DNA of 64,000 nucleotides, taken from assembly GCA_016868315.1 (NCBI GenBank), contig VGHE01000001.1, forward strand, positions 186,001-250,000. The letters run 5' to 3'. Each line of letters opens with the position of its first letter. Positions within the stretch are counted from its first letter, which is position 1. Both the position numbers and the translations under genes were made by a program. This stretch comes from Betaproteobacteria bacterium. GTDB taxonomy: Bacteria > Bdellovibrionota_B > Oligoflexia > Silvanigrellales > Silvanigrellaceae. Under the pieces are notes generated by a model. The model was not told the DNA's origin and ran no database searches. It worked only from the letters and a program-made list of their open reading frames with translations. Below, one piece after another: positions 1 through 64,000 of this stretch.

Positions 1-33
1 GGCGCTCCCCGGAACTGAGGAGCGCCCTTTTTC
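1..33 (+). terminator. Rho-independent terminator of an upstream gene
   Basis: A perfect 8-bp inverted repeat (GGCGCTCC at 1-8, GGAGCGCC at 19-26) encloses a 10-nt loop and is followed by C and five T (28-32). It faces right, so it ends a plus-strand gene lying before the window. The stem may extend one base to the left of the window. It sits just past the 3' end of the minus-strand lysozyme gene and may serve both. Confidence 0.75.
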
Positions 34-68
34 GGGGATTGCGTTCGATTCAATAATCACCAGAAGTT

Positions 69-863
69 TTAGTAGCGTTCAAGAAACTTGCTGAACTTTC
101 CATACAGGTGGCTCGAAGAGCGTTTGGGTTGGCCGTAGGGGCTTCCGGGGAAGGACGCCCACTGGCCTGAAACACAGTACGCTGCGCGCGAGAAAGTTTC
201 AAAGCCGTTGATGTTCACCACTAAATTGTAACAACCCACATCTTTAATCAGTTGCACGGCAGCTCTGTCTTGGCTGGTTGGTGAAAAGTCAGTGAGTCCG
301 AGTTTTCTGCGCATTGCATCCCATGTCGTGGAGAGGAACTGGTAGCGTCCTGCAGCATCCGAGCACAATCCGTATGAGCACTGAATTTGCCGTGGGTGAC
401 CTGAGTAGCTGTAAAAGACTTTGTGGGTGTACATGTAGTCATAGCGATCACCCGTTCCTTCGGCATAGGCAATGGTGTCGAGGAAAGCGCTGACGTTCAC
501 TGTGAAGAGAATCTTCGCTGAGCTTTTGCTCACATGCTCGCGGAACACATAACCCTTGCTGAATCCGCAGCCAGGGAGCATTTCTTTTGTGTTCACAAGA
601 AAATGAGCGCCTTCAATGGACGGGTCGCTCTGCAGCAAAACCTTCGCTCCTGCGGGGATTTCGCACTTCTCACTACCGTGGTCGAGTTTTGAAGAATCGT
701 CGGTGGTCTTTTTCAAAAACGTACTCTTGCCACCAATGAGAACGTAAGAAGATTCATTTTCAGGAGTGGTTAGCGTGGTTGAGGACTCATCTTGAGCCTG
801 TCCGCAAGCAGCAAGCAGAAGCGGGACAGTCGTAAGTGTTGTGAGCAACGACAGATGTTTCAT
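69..863 (-). CDS. lipoprotein with SH3-like and phage lambda R-type lysozyme (transglycosylase) domains
   Basis: The 264-residue protein starts with a lipoprotein signal whose lipobox ends in LLAAC (Cys20). Residues about 40-112 look like a bacterial SH3 (cell-wall-binding) domain. Residues about 123-264 closely resemble the lambda R endolysin: IAYAEGT with the expected catalytic Glu135, then SGHPRQI, AGRYQFLSTTWDA, LGLTDFSPTSQD, a QLIK helix and WASFPGSPYGQ, all in the order of the phage enzyme. The lambda enzyme is a lytic transglycosylase that cleaves MurNAc-GlcNAc bonds, so the likely role is peptidoglycan cleavage by a membrane-anchored envelope protein. GGAGGG lies 4-5 nt before the ATG. 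It is transcribed alone after a 139-nt gap. No holin or other phage gene is near, so this appears to be a domesticated fold. Confidence 0.85.
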   Translation of the reverse strand: MKHLSLLTTLTTVPLLLAACGQAQDESSTTLTTPENESSYVLIGGKSTFLKKTTDDSSKLDHGSEKCEIPAGAKVLLQSDPSIEGAHFLVNTKEMLPGCGFSKGYVFREHVSKSSAKILFTVNVSAFLDTIAYAEGTGDRYDYMYTHKVFYSYSGHPRQIQCSYGLCSDAAGRYQFLSTTWDAMRRKLGLTDFSPTSQDRAAVQLIKDVGCYNLVVNINGFETFSRAAYCVSGQWASFPGSPYGQPKRSSSHLYGKFSKFLERY

Positions 864-1002
864 GGAGCCCTCCCCTGAGGCTGAGAAACAGAAGCCTCTG
901 CAGGGTGGGAAGCAATAGGGATGCCAGGCTGAAATACCGGAGGGATTTGGAGTTTTTACTCACGCGGGGTGTCTAAAGAATGAACAGTGTTAGGGTTAGC
1001 CC
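864..1002. other. intergenic leader of the lysozyme lipoprotein
   Basis: This 139-nt gap separates two minus-strand genes. It holds a 6-bp inverted repeat (GAGGCT at 877-882, AGCCTC at 893-898) close to the lysozyme start, without a T-tract in either direction. It could be a leader hairpin or a remnant terminator of the gene at 1003-2454. I see no convincing -35/-10 pair. Confidence 0.3.
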
Positions 1003-2454
1003 TCAGATGCAGTCGATCGTGATTTTGGAATCTTGGCTAGGATCGTAGGTGAATTTCACCAATGGAAGATAAAGTTCAAAAGCACTTCCCAGAATGCCAG
1101 GCAGCGCCGAAGGGGCGGTGACTCTGATGAGTGGATAGTAGGTGGTCGGAACTGTGTCGCTCAATTTAATTGAGTTCTCATCCACACTGAATTTGTATTT
1201 TTCGCTGCTGTCTTTTGAGAGCCTTAAAAGTGGTGGTGTCGCAGAAATATCCTCACCGCTTGCAGTTTTGAGAGTCATCGTGAGCAAGAAATCTTTGATG
1301 TCTGCTTTGATGGAATCGAGCGACTCCTTTTTTAAGCCAAATTCCAATGTTTTTTTGTCCTGAGAGCACACCGGCTGAATCAAATTTGCGAGGGTCAAGA
1401 TGCTCTTGGGTTCAAGTTGGGTGACAAAGGTTTTTTGTGAACCCGTGCTGAGTTTGACGTTGGCGAAGATGAGTTGCCCCTTGAATACCTCGGTTGAATT
1501 CTCAGAAACAGAAAACTGACTCGTCCAAATTCCATCAGAAGCAATGAGATCACCACCGCTACCGTCGTCTTTCATTTTTTGGCTCAGGCTATTTTGATCA
1601 CGTGGCTCGGCATTTTCGAGGAAAGTTTTCACGGTTGCCAGTTCAACCGATTGAGCCAGACCTACGGGCAGCTTCAGCATGCAAGAGAAATTAAGTTTAT
1701 AAACCTCGGGGGAGTCCGTTGGTGCTTTGGGTGAGCGCAGATAGTTGCACTTGAAAAATCCGGTTTTGGGGATGCCGAAGGCCTGGTTGAATTGCCAACC
1801 TATGGCTGAGTCTGGGATTGCTCCTGCTTTGTAACTGAAAGCATCAAAGATGTTGGGAATGTCGTCGCCATCAAAATTAGTGTCAATAACATTCGGAGTT
1901 CCGTCTTCGTCAATGTCGGGATTGAAGACAATATTGGTGTTGAAATCTTTTTCATAGGGTTTGTTTACACCCATGACACCAATGTTTGTTTGAAACTCCA
2001 GATCCGCATGTTGGCTGGGTTCCATAGCTTGGTCGCGTACGACGATGGTTCCAAGCTTACCCAGTGTGTTGTTGAGCTTAAAGATCCGTTGTCTTTTTTC
2101 ATCACCTAATTTTTTCTCGATGTAAGCTCGTGGTTCAAAGCGGCTGTCGATTAAAATTCCGTAGTATCGGCCGCTCACGGGAACACTCTCGATTTTGAAA
2201 CTTCGCTGTGTTGCGCTGATTTCTGCAGATGAAAAAACTTCATTCGTCGCAGCATCGAGCAGAATAAACCGACCACCTGCAAATGAGCTTGTGCCCGGCG
2301 TCCAGTCTGCAAAGGCACCTGTAACCTCTACGGTGCCAACGGTTTCATCGAGATATTCAACCGGGGCTCGGCCACAGGAAGAGCTGAGCAGTGTTGGAAG
2401 AACGAGACCTGCGAGGACAATTTTGATGCAACTCAACACAGAATTTCTCTTCAT
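1003..2454 (-). CDS. large lipoprotein with Asp-rich calcium-type repeats, function unknown
   Basis: The protein has 483 residues with a signal peptide and lipobox LSSSC near residue 27. Around residues 180-205 it has a DxDxDG-type stretch (DIDEDGTPN, then NFDGDDIPN) like thrombospondin type 3 / EF-hand-like calcium loops. The rest looks like beta-rich secreted sequence with no family I recognise; an early segment resembles a carboxypeptidase-regulatory-like beta sandwich. Its ATG overlaps the stop of the upstream barrel gene by 4 nt, so the two are translationally coupled. GAGGTGA precedes the start. A surface or periplasmic lipoprotein partner of the barrel is plausible, but function is not assignable. 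Confidence 0.75.
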   Translation of the reverse strand: MKRNSVLSCIKIVLAGLVLPTLLSSSCGRAPVEYLDETVGTVEVTGAFADWTPGTSSFAGGRFILLDAATNEVFSSAEISATQRSFKIESVPVSGRYYGILIDSRFEPRAYIEKKLGDEKRQRIFKLNNTLGKLGTIVVRDQAMEPSQHADLEFQTNIGVMGVNKPYEKDFNTNIVFNPDIDEDGTPNVIDTNFDGDDIPNIFDAFSYKAGAIPDSAIGWQFNQAFGIPKTGFFKCNYLRSPKAPTDSPEVYKLNFSCMLKLPVGLAQSVELATVKTFLENAEPRDQNSLSQKMKDDGSGGDLIASDGIWTSQFSVSENSTEVFKGQLIFANVKLSTGSQKTFVTQLEPKSILTLANLIQPVCSQDKKTLEFGLKKESLDSIKADIKDFLLTMTLKTASGEDISATPPLLRLSKDSSEKYKFSVDENSIKLSDTVPTTYYPLIRVTAPSALPGILGSAFELYLPLVKFTYDPSQDSKITIDCI

Positions 2455-3278
2455 GGCTCACCTCGGCCAAGAGCGAGATCCATGCCGACCTGCAATTGCA
2501 GTCCCTGGGCGCGGAGCGGTTGTTTGTGTGCCTTAAACGAGGCTTGCATCACATATCCACTCAAGCGGAAAATGAGACCCACCGGCCCGAGGTAAAGTCC
2601 GCCAATTCCACCTGTGAAAGCTAGTCTCCAACCCGAGGTCTGCTCGAGTCGGTTTTGTGCTGTACTTTGCGCTGCGGCAGCAGCTTCAGATGCGCCGAGA
2701 GTCGCTACCCCGGAGAGGAGGTAATCTGCCTGGAGGCCGGCGTCGAAGTCGACGGAGGGTGACATGTGTCGCACGAGAAACAGGTCGGTACCAATACCCC
2801 AAGCGCGCCATTCAGGTGCTTTCGAGTCTTTGGCCAATGCCGCAGCCCAACCGCTTTTGGTGGCAGTTTGGTCGTTCACCAGTGCGAGCCCCCAGCGCAG
2901 TGCCTGGGATCCTCCGAGCGGAGTTTCCACCGAGTGGCTATACCGGATTTGAGTCAGCACACCTGTGGTGCTTCTCTGCGCCGCAGCCACCGGGTCTACA
3001 GCGGTGTTCCAATAGGGTGCCTCGAGGTCTGCCGATGAAACTCCATAGGTCGTTTGGAAGTGCCACGATGACGGCTTAGATGCCGCACCAGGCACTGTTC
3101 CTGAAGCTTGCCCCTCGGCAGGAAGAGTTGTGTTTTTGCCTGCAGGTGGAACCTGGTTTTGAGTGGGTGAGTTCTGTGCCAACGCGAGCCCAGGCAGACA
3201 CAGGAGCACGAAAGCGAAAGCGCTTATCGCGTTCAAACACCATGCTGTTTTTTTGCCTGTCGTCGTCATCCGCACCAT
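2451..3278 (-). CDS. putative outer-membrane beta-barrel protein
   Basis: The 275-residue product begins with a signal peptide (hydrophobic AFVLLCLPGLALA followed by Q), then a Pro/Gln/Thr-rich spacer of about 35 residues. The remainder has alternating aromatic and glycine-rich strands (WHFQTTYG, GGIGGLYLGPVGLIFRLSGY, QLQVGMDLALG), typical of a small barrel of 10-12 strands. A second in-frame ATG at 3269 is equally possible as start. The stop overlaps the start of the lipoprotein at 1003-2454. It follows the six-gene ABC operon by 76 nt on the same strand and might be read through from it. No named family is recognised. Confidence 0.6.
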   Translation of the reverse strand: MVRMTTTGKKTAWCLNAISAFAFVLLCLPGLALAQNSPTQNQVPPAGKNTTLPAEGQASGTVPGAASKPSSWHFQTTYGVSSADLEAPYWNTAVDPVAAAQRSTTGVLTQIRYSHSVETPLGGSQALRWGLALVNDQTATKSGWAAALAKDSKAPEWRAWGIGTDLFLVRHMSPSVDFDAGLQADYLLSGVATLGASEAAAAAQSTAQNRLEQTSGWRLAFTGGIGGLYLGPVGLIFRLSGYVMQASFKAHKQPLRAQGLQLQVGMDLALGRGEP

Positions 3279-3354
3279 CCGTAGAGATCGCGCTTTGATT
3301 CGACGTGTTATCGGCTGACTGAAGCGGAAGTTGTGGTGTCAAAAAAGCAACGCT

Positions 3355-4311
3355 TCAGGGTTGCTCGAGGAGAGGCGTTCCGGTGGGAATCATTTCAATG
3401 GCTCCGATCTCCCCGTTACCGGGCAGTGAGACACGACATACGAGAGTTTTCTTCAAAATTTCTTCGTAAGGAAGTGGAAAGGCCTGTTTGCGCGAGCGTG
3501 TGGTAAAAGGCTTGGCATCGATGCCGTTCCCCATAACTTCGGAAAGCACAATGTTGTCCTGAAAGCTCTGCGAGCCATCAATCGACCAGCTGTGAATGAG
3601 TCCGCTTCTGAAGCCCGCCGGAGCGGCTATGCGGGTCACACATTCAACACTGCGTGTGTCGGTGTGAGCCTCAATGCGCCCTTCCACGACCCAAACCCCC
3701 AAAGGTGGAAGTGGCGTGCCGCTCAGTGCGTAGACGGCAAACAACAGAAAACCTTGCCAAACATCTTTGAGAAAGATTTTGCGCCATGTAGTGGGAGTAA
3801 ACCCGACAAGGCCTGTTTCAGCCTGTTTGATTTTTTCAGCGGCGAAAGAACTTCCCACCTGAGCCAAGATGCAGACCAGCAGAGCCACTCCAGTGCTGTA
3901 ATTCAGGAGGCGCGGAGCCCAAGTCACGACAGAAAGAGACACCACCAATGTAAGCGACACAGTGATTAGAAATAGGCGATACCAGGCGTTGCGCCACAGG
4001 CGATTGTAGAGAGGATCCCACAGTGTCGAGAGCGCAAGTGTCGTGACCAGTGTGAGCCAGACCCAGAGCTCGGTCTTCCAAAGCAAGGGAACGGCAAAAA
4101 ATAGAATGTACTGCGCAGCACTCTGCTGACTCACAAGCTTAAGCCAGTCGAGAGCCTTCGAGCGCCCCTGAGGAAAGAACACACCGAGGAGCGCAACAGC
4201 CGCAAAGAGTGCAGCAAAAAAGACGAACTTGTGGATACCGTTGAGATCGTGGCCAATCAAAAAAACTGAGAAAACTCCCCAGACCAGGGAGATCCAAGGA
4301 ATGTACTTCAA
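3355..4311 (-). CDS. membrane protein with DUF2914/DUF5924-like C-terminal domain
   Basis: The protein has 318 residues. Residues 1-205 carry about six to seven hydrophobic segments, the last being GFLLFAVYALSGTPLPPLG. Residues about 210-310 form a soluble domain with the pattern HSWSIDG, then DNIVLSE, then TRSRKQAFP and GEIGAIEM. This matches my memory of the DUF2914 domain found behind membrane segments in DUF5924 proteins, a family of unknown function. Its ATG overlaps the stop of the upstream barrel gene by 4 nt. It is the last gene of the ABC/LolA-like operon and so is probably a membrane component or accessory of that system. Confidence 0.7.
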   Translation of the reverse strand: MKYIPWISLVWGVFSVFLIGHDLNGIHKFVFFAALFAAVALLGVFFPQGRSKALDWLKLVSQQSAAQYILFFAVPLLWKTELWVWLTLVTTLALSTLWDPLYNRLWRNAWYRLFLITVSLTLVVSLSVVTWAPRLLNYSTGVALLVCILAQVGSSFAAEKIKQAETGLVGFTPTTWRKIFLKDVWQGFLLFAVYALSGTPLPPLGVWVVEGRIEAHTDTRSVECVTRIAAPAGFRSGLIHSWSIDGSQSFQDNIVLSEVMGNGIDAKPFTTRSRKQAFPLPYEEILKKTLVCRVSLPGNGEIGAIEMIPTGTPLLEQP

Positions 4312-5750
4312 AGATCGACACCCGCAGACACACTCACGGCCCAGTCCTGTTCGCGACCAGAAAGCCTATCAATACTTTCTTTTACAGCCGAGGGTAAATT
4401 CGCAGCGCGTTTGACCTCGTCGGCAACTCCTTCGGGCACTCCACCACGCAGCTCGCCGATTCCACCGAATTTGCTGAGAGCGAAATCCAGACGTGAACGG
4501 TTGCTGATTCTGCGCGTGTAACCTGCACGTGCAAGCCAGCTTCGGTCGGTAAGATTGGTGAGTGCCGTAAGAACAAACGGATTCACGCTGAAATCGTTGC
4601 TCGGAATGATGACCAGGCTTGCGGCCGCATAACGGTTAGCAAGATAGAGGCTCCGGCTTTGGCCTTGCACGAGTCCCTGACCAAATGAATACGCCTCGAG
4701 AACGGGATCGGAATAACCAGCATCGTTCCAAAAATATTCAAGGTTTAAATTAGCGCTGCCTTTTTCGGAATATTTAAGCTCATAACGTGTACCGAGCACC
4801 ACCTGCGCAATCGATTGCTTGCTCCGGTCGACAGTGGTGAAGTTCAGGTTTCCCTCAGGCGTGCGCGATTTGCTGTAGAAGGTTTGATCGCTTCTGCGTG
4901 TCCAGGCTGATTCAACGATCAAATCAACAGGTCCAAGCCCTGTGCTGACATCAACACCCCAGCGGATGGGTTGATCTTTGCCACCGACCACGGTTGTGGT
5001 GATTTCTCCAGTGAAATTACCATAACCGTAATTGAACTCGCCCCGCGCAGCAGCACGCGGTGACTGCGCTTGCTGTGCGTTTTCGAGATCAACGATGGCA
5101 TAAAAATTATGGCCATACTTCTCAACGGGCATATGAAATTTGATGAGATTTGCACCCGGACGGACATCGAAGTTCGCAAGGGGGTCTTTAGTCTGCACAG
5201 CAAGAAAATCGGTGGGGTTCCAAAAGCTCGCCGCACCCCATTTGAGTTTTTGTCGACCCACGGTTGTGAACAGGGAACCCTGACCACTCCATTTGATCCA
5301 CATTTCATAGAGGTCAATTTTGGGATTAGAACCTTGCGATGCGTTCGAATTGGCACCTTGTGTTTGAGTGATTGCACCTTTTACGAATCCACGCAGATCA
5401 TCGCTTGGACGCGCATCGAGATACAGCTCTGCACTGGAAGAGTGGCTCAGCGGAGCATCACCTGGGGTGTTGTCTGCAAATTTCACAGCAGAGCTCTGGA
5501 GCTCGAGGCGACCACCGAGAGTCAGGCTCTCGCTGGTGCGGGAATCTGACGTTCCGGCCGCTGTTTGAGCTTGCCCAGCAGCATTCGAGGGAGCTGGTGT
5601 TGCAGAGACCGATGGAGTTGTGGTTTGTGCACCGCCGCCAAAGAGTTCCTCCTCAAGCGAGCTTGATGCATGAGTCTCTTGAGACAGTGAGATCCATGGT
5701 AAGAAACACGGGATAAGCAAAGCACGCACGAGGTGTGAATTTTTTCTCAT
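4308..5750 (-). CDS. outer-membrane beta-barrel protein of the ABC/LolA-like operon
   Basis: The product is about 480 residues with an N-terminal signal (LLIPCFLPWISLSQETHA), a Ser/Ala/Thr-rich spacer, and from about residue 75 a barrel-like series of strands (TLGGRLELQSS, LYLDARPSDDLRGFVKG, KLKWGAASFWNPTDFL). The WGAASFWNPTD segment is reminiscent of DUF1302/alginate-export-type barrels, which often neighbour outer-membrane lipoprotein-sorting (LolA-like) proteins; that assignment is tentative. I chose the ATG at 5750 because it overlaps the upstream stop by 4 nt (ATGA); a further ATG at 5771 lies inside the upstream gene. Likely role: the outer-membrane end of the export path encoded by this operon. 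Confidence 0.7.
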   Translation of the reverse strand: MRKNSHLVRALLIPCFLPWISLSQETHASSSLEEELFGGGAQTTTPSVSATPAPSNAAGQAQTAAGTSDSRTSESLTLGGRLELQSSAVKFADNTPGDAPLSHSSSAELYLDARPSDDLRGFVKGAITQTQGANSNASQGSNPKIDLYEMWIKWSGQGSLFTTVGRQKLKWGAASFWNPTDFLAVQTKDPLANFDVRPGANLIKFHMPVEKYGHNFYAIVDLENAQQAQSPRAAARGEFNYGYGNFTGEITTTVVGGKDQPIRWGVDVSTGLGPVDLIVESAWTRRSDQTFYSKSRTPEGNLNFTTVDRSKQSIAQVVLGTRYELKYSEKGSANLNLEYFWNDAGYSDPVLEAYSFGQGLVQGQSRSLYLANRYAAASLVIIPSNDFSVNPFVLTALTNLTDRSWLARAGYTRRISNRSRLDFALSKFGGIGELRGGVPEGVADEVKRAANLPSAVKESIDRLSGREQDWAVSVSAGVDL

Positions 5751-6532
5751 CGACTCTGGGACTCCAGCCAAGCTTTGGTGAAGATGTTGGCGGGCAGCGA
5801 ATCCAGATTGGAATCACGCAGAACAACAGTTGTTCCATTACCCTTTTCCACTTCATCAACAATACGGATTTGCTTGGGAACGTAAACATCAGCGCCTTTG
5901 GATTTGCTGAATTTTTTATCCCAGGCAGGGTAATAGACCGTGCGCAAAAGTTTATCTGACAACGAGCGTTCCTGACGTTTGAGGATATTCCTCGACTCTT
6001 TGTCGACCCAAAGGTGCAGAATCGGGCTGGCGACATCAGCTTCAGGCTTTGCAGTCAGAGCTATATGGTGCACATCGAATTTACCAAGCTTCTCATCGGC
6101 TACAAATTTTGCAGCATATTCCTCGCTTAAACGTGATTCATCGAAGTCCTGTCGGCGTGAATTTGTGCCACCAATGCCTGCACGATCGGTGCGGCGCTCC
6201 CATTTGCCAAGCGCTGGCTCGTAGCTGAAAAGGTTTTTGTCGAGGCGAAGATAACCTTTGCCTGCTTCGCTTTTGGGTTTTGTAAAAATAAGCATCCATT
6301 TGTCGTCGGCATCTCGGCGAAAAACAGTTGCCTCGAAAGCTTGAGTGACCTTGCCCTTCTCTGACTGTTCAATAAATACAACTGATTTGTAATCGCCAGA
6401 GTTGCGTTGACGTTCATCAAGTTCAACAACGAGTTTTTTGAGGTCGGTATCATTCAGAGCAAGCGCTTGTGCAGAGCTTAGAAGCGAAGCTGCCGCGAGC
6501 ACGAGACAGTTTGTGAAGAGAGACGTTTTCAT
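5747..6532 (-). CDS. outer-membrane lipoprotein-sorting (LolA-like) periplasmic protein
   Basis: The protein has 261 residues with a cleavable signal peptide ending near ALA. The mature part shows the LolA/LolB-fold family pattern: an early helix (DLKKLVVELDERQR), strands such as YKSVVFIEQ and FEATVFRRD, the SEAGKGYLRLDKNLFSYEPALGKWERR block, and HLWVDKESRNILKRQE. This matches proteins annotated as outer membrane lipoprotein-sorting protein. It would carry a hydrophobic cargo through the periplasm between the FtsX-type permeases encoded upstream and the barrel encoded downstream. AAGGAG lies 7 nt before the ATG; the gene starts 10 nt after the permease stop. Confidence 0.85.
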   Translation of the reverse strand: MKTSLFTNCLVLAAASLLSSAQALALNDTDLKKLVVELDERQRNSGDYKSVVFIEQSEKGKVTQAFEATVFRRDADDKWMLIFTKPKSEAGKGYLRLDKNLFSYEPALGKWERRTDRAGIGGTNSRRQDFDESRLSEEYAAKFVADEKLGKFDVHHIALTAKPEADVASPILHLWVDKESRNILKRQERSLSDKLLRTVYYPAWDKKFSKSKGADVYVPKQIRIVDEVEKGNGTTVVLRDSNLDSLPANIFTKAWLESQSR

Positions 6533-6542
6533 GGATATCTCC

Positions 6543-7892
6543 TTATTTGCCTTGATTCAAAGCTTGTACAGGTGGCATCTGGCTGGCCTTCAGTGAGGGA
6601 TAGAAAGCTGCCAGGGCTGTGAGCGCAGGCAGGAAGAGAAGCGCACCTACCAAATGCACAGGTTGGAGCGAGAGTTTCACAACATCGGTCATCAGAAAAA
6701 CGCGCAGCCCAGAATTGTTGATGGGGATCTGAGCTGTGTTGAGCGCAGAAATCAGAACCAAGCCGAGTACGCAACCTGCAAGCGCACCAAAGAGTCCAAG
6801 CAGCGCAGCTTCGATCATAAAGAGTGTGCGCACCTGAGCCTTTTGCATGCCGATGGCACGCAGCGTACCAATTTCCTTGGTACGCTCGCGCACTGTCATC
6901 CACATGCTATTGGCGATACCCGTTGCAATGATGAGTCCTAAAATAATGACAAGAAAAACTGAAAGCCCATTCAAACTGGTGACAATCCAGTTAATGAACG
7001 AAACCTCGTCATCCCAGGTTGTGAGGTCGAGCCGAAGTCCACGCCAGTCCTGACCAACAATCTTCTGGAATTTAATAAAGAAGGGTCTGGGGTCGTGCTC
7101 AAGCAGTGTATAGCCTGCCTTGCGAAAAACATTTTCGAGCTGCAGCCTGACTTCGTTGGCGCGGCGAATGTCTTTTAAATAAACCCACACCGCTCCGGTG
7201 GTGTCAGAACCACGCCTGTCCAAATCCAGTACGGTTTGACGTGGCACAAAGACGCTGAAGTTGCTCAGAAAGCCCATGTCACGCGCAATGGCTGCGACCG
7301 TCAAATCAACCGAGTTTGCCTGCCCACCGTTCGCTTCGGTAATGAAAGTGAGAGTGTCACCCACATCGACGCCGAGTTTCTTCGCCTGGCCTGCAAAAAT
7401 GAGAATTGTATTACGGGCGCCGAAGTTTTCAATTTTGCCGAGAACCTTGTTGGCACCGTCTTTCTTGTACTCCGACTGCTCTGCGAGTTTGACCTCTTTG
7501 AGGAAAGCCGATTCCTCAAGAATAAGGCCGTTGAGCCCCGTGTTGAAAGAACCGCCTGAGCCAATTAGACGTCCCCAGCCGCGCGCACGGTCGGTAACAA
7601 GCGCCAAGCCTGAAATATTTTCTTGAACCAGAGAGCGGATCTTTTCGCGGTCGGTAATGAGCGGAGTGGCAGAATTTGCGCGCTGTTTGTAAAAACCGGC
7701 AACATTCACATGCCCAGTTGAGGTGAGTGTAGAGGCCTCAATCAGACGGTCCGATACGCCTTTGCTTATGCTCAGCAGCAGTAAAAGTAGGAGCGACACG
7801 AAGGCAATGGCTGAGCCGAGCAACAACGTGCGTCGCCGGGCTTGAATAAGATTACGCAAAGCAACCAGGAAAAAAGTCCACATGAAATTCAC
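6543..7892 (-). CDS. ABC transporter permease, FtsX/LolC-E/MacB family
   Basis: The protein has 449 residues. It has one N-terminal membrane segment (residues about 20-45), a periplasmic domain of roughly 270 residues, and three C-terminal segments (about 310-335, 360-385 and 410-435). The C-terminal FtsX signature MTVRERTKEIGTLRAIGMQ is clear. It overlaps the larger permease upstream by 4 nt. Together with that permease and the ATPase it should form a LolCDE/MacB-type heterodimeric transporter that moves lipids, lipoproteins or peptides out of the inner membrane rather than a classical importer. GGGAG precedes the start by about 6 nt. Confidence 0.9.
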   Translation of the reverse strand: MNFMWTFFLVALRNLIQARRRTLLLGSAIAFVSLLLLLLLSISKGVSDRLIEASTLTSTGHVNVAGFYKQRANSATPLITDREKIRSLVQENISGLALVTDRARGWGRLIGSGGSFNTGLNGLILEESAFLKEVKLAEQSEYKKDGANKVLGKIENFGARNTILIFAGQAKKLGVDVGDTLTFITEANGGQANSVDLTVAAIARDMGFLSNFSVFVPRQTVLDLDRRGSDTTGAVWVYLKDIRRANEVRLQLENVFRKAGYTLLEHDPRPFFIKFQKIVGQDWRGLRLDLTTWDDEVSFINWIVTSLNGLSVFLVIILGLIIATGIANSMWMTVRERTKEIGTLRAIGMQKAQVRTLFMIEAALLGLFGALAGCVLGLVLISALNTAQIPINNSGLRVFLMTDVVKLSLQPVHLVGALLFLPALTALAAFYPSLKASQMPPVQALNQGK

Positions 7893-9970
7893 TCCCTATC
7901 CTGCATGGCCGCAGCAGGTGCAATGCGGCTGGCCATGAAGGCCGGATACAATGTGAAGATAAGCGCGAGCAGTGCGACAACGCACGGTGCTGCGAGCGCG
8001 ACGGTTGGAGACAGGCTGGGATAGAGACGCGGTCCACCGAAAAGGAAACTGACAAAGTCAGACGGCGAGGCAATACCTCGAACTCCAAGGAAGGCAACGA
8101 GTATTCCAGCCAGAAGTGAACCGAGAAAAGTAGCAAGAACCGCGATGGTCAGGGTTTCTACAAAGAACATCCGCAAAATAAAGTTACGTTGCGCACCGAT
8201 AGCCCGCAGTGTGCCAATCTCGCGTGTGCGTTCGAGCGTGGTCATCATGATGGCGTTGTTGATGATTGCCATTGCGACGATGAGAATGATGCCAACGGCG
8301 ATAAGCAACACCGCGCGAATCACCGTAACCAGCTGACCGAGAGTTCCCGACGCTTGCTTCCAATCTACAACCTTGAGTTGCATGTTAGCGGCGCTGAGGC
8401 GCTGTTCCAGTTCAGCGCGGGTGGTTGCGAGTAGACGTGGATTCTTTAACAAAATTGAAGCATTGATAACCATTCCGGTGTTAAGGTCTTTGGGATTGTA
8501 GCTGCCCGTCTGTAGGCGTTTGAATTCAAGCACGCGGGTGGCTGTTGAACTTGAGTCTTGAGATGTGCTGTCTGCAGAGCGAGTTTCAAGAGCGGTTTCA
8601 GAACCAAAAAGCGCATCTTCAAGCGATGCTCCCTCGACAGGTTTGAGGTCGACTTCTTTGCGGAGTTCTTCGAGCTCTTTCTGACCTTCGCTGCTCATCC
8701 GTCCGTAAAGCTCACGGTAACTAACCATGTCAACAAAATTGAAAACACCGGCGAGATCGGAGCTTTCAAGGCCAGAAAACTGGTAGGTTCCATAGATTTT
8801 GAGGGGAACCGTTTTGAGGAATCCGCTGCGCGTGTACGAGCGCAGATTGATGGTGTCGCCGACTTTGAAGGGGTAGAGGCGGATTTTGGATGCAATGATT
8901 TTGTAAAAGAAATCATAGCGCATGCTGAAGTTTGAGTCGTCAACGGTCAAGAAGTTCTTCATAAGAGCTTCGATGTCGTTCTCGTCAGTTTTGAGGAATT
9001 CTTTGAGGCTCGAGCTGACCTCTTTGCGCTGCTCACCGTTCAAGTAAACGAGTGTCTCAAGATATTGCTTGGGAAGGTCGGAGGCGATTGTTCGAAGTGC
9101 AACATCGTCAGATATTTTCTTGCGCTGCTCAACTGTACCTTTGCGAAGGTTGTCGAACCCCCGAGCAACAATGTTTTTGATCTGCGTTTCGTAGATTCTC
9201 TGACTGAGCAAAATCCCGCGTTCGCCTGGTGGAATGTTTTCGCCTGAAACAATTTTGAACTTACGGAAGACCTGGGTGAATTGTTCGGGGTTCGTTCCCA
9301 TGTAGCGGAGATACAGAGGTTCCTTCTCGCCCGAGAGAGGTGCGATTTTGGATTCAAGAAAAAGCAGCACGCTCTCGGGATCGGTTGGCAATTTGCTCCA
9401 GAAATTTTCCGAGAGAGCTTCTTCAACATCGGCAATCTGCTTCTTGATGTCTTCGGGAATACTTGAAATCTTCAACTCGTTTTCGAGGTCGGCACGCACT
9501 GTTTTGAGGTTGGTTTTGATAGTCTCAACCATTGCTAAAGTGTCACTTTCAGCACCTGCCTTAACCGTCGCCCTGAAGCGTTCAAAGAGGTCGTCCAAGA
9601 GGTTGCCTCGACCAAGGAATGCGTTTTCGAATCCGAGCGGAACAACATCTGCAACGTTGGGATGATTCAGGAGTTCAGCTTTTACATCTTCAAATTTTTC
9701 GATTTCACCGAGATCGTCGCGGCCAAAGAATCCGCTCCCAAACAGCGCCAATTCGTCGCGTGCGTTGGATGAGTATACCTGGAGGTGGCCAGCTACACTG
9801 CCAATGATACTCTGTGACATGGTGTTTTCGATGCTGCCAAGCAGAGACAATCCGAAAACAACGAGGAAGCTGCCGACAAGGAGGATGCCACCAACCACGA
9901 GAGTTTTGACCTTGTGCAGAGCTAAATTTCTAATAGCAACCAGCAGGAGAACCTTGAGTTCTTCAATCAT
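7889..9970 (-). CDS. large ABC permease, FtsX family, with expanded ectodomain
   Basis: The protein has 693 residues, well above the about 400 of LolC/LolE. It has an N-terminal membrane segment (about 22-45), a very large extracytoplasmic region to about residue 545 rich in charged helices, then three segments with the FtsX signature MTTLERTREIGTLRAIGAQ. The ectodomain contains charged Glu/Lys-rich helical stretches (residues about 110-180 and 270-330) absent from the shorter partner. The stop overlaps the next permease by 4 nt and the start is 3 nt after the ATPase stop. The enlarged ectodomain suggests a specialised docking or cargo-handling role, which is an inference. Confidence 0.9.
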   Translation of the reverse strand: MIEELKVLLLVAIRNLALHKVKTLVVGGILLVGSFLVVFGLSLLGSIENTMSQSIIGSVAGHLQVYSSNARDELALFGSGFFGRDDLGEIEKFEDVKAELLNHPNVADVVPLGFENAFLGRGNLLDDLFERFRATVKAGAESDTLAMVETIKTNLKTVRADLENELKISSIPEDIKKQIADVEEALSENFWSKLPTDPESVLLFLESKIAPLSGEKEPLYLRYMGTNPEQFTQVFRKFKIVSGENIPPGERGILLSQRIYETQIKNIVARGFDNLRKGTVEQRKKISDDVALRTIASDLPKQYLETLVYLNGEQRKEVSSSLKEFLKTDENDIEALMKNFLTVDDSNFSMRYDFFYKIIASKIRLYPFKVGDTINLRSYTRSGFLKTVPLKIYGTYQFSGLESSDLAGVFNFVDMVSYRELYGRMSSEGQKELEELRKEVDLKPVEGASLEDALFGSETALETRSADSTSQDSSSTATRVLEFKRLQTGSYNPKDLNTGMVINASILLKNPRLLATTRAELEQRLSAANMQLKVVDWKQASGTLGQLVTVIRAVLLIAVGIILIVAMAIINNAIMMTTLERTREIGTLRAIGAQRNFILRMFFVETLTIAVLATFLGSLLAGILVAFLGVRGIASPSDFVSFLFGGPRLYPSLSPTVALAAPCVVALLALIFTLYPAFMASRIAPAAAMQDRE

Positions 9971-9973
9971 GTC

Positions 9974-10657
9974 TCACTTCCTCACGTCTTCTATGACCCG
10001 GCCATCCTGCAGGCGCACAATACGGCGTGCATGCTCGATCACCTTGGGGTCGTGAGATGAGAAAATGAAGGTTGTTTTCTGCTTGCTATTTAGGGTGCGC
10101 ATCAATTCGATGATGTTTTTCCCGGTTTCAGAGTCTAGATTTGCAGTGGGTTCGTCGGCGAGAACGATTTTGGGTTGAGTGACAAGCGCTCTCGCAATCG
10201 CAACACGCTGACGTTGTCCGCCTGACAACTCGTGTGAGCGGTTCTTTGCTTTGTTGGTCAGTCCCACCTGTTCGAGAAGCTCGCTGATACGCTTGCTGCG
10301 TTCGCCTGCGCTCAAGCCACCCTGCAACAGGAGTGGAAGTTCGACGTTCTGATAAACCGAGAGCACCGGTACAAGGTTGAAGCTCTGGAAAATAAAACCA
10401 AGAGTATTGAGGCGCAGCGTGGTTTGTTCTTTGTCGGAGAGAGCATTGGTGACTTTTCCCTCGATGCTCACAGTTCCCGAGGTTGCAACGTCCATGCAAC
10501 CAATCAGATTGAGCAGGGTTGATTTTCCGCAGCCTGATGGACCTGCGATTGTGGTGAATTCGCCTTCGCTAATGGTGAGATCAATACCACGGAGTGCACG
10601 CACCATGGATGCTCCGAGAGGATAATCTTTGATGACGCCCTTGAGTACGACTGACAT
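9974..10657 (-). CDS. ABC transporter ATP-binding protein, LolD/MacB type
   Basis: The protein has 227 residues with every ABC motif: Walker A GPSGCGKST, Q-loop FIFQSFNLV, signature LSGGQRQRVAIARAL, Walker B IVLADEPTANLD and switch His (FSSHDPKV). The sequence belongs to the LolD/MacB/FtsE-like group that pairs with FtsX permeases. I start it at the ATG at 10657, where GGAGG lies 4-5 nt upstream and the family's N-terminus begins; longer in-frame extension to 10792 has no family resemblance. It is the first gene of the six-gene operon and would energise the two permeases that follow. Confidence 0.93.
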   Translation of the reverse strand: MSVVLKGVIKDYPLGASMVRALRGIDLTISEGEFTTIAGPSGCGKSTLLNLIGCMDVATSGTVSIEGKVTNALSDKEQTTLRLNTLGFIFQSFNLVPVLSVYQNVELPLLLQGGLSAGERSKRISELLEQVGLTNKAKNRSHELSGGQRQRVAIARALVTQPKIVLADEPTANLDSETGKNIIELMRTLNSKQKTTFIFSSHDPKVIEHARRIVRLQDGRVIEDVRK

Positions 10658-10882
10658 GGAGCCTCCGGTGAACGGCAAACAGTGAAAATAACCACTGTAT
10701 CTGCGAAGCCGGAATCCTAGCTCAGGAGTCGGCACACGCAAAGGATTGTTGGTTATTTTTGCGAAAAAGCTGATTCCTTGGGGGCGCCTCATGTGTCGAA
10801 AATAACTTAAATTAAAAAAATCACCATCAAGAGCGCAGAGACCGGTGCCGAAGAATTCTAACCAGGCAATAAGGGGACAATC
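10658..10882. promoter_or_regulatory. divergent promoter region
   Basis: This 225-nt gap lies between the leftward ABC operon and the rightward protease lipoprotein and must hold both promoters. An A/T-rich patch (about 10797-10825) is the likely core for the protease gene. A short inverted repeat CAGTG(N8)CACTG at 10680-10697 lies just upstream of the ABC start and could be an operator. No strong -35/-10 pair was fixed. Confidence 0.35.
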
Positions 10883-13012
10883 ATGCGCTTTCCAGTCTCT
10901 AGTTTGTGTTCAGTGTTTCTTGCGGTGGCTGCATCAGCATGCGTCAAGAAGCCGCAGGACGCCGCACCTGCAGCAGACAAGCCGAAACCTGAGATACCCG
11001 TTGCGGTGGGTGTACCTCAAGGAGCGGTGGAGGAGCTTGGGCTCTCCGAAGATCTTTTGCGGAGTGTGTACACAACAGAGAACCTGAACCGCGCGCAGCA
11101 GCAGCTCAACAAAGATAAAAATTTCGAACTAAATATTCTCCTGCGGGAGGACTGGCGAGAGCGCATGCCATTGCGTGTACGCAATGGGGTCATGAAGAAG
11201 CATGAGGAGCTCGACAGTCAGGATCAAGTGGTTGGGGTAGGTGACCTACTCATTAAGGCGTTCAAGACGAGTGCAGTGGCGAGCGATAGCCTTCGCCGCG
11301 CGAGTCTGAACAGCACAGCGGCGGCACAAAAGCCCTTTGACCTGATGAAGATTGAGTTACGTGGCAACAATCTCCCCGAGCTCATCAAGGCGCTGAACCA
11401 GGTTCACCGTTTGCCGAGCGTGATTTTTGCTGAGCCGAACTTCAAGGTTCAAAAGATAGCTGTGCCGAATGATCCTAGCTTTCCATCGCTTTGGGGCATG
11501 ACAAAAATTAAGGCACCGGAGACCTGGGATTCATTCACGGGTGCTCAAGAGACTGTTGTGGCTGTTATCGATACCGGCGTGGATTACCGCCACGAAGATC
11601 TCAAAGACAACATTTGGGTCAACACGCGGGAAATTGCCAATAACGGCATTGACGACGATAGCAACGGCTACGTTGATGACGTGAATGGTTGGGACTTTGC
11701 GTATGGCGACAAAGACCCCATGGACGGTGACTCTCATGGCACACACTGTGCGGGTACGGTGGCCGCCCGTGGTAACAATGGCGTCGGTGTTGTTGGGGTG
11801 AGCTGGAAAGCCCGCATCATGCCTATCAAGGTTCTCGATGATTTTGGCAGCGGCTACAACTACGACATCTACAATGGAATTATCTACGCGGTGACCAACG
11901 GCGCGAAGGTGACCTCGAACAGCTACGGCGGTGGTGGGGCAAGCTCACTTATGGCGTCAGCTATCAAGACTGCGCAGGACAGAGGTGTGTTGTTCGTTGC
12001 GGCTGCAGGGAATGAAGCTGCAGCAAAAGCTTCCTACCCAGCCTATTATACCAAAACCTACAGCAACGTGATTTCTGTGGCCTCCACGGAAACCAACGAC
12101 AGTCTGAGTTCATTCTCAAATTACGGCGACGGCGTTGATGTTGCGGCGCCCGGGCGCAATATTTTGAGTACGACTCCCTCGAATGCTTACGCGACGTTCA
12201 GTGGGACCTCGATGGCTACACCTCATGTGGCAGGCGTGGCTGCTCTCCTGTGGGGCGCTGCACCTTCAAAAACAATGGCGCAAATCCGCACTGCAATTCT
12301 CAACAGTGTCGATGCGGTGCCTGCACTGTCGGGTAAGGTTGCAGCGGCTGGGCGAATCAACCTCAAATCTTCGTACGACGCGGTTATGACCGCTCCCTCA
12401 CCCACTCCAACGGCGAATCCAACGGCGAATCCAACGGCGAATCCAACGGCGTCTCCAACGGCGAATCCAACGGCGAATCCAACGGCGTCTCCAACGGAAT
12501 CACCGACGGCTGCACCAACACCATCACCCACACCACAACCGACACCACAACCGACACCACAACCGACACCACAACCGACACCTCCCTTTAGGGATGGCCT
12601 CCGGTTTAACTACTATCATGGTTTCTGGTTCAGAGTTCCGCGTTTCGACTCACTTCGTCCAATTGCAACGGGTACAACACAAGAGATTTCGACTGCCAAT
12701 GCGCAACGACGCTCTCAGTTCGGTTTCGTTTTCGAGGGGAATTTGTGGGTTCCAACGGCAGGGTCTTACACGTTCTTTCTCCGCTCCGACGACGGCAGTT
12801 TGCTCACTATTGACGGGCAACGTGTCATTGATAACGATGGCGTGCATGGTTCGCGTGAGCGCACGGCAACTGTGAATTTGAATGCTGGTTTTCACACGAT
12901 TCGCGTAGATTATTTCCAATTGCTGTTTGGCTCTGCGCTCAACTTGCAGTGGTCTGGTCCCGGAATCACGCGCAGAAAGTTGGGTGGACCGGGTGTCTTG
13001 TTTCACCAGTGA
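10883..13012 (+). CDS. subtilisin-family (S8) serine protease lipoprotein with PT-rich linker and C-terminal PA14 domain
   Basis: The protein has 709 residues with a lipoprotein signal (AASAC, Cys20). After a propeptide-like region (residues about 60-190) comes an S8 domain (about 200-500) with a complete triad: Asp230 in AVIDTGVD, His285 in [10 protein letters not shown] and Ser443 in [12 protein letters not shown]. Residues about 505-570 are a low-complexity Pro/Thr/Asn linker encoded by 12-bp repeats. Residues about 573-709 match the PA14 carbohydrate-binding fold ([19 protein letters not shown], then HTIRVDYFQ). AAGGGGA precedes the ATG. It is monocistronic with its own terminator. Likely an outer-surface or periplasm-anchored protease targeted to glycans; the substrate is unknown. 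Confidence 0.92.
12407..12490 (+). repeat. 12-bp tandem repeat, seven units, inside the protease linker
   Basis: Seven contiguous 12-bp units of the form CCAACGGCGAAT, two of them ending GTCT, run across this span and encode a (P)TANPTASPT-type linker. A further degenerate unit follows at 12491. The exact register allows in-frame expansion or contraction by slippage, which would change linker length between protease and PA14 domains without a frameshift. Confidence 0.9.
12532..12579 (+). repeat. second 12-bp tandem repeat, four units, in the protease linker
   Basis: Four identical 12-bp units ACCACAACCGAC encode a repeated PTPQ motif immediately before the PA14 domain. The unit differs from the neighbouring array at 12407-12490, so two independent minisatellites sit in one linker. 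Confidence 0.9.
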
Positions 13013-13018
13013 GAATGA

Positions 13019-13046
13019 GGGCTCCGGATCTGAGGAGCCCTTTTTA
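13019..13046 (+). terminator. Rho-independent terminator of the S8 protease gene
   Basis: A 7-bp stem GGGCTCC (13019-13025) and GGAGCCC (13034-13040) with an 8-nt loop is followed by TTTTT. It starts 7 nt after the protease stop codon. Confidence 0.85.
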
Positions 13047-13073
13047 ATTCACAAAATTAAATTTCTTATTTTT

Positions 13074-13853
13074 TTACTTCTTGTCTTCAAAATAGCGGGT
13101 TGAATCGCGGGTAAATACGTAAGCAGCGCCACCAAGGCAAATCACTAGACCTCGGATGCCATCGCGGAACCCAGCCTTCAAGATATACGCTCTTATGAAC
13201 TCCCAAACAGGACGCAGCAGCAGTTGCCAGGCAGACATTTTGCGTCCGATCCGTGCTCGTTCATCTGCAGCCAAAAAAGCATAATTTTGGTTTTTCTGAA
13301 AGAACTGACGGATGGTGCGATAGCTGTAGTGAACGATGGCGTTTTTGAGCTCAACAGTCTTACGTTCGCCCTCGGTGCTGAGACCCTCGTGCACAGTTTT
13401 GTCATCAAAGCGGGTAAGTGATCGATTGAAAACGCGCAGAACGCGATCGGGCGACCAGCCACAGCCCCGAATTTCCTGCCCAAGAAAGAAATTTCGGCGC
13501 GGGATAGAGAAGACAGCAGCGGCGGGAGAATTGTTCAAATGTTCTTGAATTTCGAGAGTGAGTTCCGGAGTCATCCGTTCGTCAGCATCGAACCACAAAA
13601 TCCAGTCGTGCGCTGCAGCGTCGACCCCAACCTGACGGGTGCCGCCATAACCCTTCCAGGGGCTAAGAATGAGGCGGGTGTTACTGAATGACTTGATGAT
13701 CTCGCAGGTCTCATCGGTTGAGCCGTTATCGACTACGATGACCTCGGAGTAATCTTTGAGGCTTTCAAGACATGCTTTAATGTTGTGCGCTTCGTTGCGG
13801 GTCATCATCACAACCGTTATCTGGGTTGAACGGTTGTGGCCTTGTACTGCCAT
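13074..13853 (-). CDS. family 2 glycosyltransferase, WaaE/KdtX-like (LPS core)
   Basis: The protein has 259 residues with a GT-A fold. The nucleotide-binding N-terminus (VVMMTRNEAHNIKACLESL), VVDNGSTDET and the DxD-type WFDADER are intact. The central block with GCGWSPDRVLRVFNR and VHEGL, and a C-terminal hydrophobic tail, match LPS core glucosyltransferases of the WaaE/KdtX type. It probably adds a hexose to the inner core at the cytoplasmic face of the inner membrane. It is divergent from the aminotransferase gene, with 114 nt between them, and ends close to the protease terminator. Confidence 0.85.
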   Translation of the reverse strand: MAVQGHNRSTQITVVMMTRNEAHNIKACLESLKDYSEVIVVDNGSTDETCEIIKSFSNTRLILSPWKGYGGTRQVGVDAAAHDWILWFDADERMTPELTLEIQEHLNNSPAAAVFSIPRRNFFLGQEIRGCGWSPDRVLRVFNRSLTRFDDKTVHEGLSTEGERKTVELKNAIVHYSYRTIRQFFQKNQNYAFLAADERARIGRKMSAWQLLLRPVWEFIRAYILKAGFRDGIRGLVICLGGAAYVFTRDSTRYFEDKK

Positions 13854-13967
13854 TTTGCGTCGCCTTTCGATATGCAGCTATGTGCAAAAAGCTGGACGAT
13901 CAGAGACAAATTTGATATCGCAGAGAGTGATTCATCATCACGTTGCAAACAAATAGGTCTTATTTAT

Positions 13968-15080
13968 ATGCCCGAATTCAAATATCCCGTCTATCGTCCC
14001 AACTTGACTGGAAACGAGAAACGCTATGTGAACGAATGCCTGGACTCAAGCTGGATTAGCTCTAAGGGTGCTTTTGTTGCACGCTTTGAAAAAGAATTTG
14101 CAGCATACGTAGGAGCCGCTTCAGCCACGAGCTGTTCCAATGGCACGGTCTCGCTTCATCTTGCACTTCTCGCATTGGGAATTGGTGAGGGCGACGAGAT
14201 TATCGTTCCTACCTTCACTTACGTCGCATCAGTTAATGCCATCCGCTACGTGGGTGCCACGCCTGTTTTTGTTGATTCAAACCTGTCTGACTGGCAGCTT
14301 GATGTTGAACTTGTGAAGCGAGCCCTGACTCCGCGGACAAAGGCCGTAATGGCCGTTCATCTTTACGGTCAGGCTTGTCCGATGCTCGAATTGGCTGAAC
14401 TTTGCAAAAAGCACGGCTTGTATCTCGTCGAAGACTGCGCGGAAGCCCTGGGTACCCGCATCGGCAAATCTCATGTTGGGATTGTCGGCGATATCGGTAG
14501 TTTTTCTTTTTTCGGCAACAAAACTATCACAACAGGCGAGGGCGGGATGTTGGTCTCCAACAGGCCTGAGCTCATTGCGCGCTGTGCACATCTGAAAAGT
14601 CAGGCAGTCAGCCCAGAGCGCACCTACTGGCACGACGCGGTTGGCTTCAATTATCGTATGACTAACATCTGTGCTGCGATTGGAACGGCGCAACTCGAAA
14701 GAATTAATTCGATTGTAGCAAAGAAGCGTGCTCTGGCATTCAAGTACCGCGATGAACTTGCCGCGCTTTCTCAGGTTATTTTTCACGATGAGCAGCCTGG
14801 AACCACACATTCCTTCTGGATGGTAAGCATACGCGTTGCCGATGAAACCACACGCGATGCGCTGAGGCAGCATCTTGCAAAAAACGGTATTGAAACGCGT
14901 CCTGGGTTTCCTCCCTCGCATTTTTTTCCCATGCACAGCGCATTTGCTGCGGGGCAGGTGTTTGAGCGGGGCGAGCTCCTCGGTGCGACCACCATGAATC
15001 TCCCCAGTTATCCTGATTTGTCATCCTTGGATGTTGAGGAGATCTGCTCCCACATCCGTAATTTCTTCGGAGTGCATTGA
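13968..15080 (+). CDS. DegT/DnrJ/EryC1 aminotransferase, GDP-perosamine synthase-like
   Basis: The protein has 370 residues and is a PLP-dependent fold-type I sugar aminotransferase. It shows the family landmarks SNGTVSLHLAL, VPTFTYVASVNAI, VEDCAEALG and FFGNKTITTGEGGM with the PLP lysine at residue 185. Overall it most resembles perosamine synthases (Per/RfbE), which convert GDP-4-keto-6-deoxymannose plus glutamate to GDP-perosamine. The neighbouring gmd gene makes exactly that keto sugar, supporting the call. The ATG at 13968 is chosen because family homology begins there; the Shine-Dalgarno is weak. Related enzymes act on other keto sugars, so substrate is inferred. Confidence 0.85.
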   Translation: MPEFKYPVYRPNLTGNEKRYVNECLDSSWISSKGAFVARFEKEFAAYVGAASATSCSNGTVSLHLALLALGIGEGDEIIVPTFTYVASVNAIRYVGATPVFVDSNLSDWQLDVELVKRALTPRTKAVMAVHLYGQACPMLELAELCKKHGLYLVEDCAEALGTRIGKSHVGIVGDIGSFSFFGNKTITTGEGGMLVSNRPELIARCAHLKSQAVSPERTYWHDAVGFNYRMTNICAAIGTAQLERINSIVAKKRALAFKYRDELAALSQVIFHDEQPGTTHSFWMVSIRVADETTRDALRQHLAKNGIETRPGFPPSHFFPMHSAFAAGQVFERGELLGATTMNLPSYPDLSSLDVEEICSHIRNFFGVH

Positions 15081-15081
15081 G

Positions 15082-16164
15082 TTGAGTTCTTCGTCAGCAG
15101 TGCCCCGCCCTAAACGCGTTCTCGTCGATCTCGATCGCCTGCGCGAGCCGACCTCGGGGCTCGGGCATGTGGCGTTGTATTTTGGTGAGCGGTTGGCTCA
15201 GCGCGCACCTTCCATCCGTGATATGAAATTTACTTTTTTGGTTCCGGAAAAAGATGTTGGGCGATTTGGAGATGCGGTTGAATATGTGGCCGAATCAAAG
15301 TGGCTCAAGCTCTTTCCTTTCCTGCACCAAAAATACGACTTGTGGTATTGCCCACACCAAGATGTAGCCTACTCGCCTGCGCATGCTGCGCGATTTGTTT
15401 TCACCATCAACGATCTCAATTTTTTGAAGGAAAAGAGTCCGGCTCGCTGTCGGGTACGGCTGCGTCGTATCCAGAAATTTATCGATCGCTCGAGTGCAAT
15501 CACTGCCATATCAGAGAACACAGTCGCTGAAGTGCAGCAAAATCTTCAGGTACGAAGCACACCCTTAAATGTTGTGTATTGCGGCCTGGAGCTCAAAACC
15601 TTTACGCCCATTGCGCAACCTGCTTTTGTCCCGCAGCGGCCGTTCTTTCTCACGGTGGGAGTCCACAAGCACACCAAAAACTATCGCGTTTTGGTTGAGC
15701 TGATGGAGGAATTGCCTGAATACGATTTGGTCATGCTGGGGAATTGTAAAACTCCAGCAGGCGTTGAGCTTCAGGAACAGCTCTCGAAGAGCTCCGCAGA
15801 GAAGCGCGTGCATTTGCTTGGTATCTGCAGCGAGCAAGATAAATACTGGTTCTACAAGAACTGCGCGGCTGTTTTGTTTCCCTCCATATCAGAGGGCATG
15901 GGTTACCCGCCGCTCGAGGCCATGCAAGCTCGACGCCCGGTGTTTGTTTTTCGTGAATCTGCTGTTCCGGAAATCTGTGGGCCACATGCGTTGTACTGGA
16001 GCTCACAGAACGGCAGCGTGATGGCTAGCGAACTGCGCGCGGGTCTCTCTCATTATGCCAGCCATCCTGAAATGGCCGAGGCAGCATACGCTCACGGTAT
16101 GACTTTTGGTTGGGACCCGGTGGTGGACAAATACCTTGAGTTATTTCGGCAGCATCTGAAGTAG
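15082..16164 (+). CDS. family 4 (group 1) glycosyltransferase
   Basis: The protein has about 360 residues with a GT-B fold. The C-terminal half carries the GT4 signature: [12 protein letters not shown], the VHLLG strand, and the EX7E motif in [12 protein letters not shown], followed by [13 protein letters not shown]. It lacks a signal peptide and would act on lipid-linked sugar at the inner membrane. Start is uncertain: TTG at 15082 has GGAG 9 nt upstream and lies 1 nt after the aminotransferase stop; ATG at 15031 and GTG at 15100 are alternatives. It is co-transcribed with the aminotransferase and likely transfers a sugar of the same glycan. Its 3' end overlaps convergent gmd by 24 nt. Confidence 0.85.
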
Positions 16165-17277
16165 ACGTTCGGGGCTGTGGACGAGTTCTTCCATGGTTTG
16201 CACCGCGTGCTCTCTGCGTGACATTTCCTGGCGCGCCACATAGAGGTCAGCCGCAACCATTTCCTTGCACAAATCCTCAACTTTGACTCGCGCTTCCCAA
16301 CCCAATTCTTGTTTGGCTTTTGTGGGGTTTCCGATCAAGAGATCGACCTCAGAGGGGCGGTAGTAACGTGGGTCGATTTTGATGAGTGTGCGTCCGGTTT
16401 TACTGCAACGCCCAATTTCGTTCTCGGCCTTACCCTCAAAAGAGATCTCGATGCCGACATTTTTGAAGGCCATTAAAAGATAGTCACGCACTGAGGTGGT
16501 GCGACCTGTTGCAAGAACGAAATCATCTGCAGTGTGGTGGTTCAAGATTTTCCACATGCCCTCAACATATTCGCGCGCGTGACCCCAATCGCGCTTGGCA
16601 TCGAGATTTCCAAGCCAAACACATTCATCCAGGCCAAGCGAAATACGCGCTGCAGCGCGTGTGATTTTGCGGGTCACAAATGTTTCACCACGCAGCGGAC
16701 TCTCGTGGTTAAAGAGAATCCCGTTGCACGCAAACATTCCGTATGCCTCGCGGTAATTGACCACGCTCCAAAAGGAATAGATTTTTGCACATGCATAGGG
16801 ACTGCGAGGGTGGAAGGGGGTGGTTTCTGATTGCGGAATTTCACGCACCTTGCCGTACAGCTCGCTTGTGGAGGCCTGATAAAAACGAGTTTTGTGGGTG
16901 AGCCCAAGCGAGCGCACGCACTCAAGTAGGCGCACAGTTCCAAGGCCATCGACCTGGCCGGTGTAATCGGGCTGGTCGAAGCTCACGCGCACATGGCTTT
17001 GTGCGGCAAGGTTGTAGATTTCATCGGGCGCAACTTCTTCAACCACTCGCGCGAGTCCTACGGGGTCAGTTAGGTCGCCATAGTGGAGTTTGAGTTGGCT
17101 CGAGGGCAGATGTTCGTCGAGATAAAGGGGGTCGATCCGCTGTGTGTTGAAGCTGCTCGAACGGCGTTTGATGCCGTGCACCGCATAACCCTTCTTAAGC
17201 AGTAAATGCGCGAGGTATGCGCCGTCTTGACCTGTAATTCCTGTGATTAAGGCCGTTTTTTTGTTTGATGGAGTCAT
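16141..17277 (-). CDS. gmd: GDP-mannose 4,6-dehydratase
   Basis: The protein has 378 residues, the usual Gmd length. It has the Rossmann motif [31 protein letters not shown], the SDR Tyr-Lys pair in SPYACAK, and the Gmd-typical [10 protein letters not shown] and TRKITRAAA. It converts GDP-mannose to GDP-4-keto-6-deoxymannose in the cytoplasm, the precursor of perosamine, fucose or rhamnose. With the aminotransferase at 13968-15080 it completes the route to GDP-perosamine. No GMER (fucose synthase) gene is present here. The gene is convergent with and overlaps the glycosyltransferase; a perfect TATAAT lies just upstream. Confidence 0.95.
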
Positions 17278-17294
17278 GCGCGGTGTCCCGAATA

Positions 17295-17300
17295 ATTATA
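17295..17300 (-). promoter_or_regulatory. candidate -10 box for gmd
   Basis: A perfect TATAAT on the minus strand lies 17-22 nt upstream of the gmd ATG, implying a leader of only about ten nt. No good -35 is present at 16-18 nt spacing, so this is a weak or activator-dependent promoter if it is real. Confidence 0.35.
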
Positions 17301-17395
17301 GGGCGAGTATTGCCCTCGCACGCTACTCAATCGGGCTCTGTAAAGCAATCGCACTGCGTGCCGTAAATGAGGTCTTATTCCGACACGCATGTGTT

Positions 17396-17623
17396 TTAGA
17401 GGAAGTCAGAGTCTGGCCGGGGATCGCTCGAAATATCGAATTCAACGGCCTGAACCTTGGAACCCGAAGGTTCGTCGAAATCTCTATCCGGATTGGGATC
17501 GTTTGCGAGTTCAAACTCTCCTGCCAAACCGCTTTGCGTGCTGCTCGCGGTGTTGAAGGAGCGAGGCTTGCAACCGACGAGAGTCAGCGCGAAAAGCGCT
17601 GCACCCAAGCAATAAATCTTCAT
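17396..17623 (-). CDS. small lipoprotein, function unknown
   Basis: The product is 75 residues from the ATG at 17623, with GGGAG just upstream. It has a lipoprotein signal with lipobox LVGC followed by KPRSF. The mature part is a short acidic tail with two similar segments (NDPNPDRDFDEP and SDPRPDSDF), an apparent internal duplication of about 25 residues with no predicted fold. It lies 14 nt after the small secreted protein gene, so the two are probably one operon. Not recognised. Confidence 0.6.
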   Translation of the reverse strand: MKIYCLGAALFALTLVGCKPRSFNTASSTQSGLAGEFELANDPNPDRDFDEPSGSKVQAVEFDISSDPRPDSDFL

Positions 17624-17637
17624 GCTGGGCACTCCCT

Positions 17638-18021
17638 TCAGCCGCGCTCTTGGCAAATCACGGGATGTTTTTTGCCTTCAAGAATCATCTCGCCTTTATA
17701 TTCGAGGTCTGAGGAGCGCACGGCCTTCAGAATCAAAAAGGGCTTGGTGTCGACTGCCAACTGAATCCAGATGCGCTTGCTGCTGAACCAGAACCCATCG
17801 ATGGTTTCCATGCCTTTGGAGCCTTCTCCAAAAGTCATTGTACCCTTGTAGCCCAGGTCGATGCGCCGGGGCATGGGGGTTGCTGTGCCCACATTCCAGC
17901 CGATGCTGATGGGGTTGGCATCGGTTGGTGAGAGCTTGGGGCCTCTGCACAGATAACTCGATGTCGCAAAGGCATTGGACGATGATGCAAGAATGGCTCC
18001 GGCGAGCAGTAGCTTGAGCAT
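17638..18021 (-). CDS. small secreted protein, function unknown
   Basis: The protein has 127 residues with a signal peptide (LLLAGAILASSSNAFA). The mature domain of about 105 residues contains two Cys (YLCRGP near the start and VICQ near the end) that could form a disulfide linking the ends. Alternating strands (KGTMTFGEG, YKGEMILEG) suggest a small beta barrel or lipocalin-like fold. No family recognised. It precedes the small lipoprotein by 14 nt on the same strand. Confidence 0.6.
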   Translation of the reverse strand: MLKLLLAGAILASSSNAFATSSYLCRGPKLSPTDANPISIGWNVGTATPMPRRIDLGYKGTMTFGEGSKGMETIDGFWFSSKRIWIQLAVDTKPFLILKAVRSSDLEYKGEMILEGKKHPVICQERG

Positions 18022-18211
18022 TGGACATCCCTTCCCATTGAGAAATTTTAGGTCGATGGTGCGCCAACCTTTTCACACGCATGGGGAGTCTAACCCTCTG
18101 CGCTGTTGAAGGCCAAGAATGAGAGGGGAGGAAAGAAATTGACGTGCTGAATCAAGCCTTGGAGGGACTGACTCTGTTGCTGTAGTGTTGAGGATAATCA
18201 ATGAAAAAAAA

Positions 18212-18288
18212 TGGAGCGGGAAACGGGTCTCGAACCCGCAACCCTCAGCTTGGAAGGCTGATGCTCTAGCCAATTGAGCTATTCCCGC
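18212..18288 (-). tRNA. tRNA-Gly (anticodon TCC)
   Basis: The minus strand folds as a complete cloverleaf of 77 nt including an encoded CCA (18212-18214). The acceptor stem is GCGGGAA/TTCCCGC with discriminator U, the anticodon arm is TCAGC-CTTCCAA-GCTGA with anticodon TCC, and the T-arm is GCGGG-TTCGAGA-CCCGT. A run of eight T follows the CCA directly and can end the transcript. It lies 5 nt downstream of tRNA-Tyr. Confidence 0.95.
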
Positions 18289-18293
18289 TCTCG

Positions 18294-18379
18294 TGGTGGG
18301 GAGAAGTGGATTCGAACCACTGAAGACTAAAGTCAGCAGATTTACAGTCTGCCCCGGTTGGCCACTTCGGTATCTCCCC
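18294..18379 (-). tRNA. tRNA-Tyr (anticodon GTA)
   Basis: This is an 86-nt class II tRNA on the minus strand with encoded CCA (18294-18296). The acceptor stem is GGGGAGA/TCTCCCC with discriminator A, the anticodon arm is GCAGA-CTGTAAA-TCTGC with anticodon GTA, and there is a long variable arm as expected for bacterial tRNA-Tyr. It is first in the tRNA-Tyr/tRNA-Gly transcript. In many proteobacteria this pair is followed by tRNA-Thr and tuf, which are missing here. Confidence 0.95.
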
Positions 18380-18389
18380 GCGCCGGGCA

Positions 18390-18418
18390 GTGATAATCAC
18401 CCCGTGTCTCCCTGTCAA
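18390..18418 (-). promoter_or_regulatory. sigma-70-type promoter of the tRNA-Tyr/tRNA-Gly operon
   Basis: On the minus strand a perfect TTGACA (18418-18413) is followed after 17 nt by TATCAC (18395-18390). The -10 ends 10 nt before the tRNA-Tyr 5' end, giving a very short leader, as usual for tRNA operons. Confidence 0.75.
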
Positions 18419-18762
18419 GCGACCCCCGGAGCCCTTTTTCATCAACGTTTTTCTGTCGTTCAAAAATAATGTAGCTCACTCGTGAGCGGCAGCGCCAATG
18501 GTGAGTTGCCGCGCCGCTTTCTCGGCAAGTGTTGGCTCTGCGGTCGATATGTCTCTTTGTCGTCAAAATTGTTCAAAATTCAGCAAAAATGACGACCTTA
18601 AAATGTCTTATAAATAATCAACAATTTGTAATAATTTGTATTTTTGTGTTATTTAATTTTTTTCGTAAATTCACCTATTCGAACTCTTGTTTTGATTCCC
18701 GAACTCGTGCACGACGCCCTTCCTTTGGTCGAAGATAATGTGCTGGATGTGGATTCAATCAG
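18419..18762. other. A/T-rich intergenic region upstream of the THI5-like gene
   Basis: No coding potential stands out in these 344 nt. The stretch about 18590-18675 is markedly A/T-rich compared with its surroundings, with several TATAAA/TAATAAT-like hexamers, and probably holds the promoter of the gene starting at 18763. No hairpin with a T-tract or tRNA-like structure was seen. Confidence 0.5.
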
Positions 18763-19695
18763 ATGAGCACTTTTCCCTTTATTCATGCTGCTTTTGAGGG
18801 TGCACTCGATCCGAGCCTGGTTGGGTTGCTTGCGTTTCAGGGTGGTTCCCCTGATTTGCTCGCGAGCTATGGGCGGAACTTGCATGTTAGCGTGAGAACT
18901 CACGCAGATGCTTTAGCTGAGCTCGAAGCGGGCACGGCTGACCTTGCGGTTTTGACGCTCGATCGCCTTGTCGAGCACACCAGTCGCGGTCAAGAGACTA
19001 AGGCGAGGATTTTGGGTCTACTTCTTGGCGGCGATTCACGTGGATTTGTAGGACTTCAACCCACACCAAACTCCTCGGGCTGCCGCCTTTTGGGATCCGT
19101 GAATCCCGAAATGGCACATTCGCGTTGGGAGGATTTGAGCTGCGGGCTCGACATCAATTCAGATTACGACGTGGGTAAGAGAGTTTCTCCTCGGGAAATG
19201 GATGAAGAGCTTTTCTCCGGGCGGTTCGGTCTCATGGAGTTGAACATGTATTGGGAGGGGCTGCTTGGCTTTCGGCGCGGAATTGTGCGGCGCACTGTTT
19301 GGTCGCGGGATTTTGGTTTTCCGCATGGGTTCTCACATGTTTTAGTTGTGAATTGTGATTTTCTCCGCGAGCACCGCGAATGTCTGGTGTTGTTGCGTGA
19401 GAGTTTAAGATACGTTTACGAGGCTCTTCTGACTCACTCTCAGAGCGTTGCCGAAGTCTTTGCTCATGCGAAAACATTCGACCGCAGCCCCAGTGCCTCA
19501 TTTCTGCAGGCGAGTTTTCGCATTCTGGCTCCTCAGTTTGAGGGCTTTCTCGATGGCTCGGGCGAACTCGACTGGAGGGCTCTTTCTCCTTATGTGAGCT
19601 GGTTCCAGGCGCGTGTTGCGCATAAGAAGAGCACCGCTGATGTTCCATTCACCGCCAATCAACTGGAGCATCTCCTTTGCGACGCGTGGAGCTGA
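18763..19695 (+). CDS. cytoplasmic SsuA/THI5 (NMT1)-like binding-fold protein
   Basis: The protein has 310 residues. Segments such as DALAELEAGTADLAVLTLDRLVEHTSRG and FGFPHGFSHVLVVNCDFLREHRE resemble the type 2 periplasmic-binding fold of the NMT1/THI5/SsuA group, where a lobe-lobe cleft binds a small ligand. No signal peptide or lipobox is present, so it is likely cytoplasmic, unlike typical transporter-linked members. No ABC permease or ATPase is adjacent. Some members of this fold are enzymes or sensors (futalosine pathway, THI5), so a non-transport role is likely but unproven. There is no clear Shine-Dalgarno before the ATG. Confidence 0.6.
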   Translation: MSTFPFIHAAFEGALDPSLVGLLAFQGGSPDLLASYGRNLHVSVRTHADALAELEAGTADLAVLTLDRLVEHTSRGQETKARILGLLLGGDSRGFVGLQPTPNSSGCRLLGSVNPEMAHSRWEDLSCGLDINSDYDVGKRVSPREMDEELFSGRFGLMELNMYWEGLLGFRRGIVRRTVWSRDFGFPHGFSHVLVVNCDFLREHRECLVLLRESLRYVYEALLTHSQSVAEVFAHAKTFDRSPSASFLQASFRILAPQFEGFLDGSGELDWRALSPYVSWFQARVAHKKSTADVPFTANQLEHLLCDAWS

Positions 19696-19743
19696 GTGTT
19701 ACATCTTTGGAAGCTAACCAACTTCCATAGAGAGAAGTGCATC

Positions 19744-20109
19744 ATGCCAATCTACGTATACGAACCAGCGGAGCCGGCCGGAGAGGCGGGTGTTGTTGAG
19801 GGGCGCGAGTGTTGTTACTTCGAAACACTCCAATGGGCCAAAGAAGAGCCGCTGACACAGTGCCCCGAATGCGGCCGTTCTATTCGCCGCGCTCTGGCGG
19901 GATTTGCTCTAGCTTCTCAGTCTTCTCCAGATCCTCTGAGAGGGGTGGCGAAGAAATTGGGAGATGGCCTTGAGGCTGCTGTGCCTTCATCGAGCCACAG
20001 CGGCAAGTCTGAGTCCAGGGAGCTTATCGCTGGCGAGGGTAAATCGGCTGCTGCACGTGCAGCACGACTTGCGTACCGACACGTCTGCAGTAAAAACTGC
20101 CGGCATTGA
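19744..20109 (+). CDS. FmdB-like zinc-ribbon protein with a degenerate first Cys pair
   Basis: The protein has 121 residues. The start MPIYVYEP followed by a CPECG motif near residue 40 and RRALAGF matches FmdB-family putative regulatory proteins (usually MPIYEYxCxxCG ... CPxCG). The first CxxC is lost here (YEPAEP instead) although a CC pair appears near residue 22. The C-terminus carries CSKNCRH, which could supply replacement ligands. The start at 19744 matches the family N-terminus and has a GAGAAG element upstream. It follows the THI5-like gene by 48 nt and is probably co-transcribed. Confidence 0.7.
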   Translation: MPIYVYEPAEPAGEAGVVEGRECCYFETLQWAKEEPLTQCPECGRSIRRALAGFALASQSSPDPLRGVAKKLGDGLEAAVPSSSHSGKSESRELIAGEGKSAAARAARLAYRHVCSKNCRH

Positions 20110-20192
20110 AAATTTCCAAGCTCGGTTTTGCCCCTTAAAGCAGTGCATGATGTCTCCCGACTCCCAGCAGTTTGCTGGCAACGGAGGGTGTT

Positions 20193-21134
20193 GTGTTGGA
20201 CTTTTTTGGAGTGTCAAAAGACTCCTGCTGTTTGCGCAAAATTAAACTTCTTCGGGCACTCCTCATTATTTTATTTGCCGGCTGGGGATGTACGGCTTTC
20301 GCAGCAGAACGGATGAGCCATCAGCCGGTTCGACCGGCTCACTATACGATTGAAGTTCAAAGCACGCGTTCCGATGATAAGCCGCGCATGGTCAGCACTT
20401 GGGCACATGTGTTTTTTGAAGGAGAGCACTACCGCGCGTTGATGCCAGAGAACATCGTTCGCGGATCAGCGGTGGAGGTTGATTTCCGCTGGGCACCCGG
20501 GTCGAGCATTGCCGGTGAATTCGAGAAAGTTGAATTAGAAGTTAAAGGCGCATTCGAAGATTCATGGAAATCCCATCTTCTCGGTGAGGGATTTCGTGAG
20601 CCTCGCAATGGGCATTTGATTCTCTCGCCTGCAAAATTAAACTTTGGTCCGAACGATGCGGGGCGATTCGAACTCAGATTTTTGATGCGTGACGCTGCGG
20701 GTCGCACTGTTCAAGATGGTGGTGTGGGATCGACTCTGAGATTCCAATTGGCAGCGCCGGAGAGTTCGTCGGTTCTGAAATTCACAGAGGCTTGGACTGT
20801 TGCGCAGCAGGGGGGCTTGATTGCCGGAAAGTCATTCGAGCTTGAGTATGCCATTGAGCGCATCGAACAGCAGCTTTCATCGGGCTCTGGAAGAGCGCGG
20901 TCGCCTTGGTGTTTATTTGCGAAGGTGCAGTTCGATGAAGGCGCTGTTCAAAGTTATCCTCTTCTTGCCTCGCATTTTGAACATCCTGAAAAGGTCATTG
21001 GATTGATGCCCACGGTTCAGATACCAGAGCAAGCACGTCGCATGACGATTTGGTTTTCTGCATTTCACAACACGCAAACCTTTTTCGACTCAAACTTTGG
21101 GCAGAACTATCATTTTTTAATTCTGCCGAGATAG
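20193..21134 (+). CDS. secreted beta-rich protein, function unknown
   Basis: The protein has about 313 residues. A signal-like segment (LLRALLIILFAGWGCTAFA) is followed by a mature part of two beta-sandwich-like halves (about residues 40-165 and 180-310), with HYRALMPENIVRGSAVEVDFRW and MTIWFSAFHNT among strands. No family is recognised. The start is uncertain: GTG at 20193 lies 5 nt after GGAGG; TTG at 20196 fits at 8 nt; a TTG at 20172 is also open but lacks a ribosome-binding site. The presence of Cys in the signal (GWGCTAFA) gives a weak alternative lipoprotein reading. Confidence 0.65.
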   Translation: MLDFFGVSKDSCCLRKIKLLRALLIILFAGWGCTAFAAERMSHQPVRPAHYTIEVQSTRSDDKPRMVSTWAHVFFEGEHYRALMPENIVRGSAVEVDFRWAPGSSIAGEFEKVELEVKGAFEDSWKSHLLGEGFREPRNGHLILSPAKLNFGPNDAGRFELRFLMRDAAGRTVQDGGVGSTLRFQLAAPESSSVLKFTEAWTVAQQGGLIAGKSFELEYAIERIEQQLSSGSGRARSPWCLFAKVQFDEGAVQSYPLLASHFEHPEKVIGLMPTVQIPEQARRMTIWFSAFHNTQTFFDSNFGQNYHFLILPR

Positions 21135-21195
21135 GGTATAATTTTTCCAGTCGATTCTTCAAATGAATTGAGGAATGGTACGTTGGAGAAATTTC

Positions 21196-21909
21196 ATGCG
21201 TTATTCGATGATGATTGCTTCGCTCTGTGCCTCGTGCGTTTCTCTCGGTGCATTCGCTTCGGAAAAAGGCTCGATGAGCATTTCTGTGAATGGCATTAAA
21301 TTTGGTCAGTCGTCACAGACCATCAAGCCTGCAGAGGGTGATTCTGTCACCACTAAAACCACATACTTCAACTATCTCGGTGAAAGTGCAGACGCTGCGA
21401 CTGGGAGCCTTGAACTGGGCTATCACTACAAGGGTGGCGTCTTCTACTTCTACCCACTGGGTGCTCAGGGTGAGCGCGAACTTTGGGTCGGCATGAAGTC
21501 GGGCGAAAATCTCGAATGGGGTCTGGTGGGCGCTGCTTTCTCTCGCTCATACGACAAAGCTCAAACCATTGAGACCAAACGGGTCAAGGAAGATGGACTC
21601 TCTCGTCTGGGGCTCTTTGCCAACTACAGCTTTCAAATGTTCGGCCAAGACTTCGAAAACACCGATGTCCTGTTTTATGAGATGGGCGCAACTAAATACG
21701 AAAACTCCAACGACGACGCTGAAGCTTCGCGATTCGGCTTCAGAACCGAACTCCTCTACAATCAGAAGCTCGCTGAAAATATGACCGCTGGCTTGGGTCT
21801 AACGGCTGAGTGGTCGAGTGCTACATTTGAAATCAACGGCAAGAAGGCTGCAACCACAAGTGATTTTGATTTGGGATTGCGAATCGCCAAGTTGACTTAC
21901 ACCTTCTGA
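21196..21909 (+). CDS. putative outer-membrane beta-barrel protein
   Basis: The protein has 237 residues from the ATG at 21196, where GGAG lies 7 nt upstream. A signal peptide (MIASLCASCVSLGAFA) precedes about eight to ten amphipathic strands such as GSLELGYHYKGGVFYFYPLG, LGLFANYSFQMFG, RFGFRTELLYNQ and the terminal LGLRIAKLTYTF. The last residue is Phe, the usual terminal signal for Bam-assembled barrels. No named family is recognised. It lies 61 nt after the secreted protein gene. Confidence 0.65.
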   Translation: MRYSMMIASLCASCVSLGAFASEKGSMSISVNGIKFGQSSQTIKPAEGDSVTTKTTYFNYLGESADAATGSLELGYHYKGGVFYFYPLGAQGERELWVGMKSGENLEWGLVGAAFSRSYDKAQTIETKRVKEDGLSRLGLFANYSFQMFGQDFENTDVLFYEMGATKYENSNDDAEASRFGFRTELLYNQKLAENMTAGLGLTAEWSSATFEINGKKAATTSDFDLGLRIAKLTYTF

Positions 21910-21918
21910 GGGTAAATT

Positions 21919-21958
21919 CTGCCCGGTGTGCCAGGGCACTGGCTCACCGGGCAGCTTT
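21919..21958 (+). terminator. hairpin terminator between the barrel gene and flgM
   Basis: A perfect 10-bp inverted repeat (CTGCCCGGTG at 21919-21928, CACCGGGCAG at 21945-21954) with a 16-nt loop starts 9 nt after the barrel stop. Only CTTTG follows, so the T-tract is poor; it may be a weak terminator or attenuating structure separating the flagellar operon. Confidence 0.55.
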
Positions 21959-22019
21959 GCCACTCAACTCTCGGAGCAAGGGTGTTAGTGTGCAAATTGA
22001 ACTCAAAGGAGGGTTTCGC

Positions 22020-22397
22020 ATGGCCGTCAATACAATCAAGCCGCAGAGTACGCCCTCTCCGAACGCACTAGTTAATCAGAAGTCTGCCGGTGACGCGAAA
22101 AAGGCAGAAAACGTTCAGACCGTTAAGTCGGCTGTGAACGCTTATGCGAAGGCCGCTCAGCCTTCTGCCCAGCAGCCCGCAGCCAACGTTCAAATTTCTC
22201 CACGGGCACGCGAACTCAGCCTGGCACGCCAGGTCGTCGAAAACACACCCGACATCCGTGAAGATAAAGTTGCAAAGTTCAAAGCGATGATTGAGCGGGG
22301 CGAGTACAAGCCTGACGCTGGCAAGATTGCAGATAGCATTTTGGCTGAAGCAATGCGTGATGAACTTTCAAAGGATCCTGAAGTCGCCCTGAGTTGA
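22020..22397 (+). CDS. flgM: anti-sigma-28 factor FlgM
   Basis: The protein has 125 residues. The disordered Gln/Pro/Ala-rich N-terminus followed by a C-terminal sigma-binding region (ISPRARELSLARQVVENTPDIREDKVAKFKAMIERGEY and PDAGKIADSILAEAM split over residues about 58-110) matches the FlgM family. FlgM holds FliA (sigma-28) inactive until it is exported through the finished hook-basal body. AAAGGAGGG precedes the ATG. It heads the flgM-flgN-flgK-flgL operon, the standard order in proteobacteria. Confidence 0.9.
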   Translation: MAVNTIKPQSTPSPNALVNQKSAGDAKKAENVQTVKSAVNAYAKAAQPSAQQPAANVQISPRARELSLARQVVENTPDIREDKVAKFKAMIERGEYKPDAGKIADSILAEAMRDELSKDPEVALS

Positions 22398-22414
22398 GAG
22401 ATTGAGGTGGGCCC

Positions 22415-22993
22415 ATGATTGAGCTTCTCAAACTCCTGGCCCAGTTTCTTCACTGCCTCCGGCAACAGATGACACAGCTGGAAGAACTTCTTGGCGTGCT
22501 TGCGCGTGAGGAAGAGCTGGTTGTTTCGTTTTGTCTCCCGGAATTCGAGAAGCTGGTGACAGAAAAAGATCAGATTGTCCGGCTCGCCCAGGCGGCCGAG
22601 GAAAGACGTCAGCAGTTCCTCAAAAAACTCTGTTTCATGATGGCGTTCGATGCTCGCGGCAGGCTGCCAAGCCTCACCGAGTTCATCCAGGTTGCTCAGT
22701 CTTATTTGAGGAACGTGGAGCGCCTCGTCGACCCTGAAATGCATGCGAGCTTGAGTCATGCTGTGCTTGAAATTCAAGAGTTATCTGAAGCCTACCGCTC
22801 TGCTTTTCTTCATGCTCAGCCGCGCATCGAACAAAACAAGCTAGTTTTGAAAGCGCTCTCTGCAAATTTCAAACGCTCGCTGCAAGTTCTGCAGAATGAG
22901 TCCATCATGCAGAACCGTTACAATGAACGTGGACGGAGCGTGGATGCGCCAGCCATTAAACAGGGAGTCGCATCTGTCAGGGTGAGGGCCTAA
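22415..22993 (+). CDS. flgN: flagellar export chaperone FlgN
   Basis: The protein has 192 residues, somewhat longer than typical FlgN (about 140). It is almost entirely helical, with the family's N-terminal pattern (LLAQFLHCLRQQMTQLEELLGVLAREEELV) broken here for reading at residues about 8-37 and KLVTEKDQIV following. It keeps FlgK and FlgL unfolded and delivers them to the export gate. It lies between flgM and flgK, as expected, with 17 nt and 3 nt gaps. The C-terminal 40 residues are basic and less conserved. Confidence 0.85.
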   Translation: MIELLKLLAQFLHCLRQQMTQLEELLGVLAREEELVVSFCLPEFEKLVTEKDQIVRLAQAAEERRQQFLKKLCFMMAFDARGRLPSLTEFIQVAQSYLRNVERLVDPEMHASLSHAVLEIQELSEAYRSAFLHAQPRIEQNKLVLKALSANFKRSLQVLQNESIMQNRYNERGRSVDAPAIKQGVASVRVRA

Positions 22994-22996
22994 CGT

Positions 22997-24421
22997 ATGC
23001 CAACCGGCCTACAGCACATCCTAAATATGGGTGGTCAATCTCTAGGCAACTCGCGCATGGGGATTGAAGTAACAGGCCACAACATCGCCAACGCCCAAAC
23101 TCCGGGCTACAGTCGGCAGCGCGCCGACATTGAAGCCAACGACCCCACTCAATACGGCTCTTTGATTCTTGGACAGGGCGCCAAGGTGAGTCGCATTGCG
23201 CGCGCTCACAACGAGTATCTTGAACAGGCTTTGAGGCGCGAAACTCAGAATCACGGTCGAGCTGAATCATTCGATCACAACATTTCCAGGCTGGAAGGTT
23301 ATTTCAATCCGGATTTGAATTCCACCATCCGCATGCGTCTCGATACCTTTGGAAGTGCCTTGCGCGATTTTGCAAACATGCCAGAAGAGCCGGCGATGCG
23401 TATTCATTTGCTCGAAACAGCAAACACACTGACCACAACAGTCAATGTGACACATTCCAACGTTGCTCAGCTCCAAAATGACATTTCAGAAGAACTCGCT
23501 GTGGACTGTGACATCGTCAGTCAGAAACTCAAAGAAGTTGCCAATTTGAATCGGGAAGTTCTTGCGCTACAGATGGGCGACAGCACACGCCCCAATGATC
23601 TCGAAGACAGGCGCGATATGGCTCTCAAAGAGCTATCGCAGTTGATGGACGTTCAAATGTACAAAGACGATCGTGGTCTGTACACCGTCCGTGGACCCGG
23701 CGGCCATCTTCTTGTTGAAGGAATTTTTTCGGCTGAGGTCAGGCTCGACTACGATGTGGCAAAGGGGCAGCCAAGAATTATTGCTTCAGACTTCGCGAAC
23801 ACGAAGGGCGCTGACATTACCGCCAAGTTTACGACCGGTAAAATCTCAGGAATGCTTGATGTGCGCGATAAACATGCCCAGAAAATTCGGGATAACCTGA
23901 ATGAATTCGCACAGACATTTGGGCAAGCTTTCAACCAGATTCACGAGAAGGGATTTGGTCGAGGAGGTTTTTCAGACGTCAACGGACGTGAATTTTTTGA
24001 GGGTGTCGACGGACAGTACGAAGCTGCTCAGCAGATTTCAGTGTCTCGTTTGATTCAACAAGATACCGATGCCATTGCTGCTGGTATGAGTCCTCTGACT
24101 CCCGGTGACAACGTCATCGTTAACGAACTCATTAAGACTTTGAATAAACCGATGTTCGACAAGGGTACCAACTCTGCCGTCGGATTTTACGATAATTTCG
24201 TTGCAACCCTGGGTTCTGCTGCAATGTCGGCGAAGAATGAGCTCAAGGCCTCACAGGTTGTGAAGGCAAACGTTGAAACTCAAAAAGAACGAGTTTCCGG
24301 AGTGTCACTTGATGAAGAGGCTGCCAACATGCTGAAGTATCAGCACTTGTTCACGGCCAGTTCAAAGATCATTACAACTGCGGATGAGATGTTCAAAACA
24401 GTGCTAGATTTGAAACGCTGA
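22997..24421 (+). CDS. flgK: flagellar hook-associated protein 1
   Basis: The protein has 474 residues. The N-terminus shows the axial-protein signature EVTGHNIANAQTPGYSRQR, and the C-terminus ends with the matching helix (GVSLDEEAANMLKYQHLF ... ITTADEMFKTVLDL). FlgK forms the first hook-filament junction ring outside the cell. The central variable domain is short compared with enteric FlgK. The start lies 3 nt after flgN, within a GGTGAGGG context. Confidence 0.95.
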   Translation: MPTGLQHILNMGGQSLGNSRMGIEVTGHNIANAQTPGYSRQRADIEANDPTQYGSLILGQGAKVSRIARAHNEYLEQALRRETQNHGRAESFDHNISRLEGYFNPDLNSTIRMRLDTFGSALRDFANMPEEPAMRIHLLETANTLTTTVNVTHSNVAQLQNDISEELAVDCDIVSQKLKEVANLNREVLALQMGDSTRPNDLEDRRDMALKELSQLMDVQMYKDDRGLYTVRGPGGHLLVEGIFSAEVRLDYDVAKGQPRIIASDFANTKGADITAKFTTGKISGMLDVRDKHAQKIRDNLNEFAQTFGQAFNQIHEKGFGRGGFSDVNGREFFEGVDGQYEAAQQISVSRLIQQDTDAIAAGMSPLTPGDNVIVNELIKTLNKPMFDKGTNSAVGFYDNFVATLGSAAMSAKNELKASQVVKANVETQKERVSGVSLDEEAANMLKYQHLFTASSKIITTADEMFKTVLDLKR

Positions 24422-24441
24422 TGAACGAGGAAGGTTAGCAG

Positions 24442-25347
24442 ATGCGTGTATCTGAACGCATGAAATTCGATGCCACTGAGAGCCGTGTTAATCAGGCGCG
24501 CGCGTTCGCGCTGGACACGCAGGATCAGGCTGCGTCGGGGCGAAAGTTACGCTCGGTGTCGGATGACCCGAGCGGCACTGTCCGCGTTTTTCGCAATCGC
24601 GCCAAAATCGAGAATATCAATCAATTTCGCCGCACCAACGACTACGTCGAAGGCTTTCTTGGTAAAACCGAAGATGCGCTCCGCAGCATTACTGACACCA
24701 TCATACGAGCGAAGGAACTTGCAGTGCAGCAGTCCAACGGTGTTTGGGATGCTGGCTCACGCAAAACAGTTTCTCATGAGGTGCAACAGCTGTCTGAGCA
24801 AATTGTTCAACTGGGCAACTCGACCTACGGTGATCGCTTTATTTTTGGTGGTTTCAAAACTGCGCATCCGCCGGTTTCGGGGGATGGACACTATGGCGGT
24901 GATGACGGCCTCATCTATGTTCAGCTTGATGAAGACACTTTTCGTCCCATCAACATTCCTGGCCGACGTATTTTCGAAATCGCAGTTAAAGACTCTGGAA
25001 CCAATGGTGAGAATGTGCCGCTGTTGCGGATTGTTCAAGATTTTCGTTCTGCGCTTGAAAACAATGATGTTGATGAGATTTTTAGATCCAGCAGTCGCTT
25101 GGATGGCGCCCTGACACAGCTCGCCGAAATGACCGCTTCTCTCGGGGCACGCCGCGCATCGGTGCGCGATGCTGCAGAGCGACTCGATAACCTTGAAGAA
25201 TTTGTTCTCAGCGATAACGTTAAAATCGAATCCGCTGACCCAGTCTCCACTGCTCTCGACATGAAGCGAGCCGAAACCGCTCTCTCATATACATTGAATG
25301 CCAGCTCGAAGGTTCTCGGGCCAAGCCTCATGGAATTTCTGAAGTAA
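24442..25347 (+). CDS. flgL: flagellar hook-associated protein 3
   Basis: The protein has 301 residues, standard for FlgL. The flagellin-like N-terminal coiled region (LRSVSDDPSGTVRVFRNR) and the C-terminal SALDMKR-type helix (STALDMKRAETALSYTLN) are present. FlgL forms the second junction ring between FlgK and filament. It is the last gene of the operon; its stop is only 3 nt from that of the convergent methyltransferase. The flagellin assembly factor fliW and csrA, often next, are not here. Confidence 0.93.
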   Translation: MRVSERMKFDATESRVNQARAFALDTQDQAASGRKLRSVSDDPSGTVRVFRNRAKIENINQFRRTNDYVEGFLGKTEDALRSITDTIIRAKELAVQQSNGVWDAGSRKTVSHEVQQLSEQIVQLGNSTYGDRFIFGGFKTAHPPVSGDGHYGGDDGLIYVQLDEDTFRPINIPGRRIFEIAVKDSGTNGENVPLLRIVQDFRSALENNDVDEIFRSSSRLDGALTQLAEMTASLGARRASVRDAAERLDNLEEFVLSDNVKIESADPVSTALDMKRAETALSYTLNASSKVLGPSLMEFLK

Positions 25348-25350
25348 AAA

Positions 25351-26229
25351 TCAGCTTTCGCTCTGCAATTGCTTTGCGGCATCGCAAAATTGCACATGTT
25401 CTGTCAGTCGTATTTTAATTTCGAGTTGCGTTTGCGGAGTCTCAGCCTCATTGAAAGGCTTGTGCGAGTTGAGAAAAGTACTCAGAAATTTCTGTGGAAG
25501 TGGGTTTGCGAGAAGATCGAGTGAGCCGCTTGCAATGATGGATTGCGCCTTTTTTCCACTGGCAATTGTTGTACCAACAAACCAGCCCGCCGCAGCGAGA
25601 GCTGCCTTAACGCAGGTTGCGCTCGAGTAGGTCACCAGTCTGGACTTTGGATGTGCAAAATAGAAGACCCTCTTGAACAATTCATACGTCCAAAGCCAAG
25701 GGTGACTCGCTGGTGAGAAAAAATCATAGAAAAAGAAATCTGCCCGCAGATGGGGTTCGCTTTCAGCAAGTCTGACTACGGTCTCTCGAAAGTTACCGCC
25801 AACAAATGTCCAATCAAAGGTTTTGTTGCCAGGCATTTCCCAGCGCAGTGCATTGCGGTTTTGAGCTTGTTCAAGGAAGCTGTGATGCCGCTCGATAGCT
25901 TTAAAATGAGCACGTGCCGCAAGAGCGGCGGTGAGTCCATCTTTTTCGAGATCAAAGCTATAAACCTTCAGGTTCAAAAGCGTTGGTGAATTTTCGAGGA
26001 GATCCAACAGGGCTAGCAGTTGTGCGCCACAGCCGGTTCCGATGTCAAAGACAATGGCCTGTGGTTGCTCCCAATGCAGCAACCCGCTTGCGCTCATGTA
26101 GAGCTCGAGCGCCTCTTTCTCGGGGCCGACGTTGCCATGAAGGATTTCTCCAGTTTGTGCATGGCGGAATGAAACAACACCGTTGTCGAGTGTCACGAGG
26201 CTATATTGGTTGCCGTGCCGCTCCGTCAT
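25351..26229 (-). CDS. MnmC-like SAM-dependent methyltransferase (standalone domain)
   Basis: The protein has 292 residues from the ATG at 26229, which has GGAGG about 10 nt upstream. It has the Rossmann motif I FDIGTGCGAQLLAL and the MnmC-type block FYDFFSPASHPWLWT followed by ELFKRVF and the TYSSATCVKAALAAAGW stretch. These match the methyltransferase half (DUF752-like) of MnmC, which completes mnm5s2U34 in tRNA anticodons. The FAD oxidase half is absent, as in many bacteria with single-domain forms. The 3' end of the gene faces flgL with a 3-nt gap. Confidence 0.8.
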   Translation of the reverse strand: MTERHGNQYSLVTLDNGVVSFRHAQTGEILHGNVGPEKEALELYMSASGLLHWEQPQAIVFDIGTGCGAQLLALLDLLENSPTLLNLKVYSFDLEKDGLTAALAARAHFKAIERHHSFLEQAQNRNALRWEMPGNKTFDWTFVGGNFRETVVRLAESEPHLRADFFFYDFFSPASHPWLWTYELFKRVFYFAHPKSRLVTYSSATCVKAALAAAGWFVGTTIASGKKAQSIIASGSLDLLANPLPQKFLSTFLNSHKPFNEAETPQTQLEIKIRLTEHVQFCDAAKQLQSES

Positions 26230-26368
26230 GGGTGAGGATCCTCCAGAAGAGTCCCCTCTTTGCATGAATTTCGTGAAATTCATAGAGTTTTCAGAAAAGG
26301 ACGGATGTGGTAGCGTCCGCGAGTTCAGTTTGTATACATTCCTGCAGAGAATTTTCAGGAGTTCACAG
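26230..26368. promoter_or_regulatory. divergent promoter region of the ABC/zinc operon
   Basis: This 139-nt gap separates the leftward methyltransferase from the rightward transporter operon. A TATACAT element at 26333-26339 is a candidate -10 for the transporter, about 30 nt before its ATG. No confident Zur-type palindrome was recognised by eye, although one would be expected if the operon answers to zinc. Confidence 0.3.
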
Positions 26369-27076
26369 ATGTCCCAAAGTGATCACGTTCTGACCATCAG
26401 CCATCTTCAGCATTCCTATGATGGCCGCGGGCTCGTTCTAGATGTCCCAAGTTTTCAGCTCAAGCGTGGGGAAATGTTGTTTCTTCATGGTCCCAGTGGC
26501 AGCGGCAAAACAACTCTGTTGAGCTTACTGACAGGTATCTTACCCATCCAAAAGGGTCACATTAAAATCCTGGGTCATGCTCTTGAGAAGCAATCGTCCA
26601 GCGAACGTGATGCACTCCGGGCAGTGCATATGGGTTATATTTTTCAAGTTTTCAATCTGCTGCCGTTTCTGAGTGTTCTAGAGAATATTCTTCTTCCGGT
26701 TGAAATGAATCAAACTCGGGCGCAGCGCCTGGGAGCATCGGGTTCGGCTGACGGCGAGGCTCGTCGTTTGGCAGAAAAGCTTGGCATTGCTCATCTTCTC
26801 GATGCGAAAGCTGGGCAGCTGAGTGTCGGGCAGCAGCAGCGTGTGGCGGCTGCACGCGCTCTTATTGGTCATCCTGACCTCATTGTTGCCGACGAACCGA
26901 CCTCCGCTCTCGACTCTGACCTGCGCGAGTCTTTCCTGAATACGTTGTTTGAACAGTGCCGGGCTCAGAACTCTTCGGTGTTGTTCGTCAGTCATGATCG
27001 TTCTCTCATGCCGCTCTTCGACAGAACTGTCGCACTGGCTGAAATCAACAAAGCGATGAAAGGAGCCGAGGTATGA
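26369..27076 (+). CDS. ABC transporter ATP-binding protein, LolD/MacB type
   Basis: The protein has 235 residues with Walker A GPSGSGKTT, Q-loop YIFQVFNLL, signature LSVGQQQRVAAARAL (Val for the usual second Gly), Walker B LIVADEPTSALD and switch His (VSHDRSL). It belongs to the group that serves FtsX-type permeases, and its own stop overlaps the start of such a permease by 4 nt. AGGAG lies 7 nt before the ATG at 26369. It probably powers the FtsX half of the fused protein encoded next. Confidence 0.92.
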   Translation: MSQSDHVLTISHLQHSYDGRGLVLDVPSFQLKRGEMLFLHGPSGSGKTTLLSLLTGILPIQKGHIKILGHALEKQSSSERDALRAVHMGYIFQVFNLLPFLSVLENILLPVEMNQTRAQRLGASGSADGEARRLAEKLGIAHLLDAKAGQLSVGQQQRVAAARALIGHPDLIVADEPTSALDSDLRESFLNTLFEQCRAQNSSVLFVSHDRSLMPLFDRTVALAEINKAMKGAEV

Positions 27077-29250
27077 CCCTTTTGAATATTCTTTGTAAAA
27101 GCCTGTGGAACCGTCGGCTGACCACGGTACTCACGGTTTTTTCTATCGCGCTGAGCGTTTTGCTCTTGCTGGGTATTGAACGTGTGCGGCTCGGTGCGCG
27201 AGAAAGCTTTTCCAACACCATCTCGCAAACCGATCTTATCGTTGGCGCCAAAGGTGGAACGCTACAGTTGCTGCTGTATTCAGTGTTTCGATTGGGCAGT
27301 GCGACTGCGAATATATCCTACGATGCATTTGAAAAGTTACGCAGCCATGCTGCCGTAAAGTGGGTGATTCCATACTCTTTGGGTGATAGCCATCGGGGCT
27401 TCCGTGTGGTGGGGACAAATGAGGATTTCTACACCAACTACCGCTACCGTCAGGATCGCACTGTGACCTTCGCCGAAGGCCAGGCTCCGACGTTGGTTTT
27501 TGATGTCGCGCTGGGCTCAGAGGTTGCAGAGGCTCTCAAGTATAAAATCGGCGACAGCGTTGCCGTTGCGCATGGAGTTATGGATGGCCCTGCGATCATT
27601 TCGCACGACGACAAGCCATTCAAAGTTGTGGGCATCCTTAAAAAAACGGGCACCCCTATCGACCGTTCTCTTTATATTAGCTTGGAAGGTATGGAGGCCA
27701 TCCACATGGACTGGAGCGATGGTGCTCCACCACGGCGCGGAGAGGAGACTCCAGCTCACTCTATTCGCAAAGAGGATGTTAAGGTCAAGCAGATTACTGC
27801 TGCTCTGGTGCGAACTAAAAACCGTTTCGAAACTCTGATGCTGCAACGAGAAATCAACACCTACGGAGACGAGCCTCTGATGGCCATCATCCCCGGTGTA
27901 GCCCTAGGTGAACTTTGGTCTGTTGTCTCATATGCTGAGGATGGTCTGCGCATTGTCTCGTGGGCTGTGTTGGTTGTAGGGCTGTTGGCGATGTTGATTG
28001 CCATATATACTTCGCTCCAAGAGCGACGTCGCGAAATGGCGATCCTAAGAAGTGTCGGTGCAGGTCTCAAAACAATCGCGGGGCTTCTCATTTTTGAGGC
28101 TCTGCTGCTGACCTTCGTTGGTGCTGCCCTCGGAGTAGTTCTGACTTATCTTGTTCTTGCGCTCACTCAACCTCTCATAGAATCGAGTTTTGGCATGTTG
28201 ATTCCCATCCAGCCTCTGAGTCCGACTGAATGGATTTTCCTCAGTGTTATTTTGCTTGCTGGATTCCTTGTTGGGCTTGCTCCGGCTGTGAAAGCATATC
28301 GCAATTCACTGGCTGATGGTCTGGCCGTTCGTTTTCTGATTCCTTTTTTCCTGCTGCTCATTCCTCAGGTCTCTGAGGCTAAAACTCTCCAGATTGCTTC
28401 AAGTGTGAGCTGGTTGCGTGAATTGGCCTATGAAGTCACCTGTGGCGGTAAAGGGGTTGAGCTTTTGCCGGCGCTCGTGCCTCCTGGAACTGACCCACAC
28501 ACCTACAAACTGACTCCGCGCAGCAGAATGATTTGGTCCAAAGCCGGCGTCCGTTTGATTGTCGGAGAGGGCTTTGAAAGCTGGCCTGAAAAGAATGCTG
28601 GCCAGGCCAATAAGCTTTTCACTGCCACCAAAAATCTCAATCTGCGCACGTTGGAAGCGCACGCCGAGGGCGAGGGTGCCGAAACAGAAGGGCGTGCTCA
28701 CTCGCGTACCAAAGCAACAAACAGCTTCGATCCATACATTTGGCATTCTCCGCGACTCACCCGCGAAGCTGCTTTGAACCTTTACAATTTTCTTGCACCC
28801 AGGGCTCCAGCTCTGCGCAACGAATGGGATACGTGCTTGCGGACTTTTGCTCAGCGAACAAAGGCTGTGGAGAGTGCTGTGCATGCAAAAGTTGCAACAA
28901 TCCCATCCTCACGACGTGTTCTTGCCACCAGACATGACTCCATGGGGTATTTCGCGAGTACGTTTGGTCTGAAAATCGTGACAATCTCGGGCGTCTCAAC
29001 GGAGGCTCAAGTGACTCCAGGACAGCTCAAGCGCGCCATCGATGCCATCAAAAAGTCTGGTGCAAAAGCAGTCTTTGCAGAAAGCACTGCATCTCCCGAA
29101 ACGGTGCAGAGGGTTGCTGCAGAGGTAGGTGTGAAAGTCGGTGGCGAGCTTTTCACCGATGGATTGTCAGCACCAGGAACGCCTGCTGGAAACATCACTG
29201 GACTCTGGGAAACCAACGCTGAAACGCTTGCAACCGGGCTGAGGCCGTAA
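27073..29250 (+). CDS. fusion of FtsX/MacB-like ABC permease and ZnuA-like zinc-binding protein
   Basis: The 725-residue frame is unbroken. Residues 1-420 are an FtsX/MacB permease: one N-terminal segment, an ectodomain (about 50-285), then three segments around SLQERRREMAILRSVGAG. Residues 421-436 (FLIPFFLLLIPQVSEA) look like the ZnuA signal peptide retained as a fifth membrane segment. Residues 437-725 are a cluster A-I metal-binding protein: DPHTYKLTP with His476, RHDSMGYFA with His621, and FTDGLSAPG with Asp696. The usual DPH before WLSP is DPY here (Tyr555). The acidic/His loop (about 535-550) is short, with two His. An odd number of membrane segments would put the binding domain in the periplasm, so the fusion is topologically sound. 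Expression as one chain is inferred. Confidence 0.85.
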   Translation: MTLLNILCKSLWNRRLTTVLTVFSIALSVLLLLGIERVRLGARESFSNTISQTDLIVGAKGGTLQLLLYSVFRLGSATANISYDAFEKLRSHAAVKWVIPYSLGDSHRGFRVVGTNEDFYTNYRYRQDRTVTFAEGQAPTLVFDVALGSEVAEALKYKIGDSVAVAHGVMDGPAIISHDDKPFKVVGILKKTGTPIDRSLYISLEGMEAIHMDWSDGAPPRRGEETPAHSIRKEDVKVKQITAALVRTKNRFETLMLQREINTYGDEPLMAIIPGVALGELWSVVSYAEDGLRIVSWAVLVVGLLAMLIAIYTSLQERRREMAILRSVGAGLKTIAGLLIFEALLLTFVGAALGVVLTYLVLALTQPLIESSFGMLIPIQPLSPTEWIFLSVILLAGFLVGLAPAVKAYRNSLADGLAVRFLIPFFLLLIPQVSEAKTLQIASSVSWLRELAYEVTCGGKGVELLPALVPPGTDPHTYKLTPRSRMIWSKAGVRLIVGEGFESWPEKNAGQANKLFTATKNLNLRTLEAHAEGEGAETEGRAHSRTKATNSFDPYIWHSPRLTREAALNLYNFLAPRAPALRNEWDTCLRTFAQRTKAVESAVHAKVATIPSSRRVLATRHDSMGYFASTFGLKIVTISGVSTEAQVTPGQLKRAIDAIKKSGAKAVFAESTASPETVQRVAAEVGVKVGGELFTDGLSAPGTPAGNITGLWETNAETLATGLRP

Positions 29251-29262
29251 GGAGTCGCAAGC

Positions 29263-29955
29263 ATAGCACTGAACTGGGAGAATCTAGTTGTCGGGCATCA
29301 AAATCGCTCGGCGCTCAATCACCCTTTTTCGGGACGTCTCGAGGATGGGGGGATTTATGCCATTATTGGCCCAAACGGTTGCGGCAAATCGACCCTTCTA
29401 AAGACTTGGTTGGGTTTGCTTTCACCATGGTCGGGTGAAGTCAAAATCAATGGAGCCTCTCCTGCTGCAGGCACTTTACCCCTGGCCTACGTTCCTCAGT
29501 CGCAGCAGGTAAACAAATACTTTCAAATCAGCGTCCAGGATTTCGTCATGCAGGGCTTTGGGCGTCATCCTCCGGCACCTGCTGATGCGCTGCCACGTGT
29601 CCGTACGGCGCTGGTGCAATGGGAACTCAGTGCCGATGCCCAAAAGTCTTTTCATCTTCTCAGCGGTGGACAAAAGACACGGGCGATGGTGGCTCGTGCT
29701 ATTCTCTCGAATCCCAAAATGATTTTTCTGGATGAGCCCCTTGCGAATCTCGACGCCTGCTGTCAGCAACAGCTGATGGACACTCTCCACGTTCTCGCGC
29801 ATCAGAACAACATCTGCGTGGTGATGGTCGACCATCATTTTGAAGCCTATGAGAAATTGCTTTCGGCTAAGTTTCTATTTGAGCGTTCTCACAATGCAGA
29901 AATATGCACCGTTCGTTTCGAGCCTAAGGATGACACATGCTGCAAGAAAAACTGA
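29263..29955 (+). CDS. znuC: ZnuC-type metal ABC ATPase with apparent ATA start codon
   Basis: The protein has 231 residues: Walker A GPNGCGKST, signature LSGGQKTRAMVARAI, Walker B MIFLDEPLANLD and switch His (VDHHFEAY). No ATG, GTG or TTG lies in frame between the preceding TAA (29248-29250) and Walker A; the first is a TTG at 29410, after Walker A. AAGGAG (29249-29254) sits 8 nt before an ATA at 29263, followed by ALNWENLVVG, exactly where the family N-terminus belongs. I therefore place the start there: either a rare AUA start, a mutated ATG, or a sequencing error. It would pair with ZnuB for zinc uptake. Confidence 0.75.
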   Translation: MALNWENLVVGHQNRSALNHPFSGRLEDGGIYAIIGPNGCGKSTLLKTWLGLLSPWSGEVKINGASPAAGTLPLAYVPQSQQVNKYFQISVQDFVMQGFGRHPPAPADALPRVRTALVQWELSADAQKSFHLLSGGQKTRAMVARAILSNPKMIFLDEPLANLDACCQQQLMDTLHVLAHQNNICVVMVDHHFEAYEKLLSAKFLFERSHNAEICTVRFEPKDDTCCKKN

Positions 29956-30002
29956 TCAACTTCAGCTTGTAGCAGAGTTTCTTTGAGGCTGAATTTGCAC
30001 AA
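29937..30002 (+). pseudogene. original 5' end of znuB, interrupted by an in-frame TAG
   Basis: An ATG at 29937 lies 6 nt after AAGGA and overlaps the end of the ATPase gene, the normal arrangement for znuC-znuB. Its frame reads MLQEKLINFSL, then TAG at 29970-29972, then QSFFEAEFAQ and straight into the MALLCTILVG of the downstream permease frame. The residues after the TAG look like the usual lead-in to ZnuB membrane segment 1. The amber codon is therefore most simply a nonsense mutation, for example CAG to TAG, at codon 12. Confidence 0.6.
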
Positions 30003-30782
30003 ATGGCTTTGCTTTGTACAATTCTTGTTGGGGCTTTGTGTGGATTGCTCAGTCCAACCATTGTTTTAAAGCAGCGCGCTTATATTGGCGACACACTCGC
30101 TCATTTGGTTTTTCCAGGCCTCGTTGCTGGATACTTTGCTGCAGCTGCCTTTGGTTTGCCGCTGTGGGGTGCAATGATGCTGGGGGCTGTCGTCACCGGA
30201 TTGGTGGGAAGCTTTGCGGTTGAGAGGCTGGAACGACTTTTGAATTTGCCTCCGGACAGCGCTGCTGTTCTGACCCTCACTGGTTTTTTTGCGGCTGGTG
30301 TCGTTGCTGTTTCCCGCTTGCGGGGCACGCGGCTTGACCTCGAGCGCTTTCTTTTTGGTGATGTGCTTAACCTCACCGATCTCGATGCTCTTTTGCTCTT
30401 CATAGTACTTTTCCTGGTCGCGGCGCTCATTTTCGTACTTCGCAAAGACTGGGATGCGTGGCTTTCGGATTCGGAATTTGCGCGTTTAATGGGTTTTCGG
30501 GTCGCTTTTATCGAACGACTTTTCCCGGTGGTCGTTACAGCCGCCGTGCTGACGGGGCTTGTTGCTGTGGGAGGGCTGATGATTTCGGCTCTTCTGACTG
30601 TTCCTGCAGCCTTACTGCCTCCAAAATCAGCATTTTCACCCCGAACAGTGGTTTTTAGCACGGTTCTTGCGCTTATTGGTTTGCTCGCAGTATTCGCTCT
30701 GGACTGGCCAGTGGGGAGCACCATCGTCCTTGTGGGCTTCGTTCTTGTTTTGGCAAAAGCCATCGTGGTAAGCCTCGCCTAG
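30003..30782 (+). CDS. znuB: ZnuB-type (ABC-3 family) metal permease, translated from an internal ATG if at all
   Basis: The readable frame of 259 residues has the ABC-3 permease pattern: about eight membrane segments, KQRAYIGDTLAHLVFPG near the N-terminus (family: ...R/K-xSxxGDxLxH), and the late ALLTVPAALLPP block. It would form the inner-membrane channel for zinc or manganese driven by the ATPase encoded upstream. The ATG at 30003 has no good Shine-Dalgarno and removes about 10 residues normally ahead of segment 1, because the natural start at 29937 is cut off by a TAG. Translation might restart here after the stop. Function is uncertain. Confidence 0.75.
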   Translation: MALLCTILVGALCGLLSPTIVLKQRAYIGDTLAHLVFPGLVAGYFAAAAFGLPLWGAMMLGAVVTGLVGSFAVERLERLLNLPPDSAAVLTLTGFFAAGVVAVSRLRGTRLDLERFLFGDVLNLTDLDALLLFIVLFLVAALIFVLRKDWDAWLSDSEFARLMGFRVAFIERLFPVVVTAAVLTGLVAVGGLMISALLTVPAALLPPKSAFSPRTVVFSTVLALIGLLAVFALDWPVGSTIVLVGFVLVLAKAIVVSLA

Positions 30783-30837
30783 CGCTCGACAGCGGCCAAA
30801 GATTAACCACACTATCGATTCCAGGGAGCAGAGCCCG

Positions 30838-32325
30838 ATGTCAGATTCTGTTTTTGAAATCAAGAAAAGCAAATTTCTTGAGCAACGTGAGCGCGGCAAC
30901 CTGGCCGATAGCTACCCAAAAACGCACTCTGTGGAGAGCGCCTTGGCGCTGCCTGAAGGAACACGCGATGTTGCGGTTGCAGGGCGTGTCGTGGGTCTGC
31001 GCACCATGGGGAAAATTCTTTTTGCTCACATTTTCGACCTCACCGGTCGCATGCAGATCTGTGTGCGCAAATCCGAGGAGTCGCCTGAAATGTTCGATAG
31101 CTTCACGGCCGACGTGGCTGTGGGTGATTTCGTTGGCGTGACCGGGGAAATCTTTCGTACCAAGACCAACGAACTGACTGTTCGGGTGGAATCTTTCAAG
31201 CTGCTCAACAAATGTCTGCGCACTTTGCCCGAGAAATATCATGGCGTAGAGGATATCGAGACCCGCTATCGGCAACGTTACCTCGATATCATTATGAATC
31301 AAGAATCGCGTGAGGTGTTCCGCAAACGCGTTGAGATTGTGAAATCTCTGCGTCGTTCGCTTGAAGATGCAGGGTTTCTCGAGGTGGATACGCCCGTTCT
31401 GCAAACCCAGCCTTCGGGTGCGCTCGCGCGTCCGTTCCATACGCACCACAACGCGCTAGATATCGCCTGCACTCTGCGGATTGCTCCAGAAACGTATTTG
31501 AAGCGCTGCATCGGCGCAGGTTTCGATAAGGTATACGAGTTTGCGCGTTGCTTCCGAAATGAGGGAATTTCAGCAACTCACTTGCAGGATTTCAGCATGC
31601 TGGAGTTCTATGCGGCGTATTGGAATGCCGACATCATGCGCGCATTCGTGGCCGACATGATTCACTCACTTATCAATCGTGTTTTCGGGACTGCACAGGT
31701 TAAATTGCACGGACACGACGTTGATTTTGGCGGACAATGGCCTGTTTACGATTATAGCGAGCTGGTGCTTCAGGATTGCGGAATAGATATCCGCGTTGAA
31801 TCGACCAAAGAAAAACTTGTTGCAGCGCTCAAAAAGAAAAACATTCACCTCGATGACCTTGACTCCATGAATTGGGCAAATACGGTCGATGCGCTCTACA
31901 AGAAGGTGACGCGTCCGAAACTGGTGCAGCCTTGCTTCATTGAAAGATACCCTGCAGACATGGCACCGCTTGCGCGCCGCAATGCCAAAGACCCACGGTA
32001 TGTCGACATGTGGCAATTCGTAGTTGCGGGCGTTGAGATCGTGAAGGCCTATTCGGAGCTTGTTGACCCGCTCGATCAGCGTGAACGTTTCGAAGAGCAG
32101 ATGCGTGCCCGTGAAGCTGGCGACGAAGAAACCATGCCCATGGATGAAGATTACCTCACTGCAATGGAACATGGCTTTCCACCGATTGCCGGTGTGGGTA
32201 TCGGTATCGACCGACTCACCATGGTTTTGTGTGGGTGTGACAACATCAAAGACACTGTTCTTTTCCCTCTCATGCGCCCGATTGTGCAGCGAGCCGCAGA
32301 AGAAGAGCCACAAGCTAAGGCCTAA
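30838..32325 (+). CDS. lysS: lysyl-tRNA synthetase, class II
   Basis: The protein has 495 residues. An N-terminal OB-fold anticodon-binding domain (about 50-165, with VAVAGRVVGLRTMGKILFAH split by variants) is followed by a class II catalytic core: motif 1 around GFLEVDTPVLQ, motif 2 FRNEGIS with THLQDFSMLEFY, and motif 3 GVGIGIDRLTMVL. It charges tRNA-Lys in the cytosol. The start has GGGAG about 9 nt upstream. It is the first of the lysS-polA-tatC run on the plus strand, with a 54-nt gap to polA. Confidence 0.97.
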   Translation: MSDSVFEIKKSKFLEQRERGNLADSYPKTHSVESALALPEGTRDVAVAGRVVGLRTMGKILFAHIFDLTGRMQICVRKSEESPEMFDSFTADVAVGDFVGVTGEIFRTKTNELTVRVESFKLLNKCLRTLPEKYHGVEDIETRYRQRYLDIIMNQESREVFRKRVEIVKSLRRSLEDAGFLEVDTPVLQTQPSGALARPFHTHHNALDIACTLRIAPETYLKRCIGAGFDKVYEFARCFRNEGISATHLQDFSMLEFYAAYWNADIMRAFVADMIHSLINRVFGTAQVKLHGHDVDFGGQWPVYDYSELVLQDCGIDIRVESTKEKLVAALKKKNIHLDDLDSMNWANTVDALYKKVTRPKLVQPCFIERYPADMAPLARRNAKDPRYVDMWQFVVAGVEIVKAYSELVDPLDQRERFEEQMRAREAGDEETMPMDEDYLTAMEHGFPPIAGVGIGIDRLTMVLCGCDNIKDTVLFPLMRPIVQRAAEEEPQAKA

Positions 32326-32379
32326 GCCGGTCGTCTTTTTTGTCGCTGAGTTAAGTCATTGCCATGGAGGCTCTTGCAC

Positions 32380-35307
32380 GTGACACACGCATCGCATGCT
32401 CCCTCGGAACAGCCGCGCTTATTTCTTTTTGACGGGATGGCTCTGCTTTTTCGTTCTTTTTATGCGATGGGTCGTGCTGGCCTTACGGCTCCCGACGGCA
32501 CGCCAACCGGAGCTATCTTCGGATTCCTCAAGATCCTCCAAAAAGTTGTGAAGGAGCAGAATCCAACGCATGTTGCTGTGACCTGGGATCGCAAGGAAAA
32601 AACTTTCCGCCACGAGAGTTTTCCGGAATACAAAGCCAATCGTTCCGAAACACCTCCCGATCTTCTCAAACAGATTCCAATCATCAAAGAACTCCTTGAG
32701 CGTTCCGGAATTCCCAGTTTTTCGCTGGCGGGTTATGAAGGGGATGATGTGATTGGCACGATTGCGCAGAGTTTTGCGCAGCAGGGCGATGTGTTCATTG
32801 TTTCTGCCGACAAAGACTTCATGCAACTTGTTGATGAGCATATCAAGCTTTTCTCGCTCAAGGCTGGCGATGATTATGAGGTCATGGGACGCGCTCACGT
32901 CATCGACTACTTCGGAGTTCCTCCCGAGCAGGTGTGTGAAGTGCTGGCAATTACCGGCGACAAAGTAGACAACATTCCCGGCGTGAAAGGCATTGGTGAC
33001 AAGGGCGCCGCCAAACTCGTTCAGGAATTCGGTTCACTTCAGAATATCTATGAAAATCTCGACAAGGTCTCGAATGAGCGTTTGCGTGGCCTGCTCGCAA
33101 CGAGCAGGGATGCAGCGCTACTTTCGCGGCGTTTGGTTCAAATTCACACCTCGGTGCCACTCGATTTCGATGAATTGAGAATGCGCTACACCTGGCAAGA
33201 TCTCTCGCATAACCAGAAGCTCAAACACGAAATTGAAACACTTGGAATGAATTCTTTGCTGCGTGGTTTTGCTCCTGCGCAGGCTAAATCTTCGGTGGAA
33301 AGTGACTCCGCACACAGTGATGTAAAAACATCACGGCGCAAATCAAAACCCACTGCAGAGACTCCGATGAGTCTCTTCGATACAGGTGAAAGTGCTGAGG
33401 CTACGGCGGAGCCAATTTCTCCCGCTCCGAGCCGGGCAGAGTGGGGCGAGCGCAACTACCAATGCGTTTTGACGAGAACTGGTTTGCACAAGCTTCTTGA
33501 GCAAATCAGCTCACCCGCAACACGTTTCTTTGCCTTCGACACAGAAACGACCGGACTCGATCTCATTGAGCACAAACCCATTGGTTGCAGTTTTTGTTTC
33601 CGCTCGGGCGAAGCGTTTTATTTGCCTTTGTTTGCAGGTCATCTTTCAGGAGCGGGGCTCGCCACGGGCTTTGCGCAGGCTGAATTTTCACCCGAAGAAG
33701 CTTTGGCTGGATTGCGCGATGCTTTTACGCGGCGCGTGGGAACGCTTGTTGCACACAATTTGAAATTCGACCTGCATCAGATGTTGAATTTGGGTGTTGA
33801 GCTTGGTGCCGCTGCGTTTGCCGACACCATGATTGCTGCATGGATGCTGAATCCTTCGACGGGCGGCTACGGCCTCGATGCCCAAACGCTCAAAGTTCTT
33901 GCCCTTGAAAAAATTCCCACTTCGAAACTGATTGGCAAGGAAGCTGCTCGCCAGGCCATGACTGAAGTTCCTCTTAATCTGCTGACCGAGTATGCGTGTG
34001 AAGATGTTGATGCCACGCTTCGACTTTGGGAAGTTTTGGAGCAGGAACTCAAGTCCGATGCGAAGGTTGAACATCTCTTCCACAGTCTTGAAATGCCTTT
34101 GCTGCGCGTGCTTGCGCATATGGAACGCGCAGGTGTTCACATTGATTCCGAATATCTTGCGGATCTTGCGGCTGAGGTGCAGCAGAAGATTTCGGCAATC
34201 GAACGGCAGATTCATGCCCTGGCGGGACAAGAATTCAATATTGGCAGCCCCAAGCAATTGGGTGGAGTGCTTTTCGAAAATCTGAAAGTTCATGAAGCAG
34301 TCGGCTTCAAAGGCAAACTCGCCCGAACCACGCTGGGCTACAAAACCGATGCGGCGGTGCTCGAGCAATTCCAGGGGCACCCAGTGGTCGCACTTGTGCA
34401 GGAGTATCGCGAGCTCTCTAAGCTTCTCAATACTTACATTCTGGTCTTGCCTCAGCTTGTAAAGAAATCCACCGGGCGCATTCACACAAGTTTCCACCAG
34501 ATAGGGACAGCCACCGGTCGCCTGTCTAGCAGCGACCCCAACCTACAAAACATCCCCGTGCGCACTGAGCTCGGAAAGAAAGTGCGCCAGGCCTTTTGTG
34601 CTTCGGAGGCCGAGTCGGTGATTCTCTCAATCGACTACTCGCAGGTAGAACTGCGGGTGATGGCTCATTTAGCGCAAGATGAAACGATGATTGCGGCGTT
34701 CCGTTCAGGAGCCGACATCCACCTCCAAACTGCAGCCCGGATTCTTGGTAAAGCTCCAGAGCAGGTGACTCCCGAAGAGCGCGGCAACGCCAAGACCATC
34801 AACTTCGGAATTATCTACGGCATGGGTGCACAGCGGTTGGCGCGCGAACAAAAGATTCCGCTGGCCGAAGCCAAATCTTTTATCGAACGCTACTTTTTGA
34901 ATTTCGCCGGAGTCTACCGTTACCTCGAGGAACAGCGGCAAACCGCCCGGTTGAAAGGGGTTGTGCACACTTTCTTTGGTCGACCCCGACCCGTCAATCT
35001 TTCCGCAGCATTCAATCCCGGCGAAGTTAAGGCTCTCGAGAACATCGCCATCAACTCTCCCATTCAGGGTACGGCGGCCGACATTATGAAAATGGGCATG
35101 CTGCGTGCTGCTGATGCTTTGCAAAAGAGCGGATTGCGGGCCAGGATGCTCCTTCAGGTGCACGATGAGCTGGTGTTGGAATGCCCACGCGAAGAGGTAG
35201 ACGCAACCGCAACTCTGCTTAAAAATGCTCTCGAGGGTGCTGTGGAATTTTCGATCCCCCTCGTTGCTGATGTGGGCGTTGGGCGAAATTGGTTGGAGGC
35301 GAAATAA
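32380..35307 (+). CDS. polA: DNA polymerase I
   Basis: The protein has about 975 residues with three domains: 5'-3' exonuclease/flap nuclease (about 15-300, FLFDGMALLFRSFYA, EGDDVIGT, ITGDKVDNIPG), a 3'-5' exonuclease (about 370-560) and the family A polymerase (about 570-975). The proofreading carboxylates are present (FDTETTG, HNLKFDLHQ, YACEDVDAT). Polymerase motif A is SIDYSQVELR, motif B RGNAKTINFGIIYG and motif C QVHDELVLE. I prefer the GTG at 32380, 10 nt after GGAGG, over the TTG at 32359. It fills gaps and removes primers during repair and replication. Confidence 0.97.
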   Translation: MTHASHAPSEQPRLFLFDGMALLFRSFYAMGRAGLTAPDGTPTGAIFGFLKILQKVVKEQNPTHVAVTWDRKEKTFRHESFPEYKANRSETPPDLLKQIPIIKELLERSGIPSFSLAGYEGDDVIGTIAQSFAQQGDVFIVSADKDFMQLVDEHIKLFSLKAGDDYEVMGRAHVIDYFGVPPEQVCEVLAITGDKVDNIPGVKGIGDKGAAKLVQEFGSLQNIYENLDKVSNERLRGLLATSRDAALLSRRLVQIHTSVPLDFDELRMRYTWQDLSHNQKLKHEIETLGMNSLLRGFAPAQAKSSVESDSAHSDVKTSRRKSKPTAETPMSLFDTGESAEATAEPISPAPSRAEWGERNYQCVLTRTGLHKLLEQISSPATRFFAFDTETTGLDLIEHKPIGCSFCFRSGEAFYLPLFAGHLSGAGLATGFAQAEFSPEEALAGLRDAFTRRVGTLVAHNLKFDLHQMLNLGVELGAAAFADTMIAAWMLNPSTGGYGLDAQTLKVLALEKIPTSKLIGKEAARQAMTEVPLNLLTEYACEDVDATLRLWEVLEQELKSDAKVEHLFHSLEMPLLRVLAHMERAGVHIDSEYLADLAAEVQQKISAIERQIHALAGQEFNIGSPKQLGGVLFENLKVHEAVGFKGKLARTTLGYKTDAAVLEQFQGHPVVALVQEYRELSKLLNTYILVLPQLVKKSTGRIHTSFHQIGTATGRLSSSDPNLQNIPVRTELGKKVRQAFCASEAESVILSIDYSQVELRVMAHLAQDETMIAAFRSGADIHLQTAARILGKAPEQVTPEERGNAKTINFGIIYGMGAQRLAREQKIPLAEAKSFIERYFLNFAGVYRYLEEQRQTARLKGVVHTFFGRPRPVNLSAAFNPGEVKALENIAINSPIQGTAADIMKMGMLRAADALQKSGLRARMLLQVHDELVLECPREEVDATATLLKNALEGAVEFSIPLVADVGVGRNWLEAK

Positions 35308-35310
35308 CGC

Positions 35311-36324
35311 ATGAAGATTCTCGACACGATTTCGACGGTCTTCAACAAAGGTGTTGCGCGCAAGGCAGCGCGCCAGAGAGCGGTTGAAACGGCCGCTGCG
35401 GGCGTCGTTCCGCACGTCATTGAGCCTGCTCCTGGAGAAATGAGCATTGTTGCCCATATCTCTGACCTACGCAGGCACATCGTTAGGGCGGTCTATTGGT
35501 ATCTTGCTTTGGTTGTGTTGGCTTTCATCAACATGAAGGCACTGATTCGTTTTCTTCAGCTTCCCTACACTTGTTACAACTATCTTATCGCGCAAGCGAA
35601 TCAGGCAGGCGAGAGCCTTCAGGTGGCCTTGCAGAAATTCGCTGATTTTGTGTCTTGGCCTACGCAATGCTTGAGTGCTGCAGCGGCAGCTACAGCATCA
35701 GCGCAAACCCTGAAGACCATAGGTCTCATCGAGGTGATGTGGGTCAACTTGAAAATGTGTATGCTCGTTGCGGGAGTCTTGGGTCTGCCATTGATTCTGC
35801 GCGAGTTGTGGTTGTTTGTGTCGCCTGCGTTGTTTGAGCGCGAGCGCCAGGTGGCAAAGACGCTGATTGTGTCCAGTCTCCTGCTTTTTTACATCGGAAT
35901 TTTCTTCGGCTTCTTTGTTATTGTGCCTGCCTTCCTTGCGCAAACACTGCAGTGGGCAGCTGAATATGCTTCGGTGGAAATGACGTACGAAAACTATTTC
36001 GGGTCGCTCACCACGCTTGTGATGATCTTTGGGGTGGTCTTCCAGGTTCCAGTCATCATCTCACTGCTTGGCCTAGTGGGTGTTGTCAAATCACATCACA
36101 TTACGGACAACCGCAAATTCGTGTTTTTCGGAGCATTCGTTTTGGGTGCGCTGATCAGCCCACCTGACGTCTTCAGCCAGACTTTGGTTTCCGTGCCTTT
36201 ATATCTGATGTGCGAGATCTCGGTGTTTGCTCTGCGTGCGATTGAAAAGTCGCGCGCCAAGGCGGCCGCAGAGGCTGAAGCCGCAGCTCAGAACACAGCG
36301 GTCACAACAACGGACAATCCGTGA
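35311..36324 (+). CDS. tatC: Sec-independent protein translocase TatC
   Basis: The protein has 337 residues with six membrane segments. Family landmarks are HISDLRRHIVRA (usual HLxELRxR), the FYIGIFFGFFVIVPAFL helix, EMTYENYFGSL and the LGALISPPDVFSQ motif. TatC is the receptor for twin-arginine signal peptides. It is about 80 residues longer than the enteric protein, because of a 45-residue N-terminal extension, a longer first periplasmic loop (about 75-130) and an Ala-rich tail. tatA/B are not in the window. It starts 3 nt after polA and its end overlaps the convergent peptidase by 23 nt. Confidence 0.93.
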   Translation: MKILDTISTVFNKGVARKAARQRAVETAAAGVVPHVIEPAPGEMSIVAHISDLRRHIVRAVYWYLALVVLAFINMKALIRFLQLPYTCYNYLIAQANQAGESLQVALQKFADFVSWPTQCLSAAAAATASAQTLKTIGLIEVMWVNLKMCMLVAGVLGLPLILRELWLFVSPALFERERQVAKTLIVSSLLLFYIGIFFGFFVIVPAFLAQTLQWAAEYASVEMTYENYFGSLTTLVMIFGVVFQVPVIISLLGLVGVVKSHHITDNRKFVFFGAFVLGALISPPDVFSQTLVSVPLYLMCEISVFALRAIEKSRAKAAAEAEAAAQNTAVTTTDNP

Positions 36325-38185
36325 CCGCTGTGCCCAGCGATTGGCACTTGCGTTCGTAAGCCGTGAGGTCGTGTTTGTCGGCCTCGCTCAGCAGATTCAC
36401 GTCAATCAAATCCCAATCGTACCCCACCCAAACCACATTCTCGAAGGTGTGGGTGTGTGGGTTGTCGGGGGTTGGCTCGCGCGGCACCACCAAGGCCACA
36501 TTCTCGATGCGCACGCCACCTTTTCCAGGCAAATAAACCCCTGGTTCAACACTCACTACGGCGTGCTCTGTAAAGGAATAACTTGATGCGGGTGAAATTC
36601 GAATTCCATTTTCATGGACGTGAATGCCGATGCCGTGGCCTGTGCCGTGGGCGTAGTCGTATCCTTTCTGCTGCAGGGGCGAGCGCGCCAGGGCATCAAT
36701 ATCGCGGCAGGGAGTATCTAGGTTAAACGTTGCACGGAGGCCTGCGAGGCAGGACTTCAGTGTGAGGGTGTAGATTTCCCTCTGCCAACTTTCGGCTGTC
36801 TTCGCTTCGGTTGCAAACAGGGCAACGCGCGTGCAGTCGGTTGCAAAACCTTCTTTATAGTAGGCTCCGCTGTCGAGTAGCAGGAGATCTCCCGGCTGCG
36901 CATGTTTTTTGGACGAAGGTGTTGAATAGTGAATAACTGCGCCATTTTCAGCAAACCCAGAAATGGTTTTGAAGCTCAGTTCCAGGGCTCCTGCGGCACC
37001 ATATTCTGCCTTTATGCGCGCTGCCAATTGTGTTTCTGAAAGCGGCGTAGACGAGCGGGCGCATTCTTTTGCCCAGCGCAGAGTTTGCGCAATGGCCTTG
37101 CTGCTGCGCAGGAAGCTCTGACGGATGGAGTGGAGTTCTTCGTTCGTTTTGGAGACCCGCATTTCCTCAATCAGATGCATCTCAGGGAGAATTTCTGCCG
37201 CGGGAAAAATTCTCGAGACTTCAGCGGGCAGAGCTGCGTTCATGGCGCGTCCGCTGAAGCAGATTTTCAATTGAGAAGCATTTTCCTTTTTTACGATATC
37301 ACTCAGTGCTTGCAAAGCACGAGCGAGCGCGCCACGGGTCACAGTGATGTTTTCACTGTCGCCCAATTCAACTGGGCATGCGGAAGACTCTTCAGGAAGA
37401 TGCAAGATGCACCCAGAGGCAGTGGTGAATGTGTAGGCTAAAAAGGACGACAGCTGTGGCAGGTGATAGCCGCGCGCGTTGAGCAGCCATGCGGCATCGT
37501 CGCTCATGCAGGTTGCATAGATGAATTGAGTGCCGGGATATTTATGAGCCAAAGCCGCGCGCAGGGATTTTAGGTTTTGCTCGAGACTGCGTCCGGTGAG
37601 TTTGGGATCAAGAGCTTGAATTTTTCGATCTGTGCGCCAGCCCTCGGCCTGTAATGCAGATGCAACTTCACCCTGACCAAACCCAAACAATGCGATTTGC
37701 TTTTGGCTGCAAAGCGTTTCCATTGTTCGCCAACGCGTCCATCCCACGCGTTGGGTGTCGGCAGCCAATCGGCACTGGGCAGGGAGTTTTTCGCGCATCC
37801 AGGAAAAAAGAGCTTCGTCGAGGCCTGTAGCCAAGGTGAACTTGTGCACACCCACAAGCTCTGGACTCGTTTCCTGGTCGGCTTGAAGATGGTAGCGCCC
37901 ATCAACGAAGAGTTGAAAACGTGCTTTCAAATGCAATTTTTCAGCCAGTGCGCGGGTCAGGAACAGCCCGTCACCGGTGGAGCCTGTGAAGCCAGAAAGG
38001 TTGAATCGTTGGTTCGCAGAGAGCGGTGTGTACTCACTGAGGAAGGCGTCTTGTGCCGTTACGAGAACCGCATCGAGCCCGTTGCTGCAGCACCAAGCCT
38101 CAAGCCTATCTTGAAAAACGGAGATTTCCGTCGCAGCAGTTTGGGGAAGGATATGACTCAAGGGAAGTTCTTTGCTCACTTGCAT
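36302..38185 (-). CDS. Xaa-Pro aminopeptidase, three-domain M24B type
   Basis: The protein has 627 residues from the ATG at 38185, which has GAGG about 8 nt upstream. Two N-terminal creatinase-like domains (about 20-330) precede a pita-bread M24 domain. The five metal ligands are visible: Asp in LLLLDSGA, Asp in ATDCTR, His in HGTGHGIG, Glu in SVEPGVY and Glu in VRIENVALVV. The length and domain count match the eukaryotic-type cytosolic aminopeptidase P (XPNPEP1-like) rather than the shorter PepP. It removes N-terminal residues before proline, with two Mn(II) likely. No signal peptide is seen. Confidence 0.92.
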   Translation of the reverse strand: MQVSKELPLSHILPQTAATEISVFQDRLEAWCCSNGLDAVLVTAQDAFLSEYTPLSANQRFNLSGFTGSTGDGLFLTRALAEKLHLKARFQLFVDGRYHLQADQETSPELVGVHKFTLATGLDEALFSWMREKLPAQCRLAADTQRVGWTRWRTMETLCSQKQIALFGFGQGEVASALQAEGWRTDRKIQALDPKLTGRSLEQNLKSLRAALAHKYPGTQFIYATCMSDDAAWLLNARGYHLPQLSSFLAYTFTTASGCILHLPEESSACPVELGDSENITVTRGALARALQALSDIVKKENASQLKICFSGRAMNAALPAEVSRIFPAAEILPEMHLIEEMRVSKTNEELHSIRQSFLRSSKAIAQTLRWAKECARSSTPLSETQLAARIKAEYGAAGALELSFKTISGFAENGAVIHYSTPSSKKHAQPGDLLLLDSGAYYKEGFATDCTRVALFATEAKTAESWQREIYTLTLKSCLAGLRATFNLDTPCRDIDALARSPLQQKGYDYAHGTGHGIGIHVHENGIRISPASSYSFTEHAVVSVEPGVYLPGKGGVRIENVALVVPREPTPDNPHTHTFENVVWVGYDWDLIDVNLLSEADKHDLTAYERKCQSLGTAVTDCPLL

Positions 38186-38291
38186 GAATAAAACCTCAAG
38201 GGAAACGGGGCATCGTGGCTTGACGCTCACACCGAATCATTTTAGTTTGGCCGACGCTTCTTATTCTATTTTTTGCGGAGGCCTTGTGTCC

Positions 38292-39542
38292 ATGTTTTCA
38301 GCTCGCAAAATTGCTCTCCTCGCTGCCGTTGTCGCCCAGGCACCTGCCTTCGCCAACACCGAAAAATCCGACAAAGAACTTCAGAAGGCTGTCATTCCCT
38401 ATGGATTGATCCAAGCCTATTCGAACCTTGCCGACTCTCAGGCAGCAGGTACACCTGAATTTCAGCTCGCCAATGTTCGCTTCGGCCTCCGTGTGAGCGA
38501 AGGTATCACTCGTGCCCAGTTCGAAACCCAAATTCTCGGCAACGTTGGCCCTGAAATTTCTGCTACAAACGGTATCAACGGCGTAAGCATTCGCCGTGCT
38601 GATGTGGGTTTGTCGCTGCCCTCCAACACCACCTTCTCTCTCGGCAGAACCCGTCTTGGCGGCGCTGACGCCTGGGGTATGGATGCAACCATCACCGTTG
38701 ACCAGTTCAGCTGGATTGATGGTGTATCTGTTGTGCAGAAGCTCTCCCTCGGTGGCAAGAATGAAATGAGCGTGTCACTCGGTGTGGGTAACTCGATGGG
38801 TTTCCCCGGCGGTCGTGATTCCCGTGTTTTTGGAAAAACTCTGAAAACTGATCGTGGCGTCATTGCAGGCACAAAAATGAATTACGACGGCGTAGTTGCT
38901 GCGGCATTCTTTGGAATGGAAAAGAATCAGGTTCAGCAGGAAGCTGCCTCAGCGCAGACTGTTGTCAACGCCGATGGCAAACCCATCGATAACACTTTCG
39001 TCAAAACCGAGCGCAAAATCACAGCCCGCGATGTCTCCCACTTCGAAGGTTCATTGGGATACAACCGCGACAATTGGGCATTCGGTGGATGGTACCAGTC
39101 AGTCGTTCGTTCAAAGCTGAACGTGGTGACATCTGTTTCCAAAGGCAAGTTCGACACCGCGGCTGCAACTTCCGACGATGCTAAGTTTGGCGTCATTTCA
39201 TCTTCTATCCCGAAAACAACCGACGTCACCGTGGGTCTCGGTTTCAATGGTGACTCTCAACTCTTCGGTGTGGGAGATCTCCTCCAGAAGGGTGACCTCA
39301 TCACTTACGGATTCTCGACATCTAAGGTGAGCAAACGCGATGACTCTATCGCTGACTCCAACGAGGCCAAGCAAGACCAAACCCAAGTTGTGATTGGTGC
39401 TGGTTACGCTGCGGGTGGCTTCCAGATCGAGCTTGGGCATGAGTACACAATGGCCGACGACAAAGTCTTCACCGGCAAAGACGGCAAGCCAGAGAGCAAG
39501 ACTTCAAACCGCACCTATCTCGTCGGAATCTACTCCTTCTAA
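38292..39542 (+). CDS. outer-membrane porin-like beta-barrel protein
   Basis: The protein has 416 residues from the ATG at 38292, 10 nt after GGAGG. A signal peptide (IALLAAVVAQAPAFA) is followed by a barrel-like sequence of about 16 strands with short Gly/Asp-rich loops, starting VIPYGLIQAYSNLAD and ending RTYLVGIYSF with terminal Phe. The N-terminal block LANVRFGLRVSEGITRAQFE with the SLGRTRLGGADAWG element resembles phosphate-selective or trimeric general porins, in which such a strand carries a pore arginine. The substrate is unknown. The stop abuts the ATG of the epimerase gene. Confidence 0.75.
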   Translation: MFSARKIALLAAVVAQAPAFANTEKSDKELQKAVIPYGLIQAYSNLADSQAAGTPEFQLANVRFGLRVSEGITRAQFETQILGNVGPEISATNGINGVSIRRADVGLSLPSNTTFSLGRTRLGGADAWGMDATITVDQFSWIDGVSVVQKLSLGGKNEMSVSLGVGNSMGFPGGRDSRVFGKTLKTDRGVIAGTKMNYDGVVAAAFFGMEKNQVQQEAASAQTVVNADGKPIDNTFVKTERKITARDVSHFEGSLGYNRDNWAFGGWYQSVVRSKLNVVTSVSKGKFDTAAATSDDAKFGVISSSIPKTTDVTVGLGFNGDSQLFGVGDLLQKGDLITYGFSTSKVSKRDDSIADSNEAKQDQTQVVIGAGYAAGGFQIELGHEYTMADDKVFTGKDGKPESKTSNRTYLVGIYSF

Positions 39543-39543
39543 T

Positions 39544-40935
39544 ATGCAGCGGGAGCTCCGCTATAGAGTCTCTCTTCCTGTTGAGGCAGAGTCAGCTTAT
39601 GCATGGCATGAGCATGACTCTGCCTTTAATCGTTTGAGCCCCATTTGGGAAACAACCCGCATGGTCTCGAGCGAGGGCATACGCGAGGGTGGGCGAGCGA
39701 TCATTGCCATTCCTTCTCCCGTGGGCTCGATGCATTGGCATGCCGAGCATTTTGATGTCCATAAGGGAAAAGAATTCTCCGACCGGCAGCAAAAAGGTCC
39801 ATTTCATTTTTGGATGCACAGGCATCTCTTTGAGGGGGCTGATTCTGGATGCGTTCTCAATGACATCATTCGCTATGAGCTCCCTCTGAGTCCTGTTTCT
39901 GATCTCTTTGCAGGGTGGTTTGTTCAGCGCAAATTGGCAGCCATGTTTGCATATCGCCACAAAGTGCTGAGCAATGACTTGGTTTTTTGGAAATCACTTC
40001 CGGAGAAAAAAGTGAAAAGAATTCTACTCACGGGTAGTAGCGGTCTGATTGGAAGCGAGCTCGCTCCGTTTCTGCGCATGGGTGGATATGAAGTGATCGG
40101 CGTTTCTCGCCGTGCTGAGCCTGGGCGCACTTCGGTATGTTGGGATTTGAGCAAACCCAACCCCGAGGATGCGTCGGTTCTTCTCGATGGCAAGCCGCTC
40201 GATGCGGTCATTCATTTGGCCGGTGAAAGTATCGCAGAAGGTCGCTGGTCTGAGGCGAAAAAGCAGCGTCTGATACGCTCGCGTGTCGATGCCACCAACA
40301 ACCTGATTGTGGGTTTGCAGAAACTGGGTCTGTCACCACGTGTTTTTATCTCAGCATCTGGTGTTGGATTGTATGGTGATCGTGGCGATCAAATCCTGAC
40401 CGAGTCATCCGCACCCGGAGCAGGTTTTTTGGGTGAATTAGCTCAGGCTTGGGAGGCTGCAGCGCGTGCCTCCGAGATGGCTTTTTCTGCGCGTTCAGTT
40501 CAAATGCGCATGGGAGCTGTGCTCACTCCGCGGGGCGGTGCATTGGCCAAAATGCTGCTGCCGTTCAAGTGTGGCGTTGGTGGTGTCTTGGGAAATGGGC
40601 GGCAGTGGATGAGCTGGGTTGCACTCGACGATGTTCTCTACGCAGTTACTTATGCTCTTGAAACACAGGCTGTTTCCGGCCCGGTCAACCTGGTTTCTCC
40701 ACATCCGGTGACCAACGCTGAATTCACCCGTACGCTGGCTCAGGTGTTGAAACGCCCAGCCGTGCTGCCAGCGCCCGCGTTTGCCCTGCGTTTGGTGCTC
40801 GGTGAACTTGCAGACGAGCTCCTGCTTAACAGTCAGCGAGCATTGCCAAGGGAGTTGCTTGAGTCTGGGTTTGAATTCAAGCACGCTGACTTGCGCGACG
40901 CTCTCAGCCACATGTTGGGAAAAAATCGGCTTTAG
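39544..40935 (+). CDS. SRPBCC-TIGR01777 fusion: NAD(P)-dependent epimerase-family protein
   Basis: The protein has 463 residues. Residues 1-155 form a SRPBCC/START-like ligand-binding domain (RYRVSLPVEAESAYAWHE, then SDLFAGWFVQRKLAAMFAYRH). Residues 158-463 are a TIGR01777-type extended SDR with LTGSSGLIGSELAPFL, VIHLAGESIAEGRW and SASGVGLYGDRGD. The same two-domain arrangement is common in Gram-negatives; the physiological substrate is not known (the SDR half is related to the plant SULA/YfcH proteins). The ATG lies 1 nt after the porin stop without a clear Shine-Dalgarno, suggesting coupling. Confidence 0.85.
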   Translation: MQRELRYRVSLPVEAESAYAWHEHDSAFNRLSPIWETTRMVSSEGIREGGRAIIAIPSPVGSMHWHAEHFDVHKGKEFSDRQQKGPFHFWMHRHLFEGADSGCVLNDIIRYELPLSPVSDLFAGWFVQRKLAAMFAYRHKVLSNDLVFWKSLPEKKVKRILLTGSSGLIGSELAPFLRMGGYEVIGVSRRAEPGRTSVCWDLSKPNPEDASVLLDGKPLDAVIHLAGESIAEGRWSEAKKQRLIRSRVDATNNLIVGLQKLGLSPRVFISASGVGLYGDRGDQILTESSAPGAGFLGELAQAWEAAARASEMAFSARSVQMRMGAVLTPRGGALAKMLLPFKCGVGGVLGNGRQWMSWVALDDVLYAVTYALETQAVSGPVNLVSPHPVTNAEFTRTLAQVLKRPAVLPAPAFALRLVLGELADELLLNSQRALPRELLESGFEFKHADLRDALSHMLGKNRL

Positions 40936-40953
40936 TTGACCCACAGAGCTCGC

Positions 40954-42426
40954 TCAAAACCACAGCTCAATTCCAGACTGCACCGTGCCAAGGGTGTTTC
41001 TGAAGCTCCCGTCGAGCTGTTTTTTGAAATCTAGATCATATTTGCCATAGGTAAATGACGTATAGACTTGCGGTGAGCCAAGGACGTTCTCATTGAGTGC
41101 GTAACGCATGATCGGTGTTACAAGCAATGCGTTGCTCTGTGTTTTGCTGGTTTTGTTGTCGCGGAACGAGTAGCTGACATCGAGTGCAAGATGAAATGCC
41201 TTGGTCACGTAAAGCACCGGCTGAGCGCCAAGTGCAACTGTACGCTGCTTTCGGGTGGTTTCGCCAAGAGAAACAATCGCTCCGTCAGTTTGCACGCGAT
41301 AGAGAGTCTGATCGTTTTTAAAGACTGTTTGTTCAACCGAGAAGCCAGTAATTAAGCTCCAGCCAATAAAGTTGAAGATGCTTGAGTCTTGGATGAAGTA
41401 AATTGCATCATAACCGCTATTGTCACCGCGCAGCGATTCTTCGGAGTAGTCAGGTGGGCGGAGATTCAAGCCCATGGTGGTGTTGCCGAATCCACCGGTC
41501 TCAGGATTATTGCGCGCCATCACAGTTCCCACCAGAAATTCTTGTGAACCACGAATGGCCTTGCGTTTGCCATCTGTGGTTGCATCTGCTGGAGCTGCGC
41601 CACGTATGATAACTTTGACCATCGGAACGACCGAATAGTTTGATTCGAGCGGAATTTCTCTGCGGAACAGCAGCGATGCGTCTTTTGTTTCAACGAGCAC
41701 GGGTGTTGTTTTGCGTGCGAGCGTATCCTCTTCAGAGAGCCCTTCGATTACACCTTCGCGCTTAGATTTACTGTACCCGACAGAAAAAAACGTCCGGTCG
41801 GTTTCAATGCCAAATCCGAGCGCCTTGGTATCAAAAGGGTTTCCTGCCTCGAACAGGCGCAAGTCTTCAAACTCGAGTTGGCGCGAGCCAGCCCAAATGC
41901 GCATGTCGGATTTAGTTGGAAGCTGGACGTAAAGGTCTCGGATTCTGAAATTATTGACGTTTGGAATCGCGCTGTTCTCGGTGTCTGAAGGTGATTTGAG
42001 CACCAGGGCGGATTCATGTGTCGTGGCCTCGCGCGTATCCATGCCAAAGGTGAATTTGACGTCACTCTGGAAGGTCTTGCTCATTTGGAATTTGAGGTAA
42101 TTCGGATCGCGCGCATGCCGAGAAGTTTTGAGACGTGGGGACGTTTGTGTGTCGGGTGCCTCTTGGGTGAGGCGGCGAAAAAAATTCGAGAATGAATTTC
42201 CGCCCGCACCATCGACCAGTTCGCGGCCAGTAAAGGGCGAGGCCGTATTGAATCCGGCACGCCAATAGCCATTGAATTCAAAGCTTTCCTCATGAACAAA
42301 AACGTTGTCGTTGCTATAGACTTCGTTGGCCTGTGCCAAAGCAAAGGAGCACAGCGGTACCGCAGCAGCCACGCACAACGGCCAGCTCCAGTCTACTTTT
42401 TTGTTCAGTGAACATCGCTTGAACAC
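40954..42426 (-). CDS. LamB-like (maltoporin-type) outer-membrane porin, second copy
   Basis: The protein has 490 residues. A signal peptide (WPLCVAAAVPLCSFALAQA) is followed by FEFNGYWRAGFNTAS, IWAGSRQLEFEDLRLFEAGNP (split: DLRLFEAG), and a C-terminal TPIMRYAL ... QVYTSFTYGKYD ... SGIELWF ending. These follow the LamB pattern (FHGYxRxG, vWaGkR, TPalq, ElRlyxTYxxW, terminal WF) and suggest an 18-strand sugar porin. It is a paralogue of the gene immediately upstream. GTG at 42426 is chosen since AGAGGG lies 9 nt upstream; a TTG at 42471 is an alternative that overlaps the upstream gene. Inner-membrane sugar transporters are not adjacent, so the solute is unknown. Confidence 0.75.
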   Translation of the reverse strand: MFKRCSLNKKVDWSWPLCVAAAVPLCSFALAQANEVYSNDNVFVHEESFEFNGYWRAGFNTASPFTGRELVDGAGGNSFSNFFRRLTQEAPDTQTSPRLKTSRHARDPNYLKFQMSKTFQSDVKFTFGMDTREATTHESALVLKSPSDTENSAIPNVNNFRIRDLYVQLPTKSDMRIWAGSRQLEFEDLRLFEAGNPFDTKALGFGIETDRTFFSVGYSKSKREGVIEGLSEEDTLARKTTPVLVETKDASLLFRREIPLESNYSVVPMVKVIIRGAAPADATTDGKRKAIRGSQEFLVGTVMARNNPETGGFGNTTMGLNLRPPDYSEESLRGDNSGYDAIYFIQDSSIFNFIGWSLITGFSVEQTVFKNDQTLYRVQTDGAIVSLGETTRKQRTVALGAQPVLYVTKAFHLALDVSYSFRDNKTSKTQSNALLVTPIMRYALNENVLGSPQVYTSFTYGKYDLDFKKQLDGSFRNTLGTVQSGIELWF

Positions 42427-42454
42427 CGTATCAAACCCTCTTTCCGAGCGCTGC

Positions 42455-43951
42455 TCAGAACCAGATTTCAAAGCCCGTCTGGGTTGTTACCAGGGTGGTT
42501 TTGTATGAGTTGTCGGGCTGCCGCTTCGTTTCCGCATCATAGCGCCCATAAGAGAACGATGTATAGATTTGTGGTGTGCCCAGTGCTGACTTATTCATTG
42601 CATAGCGGAGAATTGGGGTCATGATGAGGCCGTTGGCATCGATATTTGAAAGCCGCTTCGTGCGCATGGCGTAGTTTACATCGAAGGCTGCATGAACTTG
42701 GTCACTGATGAAGTAAACGGGCTGTATGCCCACTGAAATGCGGGTGTTCTTTTTGGTGAAGTTGCCTTCGTCGCGGATCATTGTGCCGTTGTTGAGCTTC
42801 CACAGCTGGCGTGGTGTGTTGTAGATGTCGTGCTCGATCCAGAGCCCAGTGAGCAGCGACCAGCGCGGGAAATCGATATTAGCCGTGTCACTCAGAATAA
42901 AGGTCGTGTCGAAATTTTTGCTGTCGCCCCGAAGCGCAGCATTGCGCTCTGCTGCGTTTTCAAGGTTTGTCTGTTTTGCGAATGCCTTGCTCGCATCATC
43001 ACCAATGCTTTCATTTTGATCGGTGCGTCCGATGAGTCCAGAAGGCGCCTCGCGCACAGCCAAAACGGTGTTGCCCCAGTAGCCTGGTCGACCCGAACGC
43101 GCAATCACCGCTCCGAGAATAGCCTCGGTTGAGCCTCTGATTTCCTTACGTTGAATAACACTCACGGTGTCCGCCGGAGCGCCTGCATGGTTGGTGATTT
43201 TAATCATGGGTTTCACCTGAAGCGCACGCCACGGGTTCAACTCATAACGTCCAATGATGGTAATGTCCTTTGTGTTTACCGTGGAGTTCTGCTGTGTGTT
43301 AGCAACGGGTTGCCCATTGGCACCGGTCACCACCGCGGTTCGGGTTGCTTTGTTGTAGCTGAGCACGGCTTCGTAACGCGGACCTTCCACGCCAATGCCA
43401 TACGCGTTGTGGTCGAATGGGTTACCACCATCAAAAAGTCTCAGGTCTTCATATTCGAGGAATCGTGAACCAGCCCAGATACGGGTGTTTTCGACGCCGA
43501 GCGGAATGCTCAAGTACAGGTCACGTACCCGCAGGTTCAATGAGTTCTTTGTGCTGGCATCAGCAGAGGTGTCTGCCAATTCATGGAAAAAGGGTCCAAA
43601 ACTGTCGAGTTTGAGTTTGGCATCGACGCCGTTCGAGAACCTCTGACCAAGACGCAACTGGAAATAAGTGGGGCTTCGTGAGTGGCGGGTTGTTTTCAAG
43701 CCAGGCAGATCCTGGGTGTCACTCGCCTCCCCGGTGAGCCCCTGTAAGGTGTCGACAAAGTCCCGCCAGGTGATTTTTCGGGTCACGAGCTCTTGAGCTG
43801 TAACAGCAGAGGCTGTGTTGTAGCCCACCCGCCAGTACCCTCCGTATTCAAAACCCTCGTTTGCAAAGGCGGGGGTCTGAATTAGAGAAAAGCCTAGGAA
43901 AAACAGGATGCCAGAGGGGATTTTGGATGTTTTGAGGACCAAGACGGTCAT
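42455..43951 (-). CDS. LamB-like (maltoporin-type) outer-membrane porin, first copy
   Basis: The protein has 498 residues from the ATG at 43951 with GGAGAG just upstream. After the signal (ILFFLGFSLIQTPAFA) it has FEYGGYWRVGYNTAS, the IWAGSRFLEYEDLRLFDGG block near residue 165 and a C-terminus TPILRYAM ... IYTSFSYGRYD ... TGFEIWF. It aligns end to end by eye with the gene downstream, so the two are a tandem duplication that has since diverged. Both share the LamB-type landmarks. The region between about residues 300 and 340 (DQNESIGDDASKAF) is longer than in the other copy and is probably an extracellular loop. Confidence 0.75.
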   Translation of the reverse strand: MTVLVLKTSKIPSGILFFLGFSLIQTPAFANEGFEYGGYWRVGYNTASAVTAQELVTRKITWRDFVDTLQGLTGEASDTQDLPGLKTTRHSRSPTYFQLRLGQRFSNGVDAKLKLDSFGPFFHELADTSADASTKNSLNLRVRDLYLSIPLGVENTRIWAGSRFLEYEDLRLFDGGNPFDHNAYGIGVEGPRYEAVLSYNKATRTAVVTGANGQPVANTQQNSTVNTKDITIIGRYELNPWRALQVKPMIKITNHAGAPADTVSVIQRKEIRGSTEAILGAVIARSGRPGYWGNTVLAVREAPSGLIGRTDQNESIGDDASKAFAKQTNLENAAERNAALRGDSKNFDTTFILSDTANIDFPRWSLLTGLWIEHDIYNTPRQLWKLNNGTMIRDEGNFTKKNTRISVGIQPVYFISDQVHAAFDVNYAMRTKRLSNIDANGLIMTPILRYAMNKSALGTPQIYTSFSYGRYDAETKRQPDNSYKTTLVTTQTGFEIWF

Positions 43952-44143
43952 AGTCTCTCCGAGTGGCACAAGTCCGGGCATTTCAGGCCGTTGATGCAAT
44001 TAGGTTAACATGCGGGATTCCGTGCACAAAGAACCTTGCCCCTGAAAAAACATCGCCTTGACCCATGGTTTCTGACGATTATGTTATTGAAGGGTTTTGC
44101 AGCAGGCATTGCCCGACATCGAACCAGAACAGGGGTTTCGTTT

Positions 44144-44368
44144 ATGATCGCCAAAATTCAGGAAATTATCGAAAACAAAGTGCGCCCGGCTCTTCAGGCC
44201 GATGGGGGAGATATCGAGCTCATCGATGTTGAAGACGGGATCGTCAAGGTTCGTCTTGTTGGCGCGTGTGCTCATTGTCCTTCGAGTGCACTTACGCTTT
44301 ATGAAGGCGTGGAGAAAATGTTGATCGACCTCGTACCCGAGGTCAAAGGCATCGAGCAGGTGTTTTAA
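44144..44368 (+). CDS. NifU C-terminal-domain (Nfu) Fe-S scaffold/carrier protein
   Basis: The protein has 74 residues and consists of only the Nfu domain: IIENKVRPALQADGGDIEL and the CAHC motif (CxxC) in GACAHCPSSALTLYEG. The two Cys bind a [4Fe-4S] cluster at a homodimer interface. AGGGG lies 8 nt before the ATG. It is 1 nt from the Mrp/ApbC gene, another Fe-S carrier, and the pair likely delivers clusters to target enzymes. Confidence 0.92.
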   Translation: MIAKIQEIIENKVRPALQADGGDIELIDVEDGIVKVRLVGACAHCPSSALTLYEGVEKMLIDLVPEVKGIEQVF

Positions 44369-44369
44369 A

Positions 44370-45536
44370 ATGACAAACGAACTATTGAACTCGCTCCGTG
44401 GCCTTCAGGCTGACTTGCCCGAAGAATTGCGCTCTCGCTTGGGTGATTTCTCCTGGGGCGAACGTCTTCATGCCGTTGAGCCAGCCGACAAACAAATCAC
44501 GGTTCGCTTTTTTAGCGATGGTCTAGATTTGCAAGGCAAGATTGCGGTTGAAAATTTTATTCGCCAAACCTCAACCCCTTTCTTTCCCACGGAAGTTGAG
44601 TTGAAGGTCTTTATGGAGCGTCGCGACAAAACGGCAGCTCCGCAGAAGTCAGCGGCAGAGCGTCCCGCTGCTGCTGCGGCGGCGCACTCTCACTCTCATT
44701 CGCATGGTCATTCGCATGCGCACGACCACAAAGAAACACCCAAGTCAGCTTCGGGCAAGCGCGCCATCCCGGGCGTGCGTCGCGTGATTGCGGTGGCCAG
44801 CGGCAAGGGTGGAGTGGGTAAGAGCACGGTGAGTGTGAATCTTGCGTTGGCTCTCCATAATCAGGGTTACAAGGTTGGTATTCTTGATGCCGACATTTAC
44901 GGACCAAGCCTGCCCATGATGTTGGGTGTGAGCGAAGATCCCCAGGTGAACGAGGCCAATAAAATCGTTCCACCAGAGAAATTCGGTCTCAAGGTGATGT
45001 CCTTCGGATTCTTTGCGCCTGAAGAAAGCGCAGTTATCTGGCGCGGACCAATGGTCATGAAAGCATTGCAGCAGTTCTTCTACGACGTCGAGTGGGGCGA
45101 TCTCGATTTTCTCGTTATCGACCTTCCTCCAGGAACCGGAGATGCTCAGCTGACTTTGGTTCAAAGCCTTCCTATTGCCGGTTCAGTGATCGTAACGACA
45201 CCACAAAACGTTGCACTCCTCGATGCCGTCAAAGGCATTGTGATGTTCCAAAAAACACAGGTACCCATTCTTGGTGTGGTTGAGAACATGGCCTCCTATC
45301 ACTGCCCAGCGTGCGGTGTGGAGTCGCATATTTTTGGAACGGGTGGTGCTGAAAAGGTTTCCGACAAATTTGCAGTTCCGCTTCTGGGGCACGTTCCGCT
45401 GATGCCTGAATTGCGTCAGGCGGGCGATGCGGGTGAGCCTCTGACTGCTGTTAATGGTCACCCAGTTCGCACACGTTTTGCAGAGATTGCAGAGATTGCA
45501 GTGAAGAGGCTCGTCGAACTCGAAAAAGGAGTTTGA
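44370..45536 (+). CDS. Mrp/ApbC-family Fe-S carrier ATPase with a His-rich linker
   Basis: The protein has 388 residues. Residues 1-85 are an N-terminal domain that only loosely resembles the usual DUF59/MIP18 domain. Residues about 104-122 hold a His-rich stretch (HSHSHSHGHSHAHDH, nine His in fifteen residues). Residues about 130-388 are the P-loop NTPase: deviant Walker A SGKGGVGKSTVSVNLA, IDLPPGTGDAQL, and the cluster-binding CPAC in SYHCPACG. Mrp/ApbC proteins dimerise around a [4Fe-4S] cluster and transfer it. The His-rich linker could bind Zn, Ni or Fe; such linkers are typical of metallochaperones and unusual for Mrp. It is coupled to nfu upstream. Confidence 0.92.
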   Translation: MTNELLNSLRGLQADLPEELRSRLGDFSWGERLHAVEPADKQITVRFFSDGLDLQGKIAVENFIRQTSTPFFPTEVELKVFMERRDKTAAPQKSAAERPAAAAAAHSHSHSHGHSHAHDHKETPKSASGKRAIPGVRRVIAVASGKGGVGKSTVSVNLALALHNQGYKVGILDADIYGPSLPMMLGVSEDPQVNEANKIVPPEKFGLKVMSFGFFAPEESAVIWRGPMVMKALQQFFYDVEWGDLDFLVIDLPPGTGDAQLTLVQSLPIAGSVIVTTPQNVALLDAVKGIVMFQKTQVPILGVVENMASYHCPACGVESHIFGTGGAEKVSDKFAVPLLGHVPLMPELRQAGDAGEPLTAVNGHPVRTRFAEIAEIAVKRLVELEKGV

Positions 45537-45542
45537 AGACTG

Positions 45543-47075
45543 ATGCGCCACAGGCCGAAACTAAAGCAGCGCGTGCGCTTGTGTGGGGCTCTCTGTATTG
45601 CCTCACTCACGCTGGCGTCTGCTTTGGTTACGGAAACGGCGTTTCCGCAAGGGAATGTGGTTGTCGGTGGTGAGCTGCAAGCAAAAGCCGATTCAGGCGA
45701 TCAAAAGGCTGCCTATGCACTCGGTATGCGTTATTTTTTGGGCGATAATATCACCCGCAATCGTGAAATGGCCAAGCATTATCTTTTGCGCGCCGCTGAG
45801 GGTGGTGACCTGCGTGCCATGAACATGCTTGGGCTTATGTCCGACCCTTTATGGTCAGATGAAGCTCAGTCCAAAGATCTCCCCACTGCTTTGGGATGGT
45901 ATCGGCGCGCTGCCCTGCAGGGGTACGAGCCGGCACTTTCGAATCTCTCTGAACTGCGGCGACGGGGTTACATCAAGTCTGAAATGGAAAATGGTTTGGC
46001 CGTGACAGCTGGTTCCAGCCAGCCACAGCCTGTACCAGCCGCAAACAACACGGCGCCTGTTGCAACACCTGTTGCAACACCTGTTGCGACACCCGTCGTA
46101 GTGCCTGTTCAATCAAGCGCAACTGCACCGGCTGCTTCGCCGGCGCCAGCTGCGACACCTGCTCCGGTGCGCGCTGTTCCTGAAGTGGCACCGCCGGTTG
46201 CACAAGTGTCTCCCGATGCTGCTGCACCAGCGCAAGCTCCAATTGCCAACACAGCTCTCAATTTTCCGATGCCCAGCACACCGAAAGCCGAGGTTGCGCA
46301 GCCGTCAGCTCTTCCGCCGGCATCAACACCTGCACTGGATGGCCGTGAAATGTTCAAGGCGCGCAGCTCAGCCTTGGTCGAGATTCTTGGCGATGGTCAG
46401 TACGGATCTGGAGTTATACTCGGAACACTTTGGATGCGTGCTGAAGATGCGACTCTTCGCACGGCACTGCAGGACCTCATGGTCACTTATCCTTTTATGA
46501 GTTCATCGCAGGCAGGTGGGGATTCAACCATGCTGCCACCAGATTCCTACCTGGTCGTGGTCTCAAATGCTCACGTCATGGAGGGCACCCGGCAAATGGA
46601 AATTGGCTATGGTGTCGACCCTCGCGGCCAGACGGTTTTCAAGAAGCCTGTGGCTGGTGTGTGTTTTCCAAGTGAGTCGAATGTCGATTTGGCAATCTTT
46701 TTTGTCCCAGTAGATGCCAACGAACTTTCTCTGAACGGAGTGATTAGCGCAGCGCCTCTGCCGCCCGCCTCAGTTTCTCCCGAGCCGGGTTCCCGTGTTT
46801 TTGCGATCGCCAATCCCGAGCGGATGGCACGCAGTATTGCGCAAGGCTTGTTGAGCGGTTTGCGACCAGACCTTTTGCAATTTGATGCGCCAATCTCTAA
46901 GGGAAGCAGTGGTGGTGCAATTTTCGATGAGCGAGGTCAGCTTCTCGGTGTAATTCTTGGATATCTGAACGAGGCCGGAGCTCAGAACATCAACTTTGCT
47001 ATTCCTGCCGACCGGATTCGGCCTCTGATGATGGGATCCGGTGCGCTCTGTTATCGTTCTGGACCGGCCCAGTAA
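45543..47075 (+). CDS. secreted protein with Sel1-like repeats and a trypsin-like (S1) protease domain
   Basis: The protein has 510 residues. A signal peptide (LCIASLTLASALVTETAFP) precedes two to three Sel1-like repeats (about 40-145; AKADSGDQKAAYALGMRYFL, KHYLLRAAEGGDLRAMNMLG). A Pro/Ala/Thr linker follows (about 155-275, including repeated ATPV units). The C-terminal domain (about 280-505) is a chymotrypsin-fold protease with His in VSNAHVMEG, Asp in NVDLAIFF and Ser in KGSSGGAIFDERG. It resembles the DegP/HhoA protease core without PDZ. Likely periplasmic. Its 3' end overlaps the convergent GST-like gene by 25 nt. Confidence 0.85.
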   Translation: MRHRPKLKQRVRLCGALCIASLTLASALVTETAFPQGNVVVGGELQAKADSGDQKAAYALGMRYFLGDNITRNREMAKHYLLRAAEGGDLRAMNMLGLMSDPLWSDEAQSKDLPTALGWYRRAALQGYEPALSNLSELRRRGYIKSEMENGLAVTAGSSQPQPVPAANNTAPVATPVATPVATPVVVPVQSSATAPAASPAPAATPAPVRAVPEVAPPVAQVSPDAAAPAQAPIANTALNFPMPSTPKAEVAQPSALPPASTPALDGREMFKARSSALVEILGDGQYGSGVILGTLWMRAEDATLRTALQDLMVTYPFMSSSQAGGDSTMLPPDSYLVVVSNAHVMEGTRQMEIGYGVDPRGQTVFKKPVAGVCFPSESNVDLAIFFVPVDANELSLNGVISAAPLPPASVSPEPGSRVFAIANPERMARSIAQGLLSGLRPDLLQFDAPISKGSSGGAIFDERGQLLGVILGYLNEAGAQNINFAIPADRIRPLMMGSGALCYRSGPAQ

Positions 47076-47668
47076 CAGGGCACGCGGTAATCTGTTGCAG
47101 CCACCCATGACTTAAGTTTGGCAAAAGCGGCGGTGTTTTCCTGCTGGCTGAGCAACGAAGCAAGCGGCTCTGAAATATCATTACGCCACTCAGGTTGCAG
47201 CTTGAGACAGAAACACACAAACACATGCAGGGCAGCTCCCGGAAGCGAGTTTTGTGAACCCTTTCCGACGAGCCCTAATTCAGCAGCATGCAACGCACGA
47301 CGCCACTGTCCGTGCACTTTCTCCAGACTTTTTCCCTGTGCACCATCATAGAGTGCGTACATAACGCGCGCGAACTGACCTTCAACTATACGGTATAATT
47401 CGCCCTCAGAGGACAGAAACCATGAGAAAAAATCAGTTCGTAAAAGGTATGCAAGAATTCTCAGGCTGTCGCTCAGGCACTCCCCAGAGGAGAGGCTCAG
47501 GCAGGGAACAGTTGCTGCGGTGCCCAGCTTTTCCCCCGCAGAAATCTTACGCAGCTCGTCCCAAGTGAGATGCTGCAGCTCGAACTCGGTATCCCGCCCC
47601 AAAAGAGCCATCGACCACAATGCGATGCGGCAAAAAGGAGAGTCGGATGTCCAGAGCAAGGTGGTCAT
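47051..47668 (-). CDS. glutathione S-transferase-like protein
   Basis: The protein has 205 residues. The N-terminal 80 residues match the thioredoxin-like GST domain: LLWTSDSPFCRIALWSMALLG, then ATVPCLSLSSGECLSDSLRILAYL, with the cis-Pro (TVPCL) and Glu/Ser-like contact (CLSDS). The C-terminal part is helical. The Ser and Cys in SPFC could serve catalysis as in zeta/omega-like GSTs. The substrate is unknown. The ATG at 47668 has GGGAG about 11 nt upstream. Confidence 0.7.
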   Translation of the reverse strand: MTTLLWTSDSPFCRIALWSMALLGRDTEFELQHLTWDELRKISAGEKLGTAATVPCLSLSSGECLSDSLRILAYLLRTDFFSWFLSSEGELYRIVEGQFARVMYALYDGAQGKSLEKVHGQWRRALHAAELGLVGKGSQNSLPGAALHVFVCFCLKLQPEWRNDISEPLASLLSQQENTAAFAKLKSWVAATDYRVPCYWAGPER

Positions 47669-47813
47669 AATTTTAAGAGCTCCCAGGGTGTGGGCTTGAG
47701 TCTGAGACTCAGACAAGAAACGAGCCGTATTTTGCGACCAGCGAGAGCTGTGTCAGCATGTGTTGTATGGTATCGCTCAGGCCGTGTCCACGAACAGGTT
47801 GAGGGGGCTTTGT

Positions 47814-48635
47814 ATGTCATATGCTGCCAACAGCGAGCAATCCGCACAGCGCAAAAAACGCCGTGTCACCGATATCCTGCAGCGCAAGGGGGGCGTGCCC
47901 CTAACCGCACTCACTTGCTACGATGCGACTTTTGCACGTCTTCTCGAGAAAACTGATCTCGATTTAGTCTTGGTGGGCGATAGTCTTGGCCATGTTGTGC
48001 AGGGGGGGGATTCAACCCTCACGGTCACAGTCGATGACATCGCGTATCATACCCGGTGTGTTGCTCGCAGTTTGAAAATCCCTCTCTTGGTTGCAGATGT
48101 ACCTTTTGGCAGTGCCGGATTTTCCGACGAGCGGCTGTATGTGGACGCAGAAAAGCTCATGCGATCGGGTGCTGAGGCTGTTAAAATCGAAGGAGCCTCT
48201 CTCGATGTTTGTCGGCAAATCTCTCGCCTGACCACACATGGAATTCCAGTGGTCGGACACATTGGATTGGTTCCACAGAGTGTGCATGCCCTCGGAGGGT
48301 ATCGCATTCAGGGACGCGGCAACGAGGCGCAGCAGCGTTTGATTTCCGAGGCTCAAAGATTGGTGGAGGCCGGATGTTTCTGCATTGTATTGGAGCTTGT
48401 GGATGAGTCGACCGCTGCAGCTGTCACGCGTGCAGTGTCGGTTCCGACCATCGGTATTGGCTCTGGGAACGTCTGCGATGGTCAGATTCTCGTGCTCCAG
48501 GACATGCTTGGTTTGAATCTTGATTTCAAACCAAAGTTCCTCAAGCATTTTGCCGAGCTCGAAAATGCAGTCGTCAATGCAGTCTCAAACTACTGTCGCG
48601 AAGTGACCGCTCGCGAGTTTCCAGCAGGGAAGTGA
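47814..48635 (+). CDS. panB: 3-methyl-2-oxobutanoate hydroxymethyltransferase
   Basis: The protein has 273 residues, the family size. The landmarks are LTCYDATFARLLE, VGDSLGHVVQG, VKIEGAS, GHIGLVPQSVHALGGYR and IGIGSGNVCDGQILV. It adds a hydroxymethyl group from 5,10-methylene-THF to ketoisovalerate, the first step to pantothenate and coenzyme A; Mg-binding Asp residues sit in VGDS and VADVP. GAGGGGG precedes the ATG at 47814. panC and panD are not in the window. The BFD gene follows without a gap. Confidence 0.95.
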   Translation: MSYAANSEQSAQRKKRRVTDILQRKGGVPLTALTCYDATFARLLEKTDLDLVLVGDSLGHVVQGGDSTLTVTVDDIAYHTRCVARSLKIPLLVADVPFGSAGFSDERLYVDAEKLMRSGAEAVKIEGASLDVCRQISRLTTHGIPVVGHIGLVPQSVHALGGYRIQGRGNEAQQRLISEAQRLVEAGCFCIVLELVDESTAAAVTRAVSVPTIGIGSGNVCDGQILVLQDMLGLNLDFKPKFLKHFAELENAVVNAVSNYCREVTAREFPAGK

Positions 48636-48917
48636 ATGACAGACGATAAAAAACTCACTCTTGAAGAAATCAAAGCGCGCGTGCGGGTGGTTTGCATTTG
48701 TAAGGGAATCAAAATGTCCCGTATCTGTGATGCAATCGCCAAGGGGGCAAGTACCGTTGAAGAGGTGAACAAAGCCACCGGCAGCGGCAATGGAGGTTGC
48801 GGCGCAACCCGATGTCGTCCGGTCATCGAGCAGATTTTGAAAAACGGTGGTCGTCCAATCACCAACACTGCATCTGAACCCATCATGGGCGATGACGATG
48901 AGGGGGATTCTTTCTAG
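48636..48917 (+). CDS. small BFD-type [2Fe-2S]-binding protein
   Basis: The protein has 93 residues. Residues about 15-75 match the bacterioferritin-associated ferredoxin-like (BFD) fold: VVCICKGIKMSRICDAIAKG with CxC, then TGSGNGGCGATRC. The second pair is CxxxxC rather than CxxC, a variant also seen in BFD domains of amino acid dehydrogenases. The four Cys probably bind a [2Fe-2S] cluster. The acidic tail (GDDDEGD) is unusual. It follows panB directly. Its end overlaps a convergent gene by 35 nt. Confidence 0.8.
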   Translation: MTDDKKLTLEEIKARVRVVCICKGIKMSRICDAIAKGASTVEEVNKATGSGNGGCGATRCRPVIEQILKNGGRPITNTASEPIMGDDDEGDSF

Positions 48918-49362
48918 GTTGCGTGTGGCTTTGCGCTTCCGGCTGATAGCCTGGCCGGTGCGAAGCGCGCCCATCTGTGTGGTTGCGCTGTCCCAATGAC
49001 TCGCTCGACTCATGTGCTTGCGCAGTTTGTGCGTGCGTATCAGCGGAGCCCGTATCGGTGGCTTTTCTGACCCGAATGGAAATATCGAGTCTGTGGTCGC
49101 GCACTGCAGCAAACATTTTCTCAACAGCAAGCGAGACAAGATTCTGAGCAAACTCGCGTGAGAGACCTTTCATCATTTCTTCGCGACTTTTGTTGATTAT
49201 TTGCGATGCGTCCTTGGGCAGCGTGTCGGTCACGTCCTTGATGACATCGATGCTCGAGGAGACTGTCCGCTTGAGGATGTCACCACCGATTTTGGCTATG
49301 TCTTGGAGGTCCTCACGCGAAATCCAGGATTGGTCAGGTGTGGGTTTGTTATCGCGTGGCAT
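48883..49362 (-). CDS. hypothetical protein with helical core and His/Gln-rich tail
   Basis: The protein has 159 residues. Residues 15-90 are amphipathic helix (REDLQDIAKIGGDILKRTV, EEMMKGLSREFAQNLVSLA), faintly phasin- or ligand-binding-coiled-coil-like. Residues 110-159 are low complexity, rich in His, Gln, Ser and Pro. GAGGAA lies about 6 nt before the ATG. The C-terminal end lies antisense to the BFD gene, so the tail composition may reflect the overlap. Not recognised. Confidence 0.6.
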   Translation of the reverse strand: MPRDNKPTPDQSWISREDLQDIAKIGGDILKRTVSSSIDVIKDVTDTLPKDASQIINKSREEMMKGLSREFAQNLVSLAVEKMFAAVRDHRLDISIRVRKATDTGSADTHAQTAQAHESSESLGQRNHTDGRASHRPGYQPEAQSHTQPRKNPPHRHRP

Positions 49363-49413
49363 GGTCGTTCCTCAGTAGGGTTGTGCTGGCTCGCAAGAGC
49401 TGCCGTAGAAAAT

Positions 49414-51039
49414 TTATCCTGCCCGAGGGAAGGATGCACTTTTTTTCTCGGCAATCTTCTTTCCCGAAATCTCCTCCAACAGAGCTTTAAACTCTCCGTT
49501 TTCGGGGAGCAGCGCAAGAGCCTGCTGGCAAATCGATTTGGCTTTACCCATCTGTCCCAGTTTTTTGTACGACAGTGCAAGGAAATAAAGAGCTTTCTGG
49601 TGATTCGATTCAGCAAATATAGCTCTTTCGAAGTATAGCGCAGCCTGTGCAAAGTCGCCTGCATGATAATTGACCAGTCCGACTTGGGTCATGTTGTTTG
49701 CACTGGGGTCGATGCGCGTGAGAGTGGCCCAAACCATACGGGCGGGCATTTCCTGTCCTGCCTTTTTTAGGAGACGTCCCTTTGTGGTGAGAGGCTCTGT
49801 CTGGTCGGGTTCGAGAAGCAATGAGGTCTCTATGTCAGCAATGGCTTCGTCCATCATCTCTAGTTTTTCATGAGCCCGAGCCCGGGCGTATAGGACATCT
49901 GCTTGCTGTGATTTCTGTTTGAGAAAGTCGGTGAAAATCTGCAATGCCTTTTTGCCATTGTTCATCTTGAAGCAGACATCCATGATGCCTTTGAGTGCAA
50001 GATTCGAGCGTGGCACGTTGCGCCGGGTTTTCAGGAAATAGTGCAACGATTTTTCGAGATCTCCAGATTCCTGTTGGAGCGCGGCCATTTTGAGCAGCAG
50101 CGCCTCATCGTTGGGGAAATCAATCAGCGCAAGACGCACCTGTTCAAGACCCGCACGGTAGTCGTGCAGTTCGAAATAAAGTTCAGCGAGCTGGACTCTG
50201 CGGCCGCTACGTTTGCCATTCAAGCTCAGCTCACGCAGGAGAAATTCAACCGCTTCGTGCTTTTTGCCCTCTGACATGAGTATGTCAGCCATCAAAGCGT
50301 AAGCTGGAAAACACATGTCAGTGACCCGGATCGCTTCCTCTATGAGACCCTTCGCACTCTGACTCTGACCCAATTTCCACTCAGCATGTGCAAGTCCCAC
50401 AAGCACACGAGGGTGATAGGGATCCTCGCTCCGCAGGGTGATGAAGTCCTGATGCGCCTCGCGCAATCGTCCTTGAATCAGCATTTTTTCAGCACTGCGC
50501 AGACGTTCGATATGGGGGGGTGGGTCAAGATACCGCCCCATCACCTGGCGAATTTTGAAAAGCAGATCCTGCGATTCAAAAGGTTTGATGATGTAGTCAT
50601 TCACTCCAAGTTCAATGGCGTGAACAATATCGTCGCGGGACGCCTCACCTGTCACAAAGATCACAGGAATGTCGTTGGCAATGGGGCGAGAGCGGATGTA
50701 GTTGAGAATCTCGAGTCCATTCCCCTTGCTCAAATACAAATCCAATATCACCAGATCGATGGCGTGATTGCGCAGATACTGGATCGCGTCCTTTGGATTC
50801 TGTGCCTCTTGAATGGAGAACATATGCGTGGGCTCGAGGATGCGCTTGAACGCTTTTCGCATCAGAGCCTGGTCTTCGACAATCAAAATGGGAATATTCT
50901 GATGGCTCTCTTTACCGTCTGTGAACATTGTTGTGCTCGGGTTTGAGAGCGCACGGTCTAGCCCCGCCTTAATGCTTTGTGCATCGGGATTTTTGTCCCG
51001 CGACAGAACACGGGGCGGTTTTTTGTGTCCATTGCTCAT
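49414..51039 (-). CDS. response regulator receiver fused to TPR repeats
   Basis: The protein has 541 residues from the ATG at 51039 (GGGAG about 7 nt upstream). A disordered N-terminus of about 45 residues precedes a receiver domain (about 48-170) with the acidic pair in ILIVEDQALMR, phospho-Asp in VILDLYLSKG, Thr in FVTGEAS and Lys in YIIKPFE. The rest is a long array of about eight to ten TPR units (for example AYALMADILMSEGKKHEAVEF, YFLALSYKKLGQMGKAKSIC). No DNA-binding domain is present, so output is probably by protein contact. No adjacent histidine kinase is seen. Confidence 0.88.
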   Translation of the reverse strand: MSNGHKKPPRVLSRDKNPDAQSIKAGLDRALSNPSTTMFTDGKESHQNIPILIVEDQALMRKAFKRILEPTHMFSIQEAQNPKDAIQYLRNHAIDLVILDLYLSKGNGLEILNYIRSRPIANDIPVIFVTGEASRDDIVHAIELGVNDYIIKPFESQDLLFKIRQVMGRYLDPPPHIERLRSAEKMLIQGRLREAHQDFITLRSEDPYHPRVLVGLAHAEWKLGQSQSAKGLIEEAIRVTDMCFPAYALMADILMSEGKKHEAVEFLLRELSLNGKRSGRRVQLAELYFELHDYRAGLEQVRLALIDFPNDEALLLKMAALQQESGDLEKSLHYFLKTRRNVPRSNLALKGIMDVCFKMNNGKKALQIFTDFLKQKSQQADVLYARARAHEKLEMMDEAIADIETSLLLEPDQTEPLTTKGRLLKKAGQEMPARMVWATLTRIDPSANNMTQVGLVNYHAGDFAQAALYFERAIFAESNHQKALYFLALSYKKLGQMGKAKSICQQALALLPENGEFKALLEEISGKKIAEKKSASFPRAG

Positions 51040-51136
51040 TGCGCTCTCCCGAGGTGTCAAAGTCTTTTCAGGGGGTTCGACCCGTCACAGGGGTTATCGG
51101 CCGGTTCTGTGCAAATATGAGGGATGGGAGGCTTCA

Positions 51137-52126
51137 GTGGCAGGTACAGCGCGGATATTAAAAGAAGGTGAAGTTCTTTTTCGAACCGGTGAAAAAGCCG
51201 ATTCTATGTACATTATCCGCAGAGGTTCTCTGAAAGTTTATTTTCTGAAGGGAAACGAAGAGGTTCAGCTTGCGCTGCTGACCGACGGTTCGATTGTTGG
51301 TGAGATGGCCTTTTTCGATCAGAAGCCCCGCAGTGCGCATGTCAAAGCCTTGACGCAGACCGAGGTCATGGAAATCAGCCGTGCAGACTTCGACAAACTT
51401 CTCACCCAGATTCCCAAGTGGCTTGTGACGATGCTGCAGAGCCTGAGCGGCAGGTTGCGGAGCACCAATGAGCGACTGGCGATTCTCGAGAAGGCGCAAC
51501 AAGGGAAGAGTAGGCTCAATGATTTCCCTTTTGCACCGATTCTCCGCACGCTTCGCATTCTTCAATTGTTGACTCTGCAGATAGGGCAAAAAGAGGGCAC
51601 CACAGTTTATCTTGATTATCAGACCACCCTCGAGTGGTGGATGCAGCTGACGGGTTGGTCGCGCGATTACTTCTCAAGATTTATTGATGCACTTCAAAAG
51701 CACGGTATGGTGCAGAAAAAAGGCGACGGAGCTGCACGCATTTATTTGAGCGGTCGCGCTCGTATGCATGCGCTGACTGAGTTTCTTGCTGAAATCCAGC
51801 CGCGCGTTACGCATGAGAGTCTTGCGCAATTTTCTCCTGTTTGGATTGACATGCTCGAGGCTGCAATAGCGGAAGCGATTGAGTCGGGCTACGAATCCTA
51901 CAACGTTTCTGTGCTCAAACTCTCCCGGTCTCTGGCCTTTGCATCTCTCGATGCTGAAAAGCGAATCAAAATCGCCGAGTCAATTGCGCAGTGGCTGCTT
52001 CTCAAACAAACCAAATCAAACGTAGAGTTGCTATTGAAAATCAATCCCAAGGAGAACAAGAATCACGTCGTTCTCCTCAAGTTGATGCATCTACTTATTG
52101 CGGAAGGACTCGATCATCTCGAGTAA
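51137..52126 (+). CDS. cyclic-nucleotide-binding-domain protein with HTH-like middle and C-terminal extension
   Basis: The product is about 329 residues. Residues 1-120 are a CRP-type cNMP-binding domain: ILKEGEVLFRTGEKADSMYII, GSIVGEMAFFDQKPRSAHV and a long C-helix. Residues about 150-220 (YQTTLEWWMQLTGWSRDYFSRFIDALQKHGMV) read like a winged HTH. A further 110-residue helical domain with no recognised family ends the protein, making it longer than CRP/FNR (about 230). Arginine contacts to phosphate are present in PRSAHV. The GTG at 51137, 5 nt after GGGAGG, is taken as start. It may be a cAMP- or c-di-GMP-responsive regulator; the ligand is unknown. Confidence 0.8.
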   Translation: MAGTARILKEGEVLFRTGEKADSMYIIRRGSLKVYFLKGNEEVQLALLTDGSIVGEMAFFDQKPRSAHVKALTQTEVMEISRADFDKLLTQIPKWLVTMLQSLSGRLRSTNERLAILEKAQQGKSRLNDFPFAPILRTLRILQLLTLQIGQKEGTTVYLDYQTTLEWWMQLTGWSRDYFSRFIDALQKHGMVQKKGDGAARIYLSGRARMHALTEFLAEIQPRVTHESLAQFSPVWIDMLEAAIAEAIESGYESYNVSVLKLSRSLAFASLDAEKRIKIAESIAQWLLLKQTKSNVELLLKINPKENKNHVVLLKLMHLLIAEGLDHLE

Positions 52127-52145
52127 AACGAAGAACTTCTGATTC

Positions 52146-55100
52146 TCACCAGAACTGATCAAAACGAATTTGTGTGAACAACTCCCATAGAGGCTTGTCG
52201 ATTGCCTTTCCATAAAGAATTGCCGGATAGAACTGATAGCCTTTGACGTCGATATTCAGCCGCATGGAGCCTGTAATGGTGGTGATGCTCTCGGTCTGGC
52301 TGAGGTCATACTTATTGGAGACTCCACCCCGGCTCAGAACCACTTCACCGTCAAGTCGCTCGAGGAACGCAGGCCCGAAACGCGTGTCGAGGGAGCCGAC
52401 AATTGGGAAGATATAATTGATGCTGTTGCGGTACTGAACCCGTCCGAAATCGATGTACGAAAGTAGGTTGGCTCCGGCAATTGAGGTACTGATATCCTGC
52501 AGACCATCGTTGGCACCAATGAGATAGGTTTTGAATGGCTTGAAATATTCGCGCCGGTTCAGAGGCGTACCACCGCCCGTTGAAGCGTAGAAATTACGCA
52601 CTCCCACGGAGTGTCCGCGGTAGCCCAGCGTGTGCGACAGTTCGAGCGAATAGTTCTGATAGTTCACCCGGTCGGTTGATTCACCCGAGCCAGACTTGGC
52701 GGAATAAAGCCCCTGCGTGGTGTCTAAACTTGCACGAACATTGCCGCGCGCAGAGATCTTTCTTTTGTTCAATTGAGTGACCGGTGCATCGAAGAAAACC
52801 TTCTCCCACAGCGTCGTTTCATAGGCAGCACCCACTGCTCCGAGAACTGTGTCTTGTGCCCCGAGTGGTGTATCCGGAGCCAGAAAATTCGAGGCTGACG
52901 GGGATATTTTGAACAATCGAGAACGGTAGAGTATCGATGAATCTTCATCTGATTCGAATTTGCGCCGCAATTCAAAATCCAAGCCGTACTCACGCAAATA
53001 AGTGAATTGAGCGCTCGGTGAAGGGCGATTGCCCGGGCAGACCACAATCGATCTGTTTGCTGCCCGGCAATAATAGGCAATCCCGTTCAGACGTGGCCTG
53101 AGGAACAAGTTGCTCTTCCAGCCGTCGAAAAGGCGGTTGCCGACGATGTTGACCTCAAGCCCCCAACGCTCTTCCTGCACCAGAGATTCATCCCAGACGT
53201 ACGAGCCAAAAAGCTGCACGTAAAAGCGTTCCATTTCATCGACGAAGGGACGTGAGAACAAGCCGAGCGAGGTTACACCGGCAAGGAAAGAGGGTGTGTA
53301 GTTTGGATAGGTCATCCAGTGCCGGAAGCGGTATGGTGCCGGGATGCTCGTGCTGGTTCCGGGGAGGTTCGGGTCGACGATCGTTTGCGAGCCTTCTGCG
53401 TCTTTGTTTTCTTCCAGTGCAGGTTCAGCTGGGTTGGTTTGCTCAGGATTTCCTAAATCCGTAGAAACATTTTCGGTCTCAGGAGTCAGTGCAGGCGCTG
53501 GCACATTGGGCTGCGGGGCATCTGCTTGTGAGTCGTCCGCAGCAGATTGAGCCTCGTCTCCAATCGCATTGAATTCATCACGTGTTTGGACTTCTGGGAG
53601 TGGTGCGTCGGCCTGAGGTTCAGTGTTCATCTCAGGTGCATCAGATGGAGGTGGAACACTGGGCATGGGTAGGTACTGGAGTACAGGTGTGTCGGAAGGA
53701 AGTGAGGTTTCCGGCGAAGAGGTGAAGTCTTGCGCAAAGAGTCTGCTGGCTTTGCGTTTGGGTAGAAGTCCTTTTCTTGAGAGTTCGATATGTAGTTTTT
53801 TGTTCTGCTCCTTGCGCTTCAAAGCTGCATAACGTGCAAATGGTGGGACGTATGGGACGTGCTCCGGCGGTGCCCACCATTTCGAATTTTCTGGCTTCTT
53901 CACAATCCAATCACGATGTGTTGAGCGCAGGCTGTCGAGTGAAATCGACCACAACTCACTTTTCTCTCCGGTATAGAGGTTCAAGAAGATGCGGTCTTTA
54001 TCTTGGCCAGAATAAATTTGTTCGATCCACTCTGGGGCTCCACCAATCAGCTCCGCTTCGCCCTGCTTCCAGCGCACCAAAGCCTGAATGTTGTGCCAGC
54101 CCACCAGCAGAACAAAATCGTCGGGTGCAAGCATCAGTGCATCTTGAATCAGGAACTTGCCCGCAGGAATGATCACCTTGGGAGCCATCTTTTCGCAGCG
54201 TTGTTGGAGAGAGGTTCTCTCTGAATCACTGTTTACAATGACGTGAGCACAAGGGCGCTCCGAAGTTTGTGGGTATGTTTCGTGAAGCTTGACGAGCTGA
54301 ACACGCTCGGGAGCAATCCATTGTCCCACGAAAGACTGTGTATTGCTCTTTGCATCTACGACTTGGAGCTGTGTCGCTGTGTTGTTGGTTGAAAGTACCG
54401 CTGCGGTTCCGCGTTCGAGAGGCAGAATACAGCGGACTATGGGAGCACTGCCGTCGCTATTGAGCGAGAAGTCGATGCGTTTTTTCAGGCTGTCATCGTC
54501 AAGTTCGTGCAGTGACCCTTGAATATTTTGGTAAGAAATAAGATTTCCGTATGTGCGGTTTTTGTTTTGGACGAGTGAAGTTGTCCAAAAGCCACCATTT
54601 TTACGCTCACGAGGATGGGCAAAAATACGATCCTGCACTTGCAGCGACAAGGGTCTGAGGCGAGACTCTGAAATTTCTGTGAATTTGTTGTCTATGAAGC
54701 GGAATTCCTGCAAACCGCCTTCCCGGCTTTTGGTCGCAAAGTCTGGAATCAGGAACGTTTCATTTTGTGCAATGAAGCTGCCGCCACCAAAGGAATCAAA
54801 AACCTTCACGCTCCCCTTAAGTTTGCTCAGCCTCGGCATATCACCTAGGTCACGGAGCACACTTTTGCGCGTATCCTGTTTGAAGGATTCGTACAGATCA
54901 CCAGGCCACTGCCCCGTGAGCGATTTGATGAGAAGGTAAGCCCCACTGAAGAAGGGCGGAATCAACTGATGGTGTTTGAGACTTTGGTGCAAAGAGACCA
55001 GATCTTTCTCTGGTGTGCGTTCGAGGAAGTATTTGAAGAACCGACCCGAGAGCGCATAACCACGCACCGCAACAGTACCTGAACTTTTATAGAGTGCATG

Positions 55101-55745
55101 CAGCCTGTCCCAACTCAAAAAGGAATCATTCAGCACCATGGCTCGGATGTAGCCTTCGGTTTCAAGACGGCCGAGCGATTCGGTCAGGTATTCGGCCAAT
55201 CCTTCTGTCCACCAAGTCGGCAGCATGGCCAGCATGAATGTTCGCCCTGCGGGTCCAACTTTTAAATCAAGATGCTCATACATCATGCGGTGTGCCAACT
55301 CATGTTGAAACAATGAGGCAGGCGGGCTGAGGGTCGACTGAATCTCAATTGTCTGTGGCACGAAGTTCGCAAAGGACGCACCATCGGAGCGCGAGCTGAC
55401 AATGACCGGTATCTTCGAAAAACGCGATTCGATGGCATCGCTGACGGGAAGACCCGTTAGGTTGGGTTGACCTGAGAGATACGTGCCGAGCAGAACGCTG
55501 TAATCGGGATAGGCGGCCTCCGCTGATTTCAGAGCATGCTCGGCCAGTGCCGGTTGGGTGGAATCGTAATAAACGATGAAGCGCTCATTCTCGAGACGAG
55601 CCCATTTGACGTCGGCCTGCTGCGCTGAGGGTTGTTGAAGAAAACTCGCAGGCACAGCGTCGACTCGCCTCTGCACCAAACTCATCCCGCACACGAGGCT
55701 AATGATGAATGTTCTTTGGGCGATGTTGTTTCGGCAGCTTTTCAT
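52146..55745 (-). CDS. very large outer-membrane protein: HExxH protease, propeller-like middle, C-terminal barrel
   Basis: The protein has 1199 residues with a signal peptide. Residues about 50-290 are a gluzincin-type peptidase: the zinc motif HELAHRMMYEH and, further on, WWTEGLAEYL, which supplies the third Glu ligand as in peptidase MA family proteins. Residues about 310-640 look like a WD40/TolB-type propeller of short beta repeats. A Pro/Glu/Ala-rich linker (about 690-820) follows. Residues about 825-1199 are a beta-barrel with surface antigen character ending in QIRFDQFW. Thus a protease may be tethered outside or inside the outer membrane. Its ATG overlaps the kdsB stop by 4 nt. Confidence 0.78.
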   Translation of the reverse strand: MKSCRNNIAQRTFIISLVCGMSLVQRRVDAVPASFLQQPSAQQADVKWARLENERFIVYYDSTQPALAEHALKSAEAAYPDYSVLLGTYLSGQPNLTGLPVSDAIESRFSKIPVIVSSRSDGASFANFVPQTIEIQSTLSPPASLFQHELAHRMMYEHLDLKVGPAGRTFMLAMLPTWWTEGLAEYLTESLGRLETEGYIRAMVLNDSFLSWDRLHALYKSSGTVAVRGYALSGRFFKYFLERTPEKDLVSLHQSLKHHQLIPPFFSGAYLLIKSLTGQWPGDLYESFKQDTRKSVLRDLGDMPRLSKLKGSVKVFDSFGGGSFIAQNETFLIPDFATKSREGGLQEFRFIDNKFTEISESRLRPLSLQVQDRIFAHPRERKNGGFWTTSLVQNKNRTYGNLISYQNIQGSLHELDDDSLKKRIDFSLNSDGSAPIVRCILPLERGTAAVLSTNNTATQLQVVDAKSNTQSFVGQWIAPERVQLVKLHETYPQTSERPCAHVIVNSDSERTSLQQRCEKMAPKVIIPAGKFLIQDALMLAPDDFVLLVGWHNIQALVRWKQGEAELIGGAPEWIEQIYSGQDKDRIFLNLYTGEKSELWSISLDSLRSTHRDWIVKKPENSKWWAPPEHVPYVPPFARYAALKRKEQNKKLHIELSRKGLLPKRKASRLFAQDFTSSPETSLPSDTPVLQYLPMPSVPPPSDAPEMNTEPQADAPLPEVQTRDEFNAIGDEAQSAADDSQADAPQPNVPAPALTPETENVSTDLGNPEQTNPAEPALEENKDAEGSQTIVDPNLPGTSTSIPAPYRFRHWMTYPNYTPSFLAGVTSLGLFSRPFVDEMERFYVQLFGSYVWDESLVQEERWGLEVNIVGNRLFDGWKSNLFLRPRLNGIAYYCRAANRSIVVCPGNRPSPSAQFTYLREYGLDFELRRKFESDEDSSILYRSRLFKISPSASNFLAPDTPLGAQDTVLGAVGAAYETTLWEKVFFDAPVTQLNKRKISARGNVRASLDTTQGLYSAKSGSGESTDRVNYQNYSLELSHTLGYRGHSVGVRNFYASTGGGTPLNRREYFKPFKTYLIGANDGLQDISTSIAGANLLSYIDFGRVQYRNSINYIFPIVGSLDTRFGPAFLERLDGEVVLSRGGVSNKYDLSQTESITTITGSMRLNIDVKGYQFYPAILYGKAIDKPLWELFTQIRFDQFW

Positions 55746-56632
55746 GTTGATCTTCTCACTTGAGCGATATGGTTTTCTGCACGGAGTAGGTCAGCAGGCG
55801 TGTCGATGCCGAAGGGGGCATCCTGCGCGTTCTCAACAATGATTTTCCAGCCAGCCTCAAGCGCACGCAGTTGTTCGAGTCCTTCGTAAAGTTCGAGTCG
55901 ACTGGGAGGCATCTGCGTGAACTTTTTCAGGGCATCCCGGCGGAACGCATAGACCCCCAGGTGCTGAAGAAATGGAACCTCTTTTGTCTGCGACATTTGT
56001 TTGACCAAGGCGGGCAGGGCTTCACTTGCTCCCCACAGCTGGCGCGGCCAGGGAATAGGTGCGCGCGAAAAATACAATGCTTGGTTGTTTGCGTCTCTGA
56101 GCACTTTGACCACCGAAGAACGCAAAAAATGTTCGGTTGAATTTTGTGAAAAACAGAGCGTGCCCATAGGAACCTGGGGTGAAGATTGCATCGACCTTGC
56201 GAGACAGAGGACGTCTTCGATGCAGAAGAACGGTTCATCACCTTGAAGGTTAATAACGAGTGCGGAGTCGGAGAACTTTTCGCCCTGGCTTTCAAGCCAT
56301 TTTACAGCTGCTTCGATACGATCAGTTCCGGAGGGTAAGTCCGAATCGGTCATAATGGTTTGCACTCCGCTGCCTTGCAAAACACTTTCAATTTCTGGGC
56401 TATCGGTGGCCACCAGTGTGACCACCGAACCTTCTGTGAGATTGAATTCTCGACGGAGTTGTGTTGCGCAATCTGCCACCCGGCGAGCGACGTGACAAAT
56501 GAGAGGCTGACCCGCAAGCGGAGCAAGGGGTTTGCGCGGTAAACGGGTTGAGCCCAACCGAGCCGGTACCGCGATGATGATTTTGAGACCTGCGGCACCT
56601 GTTGTGAAATCTTCAGAAGAGGGCAGAGTCAT
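55742..56632 (-). CDS. kdsB: 3-deoxy-manno-octulosonate cytidylyltransferase
   Basis: The protein has 296 residues from the ATG at 56632. The family motifs are AVPARLGSTRLPRKPLA, SGTDRIEAA, INLQGDEPFF and the later YFSRAPIPWPR and HLGVYAFRR. It activates KDO as CMP-KDO for the inner LPS core and thereby proves a diderm LPS producer. It is longer than E. coli KdsB (248) because of insertions around residues 65-75 and 205-225. The gene forms a two-gene operon with the large protease downstream and is divergent from the lapB-like gene. Confidence 0.94.
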   Translation of the reverse strand: MTLPSSEDFTTGAAGLKIIIAVPARLGSTRLPRKPLAPLAGQPLICHVARRVADCATQLRREFNLTEGSVVTLVATDSPEIESVLQGSGVQTIMTDSDLPSGTDRIEAAVKWLESQGEKFSDSALVINLQGDEPFFCIEDVLCLARSMQSSPQVPMGTLCFSQNSTEHFLRSSVVKVLRDANNQALYFSRAPIPWPRQLWGASEALPALVKQMSQTKEVPFLQHLGVYAFRRDALKKFTQMPPSRLELYEGLEQLRALEAGWKIIVENAQDAPFGIDTPADLLRAENHIAQVRRST

Positions 56633-56734
56633 TCTTTGGAGTTCCTTGTACATTGTCGTAAGAGTGTAGCAGTTGTAGTCTTCAGTCCCAACTCGGTCGA
56701 TTCGCGAGCAGTTTTTTGTGGAGGATTTCACACA

Positions 56735-57994
56735 GTGCCACGTCCTGTCTCAGATTCCATCGCCGACGGACTCCCTCTCTGGGACACCTACGAGGCGTTG
56801 TTTTTTCTGCTGACAGGAATCACCCTGGGGGTGGTATTGGGCTTTTTGTTTCCCTCGGTTTGGCGCTCGTTTCGTCGACGTTTCCGCAAGTTGGAAAGGT
56901 ATAGGCCTGATAAAGCTGTCGCCGCGCCTTGGGCTGCCTCCACGGGATTGCGCGTTCTCTCCTCAGACTCCTCCGATGCAGAGGTTGAAGAAGCTCGCAC
57001 AGACCTCGACCTAGTCACGCTTTTTGTCTCGGCACGTTTTGCGGTTCAGGAAAAATCCCTACGTGAGGCAGCTGCGCTGTATCTGCAGATTTTGGGTTCC
57101 GAGAAGGTCACGCGTGTACAAACCAACAAGGCGATGTTTGAACTGGCTCAGGTTTATTCGGCAAGCGCTCTCACAGGCAAAGCCATTGAAACCGGTCTTG
57201 AGCTTCTGCACCGCAAACCCACTCACACTGATGTTTTTAAACTGCTGCTTGAACTCGCTTCGTTCAAAGGCGAGGAGAGTCACCTCGAAACCGTTGTGAA
57301 AGTTTATTCCGGTTCGGTTTCAGGTGAACTTGCACGCGAGGTTGCGCATCTTCTCTCAGTCAGTTCGTTGCGACTTATTCGACAAGGTGCGGGTGATGCC
57401 CAGTCACTCGCAGTTCGTCTTGCCAAGTTGGCAGTGCGCTGGTGCCCGAGCGCCATTGAGCCGAAGTTGACACTCGTGGAGGCAACAAGTGTGCTTTGGA
57501 GTGGCTCGGAGGAAAGACCTGCGGATCAATGGTTCATGGGATTCTGTGTTGACTTGGTTGAAGCTGCGCGGTTGCGGAGATCCAATCCAAATCTCTCGCC
57601 TTTTGCGTTTGCACCTCTGTTGAAAGCGTGGAACGCGAAGCTCCAGTTGCAGGGGCAGGAACTCGATCTAGCCGTGCAGAGAATGCGCTCGGAAATCCGG
57701 GCTCAAATGCAGCTCGATCGTTCCTCCGAAGAGGGTGTAAGTCGTGCAGATTATGAATTCGTCTGGACTGTCCTCGATTCCTTGAGGCGTGAGTCAGCTC
57801 CCGAGAGCCCTCCGCCGGTTCCTCCGTGGGAAACCCGAATGCGGAGTTTGTTGCAGGCCAGCGAACGGCCTAAAGCTCTAAATTTTTTGCATACTTGTGT
57901 TTCATGTGCGCAGTTGCAGCGCGAATTCACTTGGCGCTGTTCCAGCTGCAAGCGCTGGGAAACACTCCAGCCTTGGGCTTTGCATGAATCCTGA
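56735..57994 (+). CDS. LapB (YciM)-like TPR membrane protein with C-terminal rubredoxin-type zinc ribbon
   Basis: The protein has 419 residues from the GTG at 56735 (GGAGG 10 nt upstream). An N-terminal membrane segment (FFLLTGITLGVVLGFLFP) faces a cytosolic TPR domain (about 100-330). The C-terminus carries HTCVSCAQLQREFTWRCSSC, a pair of CxxC motifs as in the LapB rubredoxin domain. LapB in E. coli couples FtsH to LpxC degradation and tunes LPS synthesis. Its position back to back with kdsB supports a similar role. The TPR part is poorly conserved, so the name is inferred from domain order. Confidence 0.8.
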   Translation: MPRPVSDSIADGLPLWDTYEALFFLLTGITLGVVLGFLFPSVWRSFRRRFRKLERYRPDKAVAAPWAASTGLRVLSSDSSDAEVEEARTDLDLVTLFVSARFAVQEKSLREAAALYLQILGSEKVTRVQTNKAMFELAQVYSASALTGKAIETGLELLHRKPTHTDVFKLLLELASFKGEESHLETVVKVYSGSVSGELAREVAHLLSVSSLRLIRQGAGDAQSLAVRLAKLAVRWCPSAIEPKLTLVEATSVLWSGSEERPADQWFMGFCVDLVEAARLRRSNPNLSPFAFAPLLKAWNAKLQLQGQELDLAVQRMRSEIRAQMQLDRSSEEGVSRADYEFVWTVLDSLRRESAPESPPPVPPWETRMRSLLQASERPKALNFLHTCVSCAQLQREFTWRCSSCKRWETLQPWALHES

Positions 57995-58098
57995 GTTTTG
58001 CGTGGATAGCCGGCCAGTCCGCGCAATCTTTAGATTTTTTGTTTGAATCCATTCCAGCTTTGAACTACGAGCCCAGCAGGTCAGGGAGGAAACTGTCC

Positions 58099-59472
58099 AT
58101 GTCCACCCGTATCGGGACTCTTTCGCGTGCCATCGCCATCGACGCATTGAATCACGTCATCAGTCGGCGTCAGCACGCTGATATGGTGCTCGAGCGTCTC
58201 TTCAAGCATCACGGCGATGAGCTTCGGCCTCTCGACCGCGCTTTCATTTTCGAAATTGTCTACGGCTCACTGCGCTGGCTGTCCAAAATGGACTGGATCA
58301 TGTCTCACATGGTGGATAGGCCTTTTACAAGCCTTGACCCTCGGGTTGCATGCGCTCTTCGCGTAGGAGCTTACCAAATCTTCTACATGGACAGGGTTCC
58401 TGATCGGGCGGCGGTTTCAGAAACAGTTGAAGCCATAAAGAAGGTTGGAGCGGGCAACGCCTCATCGTTCGTTAACGCAATTCTTCGCCGTGTTGCTCGC
58501 AAGGCTGAGTACTATCCTAAACCTGATCGTGATTCGCAGATGGCCGAATACTTGGCAGTTCAGTATGCGCATCCACAGTGGATGATTGAACGTTGGCTGA
58601 GGCACATTGCGCCTGATCGCCTAGAGCACTTTTTGGCGGGGAACAACAAAGCACCGCCCATCGTGCTGCGGCGCCTGGTCTCCAAGCCACTCCCGGATGG
58701 TGAGGATCTTGGAACTTATCTTTTGAGAACCCAAGGAATCGAGAGCGAATGGCTCCCCCTCAAGTCTGCATTGAAGGTGCAGCGCCTCCCAGATTTCGCG
58801 GCATGTCAAGCCTTTGCTGAAGGACATTATCTTGTTCAAGATGCGGCAGCTCAGCTCGCGGTGCAGCTGGTCAGACCGGCGCCTGGTGCGAAGGTCTTAG
58901 ATGCCTGTGCTGCTCCCGGCGGAAAATCGATTGCACTTTGGGATTTGGGTGTTGTAGCGAGCGACTTGACCGTGGCCGATACCAATCAAAAACGAGCAGG
59001 TGTTCTTGCTGAAAACCTGCGCCGTGTTGGATTGGAGCCCTCTGAGATTCTGCACGGCGATGCACTTGAAAAAGTCACCGGACGCGTTTTTGACAGCGTT
59101 GTTCTGGATGCGCCCTGCACGGCTCTTGGAGTCATCCGTCGTCACCCTGAAATCAAATGGCACCGAGTTCCCTCGGACATTGAACATTGCGCATCCGAGC
59201 AACGTCGATTGCTTGACGGGCTCGCGTCTGCAGTGCGCGCGGGCGGTGAGCTCACTTATATTGTGTGTAGTGCAGAGCTCGAAGAGACAACCTTGCAAAT
59301 GCGTGGATTCCTCGAGCGCAATTCAAATTTTGAGATCGTACCTCTGGAGCACCGGGTACATGACTACTATAAACGCTACATCACGCGGGAAAATGAACTT
59401 CTTATCCTGCCTGGCAACCCAGATGACCTTGATGGTTTCTACGCTGTTGTGCTGCGCAAACGCGTGGGCTGA
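58099..59472 (+). CDS. rsmB: 16S rRNA (cytosine-967-C5)-methyltransferase
   Basis: The protein has 457 residues. The N-terminal NusB-like domain (about 8-150) precedes the RsmF/NOL1-type SAM-dependent catalytic domain. LDACAAPGGKS is motif I, DAPCTALGVIRRHPEIKW carries the catalytic Cys340, and VCSAE the second Cys390; they are 50 residues apart, as in E. coli RsmB (325 and 375). GGGAGGAA lies just before the ATG at 58099. It modifies C967 in 16S rRNA. The next gene's start overlaps its end by 80 nt. Confidence 0.95.
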   Translation: MSTRIGTLSRAIAIDALNHVISRRQHADMVLERLFKHHGDELRPLDRAFIFEIVYGSLRWLSKMDWIMSHMVDRPFTSLDPRVACALRVGAYQIFYMDRVPDRAAVSETVEAIKKVGAGNASSFVNAILRRVARKAEYYPKPDRDSQMAEYLAVQYAHPQWMIERWLRHIAPDRLEHFLAGNNKAPPIVLRRLVSKPLPDGEDLGTYLLRTQGIESEWLPLKSALKVQRLPDFAACQAFAEGHYLVQDAAAQLAVQLVRPAPGAKVLDACAAPGGKSIALWDLGVVASDLTVADTNQKRAGVLAENLRRVGLEPSEILHGDALEKVTGRVFDSVVLDAPCTALGVIRRHPEIKWHRVPSDIEHCASEQRRLLDGLASAVRAGGELTYIVCSAELEETTLQMRGFLERNSNFEIVPLEHRVHDYYKRYITRENELLILPGNPDDLDGFYAVVLRKRVG

Positions 59473-59974
59473 CCAACCCGCGGCTCACTCTTCTCCCATT
59501 GTCCACAAGTTGCGCTTTGCACTCAACGGCTCCCACTTCCCCAGTTACGACGTTTTCCGGGATGTGCTTGTCTCGGAAATGTTTCAAGCCAAAAAGCGAA
59601 TTTGTATTGTTTCCAAACGTTTTGAGGACCGTGAGCTCGCGTTTGTCCTTTTCAATGCCAGCCGCCGTTCGGTCAGCACACACGTGCGTGTTGATCCTCA
59701 GAAAACACTTGTGGGTTCCGCATCGGGTCGGCTCGAAAGATTACTGGATGACCTGCGTTCAATGGGGCTGACAGTTTCGGAGCAGCCCTTCGGGAATCTG
59801 AACCTGCCCGAGCCCACCCTGATTGCGTTGGACAATCGCGCTTGGAGTGTTTCGCAAGGATTGAGTGAGCTCGTTGCTCGTCCTGTTGATGTTGAGGCAG
59901 CTCCGTTCACAGCTGCTGAAGTGTGCGGCTGGGCAGAAGCTGCTGAGAGTGCCAAAGCCGCGACACGGCGTTGA
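59393..59974 (+). CDS. secreted protein overlapping rsmB, faintly PLD-like
   Basis: The protein has 193 residues from the ATG at 59393, which is read in another frame within the rsmB end. The N-terminus is a typical signal peptide (LMVSTLLCCANAWA). The domain KKRICIVSKRFEDRELAFVLFNASRRSVSTHVRV followed by DNRAWSVSQG recalls a phospholipase D-like fold in which the HKD residues are not visible, so it would be non-catalytic; this is a weak call. An alternative ATG is at 59423. No other family fits. Confidence 0.65.
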   Translation: MNFLSCLATQMTLMVSTLLCCANAWADQPAAHSSPIVHKLRFALNGSHFPSYDVFRDVLVSEMFQAKKRICIVSKRFEDRELAFVLFNASRRSVSTHVRVDPQKTLVGSASGRLERLLDDLRSMGLTVSEQPFGNLNLPEPTLIALDNRAWSVSQGLSELVARPVDVEAAPFTAAEVCGWAEAAESAKAATRR

Positions 59975-60036
59975 ACCCCACAGTGAGCACCCTTTGATAA
60001 ACTCCAAGGTATCAGCTGACCTCTGGAGAAAACTAA

Positions 60037-60693
60037 ATGTCCACTTCTAAAAAAACGGGTCGATTCTGGAGTCGACTTGCTGTCCTGGCCTCTTTTGCAA
60101 TGCTTGCAGCATGCGGGCCGACGTTGTGCAGCAAGCGGAGTGATGTGCCCCCTGAGAATCAGCTGCATCGTTATATTGAGCTTGCAGTAAACGTCACACG
60201 CATGGAGCAGCGTGAGGAGCTTGAAAGTCTGACGACAGGTGAATTCCGAGACCAATTGAGCTCAGCTTCGCCTGAAGCATTCAAACGCTCCTATCTCGAT
60301 CGCCGTTACAAATTTGATGACTTCGAAGTCACAGGCAAAACCGTGGTGCGTCCGGACAAGGAGATTCACTTGGAATACCGGGTTAAGTTTACCACTTGGC
60401 TGAGCGGTGAAGATGGTAGTCGTGCTCCCGAACAGGACATTAGAAGCGTTGCAATCATGAACTACACCAACGGTCAGTGGGCAATCGCCTCCATTCGGCC
60501 GCTCGATACAAGTTTCAATTTTGAATTCGGATTGCCATTGGAAGGTGTTTCCACCGAGGGGGTCAATGTCGATTCTCCGGTGGCCGATCCCTACGCGGAA
60601 GTGGACTCCCAAAATCAGGGAGGCGGAGCTGCTGAGCCGCAAGCAGGTCAGGCAGCGCCAGCGGGTTCTGCTCCACCAGCACAAGCGAAATGA
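60037..60693 (+). CDS. lipoprotein, function unknown
   Basis: The protein has 218 residues with lipobox MLAAC (Cys26). The domain to about residue 165 is a compact alpha-plus-beta fold with YIELAVNVTRMEQREELESL and FEVTGKTVVRPDKEIHLEYRVKF, suggesting a NTF2-like or similar domain of two helices and a curved sheet. The last 35 residues are Gly/Ala/Pro/Gln-rich. The gene starts 62 nt after the PLD-like gene. Not recognised. Confidence 0.7.
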   Translation: MSTSKKTGRFWSRLAVLASFAMLAACGPTLCSKRSDVPPENQLHRYIELAVNVTRMEQREELESLTTGEFRDQLSSASPEAFKRSYLDRRYKFDDFEVTGKTVVRPDKEIHLEYRVKFTTWLSGEDGSRAPEQDIRSVAIMNYTNGQWAIASIRPLDTSFNFEFGLPLEGVSTEGVNVDSPVADPYAEVDSQNQGGGAAEPQAGQAAPAGSAPPAQAK

Positions 60694-60743
60694 CTTCTTA
60701 AGAACTCGAAAACAAACATAACGACTCCAGCGGGGGACAGGTA

Positions 60744-62102
60744 ATGAAGAGAATTTTGATAGCGGATGCTAGCAAGGCGAGCCTGGTGATGACGAGCGAA
60801 GTTTTCAAAGATCATTTCCCCGGTGTGCAGGTCGTTGTTGCCCGTACCTCTGCGGATGCGATTGAATTGGCCAAGAGTGCCGGTGAGCTCGATGCGTTCA
60901 TCATTGACTACGATCTCCCCGATCGCGATGGAGCCTATACGGCAGCGCGCTTGAAGAAGATGTTCACCCAGCCGATTTTGATTACCGCCTTCGACCGTCC
61001 TGACGTCCACGAAAGCATCGACCGAGAGCTCGCTGCATTCGATGATTGTCTCAGTTGGTTGAAGAAACCTGTTAAGCCTGAGCTTGTGGTCTCGTTGGCG
61101 CAGCGTTTTATTGAAGGACAGCACCGTTGCCAGCGCCGTGTGAACTGCGCATTGCCGGCGTTCATCGAAGTTGAATTCGCACCTCCAACGCACCTCATGG
61201 CTGCAGTCGGTAAGGCGGCTGGAAATGTGCGAACAATGCAAGTTGCCCGAGCGAAAGTTGTGGCTAAGGGTAAAGCCAAACCGAGCGCCAAGGCAGCGGC
61301 TGTAACGAAGAGCGGTAAGAAGATAGCCAAGGCTGCGTCAACGAAGGCAGCGGTGTCTTCTTCCAAGAGCAGCACAAAGGCAAAGCCGGTTGCAAATAAT
61401 AGCAAGAAAGTTGCGCCAAAAAAGGCTAACACAAAAACTGTGGTAGCTCATCGGGCTAGCAAGGCGGAGCCCAAGGTGACTAAGGTCGCTGCAGCACCAG
61501 CAAAAAAGCCGACCCCAGATGTTCAACTTAAACCCGTGCGCAAGTTCATTCCGGTGATCCTCGATGATGTTAGCTTGGGTGGCGTAAAAATTCGGGTGAA
61601 CAACCAGGAGATGATTCTTTCCCTTGGTGGAAAAGGCAAAGCATCACAGATGTTCTGCGATTTTCGTGAGGGGCAGATTCTAAACCTTTTCGTTCCTCCC
61701 AGTCAGGTCATTGAAGCGGGTACAGAGGCTCTGCAGAAGTGGCAAAAGTCACAGGCAAAAGAGCTTGCAGGCATGCAGCAAAAAGATGGTGGCGCAGGAG
61801 TAGGGAAGTCTGCGGATGCGAACGTAAAGTCCCCCACACTGACCGCCGCTCGCAGAACTACAAAAACCTCCGAGGCGGAGATTCGCCAGGACGCTGTCCA
61901 GACTCCCACAAATGTCCTGCGCGGCGAGGTGCGTTGGACGGCGAGCAGTGAGACTTTCACATTCTGTGGGGTTCGTTCAGAGACGATCAATGTTTCCAAA
62001 AAACTCTTTGAATCCATGATAGAAATTGAGTCTCGAGCACGTGCACAGTTGAGTCCGATGGTCTCTCCGAACGTGTCTAGGGCGGCGAAGCTCAACGCCT
62101 GA
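60744..62102 (+). CDS. response regulator with PilZ-like domain interrupted by a histone-H1-like Lys/Ala-rich insert
   Basis: The protein has 452 residues. Residues 1-122 are a receiver with Asp55 in FIIDYDLPD and Lys108 in LKKPVK. Residues 126-148 (CQRRVNCALPAFIEVEF) look like the first PilZ segment, although the second Arg of RxxxR is Cys. Residues about 165-260 are a Lys/Ala/Ser/Thr-rich low-complexity stretch like histone H1. The PilZ half then seems to resume with ILDDVSLGGVKIRV (DxSxxG). The remaining 150 residues are not recognised. It may bind c-di-GMP or nucleic acid; both are inferences. Its start is preceded by GGGGGAC. Confidence 0.75.
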   Translation: MKRILIADASKASLVMTSEVFKDHFPGVQVVVARTSADAIELAKSAGELDAFIIDYDLPDRDGAYTAARLKKMFTQPILITAFDRPDVHESIDRELAAFDDCLSWLKKPVKPELVVSLAQRFIEGQHRCQRRVNCALPAFIEVEFAPPTHLMAAVGKAAGNVRTMQVARAKVVAKGKAKPSAKAAAVTKSGKKIAKAASTKAAVSSSKSSTKAKPVANNSKKVAPKKANTKTVVAHRASKAEPKVTKVAAAPAKKPTPDVQLKPVRKFIPVILDDVSLGGVKIRVNNQEMILSLGGKGKASQMFCDFREGQILNLFVPPSQVIEAGTEALQKWQKSQAKELAGMQQKDGGAGVGKSADANVKSPTLTAARRTTKTSEAEIRQDAVQTPTNVLRGEVRWTASSETFTFCGVRSETINVSKKLFESMIEIESRARAQLSPMVSPNVSRAAKLNA

Positions 62103-62178
62103 TTTGACAGTTTTCGAGATGGTCGCTAACCTCCTGTGTAAATCGCATCTGCAAGCGAGTCATCACAAGGAGCGTGTT

Positions 62179-62499
62179 ATGAAAAAGTCGACCGTCTCGA
62201 CCTCCCAATTGATTTCTACTGTTGCTGCAAACCACACTGAACTCCCTAAGAAAGTCACAAAGGAAGTTCTCCAAGAATTCCTTTCGATGATCGAGGAAGA
62301 AGTTGTTAGCAACCACTCCAAGGTTCGTATCGACAAAGTCGGTATTCTTCAGGTTAAAGAGCGCGCAGCTCGTATGGGTCGCAACCCACAAACTGGCGAA
62401 GAAATCCGCATTCCTGCTTCCAAGAAAGTTACATTCCGCGCTGCTAAGTCCCTCAAGGACGCTGTTGGCGTGAAGCGTGCGACCAAGAAGAAGAAATAA
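62179..62499 (+). CDS. HU/IHF-family DNA-binding protein
   Basis: The protein has 106 residues. It has the HU arm and dimer features: STSQLISTVAANHT, LQEFLSMIEEEVV, VRIDKVGILQVKERAARMGRNPQTGEEI and the beta-arm Pro in RIPASKKVTFRAAKSLKDAV. The tail KRATKKKK is Lys-rich and could add DNA contacts. The ATG at 62179 has AAGGAG 7 nt upstream. A strong terminator follows. It packages or bends DNA in the nucleoid. Confidence 0.93.
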   Translation: MKKSTVSTSQLISTVAANHTELPKKVTKEVLQEFLSMIEEEVVSNHSKVRIDKVGILQVKERAARMGRNPQTGEEIRIPASKKVTFRAAKSLKDAVGVKRATKKKK

Positions 62500-62535
62500 G
62501 TCCACTCGGATTGGCAGAATTCACTTGCAGATGTG

Positions 62536-62561
62536 ACCTCCCCCTTGGGGAGGTTTTTTTT
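62536..62561 (+). terminator. Rho-independent terminator after the HU gene
   Basis: CCTCCCC (62537-62543) pairs with GGGGAGG (62547-62553) across a 3-nt loop and is followed by eight T. It lies 37 nt past the HU stop and is oriented only rightward. Confidence 0.9.
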
Positions 62562-62566
62562 ACCTT

Positions 62567-64000
62567 TCAGCCCTTGTGCAGGGATTCAATTGCAAAGAGC
62601 TCCTGCTGCCCCTTACCTTTGAGCTCGAAGACGCCCAGGCTGTGACCTTTGATATGTTTGCCGAGAGATTCAAACGTCTTTTTGGAGCTCGTCAAGGATT
62701 GTGGCTTGCCTGCGCCCTCAACCCGGGATGCCATGTTCACAGTGTCGCCCCAAATATCGAACAGGAACTGCCTCGAACCTACCAGTCCTCCCGTCACAGT
62801 TCCTGAGTGAATCCCGACCCTCACCTGCCAGCCAGAAGGGTGACTTGCCGCCGTGGTGACCATGTCTAGTCCTGCACGTACACATTGAAGTTCTGCCAAC
62901 AGAACCGAGCCACCCCTGAGTCCTGCAACAGCCATGAAGCTGTCTCCAATGGTCTTTATCTTTTGGATATTATGCAGGTCTGCAATTGCCTCGAATGCAG
63001 AGAATAGGCTCTGCAGGTGGGAGATGATTGTGACGTGATCCTCAGAGTCGCAACTCTTCGTGAAGCCCACGATGTCACAAAAAAGAACGCAAACATTCTC
63101 GTAGCGTTTGGGCTGAACCTCTCCGGTCTGGTTGAGCTCGTCGATGATGTCTCTCGGCAAGATGGCAGCAAGAAATTCCTCTGCCCGATTTTTCTGATAG
63201 TTGAGCTCGTGAAGATATTGCTTCTCGCGTCGCTTGATACTCTGCAGCTCGAGGCTTGTTTGGACGCGCGCCTTCAAGAAGGAGGTGTGGAATGGTTTGG
63301 CGAGCGAGTCGACCGCTCCGGCCTCAATGCACTCGGTCAGTTCGTCGGCATCATCTGAGGCTGTGACAACGAGCACCGGGATGTCTTTGTAGCGGTCATC
63401 CGCTTTAATCGTTTTAAGGAATTCGAGGCCGCTCATGGCGGGCATGTGTAAATCCAAAAGTATCAGGTCGCACGGCTCTGTTTCCAAGGCACGCAATGCA
63501 TTGTGGCCAGATGTGAACGTAATCACGGAGAGGCTGAGTCGGCCAAGGAAAGTTCCAATCAGATGCAGGTTGTGTGGTTCATCGTCGATCACCATGACTC
63601 GCGGACCTTTGGGGTCTAGGCCGTCGGTCTTGCTCATGGGTGCCTGGGCAACAATGTTCGCACTGAGTTCGATGCGTCGCTCAAAAGGCGAGTGGCAGCG
63701 GAGCGTTAGTTGGCGCACCGCCTCAAGGATGTTGGTGACGAGTTCTTGCTCTCCAATGAGTTCTTCGAGCTGAGTCAGTCTCTCGTTGAGGGCGCGCAGT
63801 TCGGGGAGTGTTTGTCTGCGCAGTCCATTTTTAACCTCGGTTTGGAAGGCTGCAATCGATGACAGGCTGCAGTGGTTAATCATTTGAATCGTGTCATCGA
63901 GAAGCAAACGTGCTTTAGCGAGAGCTGTGTCGAACTCTTCCAGATTTGGGTTCTTTGCCTGTGCAAGATCTTCCCTGAGAACTTCTCCGAAACCGATCAG
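62567..64000 (-). CDS. response regulator-adenylate cyclase (class III), 5' end beyond the window
   Basis: The frame stays open to the right edge, so at least 477 residues are visible and the start lies outside. In the visible part an N-terminal helical region (before VMVIDDEPHNLHLIG) precedes a receiver with Asp in LILLDLHMPAMSG and Lys in DSLAKPFH, followed by a class III cyclase domain. Metal Asp is in FCDIVGFT and GDSFM follows. The adenine-specifying Lys and Asp are present in IQKIKTIGDS and LFDIWGDTVNMASRVE, so ATP rather than GTP is the likely substrate. It makes cAMP in answer to a phosphorelay. Convergent with the HU gene. Confidence 0.9.
   Translation of the reverse strand: MIGFGEVLREDLAQAKNPNLEEFDTALAKARLLLDDTIQMINHCSLSSIAAFQTEVKNGLRRQTLPELRALNERLTQLEELIGEQELVTNILEAVRQLTLRCHSPFERRIELSANIVAQAPMSKTDGLDPKGPRVMVIDDEPHNLHLIGTFLGRLSLSVITFTSGHNALRALETEPCDLILLDLHMPAMSGLEFLKTIKADDRYKDIPVLVVTASDDADELTECIEAGAVDSLAKPFHTSFLKARVQTSLELQSIKRREKQYLHELNYQKNRAEEFLAAILPRDIIDELNQTGEVQPKRYENVCVLFCDIVGFTKSCDSEDHVTIISHLQSLFSAFEAIADLHNIQKIKTIGDSFMAVAGLRGGSVLLAELQCVRAGLDMVTTAASHPSGWQVRVGIHSGTVTGGLVGSRQFLFDIWGDTVNMASRVEGAGKPQSLTSSKKTFESLGKHIKGHSLGVFELKGKGQQELFAIESLHKG

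Follow-up and report, generated by a model that had tools for sequence, protein, structure and literature searches.

Permeases of the MacB fold with four membrane helices have their C-terminus in the cytoplasm. A membrane protein joined to its periplasmic partner by an internal signal peptide is known from the FbcH cytochrome b/c1 precursor of Bradyrhizobium, whose cleavage is established. ABC importers with binding domains tethered to the transporter have been described (PMC11065425, PMC8025302). For Vibrio cholerae, ZrgA is described as necessary for growth when zinc is limiting and ZrgB as a MacB-like permease with four helices (PMC9820375). The published studies conflict on the direction of transport by ZrgBC (PA4064-PA4065 in Pseudomonas aeruginosa), with zinc import on one side and metallophore export on the other: work on V. 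cholerae favours uptake of zinc by ZrgABC (PMC9820375), whereas a study from 2024 concluded that pyochelin-cobalt is exported by the P. aeruginosa homologue (PMC11481552). In the window analysed here (the whole stretch of DNA, 64,000 nucleotides, from a Silvanigrella-related genus), a preliminary description had noted one frame that joins an FtsX-type permease to a ZnuA-like protein. Our analysis identified this frame as a real, conserved gene fusion of zrgB and znuA in this genus.

Results

The 725 codons at 27073-29250 (+) are uninterrupted, with no stop at the joint, and the Pfam domains of the protein, all far over the cut-off, follow each other in the order MacB_PCD (residues 18-209, 2e-13), FtsX (294-411, 1e-15) and ZnuA (443-721, 7e-49). 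A single-frame, stop-free zrgB-znuA gene of 725 residues is also present in both other genomes of the genus (81% identity in G001, 69% in G002). The fusion was not found in the remaining 55 genomes of the class (58 genomes of the class/phylum were searched), the viral contigs searched contained no relative, and our literature search found no paper on a zrgB-znuA fusion. The open frame, the Pfam order and the two sibling genomes thus bear out the uninterrupted permease-ZnuA frame first claimed, and its domain limits (permease 1-420, ZnuA-like 437-725) agree with Pfam and with the ends of ZrgB relatives; proteins of identical domain order, which the preliminary description had proposed to look for, exist in G001 and G002 and nowhere else among the genomes of the class searched. 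Synonymous sites are saturated among the three fused genes (pS 0.67-0.88) while pN over both domains is 0.10-0.24, which indicates that the frame is kept by selection. Since it is open and insertion-free across this saturated divergence (G000, the window genome, G001 and G002), it is not an error.

Table 1. Features of the fused zinc locus and of its surroundings in the window
Feature	Positions	Strand	Basis
Perfect 9-base inverted repeat ATGAATTTC-GT-GAAATTCAT, candidate operator upstream of zrgC	26264..26283	.	
zrgC, ABC ATPase partner of the permease	26369..27076	+	Pfam ABC_tran; nearest NCBIfam DevA/FtsE/LolD; ATG 26369 taken as start
ZrgB half, residues 1-420, four-helix MacB-fold permease	27073..28332	+	Relatives in ZrgB context, 48-62%; MacB_PCD + FtsX; LolCDE/MacB fold match
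Joint, residues 421-436, internal ZnuA signal peptide with putative signal-peptidase-I site after A436	28333..28380	+	Invariant P431/A436, small -3, 11-residue core
ZnuA half, residues 437-725, cluster A-I metal-binding protein	28381..29247	+	Pfam ZnuA 7e-49; AztC/TroA alignment; model pLDDT 81
znuC, ATPase of the Znu transporter	29263..29955	+	Pfam ABC_tran; best NCBIfam AztA/MntA
znuB, ABC-3 family permease of the Znu transporter	30003..30782	+	Pfam ABC-3 1e-36; NCBIfam AztB, ZnuB

The permease half is best read as a ZrgB family member that differs by its C-terminal extension, an assignment that is well supported because the match extends to both sequence and operon. Named bacterial genomes were scanned with an alignment of the permeases of the class, and the best 80 relatives were used. 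These show 48-62% identity over residues 1-420 and come from Pseudomonas, Vibrio, Enterovibrio, Hyphomicrobium, Acidobacteria, Gemmatimonadales and others. A zrgC-type ATPase gene adjoins the permease gene in all 80, and homologues of zrgA and zrgE (DUF3299) lie within the fetched stretch in 74 and 77 of them, respectively; their locus corresponds to zrgABCDE of V. cholerae. In 80 of the 80, the C-terminus lies 1-3 residues past window residue 420 (a trait seen in these relatives, not a published defining feature of ZrgB), whereas the window protein continues into ZnuA. The fold of this half matches LolCDE/MacB. The NCBIfam MacB model scores it at 23 bits for a cut-off of 966. Tripartite MacB exporters have ATPase and permease in one chain and MacA and TolC as partners; at this locus, the ATPase has a gene of its own and none of the neighbours is MacA-like. 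The initial designation as an exporter-type permease should therefore be replaced, since the closest family is the Zur-linked ZrgB, whose transport direction is disputed in print.

Sister genera keep both genes side by side. Sister genus g5 has the arrangement (zrgA)-zrgC-zrgB-znuA-znuC-znuB-lysS-polA, where zrgB and znuA are separate and overlap by ATGA, and in G003 the GTG start of znuA is found a few bases past the TGA of zrgB, the genes being again separate. Gene order and the flanking genes lysS and polA do not differ between the fused genus and its sister genera. Because zrgB and znuA touch but remain separate in the latter, the fusion appears to be a late merger of neighbouring zinc genes. 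A single origin fits the ZrgB tree, in which the fused proteins of all three genomes group together in a single clade (support 100/99); deeper branches of the tree are weak. The neighbouring ZnuBC pair mentioned in the preliminary description is indeed encoded directly after the fusion (Pfam, NCBIfam). However, the layout that its author did not know is, in its unfused form zrgC-zrgB-znuA-znuC-znuB, normal in sister genera, and the lost stop is the sole novelty. As a separate observation, zrgB is in two pieces in G009 (L032:7333-8556) and intact in its near relative G010.

Residues 421-436 read FLIPFFLLLIPQVSEA, FLIPLIVFLVPNLSEA and FALPLLLLFSPEIARA in the three species, and only F421, P424, P431 and A436 are invariant at the joint. 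With A436 taken as position -1, position -3 is Ser, Ser and Ala and position -6 is Pro across the three species. A small residue at -3, Pro at -6 and Ala at -1 presumably correspond to the usual look of a signal-peptidase-I site, in a motif judged here on few sequences, three related ones. The uncharged stretch of the joint, which includes two prolines, is 11 residues long in all three species versus 19-23 in the four ZrgB helices. It is preceded by the positive residues K407, R410/K410 and R420, an orientation that suits a cut chain as well as a whole one. In the AlphaFold model of the fusion, pLDDT falls below 50 from residue 416 and the joint is not resolved; in the separate model of the ZnuA half (pLDDT 81), the first strand begins at residue 439. 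The joint appears to be the former signal peptide of ZnuA, with a conserved signal-peptidase site, directly preceding the folded domain. An uncut chain would hold the ZnuA domain against the membrane without a linker, because the fold begins at 439. Cleavage seems favoured because of the short core and the missing linker, and a cleaved precursor is more likely than a lasting fifth membrane segment. Two of the early predictions on the joint thus hold, its likeness to a signal peptide (11-residue core and kept cleavage motif) and its N-in orientation (positive charges before the segment), whereas the third, a lasting fifth segment that delivers the domain, fits poorly with the length of the stretch, its two prolines, the kept signal-peptidase site and the lack of a linker.

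The model of the ZnuA half resembles YfeA, AztC, MntC and ZnuA in Foldseek searches, with a TM-score of 0.77-0.87 depending on the target. When the half is aligned to AztC and TroA, the canonical metal ligands fall at positions 476, 555, 621 and 696, which are occupied by H476, Y555, H621 and D696 in the window copy. Residue 555 (28735-28737) is Tyr (TAC) in this copy versus His (CAC) in both siblings, so that the siblings have four of the four ligands of a cluster A-I site (three His and one Asp/Glu) and the window copy three; H558, three residues beyond, is present in all three fused proteins. The domain had been called a complete ZnuA-like one: its fold is confirmed by Pfam and Foldseek, but its completeness is not, given the Tyr at ligand 555. 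Separately, the apparent start of znuC is ATA (29263-29265) in the window and ATG at the same place in the siblings, and the next in-frame ATG/GTG/TTG (29410) falls beyond the Walker A motif. Both the Y555 codon and the ATA start are one transition away from the siblings. Taken together, they suggest that the Znu part of the window genome may be weakened; the two differences may be natural, weakening or base-calling errors.

The zrg genes of the fused genus are kept but scattered. While zrgC adjoins zrgB in the window, zrgA and zrgE are found at other loci of the genome: zrgA heads a cluster with genes for a COG0523-type GTPase and a Fur-family regulator (G000 and G002), and zrgE lies on another contig. 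One such cluster (L053:6924-9686) encodes ZrgA, a COG0523 GTPase of 578 aa with a C-terminal TPR-like region and the Fur-family regulator, and the same set is found in L056. We had also considered that zrgA was lost and replaced by ZnuA, which is ruled out by its presence on another contig in G000 and G002. Besides the fusion, the genome encodes two more ZnuA-family proteins. Behind a gene for a BBP2-like outer-membrane porin (L055:5101-8699), a third protein of the ZnuA family is encoded together with ABC genes of its own, and L062 has a similar set. The inverted repeat upstream of zrgC (Table 1) has a single exact copy in the genome, and a weaker form, TGAA-N10-TTCA, is kept at a like position in G002. 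In genus g5, a palindrome TTGCAA-N5-TTGCAA, a candidate Zur box, precedes zrgA (L027:5079, L028:8897, L029:9912, L030:4580); it was looked for upstream of the window operon and not found there. The palindrome upstream of zrgC and the Fur-family gene beside zrgA, as hints of Zur regulation, are leads only.

Discussion

The observed frame, its conservation, the families of both halves, the layout in sister genera and the kept cleavage motif are the basis of the account that we propose. We consider it moderately probable that zrgB and znuA were fused within a zinc-starvation operon (zrgC - zrgB::znuA - znuC - znuB) and that the resulting chain is cut into ZrgB and ZnuA. In the ancestor, zrgB and znuA would have been two distinct genes in direct contact, probably with coupled translation. 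The fused genus would then have lost the stop of the first and the start of the second, giving one chain of 78 kDa. The ZrgB part would finish in the cytoplasm, the old signal peptide of ZnuA would insert in the membrane and bring ZnuA to the periplasm, and signal peptidase I would most likely cut after A436. This would yield ZrgB and soluble ZnuA in equal amounts, and ZnuA could pass zinc to the ZnuBC transporter encoded by the two genes that follow and perhaps to ZrgBC as well. The fusion may also be a bacterial precursor whose cleavable signal peptide lies within the chain. Furthermore, the synthesis of ZrgB and of the binding protein of an importer as one translation product is independent evidence for a shared metal and a shared compartment, and the fusion is a concrete protein with which the direction of ZrgBC could be tested.

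As regards this direction, ZrgBC could here be an exporter of a metallophore or of cobalt, as proposed for PA4064-PA4065, with ZnuA capturing the metal released in the periplasm. This concerns direction only and is compatible with a cut as well as with a whole chain. It agrees with the MacB/LolCDE fold and with the 2024 study on pyochelin-cobalt but not with the V. cholerae work, nor with the joining of zrgB to the binding protein of an importer, and we regard it as a tentative possibility.

It is rather doubtful that the chain stays whole, with residues 421-436 crossing the membrane as a short fifth segment and ZnuA serving as a built-in receptor of ZrgBC, two per dimer, as in OpuA and GlnPQ. 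The single frame in three species, the right orientation of the segment, with positive charges preceding it, and the tethered domains of other importers are all consistent with such a protein. However, the 11-residue core with two prolines, the kept signal-peptidase site and a fold that starts at 439 without a linker argue against it, and a tethered ZnuA could not easily serve the adjacently encoded ZnuBC as well. We think it unlikely that the 78-kDa chain is never cut and that a classical ZnuA receptor is permanently built into a MacB-fold transporter. If true, ZrgBC would import zinc delivered by a cluster A-I binding protein, and transporters of two different folds could share a single binding protein. 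The tethered form, if real, would be more surprising than a cut precursor.

ZnuA could also be made separately by internal initiation within the end of zrgB, the fusion being only formal. The GTG codon 406, present in two of the three genomes, would yield a plausible long signal peptide, but it is missing in G002; because the three genomes share no in-frame start codon around the joint, this is very improbable. Finally, the removal of a stop codon by a sequencing or assembly error, which further odd bases of the window copy (TAC at the His555 position and ATA at the start of znuC) might evoke, has a negligible probability and is ruled out by the two siblings: length and frame agree between three independent genome assemblies at 69-81% identity.

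Comparison with known systems

The locus resembles ZrgABCDE of V. cholerae (PA4063-PA4066 in P. aeruginosa) by its ZrgB of about 420 residues, its ZrgC ATPase and the presence of zrgA and zrgE homologues in the genome, but here zrgB continues into znuA, and zrgA and zrgE lie outside the operon. It shares with ZnuABC and AztABC, which combine a cluster A-I binding protein with an ABC-3 permease, the grouping of ZnuA, ZnuC and ZnuB in one operon, the ZnuA fold and three of the four ligands; it differs from them in that ZnuA is the C-terminal part of the permease of another transporter type and has a Tyr at one ligand. OpuA and GlnPQ, type I importers with a tethered domain, likewise have binding domain and permease in one chain with the domain outside the membrane, but the fusion has a MacB fold, a cleavable-looking signal peptide and no linker. 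Overall, these two are the closest known parallel for the tethered form, whereas FbcH is the closest one for the cut precursor that we favour, although its proteins are unrelated and the cleavage is inferred here.
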